From contig NZ_CP094468.1 of NCBI RefSeq assembly GCF_023347275.1, forward strand, positions 2,480,001 through 2,544,000: a stretch of DNA of 64,000 nucleotides. The letters are read 5' to 3'. The notes beneath the pieces were generated by a model. The model was not told the origin of the DNA. It worked only from the letters and a program-made list of their open reading frames with translations, and did no database searches. The position numbers were made by a program, and so were the translations under genes. Below are positions 1-64,000 of this stretch, piece by piece. Each line of letters starts with the position of its first letter. Positions within the stretch are counted from its first letter, which is position 1. Source of the DNA: Faecalibacterium sp. I3-3-89 (GTDB taxonomy: Bacteria; Bacillota; Clostridia; Oscillospirales; Ruminococcaceae).

Positions 1-1299
1 GTCGTTCAGGAACAGGCCCGGCACATACCAGCCGAGGTAGAGGTTCCAGCTGACGAGGTCGGTGATGTGGGCCACCGGGTTGAAGGGGCCGCACATGGCA
101 TAGCAGGCCAGCGTGGTCAGGCGGGTGGAGTCCATCTTGTGGCACAGGTCGTTCAGCTCCCGGTGATTGTCGAGCATATCGGCCTTGTCCTTGGTGGAGA
201 TGGTGATTTCATTGGAGACGCCCCAGCAGACGATGCAGGGGTGGTTGTAGTTCTGGCAGATCAGCTCTTTCATCTGGCTGATGGTGTTGGCACGGCCATT
301 GGGCAGATGCTCGGAAATATAGGGGATCTCCGCCCAGACCACCATGCCGTACTGGTCACAGAGGTCGTAGAAGTACTGGTCGTGCTGGTAATGGGCCAGA
401 CGGACGGTGTTCGCACCCAGCTCCCGGATGAGGGCCATATCCTCGTCGTGCATCGCGCGGGTGATGGCATTGCCTACGCCCTTGCGGTCCTGATGGCGGG
501 AGACGCCGTGGAGCGGGTAGGGACGGCCATTGAGGAAGAAGCCGTTCTTGGCGTCCACCGAGAAGGTGCGCAGGCCTACGCGGTTGGACACTTCATCCAC
601 CACCCTGCCGTCCCGGCTCAGGCGGACGACGCAGGTGTAGAGGTAGGGGTCCTTCACGCCGTCCCAGAGGTGGGGCGTCTCGAGGTGGAGCTTGGCGTCT
701 GCACCCTCGGCGGTGGCGACAATGTTTCCGGCCGCATCCAGCAGCTCAACGGAGAGGACGCCCTCGCCCTCGACCAAGGTCTCGACCCGGATGTCGGCCT
801 TGCCGTCCTTGAGGGCCGGGGTGATCTTCACGCCGGTGTCGCCGAAGTGTCCCAGCGCGATGTGGTCTTTCGGGACCACCATCAGGCTGACGTCGCGGTA
901 GATGCCGCCGTAGAAGGTAAAGTCGGCCTTCTGGGGGTAGATGCGGTCGTTGATGCTGTTGTCCACCTCGACGGTAAGACGGTTATCCTTTTCCAGCAGC
1001 TCAGAGATGTGGACACGGAAGGTGGAGTAGCCGCCATCGTGGGCGCAGATGGTCCTGCCGTTCAGCAGGACCTTGGCGCTGGAGTTGACGCCCTCGAACT
1101 GGAGCCAGACCTGCTGCGAAGCCGCGTCGAACGCCGGGGCGGCGAAGGCAGTGCTGTAGGTGCAGGTGCCGCGCCAGTAGTCGTTGCCGCCGTCCTGACC
1201 GTCCTTCGCGTTCCATGTGTGGGGCAGCACGACGGCTGCCGTGGAGCCGTCCGGCCCGGTGAACTGCCAGTTCTGCATAAGCTTGGCAATGCTTCGCAT
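1..1299 (-). CDS. Glycoside hydrolase family 2 protein (3' end cut by window)
   Basis: The 433 visible codons encode the N-terminal and central part of a GH2 enzyme (beta-galactosidase/beta-glucuronidase type), which removes a terminal sugar with retention of configuration. Visible are the sugar-binding jelly-roll start (NWQFTGPDG, HTWNAKDG, DYWRGTC), the Ig-like domain and the start of the TIM barrel, with NGRPYPLHGVSRHQD and the acid/base region CWGVSNEI, whose Glu is the expected proton donor. The nucleophile region lies beyond the left edge. No signal peptide is seen, so it is probably cytoplasmic and acts on imported oligosaccharides. The ATG is preceded by GGGAGGAAAAC, a strong ribosome site. 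The exact substrate cannot be told from this part. It is transcribed away from the two-component system, behind a hairpin at 1502-1537. Confidence 0.9.
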   Translation of the reverse strand, partial: MRSIAKLMQNWQFTGPDGSTAAVVLPHTWNAKDGQDGGNDYWRGTCTYSTAFAAPAFDAASQQVWLQFEGVNSSAKVLLNGRTICAHDGGYSTFRVHISELLEKDNRLTVEVDNSINDRIYPQKADFTFYGGIYRDVSLMVVPKDHIALGHFGDTGVKITPALKDGKADIRVETLVEGEGVLSVELLDAAGNIVATAEGADAKLHLETPHLWDGVKDPYLYTCVVRLSRDGRVVDEVSNRVGLRTFSVDAKNGFFLNGRPYPLHGVSRHQDRKGVGNAITRAMHDEDMALIRELGANTVRLAHYQHDQYFYDLCDQYGMVVWAEIPYISEHLPNGRANTISQMKELICQNYNHPCIVCWGVSNEITISTKDKADMLDNHRELNDLCHKMDSTRLTTLACYAMCGPFNPVAHITDLVSWNLYLGWYVPGLFLND

Positions 1300-1501
1300 T
1301 CGTTTTCCTCCCGTGTGTATCGTGGTGTTTTCTCTGTTGTGCGGTCGTTTTTTGATTTCGCTATTATTTTATCAAAGACTTTTTCTTTCGCAAGAGCGTT
1401 GCGATAATCGGTCGGATGGCGGGGATATTCGGTTTTGCGCCGCCAAATCAAAACTAATATATTTGTGCATCTCTCACAAATAGATGGATACAACAAAGAA
1501 A

Positions 1502-1537
1502 GAGACCGCCCCACATTTATTTTGTGAGACGGTCTTA
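1502..1537 (-). terminator. Hairpin after the histidine kinase gene
   Basis: AGACCG...CGGTCT stem with an inner CAC/GTG. On the minus strand it is followed by a T-rich stretch (TCTTTCTTT). It separates the two-component operon from the GH2 gene. The 1300-1712 gap otherwise holds only this hairpin and the repeat element at 1584-1714. Confidence 0.55.
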
Positions 1538-1583
1538 AACCTCTTCGCTACGCCTGCGGCGTGGGGCAGGCTCTCCCTCATAC

Positions 1584-1714
1584 AACCTCTCAGTCTGCTT
1601 CGCAGACAGCTCCCCTTGTAGGGGAGCCTCTGGCGAAGAGACGAAGCTTTGCGGAATGCCAAGGCCTCTCCTCGATAGGAGAGGTGGCAGCGCGTCAGCG
1701 CTGACGGAGAGGTT
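1584..1714. repeat. MITE-like palindromic repeat, copy 1
   Basis: About 131 bp with inverted ends: the left end begins AACCTCTCAGTC and the right end reads GACGGAGAGGTT. Internal inverted segments include the CTGCTTCGCAG hairpin, CTCCCC..GGGGAG and CTCTCC..GGAGAG. A second copy with the same order of blocks lies at 48059-48192. It encodes no protein. The right edge touches the TAA of the histidine kinase gene. This suggests a non-autonomous mobile repeat, or a dispersed hairpin with a terminator or RNA-processing role. Confidence 0.75.
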
Positions 1715-3014
1715 ACTTCCCCTGCGGAAAAATGATCTTCACCGCAAAGAAACCGTTCTGGCTCTCGGTGGTCAGAGTACCTTTATATTTCTGGACGATG
1801 CGGTTCGTCACTTTGACGGCGTAGTGGGTGGCGCGGGTGTCGGCGGCCTCCGGCGGACGGTCGGGGCTGATGATGTTCACCACCACGAAGCTCTGACGGG
1901 TGCAGACCAGCAGGTCGATGCAGCGGCGCTCCGGCTCGGGCACCTGCACGGCGCTCTCGATGGCGTGGTCGAGCATATTGGCAAAGAGGGCGTAGAGGTC
2001 GCTGGCCTCAAAAAAGCCCAGACAGCTGCCGTCCGTCACCGCATTGAGCTGGATGCGGCGGGATTCGCAGAGCAGCGATTTTTCGGTGAGCACCACGTCC
2101 AGCACCTCGTTGCCGGTGTTGCGGCTGGCGTCGTAAAGCTGTGCCGCCTTCTCGGCCTCGTCGATGTGGGCCTTCAGCTCCGGGTCGGGCGGGTCGGACG
2201 CCGCGCCCGACATCTGGCGGAGGGCGGCGATCTGAAGCTTCAGCTCATGGCAGCGCTTGTTGATGATCTGGACGTTCTGCCGCGCCACCTGATACTGCTC
2301 CCGCTGGCGCTCATATAAAAGGTTGAGGGTGTCCATCTCCTTCTGCATGGCCGACTTCTTGAACACCTCGGTCTGGAAGTAGAGCAGGGTCAGGAAGTAG
2401 AACTGTCCGATGAGCACCGTGCCCGCAAGGCTGGCGGGCATCTCGAACATCTCTCTGCTGCTCAGCAGCGCAGCTTGGAACATGAAGAGGATGCCGATGA
2501 AAAAAGCGCTGGTCAGCTGGCGCGGGCCGATGTGGTACTCTCCTTTATAAGACATCTTCCGGGAGAGGGCGTTACAGATGACAAAATAAAAGATCGCACC
2601 TGTGGTGAGCTGGGCCAGCCGGACCGGAAGCCCATCGATATCGAGGGGGGTGCCGCGGCGCTCAAAGAACACCTCCGCCAGCCGCCAGCCCTCATAGGCC
2701 GTCTGGGAGGTGAGCAGGCTCCACACCGCGCAGTAGAGTGCCCCCTTCCGGTCGATCTCGACGCAGGCGTAGATCATCATGCCCAGCAGGACGAAGAAGG
2801 ACACATAGAGCGCCAGCAGCGAGAATTGAAGCTCGTGGAGGTTGGTACTCTGGGCCGAAGGATCCAGCACATAGGTCAGGCCCATCAGCGGCAGCAGCAT
2901 CCCCAGTGCACGGAGGCGGAAGCCGGGCCGGTGTTTGAGCGGCAGACAGAAGGCCAGCGCCGCACCCCAGCGCAGCAGCGCCCGGAAGATGACATGGTGG
3001 AAAACGATGCTCAC
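1713..3014 (-). CDS. GHKL-type sensor histidine kinase
   Basis: A 433-residue membrane sensor kinase of the LytS/AgrC-like class. About six hydrophobic segments fill residues 1-200. A coiled dimerisation region follows, with the likely phosphoacceptor in KRCHELKLQI, and a C-terminal ATPase domain with the N-box NMLDHAIESA. The G-boxes are weak, as is common in GHKL kinases. The GTG start overlaps the TGA of the response regulator gene (sequence GTGA) and has GGAGG upstream; longer frames lack such a site. It presumably senses an extracellular signal such as a peptide and phosphorylates the regulator encoded directly before it. The signal is unknown. The stop codon abuts the MITE-like repeat. 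Confidence 0.87.
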   Translation of the reverse strand: MSIVFHHVIFRALLRWGAALAFCLPLKHRPGFRLRALGMLLPLMGLTYVLDPSAQSTNLHELQFSLLALYVSFFVLLGMMIYACVEIDRKGALYCAVWSLLTSQTAYEGWRLAEVFFERRGTPLDIDGLPVRLAQLTTGAIFYFVICNALSRKMSYKGEYHIGPRQLTSAFFIGILFMFQAALLSSREMFEMPASLAGTVLIGQFYFLTLLYFQTEVFKKSAMQKEMDTLNLLYERQREQYQVARQNVQIINKRCHELKLQIAALRQMSGAASDPPDPELKAHIDEAEKAAQLYDASRNTGNEVLDVVLTEKSLLCESRRIQLNAVTDGSCLGFFEASDLYALFANMLDHAIESAVQVPEPERRCIDLLVCTRQSFVVVNIISPDRPPEAADTRATHYAVKVTNRIVQKYKGTLTTESQNGFFAVKIIFPQGK

Positions 3015-3721
3015 AGCACACCTCCAATGTAGGACGCCACCGCCGTGAGGAAGGCTGCGCGCTGGCGGCGGCTGATCTCCAAGCGGTCGGTGTTGACGTG
3101 GACGAAGTCGTTCTCCACGGCCTTGACGTATTGCAGGTTGACCAGATAGCACTGGTTGCAGCGGGAGAAATGGTACTGTGCCAGCTGCTTTTCGGCGCTG
3201 GCGAGGCTGGCCCGGACCGAAAACTCCCCTTTTGCAGTGTGATACCAGAGCAGCCGGTCACGGGTCTCCAGATAATAGATGTCGTTGGTGGAGAGCACCT
3301 GCATTCCGCCGCCTGCCAGCTGCAGAACGACCTGCCCGCCCCGGCGGCGCTCCACCCGCTGGACGGCCCGGGAGAGCTTGGTGCAGAACTGGTAGTAGTT
3401 CACCGGCTTGAGCACATAGTCCAGCGCATCCACCTCATAGCCCTTGATTGCGTACTGCGCCATGTTGGTCACGAACACCAGCACGGCGTCCCCGTCCACG
3501 GCCCGTATCTTTTCCGCCGCGCCGAAGCCGTCCAGCCCCGGCATCTCCACGTCCATAAAGATGATGTCCCAGCCCGGCTCGTAATGGGCCGCGATGACCG
3601 CCCCGTCCTCGATGGGCACGGCCTCCACCTGCAGGCTGTTTTCGGCGGCGTACTTCCGGATGAACCGGCACAGCTCGTCCCGCACCTCCTGCTGATCTTC
3701 GACAACCGCGATCTTCAGCAT
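3011..3721 (-). CDS. LytTR-family response regulator
   Basis: A 236-residue AgrA/LytR-type regulator. Residues 1-120 form a receiver domain with acidic pair E8/D9, phosphoacceptor D57 in IIFMDVEMPG, and the conserved K in DYVLKPVNY. Residues about 135-235 form a LytTR DNA-binding domain (YYLETRDRLLWYHT, FSRCNQCYLVNLQYV). The ATG is preceded by AAGGAGGCTGCGGG. It is the first gene of a two-gene operon and overlaps the kinase start by 4 bp. LytTR regulators bind short direct repeats, but no clear pair is seen; only a perfect inverted repeat about 90-130 bp upstream (3807-3848). Targets are unknown. Confidence 0.9.
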   Translation of the reverse strand: MLKIAVVEDQQEVRDELCRFIRKYAAENSLQVEAVPIEDGAVIAAHYEPGWDIIFMDVEMPGLDGFGAAEKIRAVDGDAVLVFVTNMAQYAIKGYEVDALDYVLKPVNYYQFCTKLSRAVQRVERRRGGQVVLQLAGGGMQVLSTNDIYYLETRDRLLWYHTAKGEFSVRASLASAEKQLAQYHFSRCNQCYLVNLQYVKAVENDFVHVNTDRLEISRRQRAAFLTAVASYIGGVL

Positions 3722-3806
3722 CCCGCAGCCTCCTTTTCCCCGTTCTGACTCATTTTTATCGCAATTTTCAAAAATAGTGCCTATCAAAACGGCATATTTG
3801 CGATAT

Positions 3807-3848
3807 GCAGTTTGCGGATGCTGCTTGTGCATTCAAAACGCAAACTGC
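3807..3848. promoter_or_regulatory. Inverted repeat upstream of the response regulator gene
   Basis: Perfect 10-bp arms GCAGTTTGCG (3807-3816) and CGCAAACTGC (3839-3848) are separated by 22 bp. It could be an operator for the LytTR system or an RNA hairpin. There is no T-run after it. Confidence 0.4.
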
Positions 3849-3908
3849 TATTCACTGCTTTTTATTGAAACATACTTTCGGGCGAAATGCAACGGAGAAG
3901 ACGCAAAA

Positions 3909-3942
3909 AGCCCCCGGCTTCTGAAAACAGAGACCGGGGGCT
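3909..3942 (-). terminator. Rho-independent terminator of the TRAP operon
   Basis: Stem AAGCCCCCGG/CCGGGGGCTT with a short loop. The minus-strand transcript continues into CTTTTTGC. It lies about 33 bp past the dctM stop. Confidence 0.85.
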
Positions 3943-3974
3943 TGTCATGCAATGGTAGCGCAGCTGCGTTTTTA

Positions 3975-5267
3975 TTAGCCGCCCAGAACAGCGGGCAGGA
4001 ATTCCGCCAATCCGGGAATAGTGAAGGTCAGAATCGCCATGAGTGCCACCGTGCCGATGACGTACAGCGTATCGGGAAAGGCCTCGTCCACCTTCATGCC
4101 CAGCACACGGCAGGAGGTAAACAGGTTGACCGACAGCGGCGGGGTCAGGCTGCCGACCATCAGGGTCATCAGCAGGGCGATGCCGAAGTGGAGCGGAGTC
4201 AGGCCGACCGATACCGCGATGGGCAACAGGATGGGGGTGGTCAGGATGATGATGCAGACCGTCTCCATGAACATACCAAGGATCATCAGCAGCAGGAAGA
4301 TGAAGGCGAGGATAAGGAACTTGGAGTCGGTGATGCTCATCAGCCAGCTTGCAAACATCTGGGGCACCTTCTGAGTGGACATGAGCCAGCCGAAGGGAGA
4401 AGCGACGGAGATGATGAGCATGATGACGCCGGTGGAAACGACAGCGTCAGCAGACACCTTGAAGAAGTCCTTCAGGGTCAGCTCGCGGTAGACGAACACG
4501 GCGAGGAACAGCGCGTAGACCACAGCCACGACAGCGGCCTCGGTAGCGGTGCACAGACCGGAAAAGACGCCGCCCAGAATGGCCACGGGCATCAGCAGGG
4601 GCAGCAGAGCATCCAGAATGATCTTCATGCGCTCATTGACGGTGTACTCGTGAGGGTCCTTGTTCTCCTTCTTCTGCCGACGGACAGCGAAGAAGCTATT
4701 CAGGGCGATGAGGGCGATGATGGTCAACAGGCCGGGGGCCACGCCGCCGAGGAACATATCGCCCACGGAGACGCTGGCCGACTGGGCGTAGACCACCATG
4801 ACGATGCTTGGCGGGATGATGCAGGCCATCGTGCCGCCGGCTGCGATAAGGCCGGCCGTCAGGCCTTTGGGATACCCCTCCTCCAGCATGGAGGGGCCGA
4901 TGATCTTGCCGATGGCGGCAGCAGAGGCGACACCGGAACCGGAAACGGCACCGAAGAAGCCGCAGGCAGCCATAGCCGTTGCACCCAGACCACCGGGGAA
5001 TTTACGAAGCAGCATATTCGCCAGCTTTATCAATCGCGGTGTACTGCCGTAGACCATCAAGGCACCGGCAAAGATGAACATGGGCATCGCCAGCATATTA
5101 AAGCTCTTTGCGCCGCTGACCATGCGCTGCAGCAGAATGTCCATCGAGGGGCCGCCGTTGACGTAGAGCAGAGTCATGCAGCTGATGCCGATGGAGAATG
5201 CGACCGGCACGCCGATGAGGAGGCAGACCGCCAGCGCAACAAACATCAGGATCAATCCAGTATTCAT
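3975..5267 (-). CDS. dctM: TRAP transporter large permease
   Basis: A 430-residue, very hydrophobic DctM/SiaM-type protein with 11-13 predicted membrane helices. It forms the ion-coupled channel of a tripartite ATP-independent periplasmic transporter. Family signatures visible are the early PVAFSIGISC segment, the GSTPRLIKLAN loop and the repeated GGVFSGLCTATEAAVVAVVYA motif. Its start overlaps the dctQ stop by 4 bp, so the two permease genes are translationally coupled. It is the last gene of the dctP-dctQ-dctM operon and is followed by a terminator. The substrate is probably a carboxylated compound handled by the aldolase and kinase of the divergent operon; that link is inference. Confidence 0.95.
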   Translation of the reverse strand: MNTGLILMFVALAVCLLIGVPVAFSIGISCMTLLYVNGGPSMDILLQRMVSGAKSFNMLAMPMFIFAGALMVYGSTPRLIKLANMLLRKFPGGLGATAMAACGFFGAVSGSGVASAAAIGKIIGPSMLEEGYPKGLTAGLIAAGGTMACIIPPSIVMVVYAQSASVSVGDMFLGGVAPGLLTIIALIALNSFFAVRRQKKENKDPHEYTVNERMKIILDALLPLLMPVAILGGVFSGLCTATEAAVVAVVYALFLAVFVYRELTLKDFFKVSADAVVSTGVIMLIISVASPFGWLMSTQKVPQMFASWLMSITDSKFLILAFIFLLLMILGMFMETVCIIILTTPILLPIAVSVGLTPLHFGIALLMTLMVGSLTPPLSVNLFTSCRVLGMKVDEAFPDTLYVIGTVALMAILTFTIPGLAEFLPAVLGG

Positions 5268-5773
5268 CGATTCAATTCCTCCTCTTCCTTAGAGGTATCC
5301 CTGCCCATCAGCTTCATCAGGTGCAGGATGGCCCAAACCACATAGAAGACGATCATCAGCACGCAGCCCAGCAGGATGGCCAGATAATTGATACCCTGAG
5401 GCAGACGGAGGGCGGGGGTCTGCATGGACCAGCTGGTCAGCATCTGCTTATAGGCAATGGTGGACACGATGACAAGGAACACGATGCAGATGACGTCGTC
5501 GAGCAGTTCGAAAGCGTTATACACCGGGGTCGGGAGCTTGCGGATAAAGAAATCGATGCGGGTATTGCCGTTGTTGATGGTAGCCATTGCCGCGCCCAGA
5601 TAGGTGATGAAAACCATCGCCATGCTGGCCACTTCCTCCACCCAAGTAAATGAGTGGTCAAAGAAGTTGCGGTTGATGACCTGCATGAACACGATGACCA
5701 CCAGCAGGCAGATGGAGACGCAGCTGATGAGCCGCAGCAGGAATTTGATGGTATCGAGAAGCTTCTTTGCCAA
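5264..5773 (-). CDS. dctQ: TRAP transporter small permease
   Basis: A 169-residue four-helix membrane protein of the DctQ family, which bridges the binding protein and the large permease. Hydrophobic segments are seen near residues 10-30, 45-65, 85-110 and 125-150, with the family pattern VINRNFFDHSFTWVEEVASMAMVFITYLG split over helices 1 and 2. It starts about 45 bp after dctP and overlaps dctM by 4 bp. Length and charge pattern (acidic C-terminal tail) are typical. Confidence 0.93.
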   Translation of the reverse strand: MAKKLLDTIKFLLRLISCVSICLLVVIVFMQVINRNFFDHSFTWVEEVASMAMVFITYLGAAMATINNGNTRIDFFIRKLPTPVYNAFELLDDVICIVFLVIVSTIAYKQMLTSWSMQTPALRLPQGINYLAILLGCVLMIVFYVVWAILHLMKLMGRDTSKEEEELNR

Positions 5774-5817
5774 AGTCTATTCCTTCCTTTCTCTCGGAGG
5801 CCGACAGGCTCTTATCT

Positions 5818-6873
5818 TTACTTATTAAAAGAGGTGGCCAAGTCGATCCAGCTCTGGCCGTCGGCGTACTGAGAGGCGTAATCGGCCCACACGCCGTCCA
5901 TCTTGGCCTGGAAGGCAGCCTTATCGACCTCGTTGACCTCCATGCCTGCTTCCTTCAGCAGGTCGAGGTACTTGTTTTCATCGTTCTCTTCCAGATCGAT
6001 CTCACGGGCGTTCTTGGCCTCTTCCATCAAGATTTCCTGATACTCGGTGGGCAGGCTGTTGAACCAGTCCATATTGCAGACGAAAGGAGCGGCGTCATAC
6101 ATGTGGCCGGTGAGGGACAGGTATTTCTGCACGTCCTGAAGAGAAGAAGAGTAGATGTTGGACAGCGGGTTCTCCTGACCATCGATGGTGCCGTTCTGCA
6201 GGCCGGTGTAAACATCAGAGAAGGCCATGATGACGATGGAAGCGTCCAGTGCGTCGTACATGGCGACCTTCATGCTGTTCTCGTTGGTGCGGAACTTGAT
6301 TCCCTTCAGATCCTCGGGCTTTTCCAGCGGGCGGGTGTTGTTGGTCATGTGACGGTAGCCGCTCTCCCAGATGGACAGGACCTTGAATCCCATGGGCTCA
6401 ATGAGCTTCTCGGCGAACTGAGCGCCGAAATCGCCGCCCCATGCATTACGAGCATTGTCCAGACTGGTAAACAGGAAGGGCAACAGGGCCACGTTGACCT
6501 CTGCGTTGATGCCCTCGAAGTTTGCAGCACCCATCTGCATGCAGGCCTCTGTGGAACCGCCACGCACCTGCTCAATCAGGTCGCTCTCACCGCCCAACGC
6601 GCTATCAGTGTAGATCTCGACCTGAATGCCGCCGTTAGTGCGCTCCTCAACAGCCTTTTCAAAGCTCTGCAGCGCGACGATGGAGGGGTGAGATGCACTC
6701 ATGACCGAGCCGATATTCATCGTATAAGTAGTGCCGGGAGCTGCCGCTGCGGCAGTCGATGCTGCGCCGGAGACAGCAGCGCTGGTGGAAGAAGAACCGC
6801 CGCAGGCTGCCAGAGCGCCTGCCATTGTTGCAGAGCCAAGAACCTTCAGGAAATTTCTGCGAGAGATTTTCAT
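5818..6873 (-). CDS. dctP: TRAP transporter substrate-binding lipoprotein (DctP family)
   Basis: A 351-residue extracellular solute receptor. The N-terminus carries a twin-arginine-like motif (SRRNFLK, R5/R6), a hydrophobic stretch and a lipobox ending LAAC, so C24 is the likely lipidated residue. Export as a Tat lipoprotein is possible. The mature part has the DctP core (SASHPSIVALQSFEKAVEE near residue 60, KGIKFRTNENSMKVAMYDAL with the substrate-carboxylate Arg, and NGTIDGQENPLSN). The ATG is chosen because TAGGAGGACATCG precedes it and the signal peptide then starts normally. It is first in the operon, with a probable GntR operator about 100 bp upstream. Confidence 0.95.
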   Translation of the reverse strand: MKISRRNFLKVLGSATMAGALAACGGSSSTSAAVSGAASTAAAAAPGTTYTMNIGSVMSASHPSIVALQSFEKAVEERTNGGIQVEIYTDSALGGESDLIEQVRGGSTEACMQMGAANFEGINAEVNVALLPFLFTSLDNARNAWGGDFGAQFAEKLIEPMGFKVLSIWESGYRHMTNNTRPLEKPEDLKGIKFRTNENSMKVAMYDALDASIVIMAFSDVYTGLQNGTIDGQENPLSNIYSSSLQDVQKYLSLTGHMYDAAPFVCNMDWFNSLPTEYQEILMEEAKNAREIDLEENDENKYLDLLKEAGMEVNEVDKAAFQAKMDGVWADYASQYADGQSWIDLATSFNK

Positions 6874-6971
6874 AATCGATGTCCTCCTAAATTTTCTTAT
6901 TCCTTTTTGAACCTGCGGAGTCTTTCTCAACAGGTTGGGTTCAGTGTATTTGCTGCGCGCAGGCTATATCT

Positions 6972-7010
6972 CGCTCTAAAATTTTAAATTTTTAGGTAAA
7001 TATTAGAGCG
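6972..7010 (-). promoter_or_regulatory. Probable GntR operator upstream of the TRAP operon
   Basis: Contains TATTTACCTAAAAATTT on the minus strand (7002-6986), the same core found at 7847-7866 and 8062-8080. It is framed by a perfect inverted repeat CGCTCTAA (6972-6979) / TTAGAGCG (7003-7010). It lies between the regulator gene and dctP. Confidence 0.6.
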
Positions 7011-7070
7011 AAAAGGCCCTTTTCTATTCAGGTCTCCTGCATTTGATCCAAAAATAAAAATCAATCTGTA

Positions 7071-7835
7071 TCAAACTTCGTATTTTGCTTTCAGCGCCTT
7101 GATACGGGCAGCCTTGGCACGGCATTCGTCATCGGTGGCGTAGTCGTCGGTGGCGCGGGCGATGTGGCGGGTGACTGCATTGATGAAGCGGGCAGAGTCT
7201 GCAGCTGCGATAGCATCCACGATGGCCTGATGCTCCATGAGGTTGCACTCCAGTGTACTCAGCTTGAGCGGAGTATGGTTGACACCGAGATAGGCCAGAA
7301 ATGTGATGCGGTTGGTCCCAAGGTCTTGGTGCATTTTGACCACACGGGCGTTGCCGCAGTAAAGCATATAGCAGCGATGAAACCGCACCTCATTTGCGAC
7401 CCAATCGGCGTTGAAGTGTTCGCCGCGCTCCGCCACCAAACGGCGGGTCGTTGCCATCACTTCCTTCAGCTCCTTCACCAGCTCAGGGTGTCCTTTTGAC
7501 ATCTCAATAATCGCATCTGCGTAAAAAACCTCGCACATCATGCGAGCTTCCAGCGCATCCAGCAGTTCGGCGTTCGTGTAGGTACGCACCACCATGCTAC
7601 GGCGGGGCAGCGCCTCCACATAGCCCTCGGAGATGAGACGGTTCAATGCATCCTTCACTGGCGTATGGCTCACACCAAATTCCTCGGACAGTTCCCGGAC
7701 GATAAGCTTCTTTCCGGCCTCATACTTGCCGGTATAAATATTCTGCCGGATCTTGTCTGCCACCACATCTACTAAAGAGGTATTGACCAGCAGGCTGAGA
7801 TCCGTAACGCACTCGATGTTCTGTACTGTGTTCAT
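7071..7835 (-). CDS. GntR-family regulator, FadR/FCD subgroup
   Basis: A 254-residue repressor-type protein. An N-terminal winged helix (residues about 18-85: DVVADKIRQNIYTGKY, LIVRELSEEFGVSHTPVKDAL, LISEGYV) is followed by a helical FCD ligand-binding domain (about 100-230) with metal/ligand-binding His and Asp positions such as RFHRCY and RHIARA. It sits between the TRAP operon and the divergent aldolase-kinase operon. One copy of the shared motif TTTACCTAAA lies 12 bp upstream of its own ATG, which suggests autoregulation. The ligand is probably the transported compound or a breakdown intermediate. GAGGAAGTTTC serves as ribosome site. Confidence 0.92.
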   Translation of the reverse strand: MNTVQNIECVTDLSLLVNTSLVDVVADKIRQNIYTGKYEAGKKLIVRELSEEFGVSHTPVKDALNRLISEGYVEALPRRSMVVRTYTNAELLDALEARMMCEVFYADAIIEMSKGHPELVKELKEVMATTRRLVAERGEHFNADWVANEVRFHRCYMLYCGNARVVKMHQDLGTNRITFLAYLGVNHTPLKLSTLECNLMEHQAIVDAIAAADSARFINAVTRHIARATDDYATDDECRAKAARIKALKAKYEV

Positions 7836-7846
7836 GAAACTTCCTC

Positions 7847-7866
7847 AAATTTACCTAAAGATTTTT
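7847..7866. promoter_or_regulatory. Probable GntR operator at the regulator's own start
   Basis: AAATTTACCTAAAGATTTTT is 12 bp before the regulator ATG and close to the copies at 6986-7002 and 8062-8080. Confidence 0.6.
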
Positions 7867-8061
7867 CTGGCCTTATCATATCACACCTTCGCGCAGTGGC
7901 ACAAGATGTCTTTTTCACAAGAAAATCGAAAATTTCTTGTGGATATTGCCAACCAGACGGCCTCCTTCGCGTCGTTTTGTGCAAATCGCTTCGAGAAAGG
8001 CCACCATTTTGAGCGTTTTGCCGCTTGCGTTTTGTCCTGCAACTTGCTACAATCAATTCAG

Positions 8062-8080
8062 AATTTACCTAAAAATTTTT
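8062..8080. promoter_or_regulatory. Probable GntR operator before the aldolase-kinase operon
   Basis: AATTTACCTAAAAATTTTT is the third copy of the motif. The 7836-8213 gap holds this site, the one at 7847, and the extended -10 at 8170-8178; nothing else is seen. Confidence 0.6.
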
Positions 8081-8169
8081 GCTTCCATTTCACGTTTCAT
8101 TGCCGGGCCTCCCGTCCGGCCCTATCCTGTGCCTTTTCTGTCCTGTACTCGCGCGCGGCGCGTCTTTTA

Positions 8170-8178
8170 TGGTATAGT
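8170..8178 (+). promoter_or_regulatory. Extended -10 promoter of the aldolase-kinase operon
   Basis: TGGTATAGT gives an extended -10 (TG-N-TATAGT) 36 bp before the aldolase ATG. No good -35 box is seen at 17 bp, which is normal for extended -10 promoters. Confidence 0.5.
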
Positions 8179-8213
8179 ATAGAAGGGCACCGAAAAAGAA
8201 AGAGGCTACTTTT

Positions 8214-8852
8214 ATGAACCATACCGGCTCTATACAGCTTTTTCTCGATACCTGCCACCTCATCCACGCCAAGGGGCTGGTCAGCGGCTCCGGCGGCAAC
8301 ATCAGCCTGCGCTGCGACGACGGCATCCTCATCACCCCCTCCGGCCGGAGCTTGGAATCCTTAAAGGAAGAAGACCTCGTCCTGCTGCAGATGGACGGAA
8401 GCTACACCTGCCCCAACGGTGGCATCCCGTCGAAAGAGTGGCGGATGCATCTGGCCTGCTACCGCGCCCGCCCGGACGTCTCGGCCCTCGTCCATGTCCA
8501 CAGCAGCAATGCTGTGGCCGTTTCCTGTATGAAGAATGCAGACTCCTCCTGCGCTATCCCGGTGTATACCCCCGGCTACAGCATGCGCGTGGGCGAGCTG
8601 CCCATCCTTCCTTATATGACGCCCGGTTCGGTAGAACTGTGCGACCACGTCTTCCCTCTCATCGCAGAGCGCAACTCGGTGCTTCTGGCAAATCACGGTC
8701 CTTTGGCCGTGGGCCGCAGCATGGAGGAGGCGCTGAACATCATCGAGGAGATTGAGGACGAGGCGAAGCTTTTCCTGCTTCTGGGTGACCGTGGCATCGC
8801 TATGACGAAAGCACAGCAGGATGCTCTGCCCTCCCACGGACTGCGCTTTTGA
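8214..8852 (+). CDS. Class II aldolase/adducin family protein
   Basis: A 212-residue zinc-dependent aldolase of the fuculose/rhamnulose/ribulose-phosphate group. These cleave or epimerise a phosphorylated ketose or sugar acid. Seen are the phosphate-binding SGSGGNISLRC (about 22-32), TPSGRSLESL, the acid/base Glu in IPSKEWRMHLACY, the zinc ligands in VHVHSSNAVA, and a third His in LLANHGPLAVGR. Length fits L-fuculose-phosphate aldolase. It is followed after 25 bp by a sugar kinase, so kinase then aldolase would act in sequence on an imported substrate. The true substrate is not determined by sequence alone. Confidence 0.9.
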   Translation: MNHTGSIQLFLDTCHLIHAKGLVSGSGGNISLRCDDGILITPSGRSLESLKEEDLVLLQMDGSYTCPNGGIPSKEWRMHLACYRARPDVSALVHVHSSNAVAVSCMKNADSSCAIPVYTPGYSMRVGELPILPYMTPGSVELCDHVFPLIAERNSVLLANHGPLAVGRSMEEALNIIEEIEDEAKLFLLLGDRGIAMTKAQQDALPSHGLRF

Positions 8853-8877
8853 TTGGTAAAGGAGGAGAGTCACGGAT

Positions 8878-10389
8878 ATGACTCAAAACGAAACATTGCT
8901 GCTGGGCATCGACATCGGCACTACCGGCACGAAATGTGCGATCTATGACCTGAAGGGTGAGCTTGTCGCCCACGCCTATCAGGAGTACTCCATGATACAC
9001 CCGCAGCCGTCCTGGGCCGAGCAGGATCCCCATCGCTGGTGGAACGCCGTCCAGACGAATCTACGCGACTGCTTTGAGCAGCAAGGCATCGACAGCAGCC
9101 GCATCGCCTCCATCGGCCTGAGCTGCACCAATGCCATGACGCTGGTGGACGAGGCAGGCGAGCCGGTGTACAACGCCATCGGCCACCACGACAAGCGCGC
9201 CGACCCGCAGGTGGCGTGGCTGCGTGAGCATGTCGGCGAGGAGCTCGTCCTCCGCGTCACGGCGGACAAGCTGGACAAGGGCTCGTTCTGCCTGCCCTCT
9301 CTGCGTTGGCTCATCGACAACCGCCCCGAGCTGGTGGCTCGGGCGTATAAAATGCTGATGCCCAGCGGCTACATCATCCAGAAGCTCACCGGAAAGTTCT
9401 CCATGAACCGCCCCCGGATGAGCCTCACCTCGCTGTCCGACATCCGCACCGGCGAGTGGAGCCGCGAGATCGCCAAAAAGGCGGAGATTCCCTTCTCGCT
9501 GCTGCCTACCCCCTACGACCCCTGCGACATCGTGGGCGGCGTCACCGAGGAGGCTGCCCACATCACCGGATTAAAAGCCGGTACACCGGTGTCTGCCGGT
9601 TGTCTGGACAGCGTAGTGGCCACATTGGGCGCAGGCGCTGTGCAGGAGGGCGATGTCGCCCTCACCATCGGCAGCAGCGGCCGCATTTGCTACATCGGCA
9701 GCGAGCCCATCTACGATAAGCGTCTGCTGAACTGCCGCAGCCCCTATCAGGGCCTGTACACCATTTTGCAGACCACCGACAACGCCGGCATCTCCCTGCG
9801 CTGGTTCCGTGATGTCTTCGGCGACGCCGTCCAGCAGAAGGCCGAGGCTGCGGGCCTGTCCGTCTACGATTACATGAACACGCTGGCTGAGAAGGTTCCC
9901 GCAGGCTGCAACGGTCTGGTCTATCTTCCCTATCTGGCCGGTGAAAAGTCCCCCATCTGGGACTCCGACGCCCGGGGCGTCTTCTTCGGCATGAGCCTTT
10001 CCACCGATTACGGTGCTTTCGTCCGCGCCATCATGGAGGGCGTCGCACTCTCTATGCGGGACTGCATGGAAATTATGCCTGCTGCCAAGAAGTCTATTTC
10101 CCCCATTCCTCTGGGCGGCGGCGCAGCCAACAGCCGCGTCTGGTGTCAAATTTTCGCCGACGTGCTGAACCGTCCTATCGTCCGCCTCAAGAGCGGTGAG
10201 ACGGAAACTCTGGGCGATTTTATCATCGCCGCCGAGAGCGTCGGCCTCTCCGACGTCACCCGCGACTTCGGTAAGAAGCTGGCCGCTGAGAGCGAAGTCC
10301 TCTATCCCGATTCTGCGGCAGCATCGGTCTATGATAAGACCTATCAGAAGTATAAGGCTGTTTATCAGAACACGAAAACGCTATTCTAA
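8878..10389 (+). CDS. FGGY-family carbohydrate kinase
   Basis: A 503-residue ATP-dependent sugar kinase of the xylulokinase/fuculokinase superfamily. The N-terminal ATPase lobe starts LLGIDIGTTGTKCAIYD. The substrate-loop segment is SWAEQDPHRWW, with NAIGHHDKRAD, and the catalytic Asp is likely in the SAGCLDSVVATLGAG region. The C-terminal lobe has LPYLAGEKSPIWD and the FGGY-signature-like GGGAANSRVWCQIFADVLNRPI. GGAGGAGAGTCACGGAT precedes the ATG. It is second in an operon with the class II aldolase, a pairing known from fucose, rhamnose and ribulose pathways. No isomerase is present, so the pathway may start from a ketose or a compound oxidised elsewhere. Confidence 0.92.
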   Translation: MTQNETLLLGIDIGTTGTKCAIYDLKGELVAHAYQEYSMIHPQPSWAEQDPHRWWNAVQTNLRDCFEQQGIDSSRIASIGLSCTNAMTLVDEAGEPVYNAIGHHDKRADPQVAWLREHVGEELVLRVTADKLDKGSFCLPSLRWLIDNRPELVARAYKMLMPSGYIIQKLTGKFSMNRPRMSLTSLSDIRTGEWSREIAKKAEIPFSLLPTPYDPCDIVGGVTEEAAHITGLKAGTPVSAGCLDSVVATLGAGAVQEGDVALTIGSSGRICYIGSEPIYDKRLLNCRSPYQGLYTILQTTDNAGISLRWFRDVFGDAVQQKAEAAGLSVYDYMNTLAEKVPAGCNGLVYLPYLAGEKSPIWDSDARGVFFGMSLSTDYGAFVRAIMEGVALSMRDCMEIMPAAKKSISPIPLGGGAANSRVWCQIFADVLNRPIVRLKSGETETLGDFIIAAESVGLSDVTRDFGKKLAAESEVLYPDSAAASVYDKTYQKYKAVYQNTKTLF

Positions 10390-10427
10390 GTTACCTTCTT
10401 CATTTTTCATTCTCCCTTTTCTCCTTG

Positions 10428-10470
10428 CCCCGGCTTTCTGCGCAGATGCAGGGTAGCCGGGGTATTTCTT
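10428..10470 (+). terminator. Terminator of the aldolase-kinase operon
   Basis: CCCCGGCT (10428-10435) pairs with AGCCGGGG (10455-10462), followed by TATTTCTTTG, about 40 bp past the kinase stop. Confidence 0.65.
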
Positions 10471-10481
10471 TGTACAAAAAG

Positions 10482-10518
10482 GACTCCCCGGGGGAGCTGT
10501 TCCGCTTCCCGGGGAGTC
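10482..10518 (-). terminator. Terminator of the dipeptidase gene
   Basis: GACTCCCCGGG pairs with CCCGGGGAGTC. The minus-strand product runs into CCTTTTTGTAC. It lies just past the C69 stop. Confidence 0.85.
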
Positions 10519-10532
10519 GATTCTGATTCAGT

Positions 10533-12110
10533 TTAAGAGTTTTTATTCAGCAGAGACCCGAACCATGCGCGGACCTCCTGCTTCTTCTGAAGCTTATTGT
10601 ACATTTTGACGGTCTTTTCGTAGACCTTCTCGCTCATCTTGTTGCTTGCAGTGGTGGCGGCAGCCTGCTTTGCTTCCTTCGTATCGGCAGCAGCGACAGC
10701 AGCCTTCATCTCTGCAAACTCCTCCATGATGTCCTTCTGGAGGGCGGCATAGTCTGCCTTGGCCGCAGCCTTGTCCTTCTCGGAGACATCGCCGTAGGTC
10801 AGCAGGTTCGACAGGGCATCCCGTGCGCCGTAGAAGGACTTGGTCCAGTCCTCCGGGTAGGTGTAGTATCTGCCCTTCTGGTCCTTGTACCAAACACCCT
10901 CGGTGGGCTGCTCGTCCGAGCGGACGACCTTCGCGGGAGAGTACTTGTAGACATCTGCCGTGTCGGTGGTCAGCAGCGGATAGTACGGGACGAAGGCGTT
11001 GTACACGTCGTCGTCAAAGGCCGTCCACTCGACGATGGCCGTATCCAGCTCGCCGGTGGAGCTGACCTGAAACAGGTGGGTCTCGACGTTGTTGGTCTTG
11101 CCGATGGGTTCGACCCTAAAGAAGTTGAGCGCGTCTTCGACGCCGAATTTCTTGGTCAGCTTGATGTTGGAGTAGAGCGGGACGATGCTGCCGTCCCCGC
11201 CGATGTTGCTCATCGCGTAGTCTGCTTCGGTGTAGTTGTCCTCGGTGTAGGTATCGACGCCGTTCAGATAGTTCAGACCGGCCGGCATCCGGGCGTTGTC
11301 CTCATTATTATAGGAAGCGTTCCAGTCGATGACGTTCGCCGCTGCATCGCCCACGAAGGTACCGGCTTTCTGTGCGACGGAGATGGCATCTGCCGATGCG
11401 ATGACGTTATCCGTGTCGTCGAGGTCGATCTTGCCGATGGCCGAGACGTTCGGCTGCATAAACACGACGCTGTCTGGAAGCTTGAGGGCGACGTAGGTGT
11501 GGCCCGTCAGGTTCTCGACGAACCACGTCTCGTTCTGGTCGCCGATGAATACGCCGGAACCACCGGCTGCACCGGCGTTTTCATAGATGGATGTCAGCAG
11601 GGCGACGCCTTCGCGGGCCGTGCCTGCCTCGCTGAGCAGGACCGTGGTGATCTCGGCCTCCTCGATGCCGTCGTCCACATAGGGGTCAACTGCAAGGGCA
11701 GCGTCCTTGCCGTACAGCGACTCGGTGGCAGAGACCATGACGCCCTTCTCGTTGGTGCCAGCCTCCTCATACGGCGTGTGGTCGTGGGTGCCGTCGCAGT
11801 CCGGGCAGACGCCCGAGGTATTGTCGTCACGGCGCGCTGTGTAGCTGTAGCTGTCGTGGGTGAAGGTGTAGGTGAAGCCGTAGCAGCCATCGTAGACCTC
11901 GCCTGCCTTGTGATTCCCGGCTGCGCTGACATAGAACAGCTTGTTGTTGTCGTTGGTTCCCAGATCCTCGATGCGGCCGAACATCGTCGTGCCGTCCTCC
12001 GTGAGGTCACTGCCGACGTAGAGCGCCGTGCAGGCAAAAGCCGAAGGCACTACGGCCAGCGTCATGGCAGCCGCCATGACCGCCGCAGCGATTTTCTTAA
12101 AAGACATCAT
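10533..12110 (-). CDS. Secreted C69-family dipeptidase
   Basis: A 525-residue peptidase family C69 (PepD/U34) protein. A signal peptide (residues about 1-26, ending SAFA) leaves C27 as the N-terminal residue of CTALYVGSDLTEDGT. In this Ntn-hydrolase family the exposed Cys is the nucleophile. Other family segments are GRIEDLG, TNEKGVMVSATESL, GVFIGDQNETWFVENLTGHTYVA and MQPNVSAIG. A C-terminal helical, Lys/Glu/Ala-rich part (about 430-525) exceeds the usual domain and may attach or dimerise the protein. Two ATG codons are adjacent (MM); the downstream one is equally possible. It stands alone, with its own terminator, next to the CRISPR array but facing away from cas genes. Confidence 0.9.
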   Translation of the reverse strand: MMSFKKIAAAVMAAAMTLAVVPSAFACTALYVGSDLTEDGTTMFGRIEDLGTNDNNKLFYVSAAGNHKAGEVYDGCYGFTYTFTHDSYSYTARRDDNTSGVCPDCDGTHDHTPYEEAGTNEKGVMVSATESLYGKDAALAVDPYVDDGIEEAEITTVLLSEAGTAREGVALLTSIYENAGAAGGSGVFIGDQNETWFVENLTGHTYVALKLPDSVVFMQPNVSAIGKIDLDDTDNVIASADAISVAQKAGTFVGDAAANVIDWNASYNNEDNARMPAGLNYLNGVDTYTEDNYTEADYAMSNIGGDGSIVPLYSNIKLTKKFGVEDALNFFRVEPIGKTNNVETHLFQVSSTGELDTAIVEWTAFDDDVYNAFVPYYPLLTTDTADVYKYSPAKVVRSDEQPTEGVWYKDQKGRYYTYPEDWTKSFYGARDALSNLLTYGDVSEKDKAAAKADYAALQKDIMEEFAEMKAAVAAADTKEAKQAAATTASNKMSEKVYEKTVKMYNKLQKKQEVRAWFGSLLNKNS

Positions 12111-12334
12111 GTTCCAATCCCTCTCTCATTTATTGTCGGCGTATGACGTCGATAGAGGGATAATACACCTTTTGCGCGGAAAATGCAAGTACATATTCGC
12201 ATTTTCTTAGCTTTTATTCATATTTAACAGAATATATGCATAATTTCGGTTATAAATTAGCTCTGGCCCGCTGGGCCTGCCGGTACTCGGATGCACGACC
12301 GCCCCGCAAGACCGACGGCGTTCTGCTGGAACCA

Positions 12335-13095
12335 GAAATACCCCCGCATATGCGGGGAAAAGTAATCTTTTGCCACATACCCGTTGCCGGTCATGGGATC
12401 ACCCCCGCATATGCGAGGAAAAGCTGAAGTTCGGCACGAACGTGACCAAGAACCCGGGATCACCCCCGCATATGCGGGGAAAAGCCGCCGTTACGTTGTA
12501 CCCGTTCAATTCAATCAGGATCACCCCCGCATATGCGGGGAAAAGCTTATACTTGCGCACCACATCCGCAACCATGAGGGATCACCCCCGCGTATGCGGG
12601 GAAAAGCTGTGCATAGATTTCCTGATTGAGCACTGCCTGGGATCACCCCCGCGTATGCGGGGAAAAGTCTATCCCGGCATCTTCAATGGACACGTCCCAC
12701 GGATCACCCCCGCGTATGCGGGGAAAAGATACCACAAAGCCGGGGGGCTGTCAACCCCTCGGGATCACCCCCGCGTATGCGGGGAAAAGTCTGAACGCCG
12801 TACTTTGCATTTTCAGCAAACAGGATCACCCCCGCGTATGCGGGGAAAAGATGCAACGGCAATGAGATCTGGGTCGTAATTGAGGATCACCCCCGCGTAT
12901 GCGGGGAAAAGTGTGGTAGTGCGGCCTTGCTGTGTTGTCGCCGTAGGATCACCCCCGCGTATGCGGGGAAAAGAGAAAAATATTAAAGAGTGGGGGCATG
13001 AAGAAGGGATCACCCCCGCGTATGCGGGGAAAAGGCTACCGCGCTGGCCTTTTCGATGGCCGTCTTGGGATCACCCCCGCGTATGCGGGGAAAAG
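12335..13095 (-). CRISPR. Type I-E CRISPR array, 13 repeats and 12 spacers
   Basis: Repeats are 28 bp. They start at 12335, 12396, 12457, 12518, 12579, 12640, 12701, 12762, 12823, 12884, 12946, 13007 and 13068. Spacers are 33 bp except one of 34 bp (12912-12945), and all differ. On the minus strand the repeat begins CTTTTCCCCGC and ends GGGGGTGATCC, as in other I-E arrays, with palindromic CCCCGC/GCGGGG arms. The repeat at 12335 is degenerate at the end facing the flank, and repeats 1-4 read GCATATGC while the rest read GCGTATGC. Both facts put the old end at 12335 and the leader end at 13095, beside cas2. Transcription is therefore minus, in line with the cas operon. Confidence 0.97.
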
Positions 13096-13130
13096 ACTAA
13101 AAAGATCCCGTAGCACCGTGCCTCCTGCTG
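13096..13130 (-). promoter_or_regulatory. Very short CRISPR leader region
   Basis: Only 35 bp separate the cas2-exonuclease stop from the first repeat. It has no long AT-rich tract and no clear promoter. Leader functions may extend into the 3' end of the cas2 gene, or the array may be read through from the cas operon. Confidence 0.5.
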
Positions 13131-13991
13131 CTATTGTACTGCCGTTTCCTTCAGTTTGCAATAGACCTGCTGGATCAGGCGGCAATCCGGCAGAGCGCGA
13201 TGCTCCACCTTTTCTGCCAGCTGAAAATGCTGCGCCAGCGTTGCCAGCTTATAGTTTGCGACCCTTGAAAGCTTTCTGCGGGCGAGCTGTGCAAGGTCCG
13301 TCTGATGGTTGGTCAATATCGGGAAACCATACTGCTTGCAGGCCATGCGGAGGAACTCCAGATCAAAGGCAATGTTGTGCCCCACCAGCGGGTCTTTGCC
13401 AAGGAAGGTCAAAAAGCGCTGCAATGCTTCCCGAGGCTCTGTTCCCTGCTGCAGCTCCGCAGCGCTGAGGCCGGTCAGCGCCGTGATCTCTGCCGGGACT
13501 TTTTCCACCCCGCAGACCAGCATCGTCAGCTCCTCCACCGGCACGCCATCCCGTACCCGCAGCGCTCCATACTCAATGATGGCGTCCGACGCGGCTTTCA
13601 GTCCGGTGGTCTCCAGATCGATCACGGTGTAATCCGCTCTGCCCCGCTGCGTTCTGCCCGCTTTCCGCGCCGCCTGCCACTGCGCTGCCTTGCTGAACCC
13701 GGGCTTCAGATCCAGCTGGTTCTGCTCCATCTGCGGCAGCGGCCGCCGCATCAGTTTGATGCCGTCAAAATCCACCATCTCCCATGTGGTATTGTGGGTG
13801 CGGAAGTCCATCCTCTGTTCTCCCGCCGTTGTGAACACCATTGTCGCCTGCCCGTTTTTCAGGTTCTGGCACACCCGCTCCCACAGCGCATCCCGCACCC
13901 GGCTGCTCACGTTGCCCACATAGACGCCGGTGTTGATCTCGCACAGCCACTTGGACAGATCCCCGCGCAGCTTCGGCGGGCAGTTCGTCAT
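13131..13991 (-). CDS. cas2: Cas2e-DEDDh exonuclease fusion
   Basis: A 286-residue protein. Residues 1-95 are Cas2e (LRGDLSKWLCEINTGVYVG, VFTTAGEQRMDF), a structural part of the Cas1-Cas2 integrase. After a linker (about 96-118), residues 119-286 form a DEDDh 3'-5' exonuclease with D125 and E127 (VIDLETTG), D210 (GHNIAFD) and H264/D269 (HRALPD). All five catalytic residues are intact. Such natural fusions are known in some I-E systems, where the exonuclease is thought to trim prespacers. The ATG lies 8 bp after the cas1 stop. It is the last gene before the array. Confidence 0.95.
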   Translation of the reverse strand: MTNCPPKLRGDLSKWLCEINTGVYVGNVSSRVRDALWERVCQNLKNGQATMVFTTAGEQRMDFRTHNTTWEMVDFDGIKLMRRPLPQMEQNQLDLKPGFSKAAQWQAARKAGRTQRGRADYTVIDLETTGLKAASDAIIEYGALRVRDGVPVEELTMLVCGVEKVPAEITALTGLSAAELQQGTEPREALQRFLTFLGKDPLVGHNIAFDLEFLRMACKQYGFPILTNHQTDLAQLARRKLSRVANYKLATLAQHFQLAEKVEHRALPDCRLIQQVYCKLKETAVQ

Positions 13992-13999
13992 CGTGAGAA

Positions 14000-14953
14000 C
14001 TACGATGTCTCCTCACCTTCCTCTTCCTCAAAATAGTTGATGCCGTTGGCCACGGTGCCTATCTTGTTGTCCCACAGGTAAACGGTCTCCTGCTTTGCTT
14101 CCGGCTCGTCTGCATTCAGGAGCAGATACCGAATATCGCGCACCATCCGCTCCAGAATATGGTGCTCCACCATGGCATCCCGCACCCGGCGGCGCACCAC
14201 GGATGACAGGTCCTCCGGGGCCTGCGCCGCCACCTCAAAGGCGATCGGGATCGTCACTTCGGCCTTGTACAGGTCTGCAATGTCGTACACAAAAGAGCAC
14301 TCGTGCCCCACATGGACAAAGCCGAGGCCCGGTGCACACCCCAGCGCCACGATCACCGCGTGCGCCAGACCGTACAGGCAGGCGTGCCCGGCGGAAAGCG
14401 CCTGATTGACTGCATCTCCCGCCGAAAAATCCTCCGGACGGTACAGCCTGCCGTTCCACGGAACGCCCGTATCCTTGGACGCTTTGCGGTACACCTGCCG
14501 CACACGGCTGCCTTCGCGGCCCCGCAGCTGCTGCATGGTCAGCCGAGAGATGTCCTCCTCCGGAAAGCGGAGCTGATACATTTTCCGCACCACCTCCAGA
14601 TGCTTGCGGGTGTGAGTGACCAGCTCTGCCTGCCGCAGCAGCAGCTGCGAGTGGGTCGTCAGCGGGCGGCCATGGGCGTAATACCGCACGCCGTGCTCTC
14701 CCACCCAGACAGCTCCCACTCCGGTGTCGCCCATAAGCTCCATGGCGCGGTGGGTCACTCGCGTACCCGGCCCCAGCAGCAGCACCGAGATGCCCGCCGC
14801 CGGGATGGAGACCACCCCTTTTTCGTCCGTGACCGTGATCGCGCCGTCCTGTCGGCCAAGAGTGCAGTGCTCCAGATACAGAAAAGTCATCCGGTCTTTT
14901 ACCTGCGGCAGTGCCTGCAGGTCGGGCCGGATCATGCCCGGCATCTCGTCCAT
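14000..14953 (-). CDS. cas1: CRISPR integrase Cas1e
   Basis: A 317-residue type I-E Cas1, the catalytic subunit that inserts new spacers. The active site is intact: E147 in QQLRGREGSR, H214 in GFVHVGH and D227 in YDIADLYK, with the spacing expected for Cas1e. The N-terminal beta domain (MTFLYLEHC, GVVSIPAAGISVLLLGPGT) is complete. GGAGGAAACTGAG precedes the ATG and includes the stop of cas6e. The acidic C-terminal tail (EEEEGEE) is unremarkable. Confidence 0.97.
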   Translation of the reverse strand: MDEMPGMIRPDLQALPQVKDRMTFLYLEHCTLGRQDGAITVTDEKGVVSIPAAGISVLLLGPGTRVTHRAMELMGDTGVGAVWVGEHGVRYYAHGRPLTTHSQLLLRQAELVTHTRKHLEVVRKMYQLRFPEEDISRLTMQQLRGREGSRVRQVYRKASKDTGVPWNGRLYRPEDFSAGDAVNQALSAGHACLYGLAHAVIVALGCAPGLGFVHVGHECSFVYDIADLYKAEVTIPIAFEVAAQAPEDLSSVVRRRVRDAMVEHHILERMVRDIRYLLLNADEPEAKQETVYLWDNKIGTVANGINYFEEEEGEETS

Positions 14954-14954
14954 C

Positions 14955-15587
14955 TCAGTTTCCTCCGCGCATGACGGTCATCAGTCCAAGGCCATAGGCC
15001 TTGCCGCGCCCCATCCCCTGACACAGCATCGCCCGGAACTGCTCTGCATCCGTCACCTGCAAAACACCCTCGTAGGTCACGGCCAGCAGGGTCACTGGCC
15101 GGGTGCCGCGCTTGGCAAAGCGCTGCCACTGCACTCGGGTCACGGTAAATTCCTCCTCCCGCAGGGCAAAGCCGTGCTTTGCCGCCCGATCCAGCAGCCA
15201 CTGCTTCTGATACTTCGTCGAGCAGTGGGCCATCACGCTCCCCCGCTCTGCGGGTGCCTTGGGGTCTTTGCGGCTTTTGGTGGGGTTTGCGGTCAGCCGG
15301 AACTGCCAGCAGCTTCCCGGCACCACCCGCTCCAAAAGCGGGTCATAACTGCGGGTCTCGGCCGCCGCCCCGGTGCCAAACTGCTCCACCACGCCGGACA
15401 GGTCCGGCGCGTCCTCGCTGAGGAGAAGCAGATACAGCCGCTCTCCCAGACGGTCCAGCCGCCACAGTCTGCGGCGGCGCTCCCCTGCAAAGGCGCTTTC
15501 CACTGCGCCATGCAGCTTCTGCGGTGCGGCCAGTGCTTCCATGGTGCTGCGGCGGGTGAGATCGAGTTCTACCCGTGATAAATACAT
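14955..15587 (-). CDS. cas6e: CRISPR RNA endonuclease Cas6e
   Basis: A 210-residue repeat-cleaving nuclease (CasE/Cse3). It starts MYLSRVELDL with the catalytic-type histidine H26 in KLHGAV and ends with the glycine-rich RNA-binding loop GMGRGKAYGLGLMTV. The start with GGGGGAGAGAGG upstream is preferred; longer frames would add 20 unusual residues. It processes the array transcript and stays in Cascade. One bp separates it from cas1. Confidence 0.95.
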   Translation of the reverse strand: MYLSRVELDLTRRSTMEALAAPQKLHGAVESAFAGERRRRLWRLDRLGERLYLLLLSEDAPDLSGVVEQFGTGAAAETRSYDPLLERVVPGSCWQFRLTANPTKSRKDPKAPAERGSVMAHCSTKYQKQWLLDRAAKHGFALREEEFTVTRVQWQRFAKRGTRPVTLLAVTYEGVLQVTDAEQFRAMLCQGMGRGKAYGLGLMTVMRGGN

Positions 15588-15603
15588 CCTCTCTCCCCCT
15601 TTT

Positions 15604-16266
15604 TTACAATTCCCGGAACGGGTCATGCCCGGTGCTCTCCGGGCCATCCGACATGGTCAGCCAAAGCTCCTGCGCCGAGCGGTAGCCGTACTGCCGGTGA
15701 TGTGGGTCAAAAGAGACCGGCACATCCCTCTGCACTGCCGCGCCCGGCTCCTGCGGGTCGGCGTCCAGCACCATCCGGCAGAGCTTCCCCGGGCACAGGG
15801 GCGGTTCAGTTTGCAGCACCTCCTGCAAACTGCCCTGCCGCAGCCCCAGACAGAGGGGCAGGGCAGGCGGGCAGGATCGGCGGCCCAGATACAGCGGAAA
15901 AGCCGGGTGCTGCAGCGCATCCTGCAGCTGCAGCAAAAGGGCAGTGTCCTCGCTTTCCAGCCCGGCCAGAAACACGGCGTCCTGCAAATAATGGCGATAG
16001 GTCACATACGAGTTCTTTTCATCCTGCGTCTTTGCGGTGTGGTAATCCACCAGCAGCTGCCCTTCCCGTTCCACACGGACGCCGAACCGCAGCCCGGTCA
16101 GCCGGGCCAGCCCTTCGCTCTCGTCCCGCCGCAGCCCCAGAGCCGCCGCCAGCAGGCCGATGACGCCGCTCTTGGTGGGTTCCCGGTTGGTCTTACGGGT
16201 CTCAAATTTGGAGTCCGCGCCCCACGCCTGCAAAGGCGCTGCCAGCCGAAGCAACAGCGTTGCCAT
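15604..16266 (-). CDS. cas5e: Cascade subunit Cas5e
   Basis: A 220-residue CasD protein that caps the 5' handle of the crRNA. Family marks are the start TLLLRLAAPLQAWG, the segment TRKTNREPTKSGVIGLLAAALG and VTYRHYLQDAVFLAGL. Its ATG overlaps the TAA of cas7e (TAATG), so translation is coupled. Confidence 0.95.
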   Translation of the reverse strand: MATLLLRLAAPLQAWGADSKFETRKTNREPTKSGVIGLLAAALGLRRDESEGLARLTGLRFGVRVEREGQLLVDYHTAKTQDEKNSYVTYRHYLQDAVFLAGLESEDTALLLQLQDALQHPAFPLYLGRRSCPPALPLCLGLRQGSLQEVLQTEPPLCPGKLCRMVLDADPQEPGAAVQRDVPVSFDPHHRQYGYRSAQELWLTMSDGPESTGHDPFREL

Positions 16267-17327
16267 TACTCCACCTCATTTCCGGACAGCGCATCCCGGA
16301 CAGCCTTTTCCAGCGCGTCCAGCATGGCTTTTGCCGTCTGTGCCGGAGCCAGTGCTTCCAGCCCGCCGCCCACAGTAAAGCTCTGGGCCGGAGCCTCGGC
16401 AAAGCTGGCATACACCTGCTGCGCATACTGGGCCAGCGCAGCCTTGGAAGCCTCGGCATAGCCTCCCTGCTCGCCGCGGGACACCGCACGCTCGAATGCG
16501 CCGCACAGGTTCACCGGCTGATCTTCCCGGATGGTCACATACACCGCATCCGGCAGGGTGCGGTTTGCAAAGGTGTTCTGTTTGCCGGTGGGCATGGAGA
16601 ACAGAAACGCCTCGCCGAAAGCCCGTACCGTTTCTGCGGCCTGCTCTGCGCCTAGCTGCCCGGCCAGCTCCAACACGTTCACTGTGGCATAGCGGTACAG
16701 GGTGGAGGAGTTGTACTCCACTGTGCCCAGATGGCCTGCACCGGCGTTGTCCTCTGCCGGACAATCATCCACTGCGGTAAAGTAATCGTACTCGTTCTTC
16801 ACCGCATGGGTGGAGATGCTGTGCGCCACCTGCGCTGCGGCGTCATAGTTCAGGGAGGGATCATCTGCCACCATGCGGCCAAACAACGCCATATCCATCG
16901 AGGGAGCCGCTCTCAAAGCCTTTTGGTATTCTTTTTTGTCGGTGCTGCCTGCCACAGCCAGCGCTGCCAGCGCTTTTGCCTGCGCAGTGCTCATGAAGAA
17001 CAAGGCCTTGGTGCCCTTGTCGTCGCTCTTGATCCCCGTATTTTCCAGTGCTTTCTTTGCCAGCTTGTCTGCATCCAGTTCCGAGTCCAGCGCAAGGATC
17101 TGCTCCTTCACCAGCTCTGCCGCCTTTTTGGTGCGCTTGCCCACATCCAGCGGGGTATTTTCCGCAAAGTCTTTGCGCATGGCGTGCTTCCACGCCTGCG
17201 AGGAGACTCTGGCCCGGAGCACGCCGCCGTACATGGCCGTTTTGGGGCTGCCGGTGTCGTCCCGGTTGATGCAGCTGGGCGGGACGGTCTGCAAAACGTG
17301 AAAATCAACATACAGGCGCTTTTTCAT
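16266..17327 (-). CDS. cas7e: Cascade backbone subunit Cas7e
   Basis: A 353-residue CasC/Cse4 protein, present in several copies along the crRNA. The N-terminus YVDFHVLQTVPPSCINRDD and the SSQAWKHAMRKDF motif are typical. The middle has AQVAHSISTHAVKNEYDYFTAV split by DDCPAEDNAGAGHLG. The start chosen follows AAAAGGAGAATTGATC; longer frames overlap cse2. It is the third Cascade gene of the operon. Confidence 0.96.
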   Translation of the reverse strand: MKKRLYVDFHVLQTVPPSCINRDDTGSPKTAMYGGVLRARVSSQAWKHAMRKDFAENTPLDVGKRTKKAAELVKEQILALDSELDADKLAKKALENTGIKSDDKGTKALFFMSTAQAKALAALAVAGSTDKKEYQKALRAAPSMDMALFGRMVADDPSLNYDAAAQVAHSISTHAVKNEYDYFTAVDDCPAEDNAGAGHLGTVEYNSSTLYRYATVNVLELAGQLGAEQAAETVRAFGEAFLFSMPTGKQNTFANRTLPDAVYVTIREDQPVNLCGAFERAVSRGEQGGYAEASKAALAQYAQQVYASFAEAPAQSFTVGGGLEALAPAQTAKAMLDALEKAVRDALSGNEVE

Positions 17328-17329
17328 GA

Positions 17330-17950
17330 TCAATTCTCCTTTTCTTCCTCTTCCGACGATGCATTCTTCGTTTCGCAGTACAGGTCTTGGCCCCACCGCA
17401 GACGGACGTTGGCGGGGATCTGTGTGTACTGCGGGTCGGTGCACTGCAATTCATACAGGTCCACCGCAAGCTGCGGATAGTCCAGCGGGATCGCGCCACC
17501 CTTTGCCGCGCTCAACAGCTGGACCATCCCCCTCAGATGGTGGCTGATCTCGGTGATCTCTTCTGCGGTGGCCAGTGCGTTGAACCGCCGGAGCACGCTG
17601 GCCTCGGTCCAGTCCTGTCCGGCAGAAGTATTCCGCTCTGCCAGCTGCCGCACAGCCCACCCCAGCGTGCTGTGCTGGCGGTTCATGGGCTGGTCATTCC
17701 CCTGCTGATGTACGGCGTACAGGGTCAGGGCAAGGTAGATCGCCCACTCTGCGTGGGAGGGGCCGTTGTTACCCTGAAAGCCTTCCGGCATTCCCAGCAG
17801 GAAACTCCCCCACAGCTCCGGCAGCTCGCCGGGCCGGTGTCCGACGCCCCGCCGCAGCTTTGCCAGCTCGGCCCGCCGCTGGTTGTCCGGCAGGTTCTGA
17901 AGCCTGCGCAGCCGCTGCTCTGTATACGTTCTGACGTCCTGTGTTTTCAT
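17330..17950 (-). CDS. cse2: Cascade small subunit Cse2
   Basis: A 206-residue CasB protein, mostly helical, which binds the displaced strand in the R-loop. Typical features are the region WAIYLALTLYAVHQQG, the Arg-rich FNALATAEEITEISHHLRGMVQLL segment and the Lys/Glu-rich end. GGGGGAATCGT precedes the ATG. It sits between cse1 (12 bp) and cas7e (2 bp). Confidence 0.92.
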   Translation of the reverse strand: MKTQDVRTYTEQRLRRLQNLPDNQRRAELAKLRRGVGHRPGELPELWGSFLLGMPEGFQGNNGPSHAEWAIYLALTLYAVHQQGNDQPMNRQHSTLGWAVRQLAERNTSAGQDWTEASVLRRFNALATAEEITEISHHLRGMVQLLSAAKGGAIPLDYPQLAVDLYELQCTDPQYTQIPANVRLRWGQDLYCETKNASSEEEEKEN

Positions 17951-17962
17951 ACGATTCCCCCT

Positions 17963-22412
<4,450 letters not shown>

Positions 22413-22501
22413 TCATCGGGTCAGGCCCCAGCCAAGCAGAAGCACCTTTGCAGGGCAAAAAAGCGGCAGCTTCACGATCCTCTGTCCCGCTTACTGCACC
22501 A

Positions 22502-22530
22502 AAAATACGCCTCTGCCCTTCTGCTGTCAA
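22502..22530 (-). promoter_or_regulatory. Probable cas operon promoter
   Basis: TTGACA (22530-22525), a 17-bp spacer and TATTTT (22507-22502) on the minus strand, about 200 bp before the cas3 ATG. The remaining 22302-22501 stretch shows no other feature I can name. Confidence 0.55.
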
Positions 22531-22582
22531 TGGCCCGGCACAAATTCGTCAAAGCCCCAAAATCGTGCCTTCTTTTTTGTGC

Positions 22583-22622
22583 AAAAACGCCCCGGCTTCC
22601 TGTTGCGGAAACCGGGGCGTTT
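22583..22622 (-). terminator. Terminator after tail repeat A
   Basis: CGCCCCGGTTTCCG pairs with a CGGAAGC-type arm ending CCGGGGCG, followed by GTTTTTGC on the minus strand. Nearly the same hairpin follows tail repeat D (39169-39209). Confidence 0.9.
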
Positions 22623-22664
22623 ATAATATTTTATTGAGCCTTATGCTCTCAGCGCCTCACGCAG

Positions 22665-22718
22665 TTACTTGCGGGGGTTCTTGATCGCAGCCTGGGCGGG
22701 TGCCAAAATTACAGAGCG
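22665..22718 (-). repeat. ppdK-tail-like repeat, copy A
   Basis: 54 bp that, read on the minus strand, could encode RSVILAPAQAAIKNPRK and a stop. Three more copies lie at 25777, 32589 and 39257, always just downstream of the last gene of an accessory module. The AQAAIKNPR part matches the C-terminus of PPDK (RLAAAQAAIKNPRA). Twelve bases further on, CCTTATGCTCTC (22639-22650, plus strand) also occurs at the ppdK end (43491-43502). Confidence 0.85.
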
Positions 22719-22747
22719 TTCGTTTTACTCCACCATGACATTAATCA

Positions 22748-23810
22748 TTATCGAATGACCTTTCTCGAAAGAAGCACCAAGAAATAGCTTGTCATTGTCA
22801 CTCCAGAGAACGCCTCTACCAATGAAACCATCTTCGTTGCAAGTGTAGCAGGAAAAAGATCGCCATAGCCTACTGCAAAAAAAGTAATGGCACTTGCATA
22901 AATGCACTCTAGCCATCCACTTACTCCTTGATATTGTAAACATGGTATTACATAATATGCCGTTCCGAATATTAAAATCAGAAGAATTATAGTTAAAAAT
23001 GTTCGGCACGGTTTGGTTCCATATCCGCTAATCCAATCCAGCAGCCTGCGTAATCCTCTTATATAATATCTTTTTTCTTCTTTCGTTTTCGCTTTTTGAT
23101 AATGAAGATGACAAATATCTTCATTATCATATTCCCCGAGCTGTCTAAAATTTTCCTTTAGCATCAAGAGTTGTTCATTCTTTTTTTCGGTAATCTTTTC
23201 AACTAGTTTAGGGAAGTCTTTAAAATAAATTCTCCCACTATTGATTGCATCCTCAAATGATACTTCTTCTGTATCTTCTAATACAATCCTTAAAATATTT
23301 GTATTTATTATTTATGCAATCATTAAATAGAAATCTTTTTATGCTTCCACTAAGATTACTTTTACCCAAAATTTCACAACGCAGCAATTCCAAGCAATCA
23401 AATCTTGCTTCTCTAATGTCTAATTCTTTTATTGACGCATTAGACAACTTTACTTGAGAAATATTTGATTTCACAAAACACAAATTTTCAAAAGTCTTCG
23501 GCAGCGGATCCAAGCAAACCTCTGTTTCTTCTGTTTTGGCACATGAAAAATCCAAACTTAAAGATTGCGTCATTAGCATCGTTAAAATTTTCGATTTGCG
23601 GGCTTTTATGTAACGAAATGATACTTCTGGTGTAAAATATCTACTTCCGCCACACTCAATTCCTCCTAATGAAATCTCCGTTTCTATAATATGAGCATCG
23701 CTAAATTCAACATTTCCATTTACAAGGGTAATATCGCCTATATCAAGATTTAGATTATAAAATCCTGCATATGAAAAATCCAAATCTTCACTTTGAATCT
23801 TTAACTGCAT
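22748..23810 (-). pseudogene. Pentapeptide-like/K+ channel gene broken by a frameshift
   Basis: Two frames appear to be one gene. The 5' part (23810-23253, 185 codons) encodes a repeat-rich, pentapeptide-like protein (SNISQVKLSNASIKELDIREARFD split over several turns). The 3' part, open in the next frame from about 23290 to 22748, reads VLEDTEEVSFEDAINSG, then two membrane helices with the K+ channel filter TFFAVGYGDLFP. Removing one base near 23285-23300 (a TTTTAAGG stretch) would join them. No classic slippery heptamer is seen, so a mutation or sequencing error is more likely than programmed frameshifting. The base composition is AT-rich compared with the core genome. It is the last gene of the first DUF4869 module. 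Confidence 0.7.
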
Positions 23811-23860
23811 AAGATGAATCAGTTTTGGCTCTTCAGAATAAAAAATCGCTGCCCTAGCTG

Positions 23861-24193
23861 TTATTTTTCATATTCTCTATAAGGATTTCCTTCTACTTCA
23901 TAAGGTGCTTTATCTCCAAGCCACTCAAATTCATCTATATACGTATAATCCAAACATATCTCTTTTTCTTGCCAATAATACTCCTCCAATTTTTTATAAT
24001 CTGGAATTTCTAGTTGTGCAATCTGTTCTTCCTTGCCACTCTCGCTTAGTTGGTATACCGCAACGCTTTTCCCGGATCCTACGTTCGTTGTATTATGAGG
24101 GTAAATTCACCCATCTTGTTTATTTGTGATTTTTTCATCCCAAATCCAGAATTTTTTCTCAGGATTTGAAACTTCTTTCGTTATAAGTTTCAT
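23861..24193 (-). pseudogene. Small unknown gene with an in-frame stop
   Basis: An open stretch of 111 codons starting MKLITKEVSNPEKKFW and ending YREYEK, interrupted by TGA at codon 29 (24109-24107). The reading frame is the same on both sides of the stop. A GSGKS sequence follows soon after the stop, but no further ATPase motifs are seen, so it is not good evidence of a P-loop. The C-terminal part is very rich in Tyr, Glu and Trp. It lies between the ATPase gene and the channel-like gene. No family recognised; AT-rich. Confidence 0.5.
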
Positions 24194-24230
24194 ATTTTGC
24201 CTCGCACCTTTTTCATGTGCATCTTCCAAT

Positions 24231-25193
24231 TTACTCCGGTTTTCCTTTCATCATCTGACCCAGAATCGCATTCTTCGTGCTATCACTCAAATAGGCCTTG
24301 TTTAGCGTTTTCTTAGTATAATTCAAATATGTCCCAGCCGCTTTCTCTATCAAAAGTGCCGTAAAGTAGCGCTCCCAGCTAAAATACTCCTTACTATCAA
24401 TGTAATCAGATGGTGTTTGCAAAATCTGTGCAACCTTTGTATCTTTCAGAATTCCAGAAGATAATACCAGACACTCAAAAGATTCCGGCAGATATAGTGC
24501 CAGGTTTTTTCTTGTCTGCACCAACTGCAACACCCTGTCCATTTCCGGGCCAAAGGCGGCACCATCTGCAATCACCAGAATCTTTTCATCCTTATGAACC
24601 TTCAAATAGGAAAATATATTAGATTTTCCGTTTGCGGTATCACATTGCATTTGATGTTCTGTACAGACCGCATCAAAAAACTGATAACCCGAATTGCTGT
24701 CCTCAGTCAAAATTTTCTCCGGCTTAATATTTTCCGTTGTGCTATCCGGGTAAATTCGATAGAACGAATGATAACTCTGTTTCAGTGTCCCATACTTTCC
24801 AGAGGTTCGGATTCCATACACTTCTTCCACACTGTATGGCAAGGCCGGCAAACCCTCTCTGGTCACGATAACATAATAGTTATCCGTCTGCTGAATCGCA
24901 CGCGCAAAATCTTTGGTCTTGACAAACTCGTTTCCTTCGTCGATAAAAACAATGCTGTCCTGAATGTTGTTGAGCTGTCCCTTCCACAGATTTCCTTCTA
25001 CCACATAGCAGCCTTTATCACAATTTAGAGTGACCGGCCCACTTTCTCCATCGTTCATATGCGTACGAATCATATCTACGAGAGTCGTTTTACCCGTTGC
25101 ACTATCCCCACGAATGATGGTCAAGTTGCGTCGCAGTTCAAATTCATATTTCAGGTACTTTGTGCCAACGACCACTTTATGAATGCCTTTCAT
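24231..25193 (-). CDS. P-loop ATPase paired with DUF4869 protein, copy 1
   Basis: A 320-residue protein of no known function. Walker A is IIRGDSATGKTT (G29-T37) and Walker B is SIVFIDEG (D85/E86), followed by YYVIVTRE, a sensor-like strand. This looks like an ABC/SMC-type or AAA-type fold with little between the two motifs. The second half carries LTEDSNSGYQFF (E164) and ILVIADGAAFG (D210), a Glu...Asp arrangement that could be a divergent TOPRIM-like domain as in OLD-type nucleases; this is only a suggestion. The start follows AAAGGGG and is 14 bp after the DUF4869 gene. A homologue of the whole protein is encoded at 39355-40311. Possible roles are nuclease-ATPase of a defence system, or regulator of the partner. 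Confidence 0.8.
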   Translation of the reverse strand: MKGIHKVVVGTKYLKYEFELRRNLTIIRGDSATGKTTLVDMIRTHMNDGESGPVTLNCDKGCYVVEGNLWKGQLNNIQDSIVFIDEGNEFVKTKDFARAIQQTDNYYVIVTREGLPALPYSVEEVYGIRTSGKYGTLKQSYHSFYRIYPDSTTENIKPEKILTEDSNSGYQFFDAVCTEHQMQCDTANGKSNIFSYLKVHKDEKILVIADGAAFGPEMDRVLQLVQTRKNLALYLPESFECLVLSSGILKDTKVAQILQTPSDYIDSKEYFSWERYFTALLIEKAAGTYLNYTKKTLNKAYLSDSTKNAILGQMMKGKPE

Positions 25194-25207
25194 TTCTGTC
25201 AGCCCCT

Positions 25208-25645
25208 TTACACAAACTCACCTGCGGCCAAAATCAGCTCTTCCATACTGTGAACGATTTGATTCGTATTCAGCACTTTTATTGTAAACGGCTTTTTGCC
25301 AAAATCCATCAGGTGACGCAAATTCACCGTGCGATCCTCCTGCTCTGCAATTTTGAGCAGCCACTTTGCACAGTTGTCGCCACAAGTCGATACATTGAAC
25401 ACTTTCTCCGGCTCAAACTTTACCAAAATCAGTGTCTTTACGCCACCAGACAAACCAATCGGTGGAATTTTACCCAAGACCGGGCTGTCAATTACACCAC
25501 TGTCGATAACGGTAGACTTATCCACATCCTGAATCATTTCCTTGACCATCGGGTCAACGATCCAGTCTTCCTCGTAATCGTATTTGAAATAAGAAGCCGT
25601 ATTGTACACCGCTTCCTTCATATCACCGTAAAAAATGTTCAGCAT
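25208..25645 (-). CDS. DUF4869-type small protein, copy 1
   Basis: A 145-residue protein starting MLNIFYGDMKEAVYNT. I recall this pattern as DUF4869, common in gut Firmicutes, with no known function. Conserved blocks shared with the copy at 40321-40764 are DSPVLG, LSGGVKTL, STCGDNCA, NLRHLMDFGKK, KVLNT and VHSMEEL. The STCGDNCA block has two Cys and an Asp that could bind metal or form a catalytic site. The ATG has GAGGTGATAAG upstream. It is the first gene of a module driven by a promoter almost identical to that of jetA and of the second copy. Confidence 0.82.
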   Translation of the reverse strand: MLNIFYGDMKEAVYNTASYFKYDYEEDWIVDPMVKEMIQDVDKSTVIDSGVIDSPVLGKIPPIGLSGGVKTLILVKFEPEKVFNVSTCGDNCAKWLLKIAEQEDRTVNLRHLMDFGKKPFTIKVLNTNQIVHSMEELILAAGEFV

Positions 25646-25680
25646 CTTATCACCTCATCGATGTGCGTACTTCTGCTATC

Positions 25681-25709
25681 ATTGTACCCTCTTTCAGCTT
25701 ACAAAACAA
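25681..25709 (-). promoter_or_regulatory. Shared-type promoter B (DUF4869 module 1)
   Basis: TTGTTT (25709-25704), 17 bp, TACAAT (25686-25681) on the minus strand. The spacer TGTAAGCTGAAAGAGGG is nearly the same as at promoters C and E, and ATGATAG follows the -10. Confidence 0.75.
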
Positions 25710-25713
25710 GATG

Positions 25714-25755
25714 CAAAAAGCTCTTGGCCTCCATTACAGAAGCCAAGAGCTTTTA
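25714..25755 (-). terminator. Terminator after tail repeat B
   Basis: AAAAGCTCTTGGC pairs with GCCAAGAGCTTTTT around a short loop. The same hairpin follows tail repeat C (32526-32567). Confidence 0.9.
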
Positions 25756-25776
25756 TCTTCTTTGTCCTACCAGATT

Positions 25777-25830
25777 TTATTTCCGGGGAGACTTAATTGC
25801 AGCCTGAGCGGGTGCCAAAATTACAGAGCA
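25777..25830 (-). repeat. ppdK-tail-like repeat, copy B
   Basis: Could encode SVILAPAQAAIKSPRK and a stop. It begins 42 bp after the jetD stop codon and is nearly identical to copy C. Confidence 0.85.
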
Positions 25831-25871
25831 TTGGGGAAGAATGATAGTACGTTTTTATCTTCGCACGAATT

Positions 25872-27110
25872 CTACTCTAGAAATGTTTCTTGTTCGATTG
25901 TGACCCCATATTGCAAAATCTTATCAATTGCATCAACAAACAGCGTATGTCTTCCCGCATTCCGCTCTTCCTTCAGCTTCTTCAGATACTGCTCCGGCCG
26001 CTTCAGGCCATTTTTGTGGTACTGTTCCACAAAGCGCCCTTCCATACGCATGGGCTCAAGCTGTGGGAACACCGTTTGCAGGTTTTCAAACATACAAAAA
26101 CCGCCCAGATCAATATCTGCCCAGAATCGAATTTGCATGGTTTCCCCTGCCGCAGCAGCCAGTTTTTCAAAAAGTTTTTTCTTCCGCGGGCTCAGAAAGC
26201 CGCCGTGATAAACAACAAGTTCTTCCGGCTGTTTTTCCGCCAGCAAATATTCATCATAGTTCGTTTTATTTTCGATAAGGGTAATGCAGCAGATGTTTTT
26301 CAGTTCAATGTCCACAATCTCTGACACAAGTGTACTGGGCAAAGCCAATCCATAAGGTTCTGCTGCGCTGAGCCGTAGTTCTCCCTTCTTCAAGCAGATT
26401 GCGCAATCGCCCGAGAGTTCGTAAAGCTCCGGGCGGGCATAGATTCCCAGAAATGCAAGCTGATCCCGCGCACCAAGTTCCGCTTCTGTACAGGCCGCCG
26501 CCAGTTGGGTATTGTACTTTCGTGCAATGGTAAGAAACAGCTCCCGTACATTTCGCTCAAAATACTTGGTATCGTGAAAACACTGGCTGCTGAATGCACG
26601 CATCGTCACACTGCCGGACAGCTCCGCATACCGTTGAAACGTGAGCAAAAGCTCCTGCAGCAGACCGTCGTTTTCTCTGCAATACGTCGGCACTTTCATG
26701 CTGTTCCGCACCTGAGCACATACAGCATCCCTCCATGCCGCGATCCATGGAACGGGATTGTATGCCAGCTTCTGCATGATGATGTTTGCAACCTCTTCTG
26801 CCTTTTTTCGCGGATGCACTCTGTCGGCGCATTCATAGCACTGTGCGACCCGTTCCAGATCCAGCACAATGCAGGCGAGAACGCTCTGCTTTCTCGCCCA
26901 TTCCAGACGCACCAAAGCCTGCTGCTCCAGCTCCCGCGCTGCAATATTGTAAGCATCCCGAACCACCGCATCTTCGTATTGATACTCCGGCAACTCCCTT
27001 TTATCAATGCGCAGCATTACCCGACGTCTGGATGTGTTGGGTTCAGAAAGATGCTTACTGTTTTCAAACTTATCCAGCAGACGATTCAGGATCACCTGTG
27101 CTTCCTTCAT
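25872..27110 (-). CDS. jetD: Wadjet nuclease subunit JetD
   Basis: A 412-residue DUF2220-type protein. The C-terminal half is a TOPRIM domain with the Glu motif CITLIENKTNYDEYL and the DxD motif IRFWADIDLGG. The N-terminal half has a winged-helix/arm region (RDAYNIAARELEQQALVRLEW). In Wadjet systems JetD cuts plasmid DNA after the JetABC SMC motor extrudes it. The start at 27110 is chosen because AAGGAGATGCAGA precedes it; it overlaps jetC by 41 bp. It is the last gene of the operon. Catalytic acidic residues are intact. Confidence 0.92.
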   Translation of the reverse strand: MKEAQVILNRLLDKFENSKHLSEPNTSRRRVMLRIDKRELPEYQYEDAVVRDAYNIAARELEQQALVRLEWARKQSVLACIVLDLERVAQCYECADRVHPRKKAEEVANIIMQKLAYNPVPWIAAWRDAVCAQVRNSMKVPTYCRENDGLLQELLLTFQRYAELSGSVTMRAFSSQCFHDTKYFERNVRELFLTIARKYNTQLAAACTEAELGARDQLAFLGIYARPELYELSGDCAICLKKGELRLSAAEPYGLALPSTLVSEIVDIELKNICCITLIENKTNYDEYLLAEKQPEELVVYHGGFLSPRKKKLFEKLAAAAGETMQIRFWADIDLGGFCMFENLQTVFPQLEPMRMEGRFVEQYHKNGLKRPEQYLKKLKEERNAGRHTLFVDAIDKILQYGVTIEQETFLE

Positions 27111-30100
27111 TCTGCATCTCCTTTCCAAATGGAATGATATGCATCCGGTATCCGGATTTGTCCACTAATAATGTGCGGTCTGCAATGGGCATAATGTCCG
27201 AGACCTTATCCGGCGGCGTACAGATGATCGCCTGCAGCCCCATCTTTCGGAGAAGGAGTACACTCTCCGTGATCCGGTCACTATCCATTTTATTGAAAGC
27301 TTCATCGAACACCACCAGACGCACCGTATTACCAAAACGGGTAGCGTCGTTGACGCGGTACAGCTGGGCAAACGAGGCCAGCACCGCAATATAAAATGGC
27401 GTTTGTGTTTCGCCACCGGACTTCATATTCAGTGTTTGAGAAAGCAGCTGCTTGGAACCGTTCTGATCGGTCGTTTCCAAATCAAATTTCAGATACGTCC
27501 GGAAGTCTGTATAGCGGACGATATTCTCCTGCAGTTCGCTCTGTTTGCGGGCATTGAGCTGCGTATCGTCTGCCATTGTGATCTGGCTGAACAGTTTTTC
27601 GATCAATGGGCCGTATTTTTGCTGAAAGGGCAGTGCGAATAGACCGGATTCGCCTTCCATCAGTTCATCTGCCGTGATCATGTTATAGTAATCCAGATAA
27701 TCCGGGTTTGGCCCTACGCGGAATTGGTACTTGTCTGTGCCAAATTGTGCCTGGCGCAGGGCCTTGTTCAGATTGTGCACCTGTTCTTGCACCTGGTCGA
27801 TGCTGGATTTCAGTTTGGCAAGGAAATCGTTCTGGAATTGCTCCATTGCGCTTTCCCGTGCCGCCCGGATCTTTTCTTTGTATCGGGGCAGCTCGCTTTC
27901 CTGCAGAGTACGCCGTTCTTCCTCGTATTCGGTGTTATCCATCACCTCGATCTGGAATGCACAGGGTTTGAACCGTTCTGCATATTCTCTGCGTGCTGCA
28001 AACAGTTTCTTCCGAGCCCCGTCCATCGCCTTTGTGTTCTGCGCCAGACTGTCGCCGAAATTTTTACGGATAATGTCTGCTTTTTTCAATCGGTCAAGTT
28101 CCTGCTGGTAGCGGGGAACGCCGATGTTTTCCCGGTATTCCTTCGTGAACTCCTCGTTCAAGACATCTTCGATGGCCTCATACCGTTGGTATTTTTCCGG
28201 CAAGATCTCGTATTCCAGCTGGTGGATGCGGCTTTCCAGATTGCCCCTTTGCACATTTTTCGCATCTTTTTCCTTGTTAAGTGCAAGGATTTCCTCTTTC
28301 AGATGCTCAATGATCTGCCGCTGCTCATCCAACCAGAACAGATTCAGCTGGGAAAGCTGATTTTTGACTTCTGCGATTTCCTTGATGATCGTCTGGACAC
28401 GCTGGTAGTCCTCCTGCTTTTGCGCCACATCGATTCGGACGAATCTTTGGGTAAAAAGCGGCTCCTGCAGGCTGGTCAGCTGCTTCTGGAGCGGCTGCCA
28501 ATGCCGCAGCTCTTCCTGCAGACAGGCCAGTTCCTTTTCCAGATGGTCGATGCGGAGCTGCACCGCACGCCGCCCGATGAAGGCGTCTTCCATCCAGCCC
28601 TTCCGAAGTGCGCGGGCCACATAGCCCTGATACAGCATTCCCTCTGCCGTAATTGCCGTTTTATAGCAGCGCAACTGTTCTGCCGTGTCGCAGCATATCA
28701 CCCGACCCAGAAGATAGTCCACATAGCTGCGTGCCAGCTTGTTTTCTGTCTCCACCTTTTCTGCTAGACTGCCGGGCAGCGGTCGAAGTGTTTCTTTTTC
28801 CCGCAGTTTTCCGATATCTACCAGACCAAACGCACGGTACTCTGCTTCCTGCTTCAGCCGGTCGTAAATGTTAAGTGCATTCTGATAACGTCCCGGCTCC
28901 ACCAGCAGATAATATTTCTGGTTATTTAGGTAGCCTTCTACCGCTCCACGCCAGCGCTCATCTGCCATTTCCAGCACATCAGCCAGAATATAAACGGAAA
29001 CCGCATGCCCCGTTTTATCCGCCAGATCCTTTTCCAGCCGGTCTTTGAACAGCAGAAGCCCATGGGGATAATCTTTTATGTTCCTGCGCAGATTTGCAAG
29101 CACCGCACTTTTCTGGTCGGCTTGCTTCTTCAGCTCTGCAATACGATCCTCTGTTTTATGAGCCGCACTGCGGACAGCATCCGACAATTCGACCGCTGCC
29201 TGCTGCCCCGTTTCAAACAACTCCGCAGGCCGGGCAAACAATCCCTTCTCGTCACCAGTAAATACAGCATATGCTTTCTGCACAGTGTTCGCCGCTTCCT
29301 GCACCGGTATGAGAAGTTCTTCCGGTTCCAGTTCTTGTATCTCCCCACAGAATCTCTGCAAATGCCGTGCTTCCCGCTTAATCTCCACTTCAAGATTTTG
29401 CAGACCCTGTTCCAGCTTTTTCTGCTCATCTCTCAGAGCCTTTTCCATGTTGAGCAGACGCTCTTCCTCCTGGAAAACATTGCTCTGCCTGCAGGCCAGC
29501 TCCAGCTCACTGCGGCGCGTTTCTTTCTGTTCGATCTGCCGCTCAAGCTCTTCCCGTTGCTCATTCACATTTGCAAGGTTCTCCTTGCATTCAGTTCGTT
29601 CCAATTCCCTCTGGTCGATCTCTGTCTGCGCAACTTCTTTTTCGGCCCACCGTACCAGAAACTTCTGGATCTGGCAGCGGTCTATAGCTTGGTTCATCTC
29701 CTGATACAGCCTGCTGATTTGCTGCAGCGCATCCAGCTTTTCCTGCTGACGCTGCGCCAGCAATTCGTGCCGTTTATAATCCCGGATGTTTTGCTGCATC
29801 AGCTCAATATTGGGTTTATCCGGAATATCGCAGATGTTCTCCGTAATAAATTTTTGGATATCCACAATTGGCCGGAACGAAACAGCCTTCTTCATCATCC
29901 GTAAGACCTGCTCGTTGTGGACATTCCACTTTGCAAGCATGTTGCGGCGATACTCTTTTTGGGTATCGTAAAATTCTGCCCGTGCATAGTTCTGCTTCAA
30001 AAAACGGCGAAGTGCAGAAATCTCCATTGCCTCGCCCTGCTCAATAAAGCAATTTTCCGGCAGTGTCCCCGTGTAAATAAAGAATGTATCACGGTAACTT

Positions 30101-30453
30101 CCATCGCTGCGGCAGTCAAAAGTAACGCCTGTCACAAAGCTGCTGCCCTCCATCTCATCCTGAAATTCGCAGACAATATAGGTAGAAAAGTCCTTACCAC
30201 GGCGGGAATACGGGCTGTTATCATCCATGTCGGCGCGCAGATAGCCTTCCAATGTGCGCTGCGATTTTTCGTTGGCTGCCTGATTAAAATTGCGAGAATT
30301 TGTCTCGCCCAGCAGTACGATCTGCAGTGCATCGATGACCGTTGACTTTCCGGCGCCGTTCTTGCCGGTCAGGAAATTGATGTCGCCCACTTCAATCAGT
30401 TCCTTACTGAAATAGAGCCAGTTGATCAGCAAGATCTTCTTCAGCTTCTTCAT
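27070..30453 (-). CDS. jetC: Wadjet SMC-like ATPase JetC
   Basis: A 1127-residue MukB/SMC-like ATPase. Walker A (LTGKNGAGKST) lies near residue 30 and Walker B (RLVVFDEAFNKMD) near residue 1065, with long Glu/Lys/Gln-rich coiled coils between them and a hinge-like globular part around residues 480-620 (VYILADVLEMADERW). It loops DNA with JetA and JetB so that JetD can cut small circular DNA. AAAAAAGGAGGAAACAG precedes the ATG. The gene overlaps jetB by 50 bp and jetD by 41 bp, so all four genes are tightly coupled. Confidence 0.95.
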   Translation of the reverse strand: MKKLKKILLINWLYFSKELIEVGDINFLTGKNGAGKSTVIDALQIVLLGETNSRNFNQAANEKSQRTLEGYLRADMDDNSPYSRRGKDFSTYIVCEFQDEMEGSSFVTGVTFDCRSDGSYRDTFFIYTGTLPENCFIEQGEAMEISALRRFLKQNYARAEFYDTQKEYRRNMLAKWNVHNEQVLRMMKKAVSFRPIVDIQKFITENICDIPDKPNIELMQQNIRDYKRHELLAQRQQEKLDALQQISRLYQEMNQAIDRCQIQKFLVRWAEKEVAQTEIDQRELERTECKENLANVNEQREELERQIEQKETRRSELELACRQSNVFQEEERLLNMEKALRDEQKKLEQGLQNLEVEIKREARHLQRFCGEIQELEPEELLIPVQEAANTVQKAYAVFTGDEKGLFARPAELFETGQQAAVELSDAVRSAAHKTEDRIAELKKQADQKSAVLANLRRNIKDYPHGLLLFKDRLEKDLADKTGHAVSVYILADVLEMADERWRGAVEGYLNNQKYYLLVEPGRYQNALNIYDRLKQEAEYRAFGLVDIGKLREKETLRPLPGSLAEKVETENKLARSYVDYLLGRVICCDTAEQLRCYKTAITAEGMLYQGYVARALRKGWMEDAFIGRRAVQLRIDHLEKELACLQEELRHWQPLQKQLTSLQEPLFTQRFVRIDVAQKQEDYQRVQTIIKEIAEVKNQLSQLNLFWLDEQRQIIEHLKEEILALNKEKDAKNVQRGNLESRIHQLEYEILPEKYQRYEAIEDVLNEEFTKEYRENIGVPRYQQELDRLKKADIIRKNFGDSLAQNTKAMDGARKKLFAARREYAERFKPCAFQIEVMDNTEYEEERRTLQESELPRYKEKIRAARESAMEQFQNDFLAKLKSSIDQVQEQVHNLNKALRQAQFGTDKYQFRVGPNPDYLDYYNMITADELMEGESGLFALPFQQKYGPLIEKLFSQITMADDTQLNARKQSELQENIVRYTDFRTYLKFDLETTDQNGSKQLLSQTLNMKSGGETQTPFYIAVLASFAQLYRVNDATRFGNTVRLVVFDEAFNKMDSDRITESVLLLRKMGLQAIICTPPDKVSDIMPIADRTLLVDKSGYRMHIIPFGKEMQNEGSTGDPESSAG

Positions 30454-31051
30454 CTGTTTCCTCCTTTTTTAAAACAGACACCACCAAGTTCAGCTTTTCG
30501 CTGGAGACCGCAGAGAGAATGGTGGGCAGTACTGCAATCTTGCAGCTGCCCTGGTTGAATTTTCCTTCCAGTCTTTGAATCACAGAATGGTTTTCCAGTA
30601 CCGTAAACGCGCGTTTGACCTCTTCCATATTCGGCTTAGCCGGAAAAACTGGATAGTCGGTCACCACTTTTTCCAGCACATCCCGCACAGTACACACGGC
30701 ATCCTGCTCCAAACCCAAACGCTCCATATTTTCTTCGTAGATCAGCCGTAATGCCAGCAAAATCGCCGTTTCTTTTTTATTGAGGTTGCAACGGTTAGCC
30801 TCGTCTGTGTTCAACACATAAAAGTATCCGTTCAGTTCATCCCTGCGCAAATCCCAGTCCAGCAGGCTCAGGTACTCCTGTACAGCCTCATAGTGCCGTG
30901 ATAGAAAAAGATAGTCTGGGTTATCCATCCTGCCTTTTCCCGGCTGGTAGATGGTTCGCACAATGTATGTGCGACTGAGCAGCTGATTGCAGACAGATTT
31001 GAATTGTTCCAGTTCTTTTGCCGTTGCATTGGTAATAAAATCAAAATTCAC
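30404..31051 (-). CDS. jetB: Wadjet subunit JetB
   Basis: A 215-residue DUF4194-type protein, the MukE/kite-like subunit, with winged-helix character (NKKETAILLALRLIYEENMERL). The GTG start overlaps the jetA TGA (GTGA) and has GGAGGAAGGAG 8 bp upstream. A longer frame from a TTG exists but lacks such a site. The C-terminus is acidic (EETDEEAEEDLADQ). Confidence 0.9.
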   Translation of the reverse strand: MNFDFITNATAKELEQFKSVCNQLLSRTYIVRTIYQPGKGRMDNPDYLFLSRHYEAVQEYLSLLDWDLRRDELNGYFYVLNTDEANRCNLNKKETAILLALRLIYEENMERLGLEQDAVCTVRDVLEKVVTDYPVFPAKPNMEEVKRAFTVLENHSVIQRLEGKFNQGSCKIAVLPTILSAVSSEKLNLVVSVLKKEETDEEAEEDLADQLALFQ

Positions 31052-32448
31052 GGCTTCTTCTCCTTCCTCCGGATCTGCATTTGCGGGATCGAATAGCCAT
31101 TTTTGCAAAAAATGCCATCGAGTTCCTGGACCACATAACCGGCAGATGCATCCTTGCTTCCAAGGATTGCCAGCAAACTCATGATATAATCCTTGTCCTC
31201 TTCAAGCGAGAACTCCTCCGAGCAACGAATGTCAGCGTCTCCCAGCCATTCCTGCACGTAAGCATTTACTGCTGCTCGGCCATATTTCGATTGCAGTAAC
31301 TGTGCCGCTCTGACCTGTTCTTCCGTATTCGGTGCCTGATCATCTTGTATCAGCACCGACGCGGTTTTTGTCCGTTTTTCGGGGCGCTTACGGTACCACA
31401 GACTTTTTTCTGACAAAAAAGACTGCTCATACAATTGAAATGCCGGTTGTATCTGGTCCACCAGCTCAGACGCCCTGCGGTTTCTGGACAGTGCCGTCAG
31501 CAAAACATTCAAATTGCCGCGCACGCTTTGATCTCGGTTCGTCAGATTCTCGATTTTCTGTGTTGCTGCCCTGGTATAGCGCCGGACCTGCGTATCAATT
31601 TCTTCAAGATAGTCCTTCTCTAAATTGTCATAGCGTTCTTCGATCCAGAAAATTTTCCTCAGCAGATCGGCACGGCAGTCTTCCAATGTCTTGCCCCGCT
31701 TATCGCGCAATGCTTCATTTGCCATCGCAATCAGCAAGGTATCATCCTCTTCCCAGCGCCTAAGCACAGACTGAATGGGCACACGATACTTCGGCACTGA
31801 ATCTTTGATTTTCAGCGGACGGATATATGCCTCCACAACCTTTTGTCCGAAGTCGTTAAAGTGTGCAGCTAGTACCTGGTTGACATCCTGCATATCGATC
31901 TGCGTCTGAAAATAATGCTTCACATTATGATAGACCATTTGCAACAAGCTAATCAGCGCCGTTGTGTTATCGTAGGCACTATAGAGAGCCGTCATTTTAT
32001 CGTAAGCATTGTTGCTGTCGTCGGCGGTCTTTAAGACTGAGAAAGTTCCGAACACATAGGAATATCCACGAGCCGGGCTATCATCGCAGAGTTGGTGGAA
32101 TAATTCCAGCAAACGGCTGCTGTAATTAGGAATCGTGATATACTCTTCAAAGTCGTCCCCGCGTTCTTTCTCAAACCACCCCTTACTACACAGCTTGCGG
32201 ATCAAAAAACGAGCGCGGCCAGAGATATCCCTCAGTTCCTCTTCGTCAATGTCTTCATCTTCAAACGTAGCATCCGCCAGTTCCTGCTCCAGCCTGCCGC
32301 GCAGCATGGAATACAAGACATCTTCCCGTATTTTCAGGTTTTCTTGGTATGCTGCGTACAGTACGTCCAGTGCATCCGCATATAAAATACGGTTGGGCGA
32401 AGCCAGCGGCGAGAAAAGTTCGCTTGGAACCGCTTCAAAAAACTTCAT
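31048..32448 (-). CDS. jetA: Wadjet subunit JetA
   Basis: A 466-residue kleisin/MukF-like protein. It starts MKFFEAVPSELFSPLASPNR, which I recall as the DUF5716-type JetA of one Wadjet subtype. It has an N-terminal winged helix (ISGRARFLIRKLCSKGWFEKE) and a long helical middle (YDNLEKDYLEEIDTQVRRYTRA). It bridges the JetC dimer and binds JetB. It is the first gene after the promoter at 32493-32521. The ribosome site is modest (GGTGGTAGGCCT). Confidence 0.9.
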   Translation of the reverse strand: MKFFEAVPSELFSPLASPNRILYADALDVLYAAYQENLKIREDVLYSMLRGRLEQELADATFEDEDIDEEELRDISGRARFLIRKLCSKGWFEKERGDDFEEYITIPNYSSRLLELFHQLCDDSPARGYSYVFGTFSVLKTADDSNNAYDKMTALYSAYDNTTALISLLQMVYHNVKHYFQTQIDMQDVNQVLAAHFNDFGQKVVEAYIRPLKIKDSVPKYRVPIQSVLRRWEEDDTLLIAMANEALRDKRGKTLEDCRADLLRKIFWIEERYDNLEKDYLEEIDTQVRRYTRAATQKIENLTNRDQSVRGNLNVLLTALSRNRRASELVDQIQPAFQLYEQSFLSEKSLWYRKRPEKRTKTASVLIQDDQAPNTEEQVRAAQLLQSKYGRAAVNAYVQEWLGDADIRCSEEFSLEEDKDYIMSLLAILGSKDASAGYVVQELDGIFCKNGYSIPQMQIRRKEKKP

Positions 32449-32492
32449 AGGCCTACCACCTTATTCGACTAATATACGCTTTCTTTTCTATT

Positions 32493-32521
32493 ATTGTAAC
32501 CTCTTTCCTCTTACAAAACAA
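32493..32521 (-). promoter_or_regulatory. Shared-type promoter C (Wadjet operon)
   Basis: TTGTTT (32521-32516), 17 bp (TGTAAGAGGAAAGAGGT), TACAAT (32498-32493) and then AATAG. Nearly identical to promoters B and E of the DUF4869 modules. Confidence 0.75.
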
Positions 32522-32525
32522 GATG

Positions 32526-32567
32526 CAAAAAGCTCTTGGCCTCCATTACAGAAGCCAAGAGCTTTTT
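32526..32567 (-). terminator. Terminator after tail repeat C
   Basis: AAAAGCTCTTGGC / GCCAAGAGCTTTTT hairpin with a T-run on the minus strand, as at 25714-25755. Confidence 0.9.
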
Positions 32568-32588
32568 TCTTCTTTGTCCTATCAGATT

Positions 32589-32642
32589 TTATTTCCGGGG
32601 AGACTTAATCGCAGCCTGAGCGGGTGCCAAAATTACAGAGCG
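32589..32642 (-). repeat. ppdK-tail-like repeat, copy C
   Basis: Could encode RSVILAPAQAAIKSPRK and a stop. It begins 11 bp after the stop of the AEC transporter gene. Close to copy B over the repeat, the terminator and the promoter. Confidence 0.85.
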
Positions 32643-32653
32643 TTCGCACGTAC

Positions 32654-33577
32654 TCACATCTGGTACAGTGCCACCATCAGCGGCATCGTGACGATACACA
32701 GCAGGGTCGTTACCACATTGATAGCGCTGGCGTAGTCTGCATCTTTGCCGTACACCTGCGCCATCTGGGTCAGTGTGGACGCGGACGGCGTGCAGATGGC
32801 AAGCAGTGTAACCAGCAGTATTGTTCTGCCCTCCGGCACTAGTGCTGCAAGGCTGCTGTATTTCAACAGTACGATTCCTATCAGCGGGATGCCCACCAGA
32901 CGCAGCAGTGTGATCCACCATAGTCTGTGATAACTCATCAGTTTTTTCAGGTCCATTTCTGCGATCAGCATACCGAGTATCAGCATTCCCATTGGACCAA
33001 CCATACTGCTGATCGAATCCACCGCATCCTGCACAGGTGCAGGCAACTGGATCTGCAGCAGAAACAGCAGCACCCCAGCAAAAATGGCGATCATGTTGAT
33101 ATTGGTCAGAATCTTTTTCAGGTCGATTCCTTTTTCTCCGCAGAGCTTCATTTTAGCATGGCTCCACAGCAGAAAAAGCTGCACCGAAAGAAATGCGCTG
33201 GTGTAAATGACCCATTCCTTGCCCAGAATGGCCGTCACAATGGGAATAATAAGGTTTCCTGCATTGGAATAGATCAGCGAGGTTTCCTCTACACCATCCA
33301 GTTTCAGCACCTTGCCCAGAAAGCCGACCACCACGATCAGCACCAGATGCAGCAGCACTGCCGTAGCCAGTGCCAGCAGCAGACCGTTCAGAATCTCGGG
33401 CTGATACTTCACCTGAAACGACGAGATGATCACACATGGCATGACCAGATACAGTGAAATCATGGAGAGCACCTTGCTGTCCCGACTGCGGACGATGCCG
33501 CAGCGCACCAGCACAATGCCCAAAGCCATGACCAAAAACAGCGAAAGGATCTTTTTTGCCAGAATCAAACTTATCAT
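32654..33577 (-). CDS. AEC-family transporter
   Basis: A 307-residue membrane protein of the auxin efflux carrier family, with about ten helices in two halves: GIVLVRCGIVRSRDSKVLSM and YLVMPCVIISSF in the first, and AICTPSASTLTQMAQVYG in the second. Such proteins export or exchange organic acids and related molecules. The start follows AAAGGAATATCGAT. It is separated from the glucosidase gene by a terminator, so it is probably transcribed from its own weak promoter or by read-through. The substrate is unknown. Confidence 0.9.
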   Translation of the reverse strand: MISLILAKKILSLFLVMALGIVLVRCGIVRSRDSKVLSMISLYLVMPCVIISSFQVKYQPEILNGLLLALATAVLLHLVLIVVVGFLGKVLKLDGVEETSLIYSNAGNLIIPIVTAILGKEWVIYTSAFLSVQLFLLWSHAKMKLCGEKGIDLKKILTNINMIAIFAGVLLFLLQIQLPAPVQDAVDSISSMVGPMGMLILGMLIAEMDLKKLMSYHRLWWITLLRLVGIPLIGIVLLKYSSLAALVPEGRTILLVTLLAICTPSASTLTQMAQVYGKDADYASAINVVTTLLCIVTMPLMVALYQM

Positions 33578-33635
33578 ATCGATATTCCTTTGCGGCAGCT
33601 GTTGTACGTGCTGCACCCTCACACAAAAAAATCAA

Positions 33636-33673
33636 GTGCAGTATTTTTCTTGTTGTTTTGAAAAATACTGCAC
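33636..33673 (-). terminator. Terminator of the beta-glucoside PTS operon
   Basis: GTGCAGTATTTTT pairs perfectly with AAAAATACTGCAC; the minus-strand product continues into TTGATTTTTTTGTG. Confidence 0.9.
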
Positions 33674-33690
33674 CGATCTTTTTTATTTGA

Positions 33691-36427
<2,737 letters not shown>

Positions 36428-36462
36428 GTTTTTTCTCCTCCAAAAGGGATTTTCCGAACAAC

Positions 36463-36768
36463 TCAGCCGTTGTTCACCAGATCCTCGGCCTGCTTCAGAA
36501 TGGCAGCACCGTTGCAGCGGCCATAGGCCAGTGCATCAATGACCGCCACCGGTGCACTGGCACCCACAGTTGCCTTGACCTTGCGCTGCAGATGGCGCAC
36601 CTGCGGACCCAGCAGCAGCACATCAAAGTTGCCAACGTTCTCCGCAATCTTGTTCTGATCCACAGCCCAGATCTCATAGTCCTTGCCCTGCTCCTTTGCA
36701 GCGTCCTTCATCTTCTGGACAACGACGCTCGTGGACATTCCCAAGCAACAAGCCAGCATGATCTTCAT
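36463..36768 (-). CDS. celA: PTS EIIB, cellobiose/lactose family
   Basis: A 101-residue phosphotransfer protein. The phosphorylated Cys is C7 in ACCLGMSTS, and the P-loop-like pattern is intact. It receives phosphate from EIIA (next gene upstream) and gives it to the sugar bound to EIIC. Confidence 0.95.
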   Translation of the reverse strand: MKIMLACCLGMSTSVVVQKMKDAAKEQGKDYEIWAVDQNKIAENVGNFDVLLLGPQVRHLQRKVKATVGASAPVAVIDALAYGRCNGAAILKQAEDLVNNG

Positions 36769-36797
36769 AACGATTCTTCCTTTCTTGTGTTCCGTGT

Positions 36798-37115
36798 TTA
36801 TTTATGATTCTGCTTGTAGAGTTCAATGAACTCTTCTGCAAAATCGATGGACATGATTGCCATGGTCAGGTGATCCTCTGCGTGAATCAGCACGATGTTC
36901 AGTTCCACGCTCTTGCCCTGAGCTTCGCTCTGCAGCATATCGTTCTGCACATCGTGCGCCTTAGCCATCTGCTCTCTTGCTTCGGCCAGATTTTTTTCGG
37001 CCTGTTCAAAATTGCCGTTGCGGGCCTCCTCGATTGCCATCAGTGCCAGCGACTTTGCATCACCAGCGCAGGCGATAATTTCAAATGCAACTTCGTACTT
37101 CTCGTCATCAACCAT
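36798..37115 (-). CDS. celC: PTS EIIA, cellobiose/lactose family
   Basis: A 105-residue helical trimer-forming protein. The active His is H78 in IVLIHAEDHLTMA; the Asp that binds the trimer metal is also in this region. Its ATG lies 8 bp inside the end of the regulator gene (ATGGTTGA overlap). Confidence 0.95.
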   Translation of the reverse strand: MVDDEKYEVAFEIIACAGDAKSLALMAIEEARNGNFEQAEKNLAEAREQMAKAHDVQNDMLQSEAQGKSVELNIVLIHAEDHLTMAIMSIDFAEEFIELYKQNHK

Positions 37116-39006
37116 TTTCTTGTTCCTCCAGTCCTTGTTCTTTTTGTCTCAGCAGCCCCAACAGGACCTCGAACCGGCGCTCTGCGATCAATTTGCAGAT
37201 GCAGGCTTCATCGACCATAAGCTGCGCAACAACCTGATAGAATTTTTGCAGTTTTGCGGTGGCATCGTCCGCGATGGACACCAGAAATACCACCTGTACC
37301 TTTGCTTCGCCCCACTGCACGGGCTTGTCCAGAATGGCAAGACAAACGAAGGTATCTTTGCTGACTGCCTTCCACGGATGCGGCATTGCCACCAGCCCAC
37401 CAAACGAAGTGGCGGCCAGCGATTCCCGCTTTTTCACGAGCTGAAAAAAATCATCCGGCAGCTTTTTTTTGCCACACACGAACCGGCACATCTGTTCCAG
37501 TACCTGCTCCCGTGTTTCGCAGTTGAGATGTGGCAGAAACAGCTCCGGGCTGAAATATTCTTCCACAGTCCCCTTTTTGCCCTGCATCAAGAGCTTTTTC
37601 ATCTGGGTCAGTTCTTTTTCGGTGGGGAAGAACTGGATCTGTCGGATGGGCACCGGGACATAAATGGGAATAGGCACCGTGGAAAACACATAGTCGATCT
37701 TACTGAAGTTCACGCTCCGCAGCCCGATCACGTCACAGGTTTGTACCTGGCCCAAATTCTTGCCGAATTTCTGCTGGTAGCGGTAAGCCAGCAGCTGGGC
37801 GCTGCCTTTGCCGCTGGCGCAGACGATCAGGATGTTTTTAGGTGCCCACTCTTTGGCCTTCTGCCGTTCCAGTGCCAGCGCAAAGCTGACGGCGATATAA
37901 CCGATCTCGTCCTCCTTGATGGGGTTCGGACTGACGTTTCGCAGCACGCTGCACGCCTGCGTGGCCATCTCGTAGGCCAGCGGATACTCCCGCTTGATAT
38001 CCTGCAGGATCGGGTTCTTCATCCGCATCCCACTCTTGATCCGCGCTAGCAAGGGCACCATGTGCATGCACAGGCCCATGCGTAGTTCTAGATTGTCCCG
38101 GAAGTCGATGCGGAACGCCTCGTAGATATGCTCGATCATATCCGATACGATGTGGTTGACCTCCTGTGGAATCACCAAATTTTCATCCGAGGTCATTGCG
38201 TTTGCCCGGTACATCTGTTTGCCGTTCAGATGCATAGCAATGTAGCAGACCTCCGGCAGTGGAAAAGCCACGCCCGTCATGTTTTCGATCTGCACGGCGA
38301 TGTGGCTGGCCACTTCTAGGATCCGCTCCGGAAGGTCTGCCTGCATGCCATCCGAGCTTTCTATCGCGTGCCCTGTGCGGATGCGCTCTACTGCGACCTC
38401 AAGGTGGACCGCCAGATTATCCAGCGCCATCGTGGACATGGCGAACTTTTCTTTTTCCAGCACCCGGCTGACCAGCTCCTGTATCTGCTGCTCGACCGGG
38501 CGGCTCTCGTCCCGCTGCGCCGCAATGCAGATCCTACGGTTCGTCTCACTGCCTACCACGCAGATGCCGTAGCCCGGTTTGCGGCGGATGCTCAGCCCGT
38601 ATTCCGCCAGCTGCCGCTCCACTTCGCGCAGATCGTTGGAGATTGACCGCCGCGACACGAAGAACTGCTCGCTTAGATCATCCAGCTTGGAATAGCCATC
38701 CTTTTCCAGCAGATACTGCCTCAGCCGCTGTATCCGCTCCTGCGCGTCCTGCGGGATGCCGGTCTGTTCTCCCTGCTGTGGTTTGCTGCCCGACACATAC
38801 GTCTGTGCATCCGTGATCTCAATGCCGAACCCCCTGCCGGGTTTGGCTGTGATGCAAAAGCCATTTTCCTGCATTTCCTTTGCGTAGGTCTTAATCAGGC
38901 TCCGCACTGTTTTGCCGCTGAGTTTCAGTTGTGCGGCCAGTTCATCCGCCGTCATAGGGCCACTTTTGTCCAGTATTTCAGCAATCGTCCAGATTCGCTC
39001 GTCCAT
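37108..39006 (-). CDS. BglG/MtlR-type PRD-containing transcription regulator
   Basis: A 632-residue activator or antiterminator controlled by PTS phosphorylation. Two N-terminal helix-turn-helix units (GPMTADELAAQLKLSGKTVR; FFVSRRSISNDLREVE) are followed by two PRD domains (phospho-His regions VAVERIRTGHAI, CYIAMHL, MGLCMHMVPLL), an EIIB-like domain (ILIVCASGKGSAQLL, Cys conserved) and a C-terminal EIIA-like domain with a His in VAMPHPW. The presence of DNA-binding rather than RNA-binding N-terminal domains argues for a transcription activator (LicR/MtlR type). The start has GGGGGGAGGTGAAAAG upstream. It heads the operon it presumably controls. Confidence 0.92.
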   Translation of the reverse strand: MDERIWTIAEILDKSGPMTADELAAQLKLSGKTVRSLIKTYAKEMQENGFCITAKPGRGFGIEITDAQTYVSGSKPQQGEQTGIPQDAQERIQRLRQYLLEKDGYSKLDDLSEQFFVSRRSISNDLREVERQLAEYGLSIRRKPGYGICVVGSETNRRICIAAQRDESRPVEQQIQELVSRVLEKEKFAMSTMALDNLAVHLEVAVERIRTGHAIESSDGMQADLPERILEVASHIAVQIENMTGVAFPLPEVCYIAMHLNGKQMYRANAMTSDENLVIPQEVNHIVSDMIEHIYEAFRIDFRDNLELRMGLCMHMVPLLARIKSGMRMKNPILQDIKREYPLAYEMATQACSVLRNVSPNPIKEDEIGYIAVSFALALERQKAKEWAPKNILIVCASGKGSAQLLAYRYQQKFGKNLGQVQTCDVIGLRSVNFSKIDYVFSTVPIPIYVPVPIRQIQFFPTEKELTQMKKLLMQGKKGTVEEYFSPELFLPHLNCETREQVLEQMCRFVCGKKKLPDDFFQLVKKRESLAATSFGGLVAMPHPWKAVSKDTFVCLAILDKPVQWGEAKVQVVFLVSIADDATAKLQKFYQVVAQLMVDEACICKLIAERRFEVLLGLLRQKEQGLEEQENG

Positions 39007-39135
39007 CTTTTCACCTCCCCCCATCCTGTTGATTAGCACATTTATTTTCTTATTACTGTTAAAATTATAGCATTTTCGCTCAATTCGTTCCACGTCCAGA
39101 ATTTCCACATCCACTCCGGAAATTGTTGCATGTAT

Positions 39136-39165
39136 ATTTTACCGTTTGGATATTCTACCAGTCAA
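39136..39165 (-). promoter_or_regulatory. Promoter of the beta-glucoside PTS operon
   Basis: TTGACT (39165-39160), 18 bp, TAAAAT (39141-39136) on the minus strand, about 130 bp before the regulator ATG. The rest of 39007-39354 holds terminator D and tail repeat D. Confidence 0.55.
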
Positions 39166-39168
39166 CAC

Positions 39169-39209
39169 AAAAACCGCCCCGGCTTCCTGCTTCGGAAACC
39201 GGGGCGGTT
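39169..39209 (-). terminator. Terminator after tail repeat D
   Basis: CCGCCCCGGTTTCC pairs with GGAAGCCGGGGCGG, then TTTTTGTG on the minus strand. Nearly the same as the hairpin at 22583-22622. Confidence 0.9.
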
Positions 39210-39256
39210 CGTTTGCTTTATGGGTTTTTATTCGCGCTTTTCAAGTGCTCACACCA

Positions 39257-39310
39257 TCACTTGCGGGGGTTTTTAATAGCAGCCTGAGCGGGTGCCAAAA
39301 TTACAGAGCG
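39257..39310 (-). repeat. ppdK-tail-like repeat, copy D
   Basis: Could encode RSVILAPAQAAIKNPRK and a stop. The 20 bases CAGGCTGCTATTAAAAACCC are identical to the ppdK 3' end. It begins 44 bp after the stop of ATPase copy 2. Confidence 0.88.
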
Positions 39311-39354
39311 TCGGGAGTAACGACGATACGCTATTTGTGAATTTCCAGTGTGTT

Positions 39355-40311
39355 TTACCCCATCTCCGCAATGATCTTCTCCAAATTTTCTTCCTGCAAA
39401 TAAAATTCCGGCAGCTTTGCCTTATCATACCGCATATAGGGAACATCCTTCGTTCGCTGTTCCAGCAAGTTGGTAAAGAACCGCTCCCAGCTGAAGAATT
39501 CGCTGCTCTCGATGAAATCTGCCGGATGTTGCAGGATTTCAAGAATGTCCGGCTGTCCGAGCAAATCTGCTTTCAGAAGCAGCCATTCTAGCGATTCCGG
39601 CAGGTACAAGCTGAACTTTGCGTTGTCCTCCTGCATCAGGCGATAAATGTCGTTCATCTGCGGGCCAAACGCCGCACCATCCGCAATTACCAGAACCTTC
39701 TCGGATTTCATTAGGAAGATCTTCTGTTTGATGTTATCTTTGCCTGCCGCAGGGATACAGACAATGCCGTATTTCTCACCGATTTTTGTAAACAGCTGAT
39801 ACCCGGAATTTGCATCCTCTGTCAGCATCTTTTCAACACCTTCCAGCTGCACATTGCTGGCTGTCAGCGAATCATAGACCGGGTACGCCTTATTATAGGT
39901 TCGTTTGAAGCGACTGGTGGTCTTTTTCAGTTCCAGAATGGCGTTTACGCTGTACGGCAGGGTGCTCAGATCTTCTCTTGTGACCAGCACATAGTAGTTG
40001 TCCGAATGCTGGATTGCACGGGCAAAGTCAAGACTTGAAACAAAGGTACTGCCTTCATCCACAAACACGATGCTGTCATGGGTCGCATTCAGCTGCAATT
40101 CCCAGTTGACACCCGACAGTACCCGGCACGGCTTATCACAGCTCACTGTTACGCCGCTCTGTCGGCCATAGGTCTCGTATGCTTGCAGCATCTCTACCAG
40201 CGTTGTTTTTCCGGTGGCGCTGTCCCCTCGCAGAATCGTAATGTTCCGTTCCAGTTCGATTGTGAAAACGACCCGTCCGCTTCGGACTTCGATTTTATGT
40301 TTTCCCTTCAT
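39355..40311 (-). CDS. P-loop ATPase paired with DUF4869 protein, copy 2
   Basis: A 318-residue homologue of the 24231-25193 product over its whole length, with collinear motifs. Walker A is ILRGDSATGKTT (G29-T37), Walker B SIVFVDEGSTF, the sensor-like YYVLVTRE, then LTEDANSGYQLF and VLVIADGAAFG. The strict conservation of these last two blocks between diverged copies points to a functional site. No known function; a TOPRIM-like reading is possible but unproven. It follows the DUF4869 gene by 9 bp. Unlike copy 1, no further genes follow: tail repeat D and a terminator come directly after it. Confidence 0.8.
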   Translation of the reverse strand: MKGKHKIEVRSGRVVFTIELERNITILRGDSATGKTTLVEMLQAYETYGRQSGVTVSCDKPCRVLSGVNWELQLNATHDSIVFVDEGSTFVSSLDFARAIQHSDNYYVLVTREDLSTLPYSVNAILELKKTTSRFKRTYNKAYPVYDSLTASNVQLEGVEKMLTEDANSGYQLFTKIGEKYGIVCIPAAGKDNIKQKIFLMKSEKVLVIADGAAFGPQMNDIYRLMQEDNAKFSLYLPESLEWLLLKADLLGQPDILEILQHPADFIESSEFFSWERFFTNLLEQRTKDVPYMRYDKAKLPEFYLQEENLEKIIAEMG

Positions 40312-40320
40312 CCTATCGCC

Positions 40321-40764
40321 TCACACAAACTGAAATGCAATCGGCATCAGTTCTTCCATGCTGTGCACCACATCACCGGTATTCAGGACTTTTACGTCCA
40401 CCGGGAATTTCTTCTTGCCGAAATCCATGAGATGCCGCAGGTTGATAGTCAAATCCTTCTTTTTCGCCAGCTTCAGAATAAAGGGTGCACAGTTGTCACC
40501 GCAAGTTGAGGCATTGAATACCTTTTCCGAGTCGTTTGCCATCAGCAAAAGCGTTTTCGTGCCGCCAGACAGTTTTTCCGGCGAGATAACCCCCAGAACC
40601 GGGCTTTCCACCGCATGAGGGCCTTTGACATCGGACTTGTCAATTTTCTTGATGACCTCTTTGGCAAAGTCAGAAGTCAGCCACTCGTCCTCGTAGGTAT
40701 AGTTAAAATAGACCGAAGTATTGTAGACAGCCTCCGGCATATCTCCAAAGTAGATGTTCAGCAT
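40321..40764 (-). CDS. DUF4869-type small protein, copy 2
   Basis: A 147-residue homologue of the 25208-25645 product (about 86 identical positions when aligned by eye). It starts MLNIYFGDMPEAVYNT and keeps SPVLG, LSGG, STCGDNCA, NLRHLMDFGKK and VHSMEEL. GAGGTGATACC precedes the ATG. First gene of the second DUF4869-ATPase module. Function unknown. Confidence 0.82.
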   Translation of the reverse strand: MLNIYFGDMPEAVYNTSVYFNYTYEDEWLTSDFAKEVIKKIDKSDVKGPHAVESPVLGVISPEKLSGGTKTLLLMANDSEKVFNASTCGDNCAPFILKLAKKKDLTINLRHLMDFGKKKFPVDVKVLNTGDVVHSMEELMPIAFQFV

Positions 40765-40798
40765 GGTATCACCTCGCAGATGTGAGTCATTTGCTATT

Positions 40799-40827
40799 AT
40801 TGTACCTTCTTTCTACTCACAAAACAA
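40799..40827 (-). promoter_or_regulatory. Shared-type promoter E (DUF4869 module 2)
   Basis: TTGTTT (40827-40822), 17 bp (TGTGAGTAGAAAGAAGG), TACAAT (40804-40799), then AATAG. Matches promoters B and C. The tail repeat and full terminator present upstream of B and C are missing here; only a fragment resembling CTCTTGG remains. Confidence 0.75.
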
Positions 40828-41172
40828 GACACAAAATGCCCGTTGGCTCTTGATAAAGAAAACCAGACCTGTCCGATCAGACGAAAACCATCCCAAATGT
40901 CGAAACTGGATTTATTGCATTCTATAATGATTTTTTCATTCGGCATAATGAATTTGAAGGGCAGAGATCGAAAATACGCTGCCTTTGATCAAATCGCCCT
41001 ATAAGAAATCCCAAAAAGTAGTTTATTATCATCCTATTAGATTTCGATCTATGGATAACAGTGTCATAAATCACCAGATAGAATGCTATGCGTTTTTATA
41101 ATAGTTGTTCCTCCCGATCAATTTCTATTTGATTCATAACATCCTGATAAATCACAAAATGAGGTGTTTTTT
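40828..41172. other. AT-rich intergenic stretch before the rep-like gene
   Basis: About 345 bp between divergent genes. It is AT-rich with scattered short A/T tracts. It may hold the promoter, and possibly the replication origin, of the rep-like gene, but no iteron series or clear hairpin origin was seen. ATGAGGTG at 41158-41165 is the ribosome site of the next gene. Confidence 0.3.
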
Positions 41173-42282
41173 ATGACAATGGCAAAGAAGCTCCCACTTT
41201 TAGCACCTTCCATTCATACGTTTGAAGTGAATGGAACGTACACGGATTGCGAAGCGAAGCGTACTGTATTTACGGCAATTCAAAAAATGGTATCCGCTGG
41301 AAAATACTATCGGATTCCGTATCATGGCTCCTCGAAAAAAGGCTACTCTTGTAAAAGAAAAGATGGCGGTTTGACCATCACACTGGCAGAATACCCAGAT
41401 TTCAGGAAGAGATACATAACGTTATCTGGTGTGAACCTCGCTCGGATCGCAGGTGATCCATCTCGTTTAAGCTTAACAGATTTATCGCCAGAAGGTTTGG
41501 CCATGCAAGAGCAGGCATTTCTGGATGAATTGGAGCAGCTTGGACTCCTTGAAATTGAGGATTCTGTTAAATGGAAAATGCACCGGTTGGATATTACACA
41601 AGACTTCTATGTGAAATGCGATCCCTCGCTGATGGTAAAAATCATTCGTTATGCAGGAAGCGTTGACCCGTACAGGAAAGGTCGCGCACTGCACTATAAC
41701 CAGCACAATGAGATCCGAAGCTGTAAATTTGAAAAAACGTGGTACGATTTTGCACTCTATGACAAGCATCAGCAGCTCTTGAATTGTGAAAAGGAGAGCT
41801 ATCCGATTTCTCCGGATGATCTGAAACGCTCAAAAAATCTGGTTCGATATGAAATTCAATTAAAGCGCCCCAGTCTGAAAGAATTTGAGCACGATAAGTT
41901 GGAATCGAAATCTTCAAAGTTCCGGTTTGAAAATCATGCGCTGTTTCATTATTTTGACAAAATCAGCGATGATATTCCGCTCTTTCTATATCGGTATGCC
42001 GTCGATTATTTTGGCAAGCATTCGTGGTATAACGTTCCAACTGCCCTGAAAGCCGTACAAATGAGCAACCTTGATGACGATACCAAAGAACTTGTCAGTG
42101 CGTATATCGAAGCGCAGGATGAGCCGGAACTGACCGATAAGATACATCATAAAAAGAAAATCGCAAAGGCTTTGGAAAAATTAGAGATCAACGACGTGAT
42201 CATCCCTTGCCGCATCCTGAACGATCGTCAATGCGGCAGATTTCCAGGTGCGCCCTTATGCACAAGGGTACAAGGGCTTTGA
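41173..42282 (+). CDS. Replication-initiator-like protein of a plasmid or integrative element
   Basis: A 369-residue protein resembling rolling-circle or phage/plasmid initiators. It shows MHRLDITQDFYV (a metal-binding type strand), ALHYNQHNEIRSCKFEKTW, YDFALYDKHQQL (possible catalytic Tyr region) and NLVRYEIQLKRPS, an order like that in Rep_trans or Phage_CRI proteins. The assignment to one family is not certain. The ATG after GAGGTG is preferred over an upstream GTG. It is followed after 71 bp by an excisionase-like gene. The strand is opposite to the neighbouring modules. No integrase, relaxase or partition gene is nearby, so this is probably a remnant. Confidence 0.55.
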   Translation: MTMAKKLPLLAPSIHTFEVNGTYTDCEAKRTVFTAIQKMVSAGKYYRIPYHGSSKKGYSCKRKDGGLTITLAEYPDFRKRYITLSGVNLARIAGDPSRLSLTDLSPEGLAMQEQAFLDELEQLGLLEIEDSVKWKMHRLDITQDFYVKCDPSLMVKIIRYAGSVDPYRKGRALHYNQHNEIRSCKFEKTWYDFALYDKHQQLLNCEKESYPISPDDLKRSKNLVRYEIQLKRPSLKEFEHDKLESKSSKFRFENHALFHYFDKISDDIPLFLYRYAVDYFGKHSWYNVPTALKAVQMSNLDDDTKELVSAYIEAQDEPELTDKIHHKKKIAKALEKLEINDVIIPCRILNDRQCGRFPGAPLCTRVQGL

Positions 42283-42353
42283 GCAAACAAAAAATAATCC
42301 ATGCAATGAAGCGCAAAAATTCATCAAGATCACAAGAATGGAGTTGATTTTCA

Positions 42354-42530
42354 ATGCTAGACAACTATCCCGATGTCCTGAGTTTCCGGCAGGTCATGGA
42401 AATTACGCATGTTGGCAGAAATCTACTGCTTCGTCTTCTGAACAGCGGCGAAATCCCTGCCTTCAAGATGGGAAAACTCTGGAAGGTTTACAAACAAGAC
42501 CTGATTCAGTATATGAGCCAATGTCAGTAA
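42354..42530 (+). CDS. Excisionase-like helix-turn-helix protein
   Basis: A 58-residue protein: MLDNYPDVLSFRQVMEI, then LLRLLNSGEIPAFKMGKLWKV. This is the pattern of MerR-like winged helices of Xis/AlpA excisionase proteins. It follows the rep-like gene on the same strand and is followed by a hairpin. It suggests that the segment came from an excisable element, though no integrase is present in the window. Confidence 0.75.
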   Translation: MLDNYPDVLSFRQVMEITHVGRNLLLRLLNSGEIPAFKMGKLWKVYKQDLIQYMSQCQ

Positions 42531-42557
42531 ACCATATCCTTCGTTTGGGGCAAAAAG

Positions 42558-42597
42558 AATCCCGTTGGACTCCGCAGCAGGAATCCAGCGGGATTTA
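42558..42597. terminator. Two-sided terminator between xis-like and unknown gene
   Basis: AATCCCGTTGGA pairs with TCCAGCGGGATT (one G-U). T-rich sequence follows on the plus strand and CTTTTTG on the minus strand. Confidence 0.7.
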
Positions 42598-42663
42598 ATC
42601 TTATTGATTTTTAATACGTTCGTCTCAAATTTCAAGAAGGATTTTTTACGTCTTGCACTTTCA

Positions 42664-43278
42664 TCAAAATTGTATTTGGGCACCGTTCTCTTCCGCAATT
42701 TGGATCACATCATCCACGCACAGAGCTGCTTCTTCCTCTGTAGCGGGGTCGTATGCGTAATATACGTCATAGAGCGCCGGTGCCAGAGCTAGCTCATTGT
42801 TATAATCCACCACCTCGTCATAAAATACCATATACTCCGTAAAACGCTCCCACGCGACCTGATTGCTATACTTTCCACTGTATTCGTATACGTCCGTATA
42901 CATTGCATTCAGCCATGCGGTCTTAAAATCGCTCCCATAGCTGAGGTAGTACTCTTTCGTGCTTTCCAGCATTTCTCCAAACTCATAGGAGTTGACGTCT
43001 ACAGAGATCTCGCCAGAAAGTTCCGAATAGGTATCCATTCCATTCGTGCTAACAACTTTACGGTCTGATCTGGTAGCTGTCTGGGTAGAATTGTTGGAAT
43101 CCGTGTCCCCTACATCTATTTTCAACAACTCATCAAAGAAAACTATATTTGAAGCGGTAAGCATCGCTCTTTTGTCTATTTTGATTTTTCTATCATCTTC
43201 CGGCTTTACCGCTCCAAATAAAATAACATTTACTCTTCGCTTTATCCTCCCCTTCACCATCGACTTTGAAACCGCCAA
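42664..43278 (-). CDS. Hypothetical protein
   Basis: A frame of up to 204 residues; no family recognised. The part from about residue 38 (MLTASNIVFFDELLKI) is acidic and Tyr-rich (EYYLSYGSDFKTAWLNAMYTD) with a low-complexity Ser/Thr stretch, and ends EENGAQIQF. The first 37 residues are Lys/Arg-rich, overlap a GC-rich fragment on the other strand, and may not be native, so the true start could be at the internal ATG near 43167. No signal peptide is certain. AT-rich, within the mobile remnant downstream of ppdK. Confidence 0.5.
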   Translation of the reverse strand: MAVSKSMVKGRIKRRVNVILFGAVKPEDDRKIKIDKRAMLTASNIVFFDELLKIDVGDTDSNNSTQTATRSDRKVVSTNGMDTYSELSGEISVDVNSYEFGEMLESTKEYYLSYGSDFKTAWLNAMYTDVYEYSGKYSNQVAWERFTEYMVFYDEVVDYNNELALAPALYDVYYAYDPATEEEAALCVDDVIQIAEENGAQIQF

Positions 43279-43360
43279 GCGTTACCGGGAAGCCAACAAG
43301 ATGCCCCACCAGTTCCGCCGTGCAGCGTGGGCCGACTTGACTGTGGAGGTGTATCTGTGA
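43237..43360 (+). pseudogene. 3' fragment of an unknown gene
   Basis: A plus-strand frame ends with PFTIDFETAKRYREANKMP and HQFRRAAWADLTVEVYL. Its base composition is higher in GC than the adjacent AT-rich sequence, with a sharp change near 43235. It looks like the tail of a truncated gene, probably left by a recombination event. The family is not recognised. Confidence 0.35.
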
Positions 43361-43416
43361 TGCTTCTGGAAAGCAGCCCTGTGTTAAACGCAATTCACCT
43401 CATACATGAGAAAACA

Positions 43417-43455
43417 AATAAGGCCCACCGCCAAAATTGACGGTGAGCCTTATTT
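43417..43455 (-). terminator. Terminator of ppdK
   Basis: AATAAGGCCCACCGCC pairs with the GACGGTGAGCCTTATT arm around AAAATT (imperfect); it could act on both strands. Confidence 0.8.
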
Positions 43456-43492
43456 TATGCTCGATTTTTAACGATAATTCGCCACAAAATCC

Positions 43493-46159
<2,667 letters not shown>

Positions 46160-46262
46160 GCGTGTTTACCTCCCAAATGATGGCCCCCGGCGCGATGCTC
46201 CGGCGGTCTTATCGATGCTCTGTCTTGTCATACGATAAACATTTCTCTGTGAATGCTAAACT

Positions 46263-46272
46263 ATTATACCAG
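46263..46272 (-). promoter_or_regulatory. Extended -10 promoter of ppdK
   Basis: TGGTATAAT on the minus strand (TG-N-TATAAT; TATAAT at 46268-46263), about 100 bp before the ATG. The 46160-46576 gap carries this and an unmarked promoter for the glmU-like gene; I see no further structure. Confidence 0.55.
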
Positions 46273-46576
46273 AATTTCGCGCCCATTCCATCGGGCAAAT
46301 CACCGAATTTGTTTGATATTTTTTGTGCAAACTCTTGCATTTTACTCTCTTTTTCGGTAATATAAAATGGGAAAGATTTGAAGAGGATTTTCGAGTTTTG
46401 ACGCCACTTTTGGGCAGTTGGATACAACTTTCTATCCATTAAACTCATTGCCCCTTTTGTTTGTCTTTCTTCCTTTCGAATTTCTTTTATCTTGGATACA
46501 ACAATCCCTCTTCCGCAGAGGCCGTCGCAGTCTGTTTGGCTTCTGCGAAAGGCAGAGTTGGAGGAGGTTTTTCCTT

Positions 46577-47329
46577 ATGCAGAACATCGATGCATCCGCA
46601 CTGGCCGCCGCAAAGGCCAAGCTCGACGCCGCCGAGGCACAGCGTGAAGAGGTGCTGCTGCGCCACATCGCAAACGGCGTGGACATCCGCAGCCGCAGTG
46701 TCGAGATCGACCCCGAGGTCGTCATCGCCCCGGGCGCTGTCATCCTCGCGGGCACCATCCTGAAGGGCCGGACGGTCATCGGCGCAGGCTGCGTCATCGG
46801 CCCCAACACCCTCATCGAGGACAGCACCGTGGACGAGGGCACCTCCGTCAACGCAAGTCAGGTCTACAGCAGCCATCTCGGCCCCCACAACAACATCGGC
46901 CCCTTTACCCATGTCCGCATCAACACCGTCACCGGCTACGGCGTGCATCTGGGCGCTTACGTCGAGACGAAGAACTCCAGCTTCGCCCGGGGCAATACCG
47001 TCAGCCACCTGACCTACATCGGCGACAGCGATGTGGGCAAATACTGCAACTTCGGCTGCGGCACCGTCACCTGCAACTACGACGGCAAGGATAAGTTCCG
47101 CACGACCATTGGCGACTACTGCTTCATCGGCTGCAACACCAACCTCGTGGCCCCCGTCACCATCGGTGACGGAGCCTACACCGCCGCCGGCAGCACCATC
47201 ACCAAAGACGTGCCCCCGCAGGCACTTGGCATCGCCCGCGAGCGCCAGACCAACCTCGACGGCTGGGCCGAGCCGAAGATGGAAGCGTACATTGCAAAAA
47301 AGCAGAAACTGGAACAGGAGCAGGGCTGA
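46577..47329 (+). CDS. GlmU-like acetyltransferase lacking the uridyltransferase domain
   Basis: A 250-residue protein matching the C-terminal half of bifunctional GlmU. It has the linker helix (AAKAKLDAAEAQREEVLLRH), ANGVDI, then a left-handed beta-helix of hexapeptide repeats (VVIAPGAVILAG, TVIGAGCVIGPN) and the acetyl-CoA/active-site segments YVETKNSSF, SHLTYIGD, NFGCGTVTCNYDG and AGSTITKDVP. It should acetylate glucosamine-1-phosphate in UDP-GlcNAc synthesis. The usual N-terminal pyrophosphorylase domain (about 230 residues) is absent: the ATG follows GGAGGTTTTTCCTT and the divergent ppdK gene lies upstream. The neighbours pth and mfd fit the common glmU-pth-mfd order. Confidence 0.9.
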   Translation: MQNIDASALAAAKAKLDAAEAQREEVLLRHIANGVDIRSRSVEIDPEVVIAPGAVILAGTILKGRTVIGAGCVIGPNTLIEDSTVDEGTSVNASQVYSSHLGPHNNIGPFTHVRINTVTGYGVHLGAYVETKNSSFARGNTVSHLTYIGDSDVGKYCNFGCGTVTCNYDGKDKFRTTIGDYCFIGCNTNLVAPVTIGDGAYTAAGSTITKDVPPQALGIARERQTNLDGWAEPKMEAYIAKKQKLEQEQG

Positions 47330-47342
47330 CCCCCGCTTCCCA

Positions 47343-47376
47343 CGCCGCCGTGTCGCCCGCACGGCGGCTTTTTTGC
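47343..47376 (+). terminator. Terminator of the glmU-like gene
   Basis: GCCGCCGTG pairs with CACGGCGGC, followed by TTTTTTG. Confidence 0.85.
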
Positions 47377-47409
47377 GCTTTTTGTGTATCTTTTTGCGCG
47401 CGCGTATGT

Positions 47410-47415
47410 TATAAT
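47410..47415 (+). promoter_or_regulatory. -10 box upstream of pth
   Basis: TATAAT 49 bp before the pth ATG, with TATG just before it. No convincing -35 box at 17 bp. Confidence 0.45.
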
Positions 47416-47463
47416 AATATACTGTTCGAAAAACAGCTCAGACACAAAAAGGCAGAATACAGT

Positions 47464-48042
47464 ATGAATACCAATGACATCTGGCTCATTGCCGGCCTCG
47501 GCAACCCGGAGCCAAAATACGACGGCACCCGCCACAACGCAGGCTTTTCCGCGCTGGACGATCTGGCGGGCAGATGGGGCATCTCCGTCTCCAAGACCAA
47601 GTTTCAGGGTCTGTGGGGGCAGGGCGAGGTGGACGGCCATAAGGTCGTGCTCCTCAAGCCCCTGACCTATATGAACCTCTCGGGCGACTCCATCGCCCCG
47701 CTGGCGGGCTTCTTCAAGATCCCCGCCGACCACGTCATCGTCCTCTGCGACGACATCACCCAAAGCCCCGGCAAGCTGCGTATCCGGCCCTCCGGCTCGG
47801 CAGGCGGCCACAACGGCCTCAAGAGCATCATCGCCCGCCTCGGCAGCGAAAACTTCCCCCGCATCCGCATCGGGGTGGGCGCAAAGCCCCGCCCGGACTA
47901 CGACCTCGCCGACTGGGTGCTGGGTAAGTTCCCGCCCGACGACGCCAAGGCCCTCGCCGACCGCCTGCCCGACCTCGAGGCCGCTGCCAAGCTCATCATG
48001 GACGGCAAGCTCGGTCTGGCGCAGAGCAAGTATAACGGGTGA
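47464..48042 (+). CDS. pth: Peptidyl-tRNA hydrolase
   Basis: A 192-residue cytoplasmic enzyme that frees tRNA from prematurely released peptidyl-tRNA. Catalytic and binding features are IAGLGNPEPKYDGTRHNAGF (His at the active site), KPLTYMNLSG, CDDITQSPGKLRIRPSGSAGGHNGL and the C-terminal lid DWVLGKF. Length is normal. The ribosome site is weak (AAGGCAGAA). It precedes mfd, the conserved Firmicute order, with a MITE-like repeat in between. Confidence 0.97.
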   Translation: MNTNDIWLIAGLGNPEPKYDGTRHNAGFSALDDLAGRWGISVSKTKFQGLWGQGEVDGHKVVLLKPLTYMNLSGDSIAPLAGFFKIPADHVIVLCDDITQSPGKLRIRPSGSAGGHNGLKSIIARLGSENFPRIRIGVGAKPRPDYDLADWVLGKFPPDDAKALADRLPDLEAAAKLIMDGKLGLAQSKYNG

Positions 48043-48058
48043 GGCTCCGCTTGACGCA

Positions 48059-48192
48059 ACCTCTCAGTCTCGCTTCGCTCGACAGCTCCCCTACCGAGGG
48101 GAGCCTCTGGCGAAGAGGTAAAGTTTTCCGGTATGCCAAAGCCTCCCCTCGATAGGGGAGGTGGCACGGCGTCAGCCGTGACGGAGAGGTTT
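48059..48192. repeat. MITE-like palindromic repeat, copy 2
   Basis: Same structure as 1584-1714: it starts AACCTCTCAGTC, contains CTCCCC..GAGGGGAG, GCCTCTGGCGAAGAGG and CTCCCCTCGATAGGGGAG, and ends GACGGAGAGGTT. It fills the pth-mfd gap. Confidence 0.75.
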
Positions 48193-48217
48193 AACCCCAC
48201 CAGAAAGGAGATCTCCC

Positions 48218-51200
48218 ATGTACGAAGCGCTCCTGAAAAGCACCCCCGAATACCAGAAGGTCGCGGCCAGCCTTGCGTCGCCAGGGCCGGCGGCACTGTT
48301 CGGCCTGCCTCCGGCGGGCCGGGCGCTGCTCTACGCCTCCCTCCAGAAGGACACAGGCCGCGTCCTCTGCATCGTCACCCCCGGCGAGGCCGAGGCCACC
48401 CATTTCGCCGACGACCTCAAGACGCTGGGCCTTTCGGCGGCGGTATTCCCGCCCCGGGACTTCATGCTCCGCCCCGTGGAGGGCGCGGGCCGCGAGTACG
48501 AGTACCGGCGGCTGTCGGTGCTGGGCGCACTGGCGGGCGGACGGCTGCAGGCCGTCTGCGTCCCCGCCGAAGCCCTGCTCCAATACACGGTGCCGCAGGA
48601 TGAGTTCCTGAAAAACACCCTCACCCTCAAGCCCGGCATGGTCTACAACCGGGAAGCGCTGGTGGAGCGGCTCTTCGCCGCCGGGTATGTGCGGCGCAGT
48701 CAGGTGGACGGCCCGGGCCAGTTCAGCGTCCGGGGCGACATCGTGGACATCTACGCCCCGGATATGCACCAGCCCGCCCGTGTGGAATACTGGGACGATG
48801 AGATCGACTCTCTGGCCTCCTTCGACCTGCTGACCCAGCGGCGGGACGGCGCACTCGAGAAAATTTATCTTTCCCCTGCCCGTGAGGTGCTGTTCGGCAG
48901 CACGGCCGACACGGCGGACGCCCTCCGCGCCGCCCAGAAAAAAGCCCGGGGCAAGCACCGCACCGCCCTTGAAAAGGCGATGGAGGCCGACCTTGCCCAG
49001 CTGGACAGCGGCGTCATGCCCGAGGCCATGGACAAATACTACGGCCTGCGGTATGAGACGCCCGCCACCCTTCTTGACCATCTCCGCAGCCCCATCTTCA
49101 TCCTCGACGAGGTGGGCGGCATCCGGGACGCCCAGAAGGCCACCGAGTTCCGCCGCAGCGAGGAGCTGACCGGCCTGCTGGAAGAGGGTGTCCTCTGCCC
49201 CGGCCTCGATGTGCTCTACCAGACCATGGACGACCTCGCCATCGCAGCCCAGAAGCAAAGCACCCTGCTCTGCGAGAACTTCCTGCGGGGCATGAATGAG
49301 TTCAAACTCAAAGACCTCATCAACGCCGAGGCCTTTGCTGCCCCCAACTGGGGCGGCGACCTTGCCTCCCTGCGGGAGGATCTCGACCCGCTGGTGGCAC
49401 AGGGGTACGCGGTCGTCCTCTTTGCCGGTACGCCCAAGGGCGCGGCGGCCCTCACCCGGGATCTCGCGGACAAGGGCTACGCCGTCAGCATGAGCCGGGA
49501 CGTCCGGCCCACAAAGGGGCTGGTGCAGGTCCTGCCCGGCCACCTCACGGCAGGCTGCACCTTCCCCTTTGCCCATGCCGCCGTCCTCTCGTCCCGGCGC
49601 CACGGTCTGGGCGACGAGGCCGCCGAGGCCAAAAAGCGCAAGAAAAATAAAAACGCCCTCTCCAGCCTGTCGGACATCAAGCCCGGCGACTATGTGGTGC
49701 ACCAGAGCCACGGCATCGGTATGTATGCGGGCATCCAGCGCCTTGAGGTACAGGGCGCGATAAAGGATTACCTCAAGATCCAGTATTCCGGCTCGGACGT
49801 GCTCTATGTGCCCGTCACCCAGCTGGACCTGCTGAGCCGCTATACCGCCCCCGGCGACGAGGAGAAGGTGAAGCTGGCCAAGCTGGGCGGCACCGAGTGG
49901 CAGCGCACCCGCGCCAAGGTGAAAAAGGCCACCGAGGAGATGGCGCAGGAGCTGATCGAGCTTTACGCCCGCCGACGGCAGGCCACGGGCTACGCCTTTC
50001 CCGCCGACGGCGACTGGCAGAGCGACTTTGAATCCCGCTTTGAGTACGACGAGACGGACGACCAGCTCAACGCCACCGCTGAGATCAAAAAGGACATGGA
50101 AAAAGGCTGGCCCATGGACCGCCTGCTCTGCGGCGACGTCGGCGTCGGCAAGACCGAAGTCGCCCTCCGGGCGGCCTTCAAGTGCGTCATGGGCGGCAAG
50201 CAGTGCGCCATCCTCGCCCCCACCACCCTGCTGGCGTGGCAGCACTACAACACCATCATCTCCCGCATGGAGGCTTTCCCGGTGAAGGTCGGGATGCTCT
50301 CCCGCTTCCGCACCGCAAAGCAGCAGAAGGAGACGCTGCGGGGCTTACAGTCCGGCAGCGTGGACATCGTCGTCGGCACCCACCGTCTCCTCTCCAAGGA
50401 CGTCCGCTTCCACGACCTCGGCCTTGTCATCATCGACGAGGAGCAGCGCTTCGGCGTCAAGCATAAGGAGAAGCTGAAGGAGAACTTCATCGGCGTGGAT
50501 ATGCTGACCCTCTCGGCCACCCCCATCCCCCGCACCCTGAACATGGCCATGAGCGGCATCCGCGACCTTTCCACCATCGAGCAGCCCCCCATCGAGCGCC
50601 AGCCTGTGGAGACGTTCGTGCTGGAATATAACGACGTCATCCTCGCCGAGGCCATGAAGAAGGAGCTGGCCCGGGGCGGTCAGGTCTACTACCTCCACAA
50701 CCGTGTGGACAACATCGAGTCCACAGCCGCCCATGTCAGCCAGATGGTGCCCGGTGCACGGGTGGGCATCGCCCACGGCAAGATGACCGAGGAGGAGCTG
50801 AACCCCGTCTGGCAGCATCTGCTGAACGGCGAGATCGACATCCTCGTCTGCACCACCCTCATCGAGACGGGCATCGACGTGCGCAACTGCAACACCCTCA
50901 TCATCGAGGATGCCGACCGGATGGGCCTCGCCCAGCTGTACCAGATCAGAGGCCGTGTGGGCCGCTCTGGCCGGAAAGCCTACGCCTACTTCACCTTCCG
51001 GCGGGACAAGACCCTCACCGACATCGCCCAGAAGCGGCTTTCCGCCATCCGGGAGTTCACAGCCTTCGGCTCCGGCTTCCGCATCGCCATGCGCGACCTA
51101 CAAATTCGCGGCGCAGGCAGTCTGCTGGGCCACAGCCAGCACGGCCACATGGAGGCCGTGGGCTACGACCTCTATGTCAAGATGCTGGGACAGGCCATCG

Positions 51201-51703
51201 CCCGGGCCAAGGGTGAACCCATCCAGCGGGACAAGAGCGAGTGCCTCGTGGACCTGCGGGTAGACGCCTTCATCCCCGAGAAGTATATCGCCGACGGCCC
51301 GGGCCGCATCGAGGCCTACAAGCGCATCGCCGCCATCCAGACCCCCGAGGACGCCGCCGACGTGCTGGACGAGCTGATCGACCGCTACGGCGACCCGCCC
51401 CCCTCGGTCAGCGACCTTGTCAGCGTCTCGCTGGTGCGGGTCCAAGCCGCCGCCGTGGGCGTCTACGAAGTCACCCAGAAGAAGGACACCCTGCTCTTAC
51501 AGGTCGAGACGCTGGACGTCGCCATGATACGCGGCCTGCTCATCGCCTTCAATGGCCGGGTGACGGCAGGTGCGGGTACCAAACCCTACCTCTCAGTGGT
51601 CCTTCAGCCCGACGAAAAGCCGCTGGAACTGCTGCAAAGCATCCTCCGGGCGATGGCGGACATCCTTGCCGCCCCGCAGGAGGATGCCTCCGGCAAAAAA
51701 TAA
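48218..51703 (+). CDS. mfd: Transcription-repair coupling factor
   Basis: A 1161-residue ATP-dependent translocase that releases stalled RNA polymerase and recruits UvrA. Domains in order: UvrB-like (about 1-350, with PRDFMLRPVEGAGREYEYRRL broken over strands), the RNA polymerase-interacting domain around residues 480-560 (LKPGDYVVHQSHGIGMY-type), the RecG-like helicase with Walker A DVGVGKTEVALRA and DEEQRFGVKHKE, SATPIPRTLNMA, QIRGRVGRSGRKAYAY, and a C-terminal TRCF domain. AAAGGAGATCTCCC precedes the ATG. Length is typical. Confidence 0.97.
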   Translation: MYEALLKSTPEYQKVAASLASPGPAALFGLPPAGRALLYASLQKDTGRVLCIVTPGEAEATHFADDLKTLGLSAAVFPPRDFMLRPVEGAGREYEYRRLSVLGALAGGRLQAVCVPAEALLQYTVPQDEFLKNTLTLKPGMVYNREALVERLFAAGYVRRSQVDGPGQFSVRGDIVDIYAPDMHQPARVEYWDDEIDSLASFDLLTQRRDGALEKIYLSPAREVLFGSTADTADALRAAQKKARGKHRTALEKAMEADLAQLDSGVMPEAMDKYYGLRYETPATLLDHLRSPIFILDEVGGIRDAQKATEFRRSEELTGLLEEGVLCPGLDVLYQTMDDLAIAAQKQSTLLCENFLRGMNEFKLKDLINAEAFAAPNWGGDLASLREDLDPLVAQGYAVVLFAGTPKGAAALTRDLADKGYAVSMSRDVRPTKGLVQVLPGHLTAGCTFPFAHAAVLSSRRHGLGDEAAEAKKRKKNKNALSSLSDIKPGDYVVHQSHGIGMYAGIQRLEVQGAIKDYLKIQYSGSDVLYVPVTQLDLLSRYTAPGDEEKVKLAKLGGTEWQRTRAKVKKATEEMAQELIELYARRRQATGYAFPADGDWQSDFESRFEYDETDDQLNATAEIKKDMEKGWPMDRLLCGDVGVGKTEVALRAAFKCVMGGKQCAILAPTTLLAWQHYNTIISRMEAFPVKVGMLSRFRTAKQQKETLRGLQSGSVDIVVGTHRLLSKDVRFHDLGLVIIDEEQRFGVKHKEKLKENFIGVDMLTLSATPIPRTLNMAMSGIRDLSTIEQPPIERQPVETFVLEYNDVILAEAMKKELARGGQVYYLHNRVDNIESTAAHVSQMVPGARVGIAHGKMTEEELNPVWQHLLNGEIDILVCTTLIETGIDVRNCNTLIIEDADRMGLAQLYQIRGRVGRSGRKAYAYFTFRRDKTLTDIAQKRLSAIREFTAFGSGFRIAMRDLQIRGAGSLLGHSQHGHMEAVGYDLYVKMLGQAIARAKGEPIQRDKSECLVDLRVDAFIPEKYIADGPGRIEAYKRIAAIQTPEDAADVLDELIDRYGDPPPSVSDLVSVSLVRVQAAAVGVYEVTQKKDTLLLQVETLDVAMIRGLLIAFNGRVTAGAGTKPYLSVVLQPDEKPLELLQSILRAMADILAAPQEDASGKK

Positions 51704-51723
51704 ACTTTATCAGGAGTACACTT

Positions 51724-52842
51724 ATGAAAAAGAAACTCATCGCGCTCGTCTGCGCCCTCGCACTGGCCGTCGGCCTCGTGGGCTGCAGCCTCTCCACCCC
51801 GGATTCCGTCGGCACCATCGGCGATGTGGACATCCCCTCCGGCCTCTATCTGCTGGCCCAGTTCGACGCCTACCAGACCGCCGCCGACCTCGCCTCCGAC
51901 GAGCAGGATGCCTCCAAGGTGTCCAGCTTCCTCAAAGCCACCATCACCGTCGATGATGCCACCGGCGAGACCGCCGTGGTCAGCGACTATGTGGCCCAGA
52001 AGACCCTCGAGAACCTCGAGTCCTACGCCGCCATCGAGACCCGCTTCGACGCGCTGGGCGGCGTGCTGACCCCCGACGAGGAGGCACAGGCCGACAGCTA
52101 CGCCTCCCAGCTGATGGAGCAGAACGGCGACCTCTATAAGGCCAACGGCATCGGCCTCGACACCCTCAAGCGGTTCGAGCGCATCCTCATCAAGAGCAGC
52201 GACCTGCTCACCCTCTGCTACGGCACCGACGGCGAGACCCCTGTCTCTGACGCTGAGCTGACCAGCCACCTCGAGGACGATATGGTCTACATCCGCTACA
52301 CCGTCATCCCGCTGTACAATACCAGCACCTTCGCCTTCGCCGACGACGACCAGAGCACCCAGATGCTGGAGCTGGCCCAGACCGCCGCCGAGAGCTACAA
52401 CGCCGCCGTCCACGCTGACGCCGCAGCGCAGACCTCCGCCTTCGGCGCTGCCGTCTCTGCCGCTCTGCCCGACATCTACGCCGTGCTGGACAGCACGCCG
52501 TCCTCCGACGCTGCTTCTCTCTCCACCGCCCTGCTGGGTGCTGCCGACATCGACTCCACCTTCTCTGAGGAGGGCGCTGCCGACGCCGTCCGTGCCCTGA
52601 AGCCCGGCGAGGCAGCTGCGGTGCAGTACTCCGGCTATGCGCTGATGCTCCTCGTCCGCCTCGACCCGCTGGAGGCCGACACGCTGGACGCTCTCCGCGC
52701 ACAGGCCCTCTCCGACATGAAGAGCAGCGAGCTGCAGGACAGCATCCAGTCCTTCGGCGCTTCGCTGCCTCATGCGCTGGACACCGCCGCCATGAAGAAG
52801 CTTCCGGCCTCCAAGATCAAGAACACCCAGAGCGATCAGTAA
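51724..52842 (+). CDS. Lipoprotein downstream of mfd, SurA/PrsA-like N-terminal domain
   Basis: A 372-residue exported lipoprotein: KKKLIALVCALALAVGL is the signal and LVGC gives lipidated C21. The mature part resembles the chaperone arm of PrsA/SurA-like foldases (IGDVDIPSGLYLLAQFDAYQ), and a gene of this type commonly follows mfd. No parvulin isomerase domain is evident. The rest is Ala/Asp/Ser-rich and helical. The start is 18 bp after mfd, so they are probably cotranscribed. Role in folding of secreted proteins is inference. Confidence 0.75.
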   Translation: MKKKLIALVCALALAVGLVGCSLSTPDSVGTIGDVDIPSGLYLLAQFDAYQTAADLASDEQDASKVSSFLKATITVDDATGETAVVSDYVAQKTLENLESYAAIETRFDALGGVLTPDEEAQADSYASQLMEQNGDLYKANGIGLDTLKRFERILIKSSDLLTLCYGTDGETPVSDAELTSHLEDDMVYIRYTVIPLYNTSTFAFADDDQSTQMLELAQTAAESYNAAVHADAAAQTSAFGAAVSAALPDIYAVLDSTPSSDAASLSTALLGAADIDSTFSEEGAADAVRALKPGEAAAVQYSGYALMLLVRLDPLEADTLDALRAQALSDMKSSELQDSIQSFGASLPHALDTAAMKKLPASKIKNTQSDQ

Positions 52843-52865
52843 TTTTTCCGGAATAAGATGCAAAA

Positions 52866-52898
52866 AACTCCGAGGGCCTTCCGGCTCCCGGAGTTTTT
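52866..52898. terminator. Terminator between converging lipoprotein and GH2 genes
   Basis: AAACTCCGAGGG and CTCCCGGAGTTT arms, T-run GTTTTTTT on the plus strand, AAAAAACTCC on the other side gives a T-run on the minus strand. Confidence 0.85.
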
Positions 52899-52904
52899 TT
52901 GCTG

Positions 52905-54674
52905 TCAGGATACGACCTTTTCAAATTCCGCTTCCAGCGCCTCATTGACGGCCCGGATGGCAGCGGCCTCGGGCTTGATGGCCCGGCGGTCGTAGGTGAA
53001 CAGGCCGTTCACCTCATCCTCCACATCGGTCAGCTGCGTGTATACCAGCGCCGAGAGGCCCTTTCTCAGCTGGGGCAGAATGGTCTTGAGCTGCAAGTCA
53101 CGGTAGCGCCCGGTCAGCTCGGCCCGGCTTCTGACTGTACCGTAGCCGTAGGTCTTCCGGGGCGGCTCGTGGCCGGGCATGGGCCACGCGATGCCGCCGT
53201 ACTCGCTGAGGGCCACCGTCCGCGCTTTCGGGCGGATGCGGAGCGGATAGAAGTAGTTGTGGATGGAGTGGACATCTCCCCCGCCCCGGTCGAACCAGCC
53301 GCTGGCCTCATCCACCAGACGGGTCGGGTCGAGGGCGCGGAGGGCCTCCGTCGCTTTCTCTGCGTCGAACTGCCCCCAGCCCTCATTGAAGGGCACCCAG
53401 CATCCGATGGAGGGGTGCTGGCCCAGCGCGGCCACCGTGTCGGCCAGCTCCCGGCTGTACTCCTCCCGGCTGTGGGCGCTGCCCCGGCCCAGCAGTCCCC
53501 AGAGCAGCTTCCCGTCCGGGGCATAGCGCAGCAGCGGCTGCAAAGCGTTCGTCAGGTAGGTGACGTACCACATGGGATAGGCCCCGCCGCCGTTCACCAT
53601 GTCCTGCCAGACGATGATGCCCAGTTTATCGCAGTGGTAATACCACCGCTCCGGCTCGATCTTGGCGTGCTTGCGCAGCAGATTGAAGCCCAGCTCCCGC
53701 ACGGTGTGCAGCTCGTGCTCCACTGCCCCGTCGGAGGGCGGGGTGTAAAGGCCCTCGGGCCAGTAGCCCTGATCCAGCAGGCCGTTGAGGAGGATAGGCT
53801 TTCCGTTCAGGAAAAAGCGCTTGATGCCCCGTCCATCCTCCCTGCACTCCCACTTGCGGAGGGCGAAGTAGCTGTGTACGGTGTCGAACCCCTCCTCTTC
53901 GCCCTGCGTCGTGCCCACGGTCAGGTCGTAGAGGAAGGGGCTGTCGGGACTCCACGGGAAAAAGTGCTCCTCGGAGATATTCAGGGTCACTTCGCCGTCT
54001 TGGTCGGCCTCGTCGCTGCCCCAGTCCTCGGCGATGGTCACGCCTCCGGCCCGGACAGCCGCCCAGACATTTACCGCGCCGCCGGGCTTTGTGGTATGGA
54101 CTCTGACCGTCACAGTCCGGGCGTCATAGTCCGGGGTGACGGTGAGGCTTTCGATATAGTTTTCCGGTACCCGCTCGAGCCAGACGGTCTGCCAGATGCC
54201 GCTCTGGGCCGGGTAGAACATCCCGCCGGGCTTGAGGGTCTGCTTGCCTCTGGCCTGCGTGCCCGCACCGGTGGGATCTTGGACCGCCACCCAGAGGGTG
54301 TTGTGCCCCTGCGGGCGGAGCAGGTCGGTGATGTCCAGCGTGAAGGGCCAGTAGCCGCCCCGGTGTCCCCCGGCCAGACGGCCGTTGACCTCCACCGCGC
54401 AGGCATAGTCCACCGCCCCGAAATGGAGCAGGACCCGCCCGCCCTCGCCCGCCGGGGGCGTGAAGGCGCGGTGATAGTGGAGCCACTGGCCGGGCTGCAA
54501 GGTGCGGCTCACGCCGGAGGCCCTTGCCTCGGGCGAATAGGGCACGAGGATGCTGCCGTCCCACCGGGCCGGAAACTCCGGGCTTCTGGTGATGGCGTAA
54601 TCCCACAGGCCGTTCAGATTCAGATAGCTGTCCCGGCGCAGGCTGGGACGGGGATATTCGGGGAGCGGATGCAT
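52905..54674 (-). CDS. Glycoside hydrolase family 2 protein
   Basis: A 589-residue GH2 enzyme. The N-terminal sugar-binding domain is DSYLNLNGLWDYAITRSPEF with the segment YHRAFTPPAGEGG; the Ig-like domain follows, then the TIM barrel. The acid/base Glu is in CWVPFNEGWGQFD and the nucleophile Glu in ALSEYGGIAWP. Length and the FNEGWG type place it among short GH2 enzymes of plant- or host-glycan users; the substrate is not certain. No signal peptide. It precedes the aminotransferase on the minus strand but the two have no evident functional tie. Confidence 0.92.
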   Translation of the reverse strand: MHPLPEYPRPSLRRDSYLNLNGLWDYAITRSPEFPARWDGSILVPYSPEARASGVSRTLQPGQWLHYHRAFTPPAGEGGRVLLHFGAVDYACAVEVNGRLAGGHRGGYWPFTLDITDLLRPQGHNTLWVAVQDPTGAGTQARGKQTLKPGGMFYPAQSGIWQTVWLERVPENYIESLTVTPDYDARTVTVRVHTTKPGGAVNVWAAVRAGGVTIAEDWGSDEADQDGEVTLNISEEHFFPWSPDSPFLYDLTVGTTQGEEEGFDTVHSYFALRKWECREDGRGIKRFFLNGKPILLNGLLDQGYWPEGLYTPPSDGAVEHELHTVRELGFNLLRKHAKIEPERWYYHCDKLGIIVWQDMVNGGGAYPMWYVTYLTNALQPLLRYAPDGKLLWGLLGRGSAHSREEYSRELADTVAALGQHPSIGCWVPFNEGWGQFDAEKATEALRALDPTRLVDEASGWFDRGGGDVHSIHNYFYPLRIRPKARTVALSEYGGIAWPMPGHEPPRKTYGYGTVRSRAELTGRYRDLQLKTILPQLRKGLSALVYTQLTDVEDEVNGLFTYDRRAIKPEAAAIRAVNEALEAEFEKVVS

Positions 54675-54683
54675 TTTATTTCC

Positions 54684-55868
54684 TCACTTATAGGCCGCAG
54701 CCAGCTTTTCCAGCGCAGGCAGGCTGCGCTCCACTTTCTCGGTGTCGATGCAGTAGGCAAAGCGGACATAGCCCTTAACGCCGAAGGTGTCGCTGGGCAC
54801 CAGCAGCAGGTCGAACTCCCGGGCCTTGAGGCAGAAGGCATTGGCGTCCTCTTCCAGCGCCTTCGGGAAGATGTAGAAGGTGCCGCCGGGGCGCTCCACC
54901 TCGAAGCCCAGCTCTGTGAGCTTGTCGTAGAGCAGGTTCATGTTCGTCTCGTAGACGGAAAGGTCGCTGGTCACGTCGAGGCACTGGGCCACGGCGCGCT
55001 GGATGATGCTGGGCGGGCAGTTGTGGCCGGTGAAGCGGGAGATCTGGGCCATCATATCCACCAGCAGCTCCTCGCCCTCGCAGCCGGGCCGGACGGCCAC
55101 ATAGCCCAGACGCTCGCCGGGGAGGCTCAGGCTCTTGGAGAAGGAGAAGCAGGTCAGGGTGTGGGGATAGAATGCCGCCGGGTAAGGCACCTTTCTGCCA
55201 TCAAACGCGATGTCGCGGTAAGGCTCATCGCTGACGAGGAAGATCGTGTGTCCGAAGGCCCTGCTTTTCTCGGTCAGGATGTCAGCCAGCCGGGTCAGCG
55301 TCCCGGCAGAGTAGACCACGCCGGTGGGGTTGTTGGGGGTGTTGATGAGGACGCAGGTGACCTTCTCGTTCAGCATCGCCTCAAAGGCGTCGAGGTTCGG
55401 CTGGAACGCCGGGGCCTGCGGGGGCACGACCTTCAGGACCGCGCCGGTGCCCCCAACATAGGGGCCGTACTCCGGGAAATAGGGCGCGAAGGTCAGCACC
55501 TCGTCGCCGGGCTTGGTCACAGCGCGGATGGCGTGGGCGATGGCCCCCGCCGCACCCGTGGTGGGGAAAATATCCTTCTGCTCGTAGGGCAGGCCGAAGG
55601 TCCCGGCCAGATGGGCCGCCACAGCGGTGCGGAAGCCCGGGTCGCCCTGACTGGGGCAGTAGCCGTGGAGGGCCACCGGCTCCTCCTCAGCCAGCAGGGT
55701 CTGCATGGTCTTGGTGAACTTGTCCGGGCAGGGCACGCTGGGGTTGCCCAGCGAGTAGTCGAACACGTTCTCATAGCCGATCTCGGCGGCGCGCTGTTTG
55801 CCATACATGAAAGTCTCGCGGATGACGCTCTTATGGCCCAGCATGGCGCGGTAAGTCTCGTTCAGCAT
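54684..55868 (-). CDS. PLP-dependent aminotransferase, class I/II
   Basis: A 394-residue fold-type I enzyme. The cofactor Lys is in TCFSFSKSLSLPGERLGY, the Asn/Asp of the PLP ring in LINTPNNPTGVVYS and LVSDEPYRDI, and the phosphate-binding start in PTTGAAGAIAHAI. The substrate-carboxylate Arg is in YVRFAYC. GAGGGAAAGGATT supports the chosen ATG. It resembles aspartate or aromatic aminotransferases; the specific amino acid is not clear. Confidence 0.9.
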   Translation of the reverse strand: MLNETYRAMLGHKSVIRETFMYGKQRAAEIGYENVFDYSLGNPSVPCPDKFTKTMQTLLAEEEPVALHGYCPSQGDPGFRTAVAAHLAGTFGLPYEQKDIFPTTGAAGAIAHAIRAVTKPGDEVLTFAPYFPEYGPYVGGTGAVLKVVPPQAPAFQPNLDAFEAMLNEKVTCVLINTPNNPTGVVYSAGTLTRLADILTEKSRAFGHTIFLVSDEPYRDIAFDGRKVPYPAAFYPHTLTCFSFSKSLSLPGERLGYVAVRPGCEGEELLVDMMAQISRFTGHNCPPSIIQRAVAQCLDVTSDLSVYETNMNLLYDKLTELGFEVERPGGTFYIFPKALEEDANAFCLKAREFDLLLVPSDTFGVKGYVRFAYCIDTEKVERSLPALEKLAAAYK

Positions 55869-55887
55869 AATCCTTTCCCTCTTTTTC

Positions 55888-57081
55888 TTATTGTTCCTCT
55901 TCGGGCGGGGCAGACGCATAGCTCTGCTCCACCTTTATGACACAGCAGTATTTCGGGTCCTGCTCCTTGACGAAATTGCACATCTCGGCCAGCCGGGCAT
56001 CCTTATCCCCGGTGTAGCCCGCCGGGAAGACAAGGTCGAAGAGAACATTGGTGTGGCTGTCTCCCGGCACGATGCGCAGGTCATGGACGGACAGGCGCGG
56101 GTCCATCTGGCGGGCTTTCTCCATCAGACGGCTGCGCAGGACGCCCACGGCGGCGTCCGATGTCACGATGGGGTCGTAGTGGATGGTGACCTGCAGGCGG
56201 TCTTTTTCCATAAATTCCCGCTCGATGTTGTCGATGATGTCGTGGGCCTCCAAGGGGTCGGCCTCCGCCGGGAACTCGATGTGGAGCGAGGCGAACTGAT
56301 GCCCCGGGCCGTAATCGTGGACCATCAGGTCGTGGACGCCCAGCACGCCGGGATAGCTCATGACGGTGCGCTCGATGTGCTCCACCAGCTCCGGCGAGGG
56401 GCTTTCGCCCAGAAGCGGGCTGAGGGTATCCATCATCAGCCCCCACCCCGACCAGAGGATGAACCCGGCCACCGCCACGCCCATGAGGCCATCCAGCACG
56501 TCCCAGCCCGTCAGGCGGGAGAGGACGGTGGACAGGAGGACGGCGCTGGTGGTCAGTACGTCGTTCCGGCTGTCGGCGGCGGTGGCCATCAGGGTCTCAG
56601 AGCCGATGCGCTGGCCGATGGTCTTGTTGAAACGGCTCATCCAGAGCTTGACGCCGATGGACGCCGCCAGCACCGCCACGCTGAGCCAGCTGAACACCAC
56701 CGCCGTGGGGTGGAGCACCTTCAGGACCGATTCCTTCAGCAGCGAAAGCCCGATGGCGAGGATGGTGACGCAGACCACGAGGCCCGCGAGGTACTCATAC
56801 CGGGCGTGGCCGTAGGGGTGCTTCTCGTCCGGGCCTTTGGCTGCCAGCCGGAAGCCCACAAGGCTCACCACGTTGGAGGAAGCGTCCGAAAGGTTGTTCA
56901 GCGCGTCGGCCATGATGGCGATGGAGCCGAAAAGGGTGCCCGCCGTCAGCTTGCCCAGACAGAGCAGAATATTGCAGGCCATACCCACAAGGCTGGCCAG
57001 ATTGCCGTAGGCCGTGCGGACGGCGGCGTCCTTCGTGTCCTCCGGGTGCCTGATGAACAGGCGGATAAGCAGTCGTGTCAT
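55888..57081 (-). CDS. Cation diffusion facilitator (CDF) metal transporter
   Basis: A 397-residue exporter of divalent metals (Zn, Co, Mn or Fe). It has six helices, with metal ligands in ADALNNLSDASSN and the second Asp pair in ATAADSRNDVLTTSAV. The HPYGHARYEYL motif between helices 2 and 3 is characteristic. A C-terminal ferredoxin-like domain (about 210-290: GVHDLMVHDYGPGHQFASLHIE spread over two strands) binds regulatory metal, and a further C-terminal extension (about 300-397) is present beyond the usual 300 residues. The metal cannot be predicted with confidence. Confidence 0.93.
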   Translation of the reverse strand: MTRLLIRLFIRHPEDTKDAAVRTAYGNLASLVGMACNILLCLGKLTAGTLFGSIAIMADALNNLSDASSNVVSLVGFRLAAKGPDEKHPYGHARYEYLAGLVVCVTILAIGLSLLKESVLKVLHPTAVVFSWLSVAVLAASIGVKLWMSRFNKTIGQRIGSETLMATAADSRNDVLTTSAVLLSTVLSRLTGWDVLDGLMGVAVAGFILWSGWGLMMDTLSPLLGESPSPELVEHIERTVMSYPGVLGVHDLMVHDYGPGHQFASLHIEFPAEADPLEAHDIIDNIEREFMEKDRLQVTIHYDPIVTSDAAVGVLRSRLMEKARQMDPRLSVHDLRIVPGDSHTNVLFDLVFPAGYTGDKDARLAEMCNFVKEQDPKYCCVIKVEQSYASAPPEEEQ

Positions 57082-57175
57082 AAATATTTCCTCTCAGCAG
57101 ATGTACCAATGCTATCAGTATAGCACTGCACTTTATGGTTTTAAAGCATTTCTGCAAATTTTTCGGGTGCAGAAA

Positions 57176-57206
57176 GCCCCCGGCGGGGAAGTTCCCTGCC
57201 GGGGGC
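57176..57206 (-). terminator. Terminator of ptsI
   Basis: GCCCCCGGC / GCCGGGGGC stem; the minus-strand run after it (TTTCTGC) is short, so it may be only moderately efficient. Confidence 0.65.
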
Positions 57207-57228
57207 CGAGGGTTCAGCGTGGAATGCC

Positions 57229-58869
57229 TTATTTATCCGAAGGCTTGCTCAGGTCGATGCTGCGGATGATCTTGCGCACGGGCAGCACGCTCTTGGCGTT
57301 CATGGACAGCTCATCTACGCCCATCCGCAGGAAGGTCTCGGTGAGGGCGGTGTCTGCGCCCAGCTCACCGCAGATGCCCACCCAGATGCCGTGGCGGTGG
57401 CCCGCGTCGATGGTCATCTTGATGGCCCGGAGGACAGCGGGGTGGTGGGGGTTGAAGAACGGCTCCAGCTTTGCGTTCTGACGGTCCAGCGCACAGGTGT
57501 ACTGGGTCAGGTCGTTGGTGCCGATGGAGAAGAAGTCGCACTCCTCCGCCAGCTCGTCCGCGATGAGGACGGCGGCAGGCGTCTCGATCATGGTGCCCAC
57601 TTCCATCTTCTCGTCGAACTTCTTGCCCTCTGCACGCAGCTCGGCGCGGCACTCGTCCAGCACAGCCTTGGCGTCCTGCAGCTCCCGCAGGCTGGTGATC
57701 ATGGGGAACATGATGCTCATGTTGCCGTAGGCCGAAGCCCGCAGCAGCGCACGCAGCTGGGTCTTGAAGAAGTCCTTCCGGGTCAGGCAGATGCGGATGG
57801 CGCGGTAGCCCAGTGCGGGGTTGTCCTCGTGGTCCAGCTTCATGTAATCCACGGTCTTGTCCGCGCCGATGTCGCAGGTGCGGACGACCACCTTGCGGGG
57901 CGCAAGGCTCTCCAGCACCTGCTTATAGGCCTCGAACTGGTAGTCCTCCGTCGGGAAGTCCTTGCAGTTGAGGTAGACGAACTCGGTGCGGAAGAGGCCG
58001 ACGCCGCCGGCGTCGTTCTGCTGCACCGCCCCCACATCGCCCATGCCGCCGATGTTGGCAAAGACGTTGATGGTCCTGCCGTCAAGGGTGGTGTTGGGCT
58101 TGCCCTTCAGCTCCTGTAAGAGGGCCTGCTTTTTCTGGTCCTCCTGCTGGCGCTTTTTCAGGCTCTTGAGCAGGTCGGGGGTGGGGTCAACGTAGACGCA
58201 GGCATTGTAGCCGTCCACGACCGCCATCTTGCCGTCCCAGTCGTCCTGAATGTCCTTGCACTGGATGAGGGCGGGGATGTTCATGCTGCGGGCGAGGATG
58301 GCGGTGTGGCTGTTGGAGCTGCCCTCCCGGGTGATGAAGCCCAGCAGCAGGCTCTTGTCCATCCGGACAGTCTCGGAGGGGGCGAGGTCCTCTGCCACGA
58401 GGATGCTCGGCTCGGTGCCCTGCAGCGTCGCGTTGTCCACCCCCTGCAGAATATCGAGGATGGCCTGCGCGATGTCGATGACATCGGCGCTGCGGGCCTG
58501 CAAATAGGGGTCGTCCATGGCCGCAAAGACGGCGGCCTGATTGTCTCCGGCGGTCTTGACGGCATACTCGGCGCAGCGGTGCTGGCCGTTGATGATCTCT
58601 TTGATGGCGTCCACGAAGTCGTCGTCGTCCAGCATCATGGCGTGGATGTTGAACACCTCGGCGATGTCCTCGCCGGCCTCAGCCAGAGCCTTCTCGTAGA
58701 GGGCGGTCTGCTGGTCGATGGCCTTGGCGCGGGCATCCTCAAAGCGCTGGAGTTCAGCGGCGGTGTCGGCCACCTCAGCGGCGGAGATAACGGTATTCTT
58801 TTTCTTATAGATCTTCAGCTTTCCGATGGCAATGCCATTCAGGATGCTTTTACCGGTGCCTACCTGCAT
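57229..58869 (-). CDS. ptsI: PTS enzyme I
   Basis: A 546-residue phosphoenolpyruvate-protein phosphotransferase, the first step of the PTS phosphorelay. The phosphorylated His is in GSSNSHTAILARSMNIPA, and the PEP-binding barrel has FFSIGTNDLTQYTCALDR, GICGELGADT (Cys near the active site) and LVAEDLAPSE. AAGGAGAAAATGCA precedes the ATG. It is slightly shorter than the usual 570. It lies downstream of ptsH with a hairpin between them. It would serve the accessory EIIABC genes at 35-37 kb as well. Confidence 0.96.
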   Translation of the reverse strand: MQVGTGKSILNGIAIGKLKIYKKKNTVISAAEVADTAAELQRFEDARAKAIDQQTALYEKALAEAGEDIAEVFNIHAMMLDDDDFVDAIKEIINGQHRCAEYAVKTAGDNQAAVFAAMDDPYLQARSADVIDIAQAILDILQGVDNATLQGTEPSILVAEDLAPSETVRMDKSLLLGFITREGSSNSHTAILARSMNIPALIQCKDIQDDWDGKMAVVDGYNACVYVDPTPDLLKSLKKRQQEDQKKQALLQELKGKPNTTLDGRTINVFANIGGMGDVGAVQQNDAGGVGLFRTEFVYLNCKDFPTEDYQFEAYKQVLESLAPRKVVVRTCDIGADKTVDYMKLDHEDNPALGYRAIRICLTRKDFFKTQLRALLRASAYGNMSIMFPMITSLRELQDAKAVLDECRAELRAEGKKFDEKMEVGTMIETPAAVLIADELAEECDFFSIGTNDLTQYTCALDRQNAKLEPFFNPHHPAVLRAIKMTIDAGHRHGIWVGICGELGADTALTETFLRMGVDELSMNAKSVLPVRKIIRSIDLSKPSDK

Positions 58870-58911
58870 TGCATTTTCTCCTTATTTCATCGTTTTCATT
58901 TTCGTAACAAA

Positions 58912-58942
58912 AAGCCCCCGCAGGCATTCCCCGCAAGGGCTT
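58912..58942 (-). terminator. Hairpin between ptsH and ptsI
   Basis: AGCCC..GGGCT outer stem with GCGGGG/CCCCGC-type inner pairing; GCTTTTTGTT follows on the minus strand. It may reduce ptsI expression relative to ptsH. Confidence 0.65.
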
Positions 58943-58959
58943 CTCATCACACTGGGCGA

Positions 58960-59217
58960 TCAGACGTTCTCGCTCAGGAATTTCTGGATCGCTTCGGCGC
59001 AGGCGGCCTCGTCGTCGCCCTCCACCTTGATGGTCACGGTGTCGCCCTGCTTGACGCCCATGCCCATCAGGGCCATCAGCTTGCGCAGGTCGCAGGTCTT
59101 GCCTGCCTTTTCGAGGGTAGCGGTGCTTGCAAAGCCCTTGGCCACCTTAACGAGCAGGCCGGCGGGACGTGCGTGGATGCCGCAGGCATCCTTAACGGTG
59201 TACTGGAATTCCTTCAT
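58960..59217 (-). CDS. ptsH: HPr-family phosphocarrier lacking Ser46
   Basis: An 85-residue phosphocarrier. With the ATG at 59217 (AAGGAG 9 bp upstream) the active histidine is H15 in CGIHARPAG. The position of regulatory Ser46 is Lys (DLRKLMALMGMG; K46), where ordinary Gram-positive HPr has Ser in a KSIMGVMSLG-like segment. It can therefore carry phosphate from EI to EIIA but is not a normal HPr kinase substrate. An ATG two codons upstream is possible but would give H17 and a poorly spaced ribosome site. Confidence 0.94.
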   Translation of the reverse strand: MKEFQYTVKDACGIHARPAGLLVKVAKGFASTATLEKAGKTCDLRKLMALMGMGVKQGDTVTIKVEGDDEAACAEAIQKFLSENV

Positions 59218-59464
59218 GATCATTTTCTCCTTACTTCATCCGATCCTCCCGGGCAGCTCACCCTGCCCATCGGGACACAGCACTCGAACCTTCTGGCTGC
59301 TGGATGTCTATCTCTATTATAAACCTTAGTCGTTCTTTTTTCACCCTTCCATATTGCCGATTTTTTATCAAAAATTTTAGTAACATTGAACAGAATATTT
59401 TTCCAGAAATACCACTATTGCACATCTTTTCTGCTTCACCGCACTTTTTCGTGCAAAATGACAC

Positions 59465-60196
59465 CTATTCGACAGGGTAGCCCTCGGCGTCCAGCGGCAG
59501 GTCGGTATACTGCACGGGCTGGCTCTGTGCATTTTCCGGCTCTCCGGAGGTCTGCTGCGCCTGTTCACTGGTCAGCTCTTCGTCGTGGCGCTCGCCCCAG
59601 TCCCCGCTGAAATCCTCGCCCGAGGTCTGCCGGGCCTGTTCGTCGGTCAGCTCCTCATCGTGCCGCTCTCCCCAGTCGCCGCTGAAGTCCTCGCCGGACA
59701 CCTGCTCGGCCTCCTGCAATGCCATGGCGGTCTGGGCGTCCTTCAGTCCCGTGACGACGCCGGAGGGCTTTTCCAGCAGATACGCCCCGACGGCCTTCTT
59801 CCGGTAGACCAGCAGCACGCCGTAGCTGCTCACGTCGCCCCGGCTGGCAGCAGGGATGAGCGCCGTCCACTTTTCCACCGTCTTGCCCTTGTAGCGGGTG
59901 AGGTCCATCCCGCTCTGCTGCACCACTCCATTGAAGGCCGAGAAGCTGTCGTCCCACTTCCGGGGGATCTTGACCTTGTCGGCGGTGATGGACGCCCCAT
60001 CTACGTCCAGCCCGTAGCCCGTGAACCACGTCTGGATGTCCTGTGCACTTTCGATCTTATTGTTCGCCGCCGCGACGGCCACCGCGCGGGTGCTGATGTA
60101 ACGCCCCAGCATGGCGCTGAACACCACCAGCGCACAGCACAGTGCCCCAACGCCCACCTTCTTGACGCTTGCCTTACTCAGTGTGACCACAAACAT
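59465..60196 (-). CDS. Membrane-anchored DUF4830-like protein with tandem repeat
   Basis: A 243-residue protein with one N-terminal membrane helix (VGVGALCCALVVFSAML). Residues about 45-150 resemble DUF4830 (IQTWFTGYGLDVDG, KIPRKWDDSFSAFNGVVQQSG, AVGAYLLEKPSGVV). Residues about 163-212 consist of two 25-residue acidic repeats containing GEDFSGDWGERHDEEL. The ATG used has GGGAGG 7 bp upstream. The function is not known; DUF4830 proteins are often found in Firmicutes near envelope genes. The 59224-59464 stretch upstream of HPr has no recognised feature. Confidence 0.65.
   Translation of the reverse strand: MFVVTLSKASVKKVGVGALCCALVVFSAMLGRYISTRAVAVAAANNKIESAQDIQTWFTGYGLDVDGASITADKVKIPRKWDDSFSAFNGVVQQSGMDLTRYKGKTVEKWTALIPAASRGDVSSYGVLLVYRKKAVGAYLLEKPSGVVTGLKDAQTAMALQEAEQVSGEDFSGDWGERHDEELTDEQARQTSGEDFSGDWGERHDEELTSEQAQQTSGEPENAQSQPVQYTDLPLDAEGYPVE
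59552..59701. repeat. Two 75-bp tandem repeats in the DUF4830-like gene
   Basis: Units 59552-59626 and 59627-59701 are in frame and highly similar; each encodes 25 residues. The unit number may vary between strains. Confidence 0.85.
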
Positions 60197-60306
60197 ACCC
60201 ATGCCTCCCACCCATTCAGTTTTGTCCGTACAGCATACGCAAAGCGGGGCAGGATTATGCAAAAAACGGGGCCGCTTTGCAGCAGTCCCGTTTCAAGGTT
60301 CAGGAT

Positions 60307-60471
60307 TCAGTTTCCGGCGGCGGGCGTCGTGCGGTAGATGCCGAGGCTGTTGTCCGGCATCGGCATCTCCACCCGGGAGGCCCGGTCGTTCACGGCCACC
60401 ATCAGGGCGGCCATCCCGGCCAGCACCGCAGCGATGATGAGCCATTTTACAAAGTCAGGCAGTTTTTTCAT
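60307..60471 (-). CDS. Small membrane protein
   Basis: A 54-residue protein: MKKLPDFVKW, then the helix LIIAAVLAGMAALMVAV, and a short tail ending TTPAAGN. It is supported by a coherent membrane helix, positive residues before it and its place in the gap between two minus-strand genes. The ribosome site is weak (GATGTGACCG; GGAGGATGTG slightly farther). Function unknown. Confidence 0.55.
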   Translation of the reverse strand: MKKLPDFVKWLIIAAVLAGMAALMVAVNDRASRVEMPMPDNSLGIYRTTPAAGN

Positions 60472-60486
60472 CGGTCACATCCTCCG

Positions 60487-61431
60487 TCATGCCGGGCGGC
60501 AGAGGGCGCGGGCGCGGGCCAGCAGCGCCGCCGCCTCCGGCCCGGAGAGGGCACGCACCCACGCCGGACGCTCTGCCGCGCCCGGGCCGGCGCTGTCGGC
60601 CTCGGCGAAGGTGGCGAGACCGGTGTCCGTGCGGTCGTTCCACGCGATGAAGCCTTCCGGGGCGATGTGGGCGCCGAGGCGGCAGTCCAGCACCGCCGTC
60701 TTCCCCTCGGGACGCCACGGACGGCCCAGATAGACGCTGCCTGCCGGGCAGTCGGAGACGAAATCGCAGTTCCAGAACACGAAGCCCAGCCCGTCGGCTT
60801 TGCCCGACGGGCCGGTGACATAGCTGTGGGGGATGTGGTTGTCCACGGTGCGGATGGTGCAGTTCTCGAACAGCGCGTCTCCGCCGCCGAAGATGAAATC
60901 GATGTCCCCCGCGATCTCGCATTCGGTATAGTACTGGGCCGTCGGGCGGCGGGGCGCAAGGCCCCTCGGACCGAGGAAGCCGTCCTTCTCCCGCTCCTTT
61001 TCGGGCAGCGGGGCGCAGAAGAGGGTATCCTGATTGCCCAGCAGCTTCACCCGCCGGAACACCGCCCGGGCGCTGTCCACATAGGCCGCGACGGCCTGCC
61101 CGGCCTGTGCGCCCGGCCCGGCGTCATTCTCGATGGTCATGTCCTCCACGCAGAGCGTCCCGCCGCTGAAAAAGGCGGTGTAGCTGCGGAAGGTGTGGGT
61201 AGGGCGGCCGTCCTTGTGGGGCAGCTTTCCGCCGTCGCCCCACACGAGCCGTGTCCGGTCTGCACCCGCCCCCCGCAGGGTGATGCAGCGCTTCTCGCAG
61301 ATCAGCTTTTCCCGGTAAAGTCCGGGGCCGACCTGCACCAATGCTTCCTCCTCATAGGGTACGGCCAGCACCGCCTCCGCGATGGATGCGAAGTCGCCGC
61401 TGCCGTCCTGTGCAACTGTGATCGTCAGCAT
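60487..61431 (-). CDS. Pectinesterase family protein (CE8)
   Basis: A 314-residue parallel beta-helix carbohydrate esterase that removes methyl groups from pectin. Family motifs are present in order: GQAVAAYVDSARAVFRRVKLLGNQDTLF (read as GQA and QDT), the catalytic Asp in CEIAGDIDFIFGG and the substrate Arg in SVYLGRPWRPEGK. It has no signal peptide, so it likely acts in the cytoplasm on imported pectin fragments. It stands between spoIIE and the small membrane protein gene. Fits a plant-fibre-using gut organism. Confidence 0.92.
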   Translation of the reverse strand: MLTITVAQDGSGDFASIAEAVLAVPYEEEALVQVGPGLYREKLICEKRCITLRGAGADRTRLVWGDGGKLPHKDGRPTHTFRSYTAFFSGGTLCVEDMTIENDAGPGAQAGQAVAAYVDSARAVFRRVKLLGNQDTLFCAPLPEKEREKDGFLGPRGLAPRRPTAQYYTECEIAGDIDFIFGGGDALFENCTIRTVDNHIPHSYVTGPSGKADGLGFVFWNCDFVSDCPAGSVYLGRPWRPEGKTAVLDCRLGAHIAPEGFIAWNDRTDTGLATFAEADSAGPGAAERPAWVRALSGPEAAALLARARALCRPA

Positions 61432-61497
61432 GATAATCTCTCCTATGGTCAGTTGGGATACTTTTCAGTATACCCTCTTGCCGCCCAAAAAGCAATC

Positions 61498-63786
61498 TCA
61501 ACTGTTCTCGAGCCGGAGCACCGCAGCGGTGATGTCGTCGGGCCTGCCCCGCTGGACAGCACGGGCACGGGCCGCCTCCACCAGCTTTTTCGCCAGCAGG
61601 TCGGGGGCTTCGGCCTTGGCAGCGGAAAGCTCCAGCTGCTGGAGCACCCAGCCCGGGCCGTCTGCCAGCAGACCGTCCGACACCAGCACCACATAGTCCC
61701 CCGCTGCCAGATGCACCACCCGGCTCTGGCCGCTGACGCCCCCGAGAATGCCCATGGGCAGGCTGGCTTCGCCCACGGCCCGGGCCTTGCCTCCGTGGAC
61801 GAGGAAGCCCGGGGCCGCGCCGGCCTTGAAGAGCCGTGCCGTGCCGGTGTAGAGATCCACGCTGACGAGGTCAAGGGTCGCGCCGCTCTCCTCGTCGCTC
61901 TTGAGGGCCAGCGCCACATTCACCAGCCTCGCCGCAAGTTCGGCGGTAAAGCCCGCTTTCAGCAGCCGGGCCGTCAGCTCTGCGGCCAGATTGCCGTCCA
62001 CTGCCGCAGGGCGTCCCGTCCCCATGCCGTCGCAGAGGATCATCTGCGCCGCCGCCGCGCTGCAGAACTGCTGCACTGCGTCGCCGGATATTTCGCCCCG
62101 TGCCGCTGCGCCTGCCGTCCCGAACACGGCCCGCAGCAGCGGCTTTTCCGCAAAGAGCAGGGTGGTCATCCCCTTGCAGGAGAGCACCTGCGGCGGCTCA
62201 AGGCTGCGGCGGCAGATGCGCCCCACCTCCCCGGCCAGCGCGGCCAGCTCCTTTTCGCTGAAGCGGGTGCGGGGCAGCGTCACCGCCGCCCGGGTGCGGC
62301 CCAGATCATCCAGCGTGACGGCGCATTCCAGCGGCGGCGTGCCCAGCTGGGCAAACAGCGCCGCCACCCGGCCCGATTTATACGGCTCGGGGCTTCCGGG
62401 ACGGCCCAGCTGCTCGCTGAGGACGCCCAGCGCATCGGCCACCGCGCTGTACTGCTCGGTGAGGGCCGTCCGCATGGCCTCGGAGTGGACGCGGGCCTCC
62501 CGGCGGCTGCGGTAGAGGGCAAAGGCCCTGTCTCCCGCCGCGCAGAGCGCTGCCGGGTGGATGCACCGGGCCAGCTGTCCGGGCAAAAGCATGGTCTCCA
62601 GATGGCCCCGCTCTTCCAGAATGGGGCGCAGGGCCTCCATCCCTTCCAGCGTGGCGGCGTGCTCCTGCTTCCAGCAGACCTCCCGCCGCCCGCAGTTGGC
62701 GCAGAGGCTGTCGTGGATGTTGTCGATGACCCAGCGGAAGTCCTCGCACCGGCGCGGAAAGGCGTCGTATACCTCGTTCACCGTCTCCGCCAGCGAGGAG
62801 AGGCTTTCGGCCACCGCTTCCAGCCGGGTCGCGGCGGCGGAGAGGCGGGGCCGCTCGTCCCCGGGCGGGTCATCGTCCTTGGCGGCAGGGGCCAGCCAGC
62901 CCGCAGGCAGCAGGGCGCAAAGCCCCGCGCCCGCCCCGGCGCTGAGCAGGAAGCCGAATGCCCCGGCCAGCGGCTGGACGCAGAGCACCCCCGCCACACA
63001 GCCGCCCCCGTAGGCCGCAAGCCCCTCGATGCGCCTTGCCGGGGCAAGCACCGCCGCAGCGGCACACCCGCAGGCCAGCCCGGCGGCGGCAGGGGCAAGA
63101 GAAGGGTCGGCGGACGCCAGCGCCGCCCCCGTCACCCCGCTGAGGGCCAGTGCCGCCAGCGGCAGACCCTTGCAGCAGAGGGCCAGCTCTGCCGCCGCAC
63201 AGACCAGCACCCCGGGCAGGAGAAGCCCGAAGCTCACCCCGCCCCATGCGGCTGCCACGGCGGCCGCCAGCAGCAGGCTGCCCATCCCCGGCTTTTCGGG
63301 CGGGAAGCGGCGGAGGCCCAGCCCCAGCGCCGCCGCCAGCAGGGCGTCCCCGCCGCAGAGCAGCAGGAGCTGAACGCCGTTCTCCTCCCCCGCCGCGAAG
63401 CAGACGGCGCTCCCCGCCAGCGTGCCGCAGCCTGCCAGCACCGCCGGGCCGAACCGGCCCGGCCAGAGCCACCGCGCAGCCACCGCCGCGCCCAGCCCGC
63501 AGAGCAGGCAGATGCTCTCCACCGTCAGCGCTCCGAAGCTCCGCGCCAGCAGCCCCAGCGCTGCCCCGGCAGCCCCCACGGCAAAGCAGTCCTCCCCAAA
63601 GCCCAGTGTCAGCCCCAGCCCGAAGGGCATCAGCGCCCCGTACAGCACAGCCCAGCCTCCGGCCAGCCCCAGCAGAAATGCACACCCCTGCCGCAGGGCG
63701 GGCCGCACCGCCGCCCGCGCCCGGAGCGCGCCGCCCACCGGCTTTCTGCCCGTAGAGGTCTGGATGGTCCGAAAAGACACCTGCAT
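61498..63786 (-). CDS. spoIIE: Stage II sporulation protein E-like PP2C phosphatase
   Basis: A 762-residue protein. A long N-terminal membrane region (about 30-300, some ten helices, very Ala/Gly/Leu-rich) is followed by a linker with a CxxC-containing segment (SLCANCGRREVCW) and a C-terminal PP2C-type phosphatase (about 530-762) with metal-binding Asp in MILCDGMGTG, VSVDLYTG, VVLVSDGLL and PDDITAAVL. In spore-formers it dephosphorylates SpoIIAA to activate sigma-F. A hairpin overlaps the ribosome-binding region. Whether this organism sporulates cannot be told from the window. Confidence 0.9.
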   Translation of the reverse strand: MQVSFRTIQTSTGRKPVGGALRARAAVRPALRQGCAFLLGLAGGWAVLYGALMPFGLGLTLGFGEDCFAVGAAGAALGLLARSFGALTVESICLLCGLGAAVAARWLWPGRFGPAVLAGCGTLAGSAVCFAAGEENGVQLLLLCGGDALLAAALGLGLRRFPPEKPGMGSLLLAAAVAAAWGGVSFGLLLPGVLVCAAAELALCCKGLPLAALALSGVTGAALASADPSLAPAAAGLACGCAAAAVLAPARRIEGLAAYGGGCVAGVLCVQPLAGAFGFLLSAGAGAGLCALLPAGWLAPAAKDDDPPGDERPRLSAAATRLEAVAESLSSLAETVNEVYDAFPRRCEDFRWVIDNIHDSLCANCGRREVCWKQEHAATLEGMEALRPILEERGHLETMLLPGQLARCIHPAALCAAGDRAFALYRSRREARVHSEAMRTALTEQYSAVADALGVLSEQLGRPGSPEPYKSGRVAALFAQLGTPPLECAVTLDDLGRTRAAVTLPRTRFSEKELAALAGEVGRICRRSLEPPQVLSCKGMTTLLFAEKPLLRAVFGTAGAAARGEISGDAVQQFCSAAAAQMILCDGMGTGRPAAVDGNLAAELTARLLKAGFTAELAARLVNVALALKSDEESGATLDLVSVDLYTGTARLFKAGAAPGFLVHGGKARAVGEASLPMGILGGVSGQSRVVHLAAGDYVVLVSDGLLADGPGWVLQQLELSAAKAEAPDLLAKKLVEAARARAVQRGRPDDITAAVLRLENS

Positions 63787-63792
63787 AGAAAA

Positions 63793-63814
63793 ATCCCCGC
63801 TTTCCGGCGGGGAT
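63793..63814 (-). promoter_or_regulatory. Hairpin at the spoIIE translation start
   Basis: ATCCCCGC pairs with GCGGGGAT; in the transcript it ends 6 bases before the spoIIE ATG and is followed by TTTTTCT. It can be a terminator of an upstream gene or block the ribosome site. No free Shine-Dalgarno sequence is seen between it and the ATG. Confidence 0.55.
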
Positions 63815-63919
63815 CTTCTGCAATATCACGTTGTGCTGTTCTGTTTCCCGCGCCTGTTGCATATACTCTAGCCCAGACGCGGCGCGGTTTTTGGCGGGGT
63901 GATGGGATGGGATAAAATC

Positions 63920-64000
63920 TCAGCAGAAATAGTGTGCTTCGCCAAAAAAGCTCGTCCATTTTGCGACGACCTCGGCGCTTCGTGCTTCGATAATGGCCAT
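63920..64000 (-). CDS. C-terminal end of a gene cut by the window edge
   Basis: The last 26 codons of an open frame that runs off the right end; the visible end is KWTSFFGEAHYFC and a TGA. An ATG is at the very edge, so it is either a partial gene or a chance frame. The 63815-63919 gap shows no clear promoter for spoIIE. Confidence 0.3.
   Translation of the reverse strand: MAIIEARSAEVVAKWTSFFGEAHYFC

Follow-up and report, generated by a model that had tools for sequence, protein, structure and literature searches.

A DUF4869 gene and a gene for a P-loop and TOPRIM-like protein form a conserved two-gene unit, possibly a growth-arrest module

The locus described here raises the question of what a small gene of the DUF4869 family and the larger P-loop gene that accompanies it do together, and whether they do it in defense of the cell. 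The window, by which we mean the whole 64,000-nucleotide stretch of the Faecalibacterium sp. I3-3-89 genome that was analyzed, holds two copies of the pair, with a Wadjet system between them:

24231..25193, minus strand: P-loop and TOPRIM-like gene, copy 1 (320 aa; the fold is taken from a model of P0126, which is closely related to copy 2)
25208..25645, minus strand: DUF4869 gene, copy 1 (145 aa; carries the signature LSGGVKTL and is predicted to be a degenerate ABC-like head; PF16163, E = 1.1e-64; the modeled homolog is P0004, the copy 2 protein)
25872..32448, minus strand: Wadjet genes JetD, JetC, JetB, and JetA (PADLOC; context, between the two pair copies)
39355..40311, minus strand: P-loop and TOPRIM-like gene, copy 2 (318 aa; Walker A GDSATGKTT and Walker B VDEG, then TED, GK, ADGAAFG, and PESLE)
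40321..40764, minus strand: DUF4869 gene, copy 2 (147 aa; PF16163, E = 4.4e-66; model pLDDT 96.6)

A sequence-only reading had described a duplicated module of constant gene order and near-zero spacing, and this description holds, the intergenic gap between the DUF4869 gene and the large gene being 14 nt in copy 1 and 9 nt in copy 2. Its estimate of some 86 identical positions in the small proteins proved exact (86 of 147, or 59%; the large proteins agree at 147 of 320, or 46%), the conserved motif blocks it listed in both proteins are found as quoted, and the accessory block it outlined is there, with JetABCD between the copies and Cas3, Cse1, and Cas1 to the left of them. The same 2.8-Mb genome carries a third copy of the pair at position 167748 (locus L003); in a near-identical locus, L008, frames resembling a replication initiator and ParA, as read by eye, adjoin the pair.

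The conclusion that the two genes are a functional unit, which had also been claimed from the sequence, is strongly supported by their near-fixed order and spacing and by the selection acting on both. A scan of one genome per species found 433 relatives, and the best 79 of the 433 loci were read together with the single pair locus found in the viral_contigs collection; within a search range of −60 to +200 nt, measured to the first possible start codon, the gap from DUF4869 to a downstream large gene of 290 codons or more fell between −20 and +41 nt in 51 of 52 pairs and was 114 nt in the remaining one. DUF4869 comes first in 42 of 44 intact pairs from a sample of probable Lachnospiraceae, and within Faecalibacterium both genes have a dN/dS of 0.02–0.10 (from 15, 3, and 1 sequence pairs of the three copies, respectively). 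The genes 3′ of the pair are unrelated to one another and vary freely, so that there is no consistent third gene, a fixed downstream effector is ruled out, and the two genes by themselves are the unit.

The pair is real and widespread in one bacterial group. DUF4869 matches were found in 11 of 199 relatives (8 of the 11 within the genus Faecalibacterium), in 13 of 393 genomes sampled class-wide, and in 77 of 397 genomes of the family to which G559 belongs, with up to 10 hits per genome when weak ones are counted; from the named loci, that family is probably Lachnospiraceae. Residence in phages or plasmids as a rule is ruled out by the one viral_contigs locus and by the small number of matching plasmid records (3 of 72,556) and phage records (5 of 50,697, all unannotated fecal contigs).

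The label "P-loop ATPase" given earlier to the large protein is right as to its first part and incomplete as to the whole. In the model of P0126 a small ABC-type P-loop domain comes first and is followed, in the last ~160 residues, by what looks like a separate, OLD/TOPRIM-like domain, although the structural scores are modest. The first part has the Walker A and Walker B motifs of an N-terminal ABC-type ATPase domain, and a signature-like motif is absent from it. The earlier advice to search for a TOPRIM fold proved a good lead: with the motif placed by the secondary structure of the model, and using a published motif definition (PMC6755086), the TOPRIM-like E165 and G190 (copy 2 numbering) are invariant in 15 of 15 large proteins. 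The DxD motif occurs in none of the 15, all of which have D-G-A or D-G-G in its place; two diverged members have D-N-A and D-L-G there. Neither large protein matches a Pfam family above the cut-off. A profile of the large protein has a sole PDB match below 1e-3, the "phosphate-loop protein" 6c2u (2.5e-5), and a single sequence finds nothing under 0.2.

Both small proteins are clear members of PF16163, scoring 216.5 and 221 bits against a curated cut-off of 28.9. In column counts over 74 sequences the LSGGxKTL signature is nearly invariant, and the Walker A pattern GxxxxGK[ST] occurs in none. The predicted structure of P0004 is that of an ABC-like head without a P-loop, again with modest structural scores, and DUF4869 thus looks like a degenerate ABC head that keeps the canonical LSGGxK signature. 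The link in sequence to ABC proteins rests on this signature; comparisons with RecN/AAA_15/AAA_21, with JetC, and with the large protein gave no sequence match, and sequence searches of the PDB found nothing. Since one protein has Walker A and B with no signature and the other has the signature with no Walker A, the simplest reading is that the two would form one composite ATP site controlling the TOPRIM-like domain.

An arrangement of this kind invites comparison with known systems. In the OLD-family nucleases (class 1 OLD, class 2 GajA, and class 3, retron Eco8), as in the large protein, an ABC-type P-loop part is followed in one chain by a TOPRIM-like domain with an invariant E and G. The large protein differs from them in its length (320 residues, against 534–679 in the GajA models matched), in lacking a signature-like motif in its P-loop part, and in being tightly paired with DUF4869 with no consistent third gene, and hence with no fixed helicase or reverse transcriptase partner. 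It also has D-x-A/G for DxD, and for this reason we do not file it as a member of the OLD family. In PARIS (OLD class 4) the ATPase and TOPRIM parts are separate genes, AriA and AriB, whereas the main form here has both parts in one gene, and the split runs through the ABC machinery and not between ATPase and TOPRIM; the best match of the AriA profile, at E = 0.003, is to a mini P-loop frame in L030. Septu PtuA and Lamassu LmuB are, like the large protein, ABC-type ATPases, but the weak matches to them (LmuB 6.6e-6, PtuA 5e-4) extend no further than the first ~110 residues, in the region of the P-loop. The Septu and Lamassu effectors differ from the TOPRIM-like one here. A PADLOC candidate, PDC-M38, was set aside: it matches the copy 2 proteins weakly (E = 0.018 and 0.026) and does not recur in ten diverged members. 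In its design, then, the pair looks to us like a variation on ABC-TOPRIM machines of the OLD/PARIS kind. The earlier statement that it has no assigned function agrees with the libraries searched, which gave no close match to a characterized system, and with Pfam, which lists DUF4869 as of unknown function; a literature search found no paper naming the family, and as far as these searches show the pair is undescribed.

The manner in which the pair decays bears on how its parts may work together. In the probable Lachnospiraceae sample, with an intact large gene defined as at least 290 of 323 columns (82 of ~124 DUF4869 rows used, contig ends included, five large-gene candidates scored per genome), all 44 intact large genes have an intact DUF4869 neighbor, as would be expected of a toxin-antitoxin arrangement, in which the effector is not kept without its small partner. 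Of the intact DUF4869 genes, 20 adjoin a large gene that is partial or broken, and another 10 have no large gene in sight; in other words, DUF4869 is often found alone and the intact large gene is not. Under decay proportional to gene length, 0 of 44 intact large genes lacking an intact DUF4869 has P ~0.0015. A base-by-base reading of 92 loci, picked for a well-preserved DUF4869, gave 97 rows in which that gene is intact; the large gene is intact in 58 of them, a remnant in 34 (three of these, the second row of L030, the first row of L092, and L167, being diverged forms and not wrecks), and absent from 5. Remnant coverage is 0.85–0.91 over columns 1–100, 0.68–0.79 over 101–160, 0.48 over 161–180, 0.32–0.38 over the TOPRIM core at 181–260, and 0.41–0.50 over 261–320. 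By eye, the P-loop part is open and the TOPRIM-like part damaged at 21 loci, against 2 (L071 and L088) showing the reverse (binomial 3e-5), counts in which L032 and L039 are related, as are L080 and L082, and to which draft assemblies add false frameshifts. Loss within the large gene may in part simply rise with distance from DUF4869. This pattern, in which all 44 intact large genes are accompanied by an intact DUF4869 and the TOPRIM part is the one most often damaged, fits restraint by DUF4869.

Drawing on what was computed (pairing and order, purifying selection, motif conservation, predicted folds, and asymmetric decay), we speculate that the two genes make up a self-contained growth-arrest module, of the toxin-antitoxin or abortive-infection type and resembling a shrunken and split OLD/PARIS machine. 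It is the best supported reading, and we would give it an even chance of being right. The large protein would contribute one half of an ABC ATPase, with Walker A and Walker B, and have fused to it an effector domain that is TOPRIM-like and probably cuts nucleic acid; DUF4869 would be a degenerate head, without a P-loop of its own, that brings the LSGGxK signature. We suspect that the two proteins assemble into an asymmetric ABC pair around a single composite ATP site, and that this assembly, through DUF4869, holds the TOPRIM-like domain inactive. A trigger, for which phage, plasmid, nucleotide, and DNA stress are candidates, would then open the clamp, and the freed domain could act as a nuclease and damage nucleic acid, perhaps by cleaving tRNA, as AriB does, or by nicking DNA, as OLD does, with arrest as the presumed outcome.

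The surroundings of the pair in Faecalibacterium are unusual in their own right. A direct repeat, R, with a 30-nt core, occurs four times in the genome, each time between modules of the window and in one orientation:

22687..22716, plus strand: repeat R copy 1, between CRISPR-Cas and the pair 1 module
25799..25828, plus strand: repeat R copy 2, between pair 1 and Wadjet
32611..32640, plus strand: repeat R copy 3, between Wadjet and a PTS/GH1 module
39279..39308, plus strand: repeat R copy 4, between the PTS/GH1 module and pair 2

Nine of 31 genomes of the genus carry R (loci L127–L145), with 31 copies in all and 1–6 in each genome, where they share a single orientation and lie within 47 kb; a sample of 197 genomes from the family yielded no carriers but G000 and G007, of the same genus, and viral_contigs has none. 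The modules between R copies vary by genome. Wadjet is present in 4 (G000, G020, G022, and G026), a large-gene pair in 7, and RloB together with AAA_21 in 3; some genomes have CRISPR-Cas, PTS/GH1, AAA_15, and SIR2 genes. For these tallies one protein per family was scanned and the rest were counted by similarity. Since R is also present in two genomes without DUF4869 (G007 and G028), it belongs to the hotspot and not to the pair. In 6 of the 9 genomes (G000, G007, G010, G020, G025, and G028) the last R has on its right the genes that make up the right flank of the window, and the stretches compared in the other three do not show them. It is possible that the repeat-bounded modules are a cassette array, shuffled between genomes; no recombinase was identified with it. 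R itself could be a site of recombination, a by-product left by homologous exchange, or some RNA element. R as a known RNA element was rejected, there being no Rfam match at gathering score in 10000–48000. Also rejected was the idea that direct repeats generally accompany the pair: outside the Faecalibacterium hotspot a repeat of at least 16 nt was found in 3 of 69 rows, against 0.5% of random windows, and two of the three (L080 and L082) are a second DUF4869 copy. Two kinds of terminator-like hairpin lie beside R copies (22583–22622, 39170–39209, 25708–25762, and 32520–32574), and two stretches of 157 nt, at 25676 and 32488, share 95% identity. In G020 a SIR2_2 protein comes next after the pair in its module (L128:12746–14215); in G022 a PRiA4_ORF3 protein follows it (L144:9039–9464), in G025 a relative of that protein, and in other genomes proteins of no known family.

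The claim that both copies share their promoter sequence with Wadjet is borne out by a common upstream sequence:

25681..25709, minus strand: promoter-like TTGTTT-17 nt-TACAAT, 5′ of DUF4869 copy 1
32493..32521, minus strand: the same promoter-like sequence, 5′ of jetA
40799..40827, minus strand: promoter-like TTGTTT-17 nt-TACAAT, 5′ of DUF4869 copy 2

Pairwise alignments of the 120 nt upstream of DUF4869-1, DUF4869-2, and jetA score 50, 76, and 39, against shuffle maxima of 17–20; TTGTTT-17 nt-TACAAT itself we take, on reading the sequence, to be promoter-like by its likeness to the consensus. Aligned in the same way against shuffles, the region upstream of cas3 lacks the common sequence, and that upstream of the PTS regulator gene is at most marginal (17.5 with DUF4869-2, shuffle maximum 15).

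Do these surroundings make the pair a defense system in the narrow sense, one that detects and stops invading DNA and travels with Wadjet and CRISPR-Cas as one more defense set? In the hotspot the pair keeps company with Wadjet, CRISPR-Cas, RloB, SIR2, and AAA_15 genes and has its upstream sequence in common with jetA, and Gabija, retrons, and PARIS, which combine ABC and TOPRIM parts, are anti-phage (PMC10568477). The same hotspot modules also hold sugar-use genes, however, and the PADLOC-DB matches of the pair are weak and mostly limited to the P-loop. In a small test with PADLOC at 1e-10, 140 of the 341 pair neighbors and 136 of the 173 proteins in 13 control stretches were taken by random draw, and these matched 43 families for the neighbors and 49 for the controls, the families being compared among the matches listed (the first 25 of 43 and of 49), several of them broad ATPase models. 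In this sample the neighbors in the wider, Lachnospiraceae-type family have no clear excess of defense families over control stretches, and many of those outside Faecalibacterium are, by eye, ordinary genes; presumably the neighbors in L155, L157, L160, and clusters 7 and 18 include AAA-ATPase-like/PD-(D/E)XK genes, AAA_14-type genes, and DUF3990-like frames. The sequence-only reading had itself named a lack of enrichment near defense genes, and frequent occurrence of either gene alone, as evidence against its proposal; the first is seen in part, and the second is true of DUF4869 and not of the intact large gene. The contextual case for a defense role is local to the Faecalibacterium hotspot, and for the pair as a whole we consider narrow defense unlikely.

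The growth-arrest reading has to be weighed also against two others. The pair could be an addiction or selfish module, which persists and spreads because cells that lose DUF4869 are harmed, and which brings its host no advantage. Its standalone occurrence in unrelated contexts, the multiple DUF4869 hits in some genomes, the copy beside replication and ParA-like frames, the three plasmid records, and a TOPRIM-like core often damaged while DUF4869 stays are all consistent with this; against it, consistent flanking direct repeats are missing outside Faecalibacterium (the 3 of 69 rows above), integrase-like genes, labeled by eye, are present at only 8 of 80 loci, and strong purifying selection fits a benefit equally well, and we think it quite improbable. 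A housekeeping or regulatory role in DNA maintenance would place the pair beside the archaeal OLD-family ATPase Cran1, which is reported to have a role in the cell cycle and apparently none in defense (PMC12796447), and would suppose that the TOPRIM-like part has lost catalysis. D-x-A/G throughout at the DxD position speaks for such a loss, but the patchy distribution (77 of 397 family genomes and 13 of 393 class genomes), the variable copy number, and the frequent decay count against housekeeping, and of this role we are very doubtful.

To return to growth arrest, we hold only tentatively, at somewhat under even chances, a fuller version of it: an ABC-TOPRIM machine of a new class, whose ATP site is divided over two genes, with the P-loop half fused to the TOPRIM-like effector and the pseudo-ABC DUF4869 serving as both ATP-site partner and safety catch, and which in Faecalibacterium is a cassette in a repeat-bounded array of defense and metabolic modules. 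If correct, this would be the first function for DUF4869, as far as searches show, and a case in which a distinct gene is dedicated to providing the ABC signature. The reading gives a Pfam family found in about one-fifth of 397 probably Lachnospiraceae genomes a concrete, testable role, and it suggests a new layout for ABC-gated nucleases in which the ATP site is itself the antitoxin interface. The natural loss series, with the effector part damaged and DUF4869 and the P-loop part kept, provides ready-made controls. Should the R array prove to be a recombination system, it would reveal the way in which commensals of the gut reshuffle their defense and sugar-use modules.

Several loci depart from the simple pair. 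G687 has 10 DUF4869 hits, and L037/L038, L080–L082, and L092 have many or nearby copies, with some of the large genes truncated. In L006 (G022), at 1333–1908, a DUF4869 gene of the copy 2 type has no large gene, and an AAA_15 gene comes next instead. In L160, at 1984–2790 on the minus strand, the DUF4869 domain is the C terminus of a 268-residue frame with an unassigned N-terminal part. By eye, L030 contains, at 9800–13200, successive DUF4869-type modules; between them lies another repeat, which includes the inverted repeat CAGGGCAA...TTGCCCTG, and they have a tail in common.
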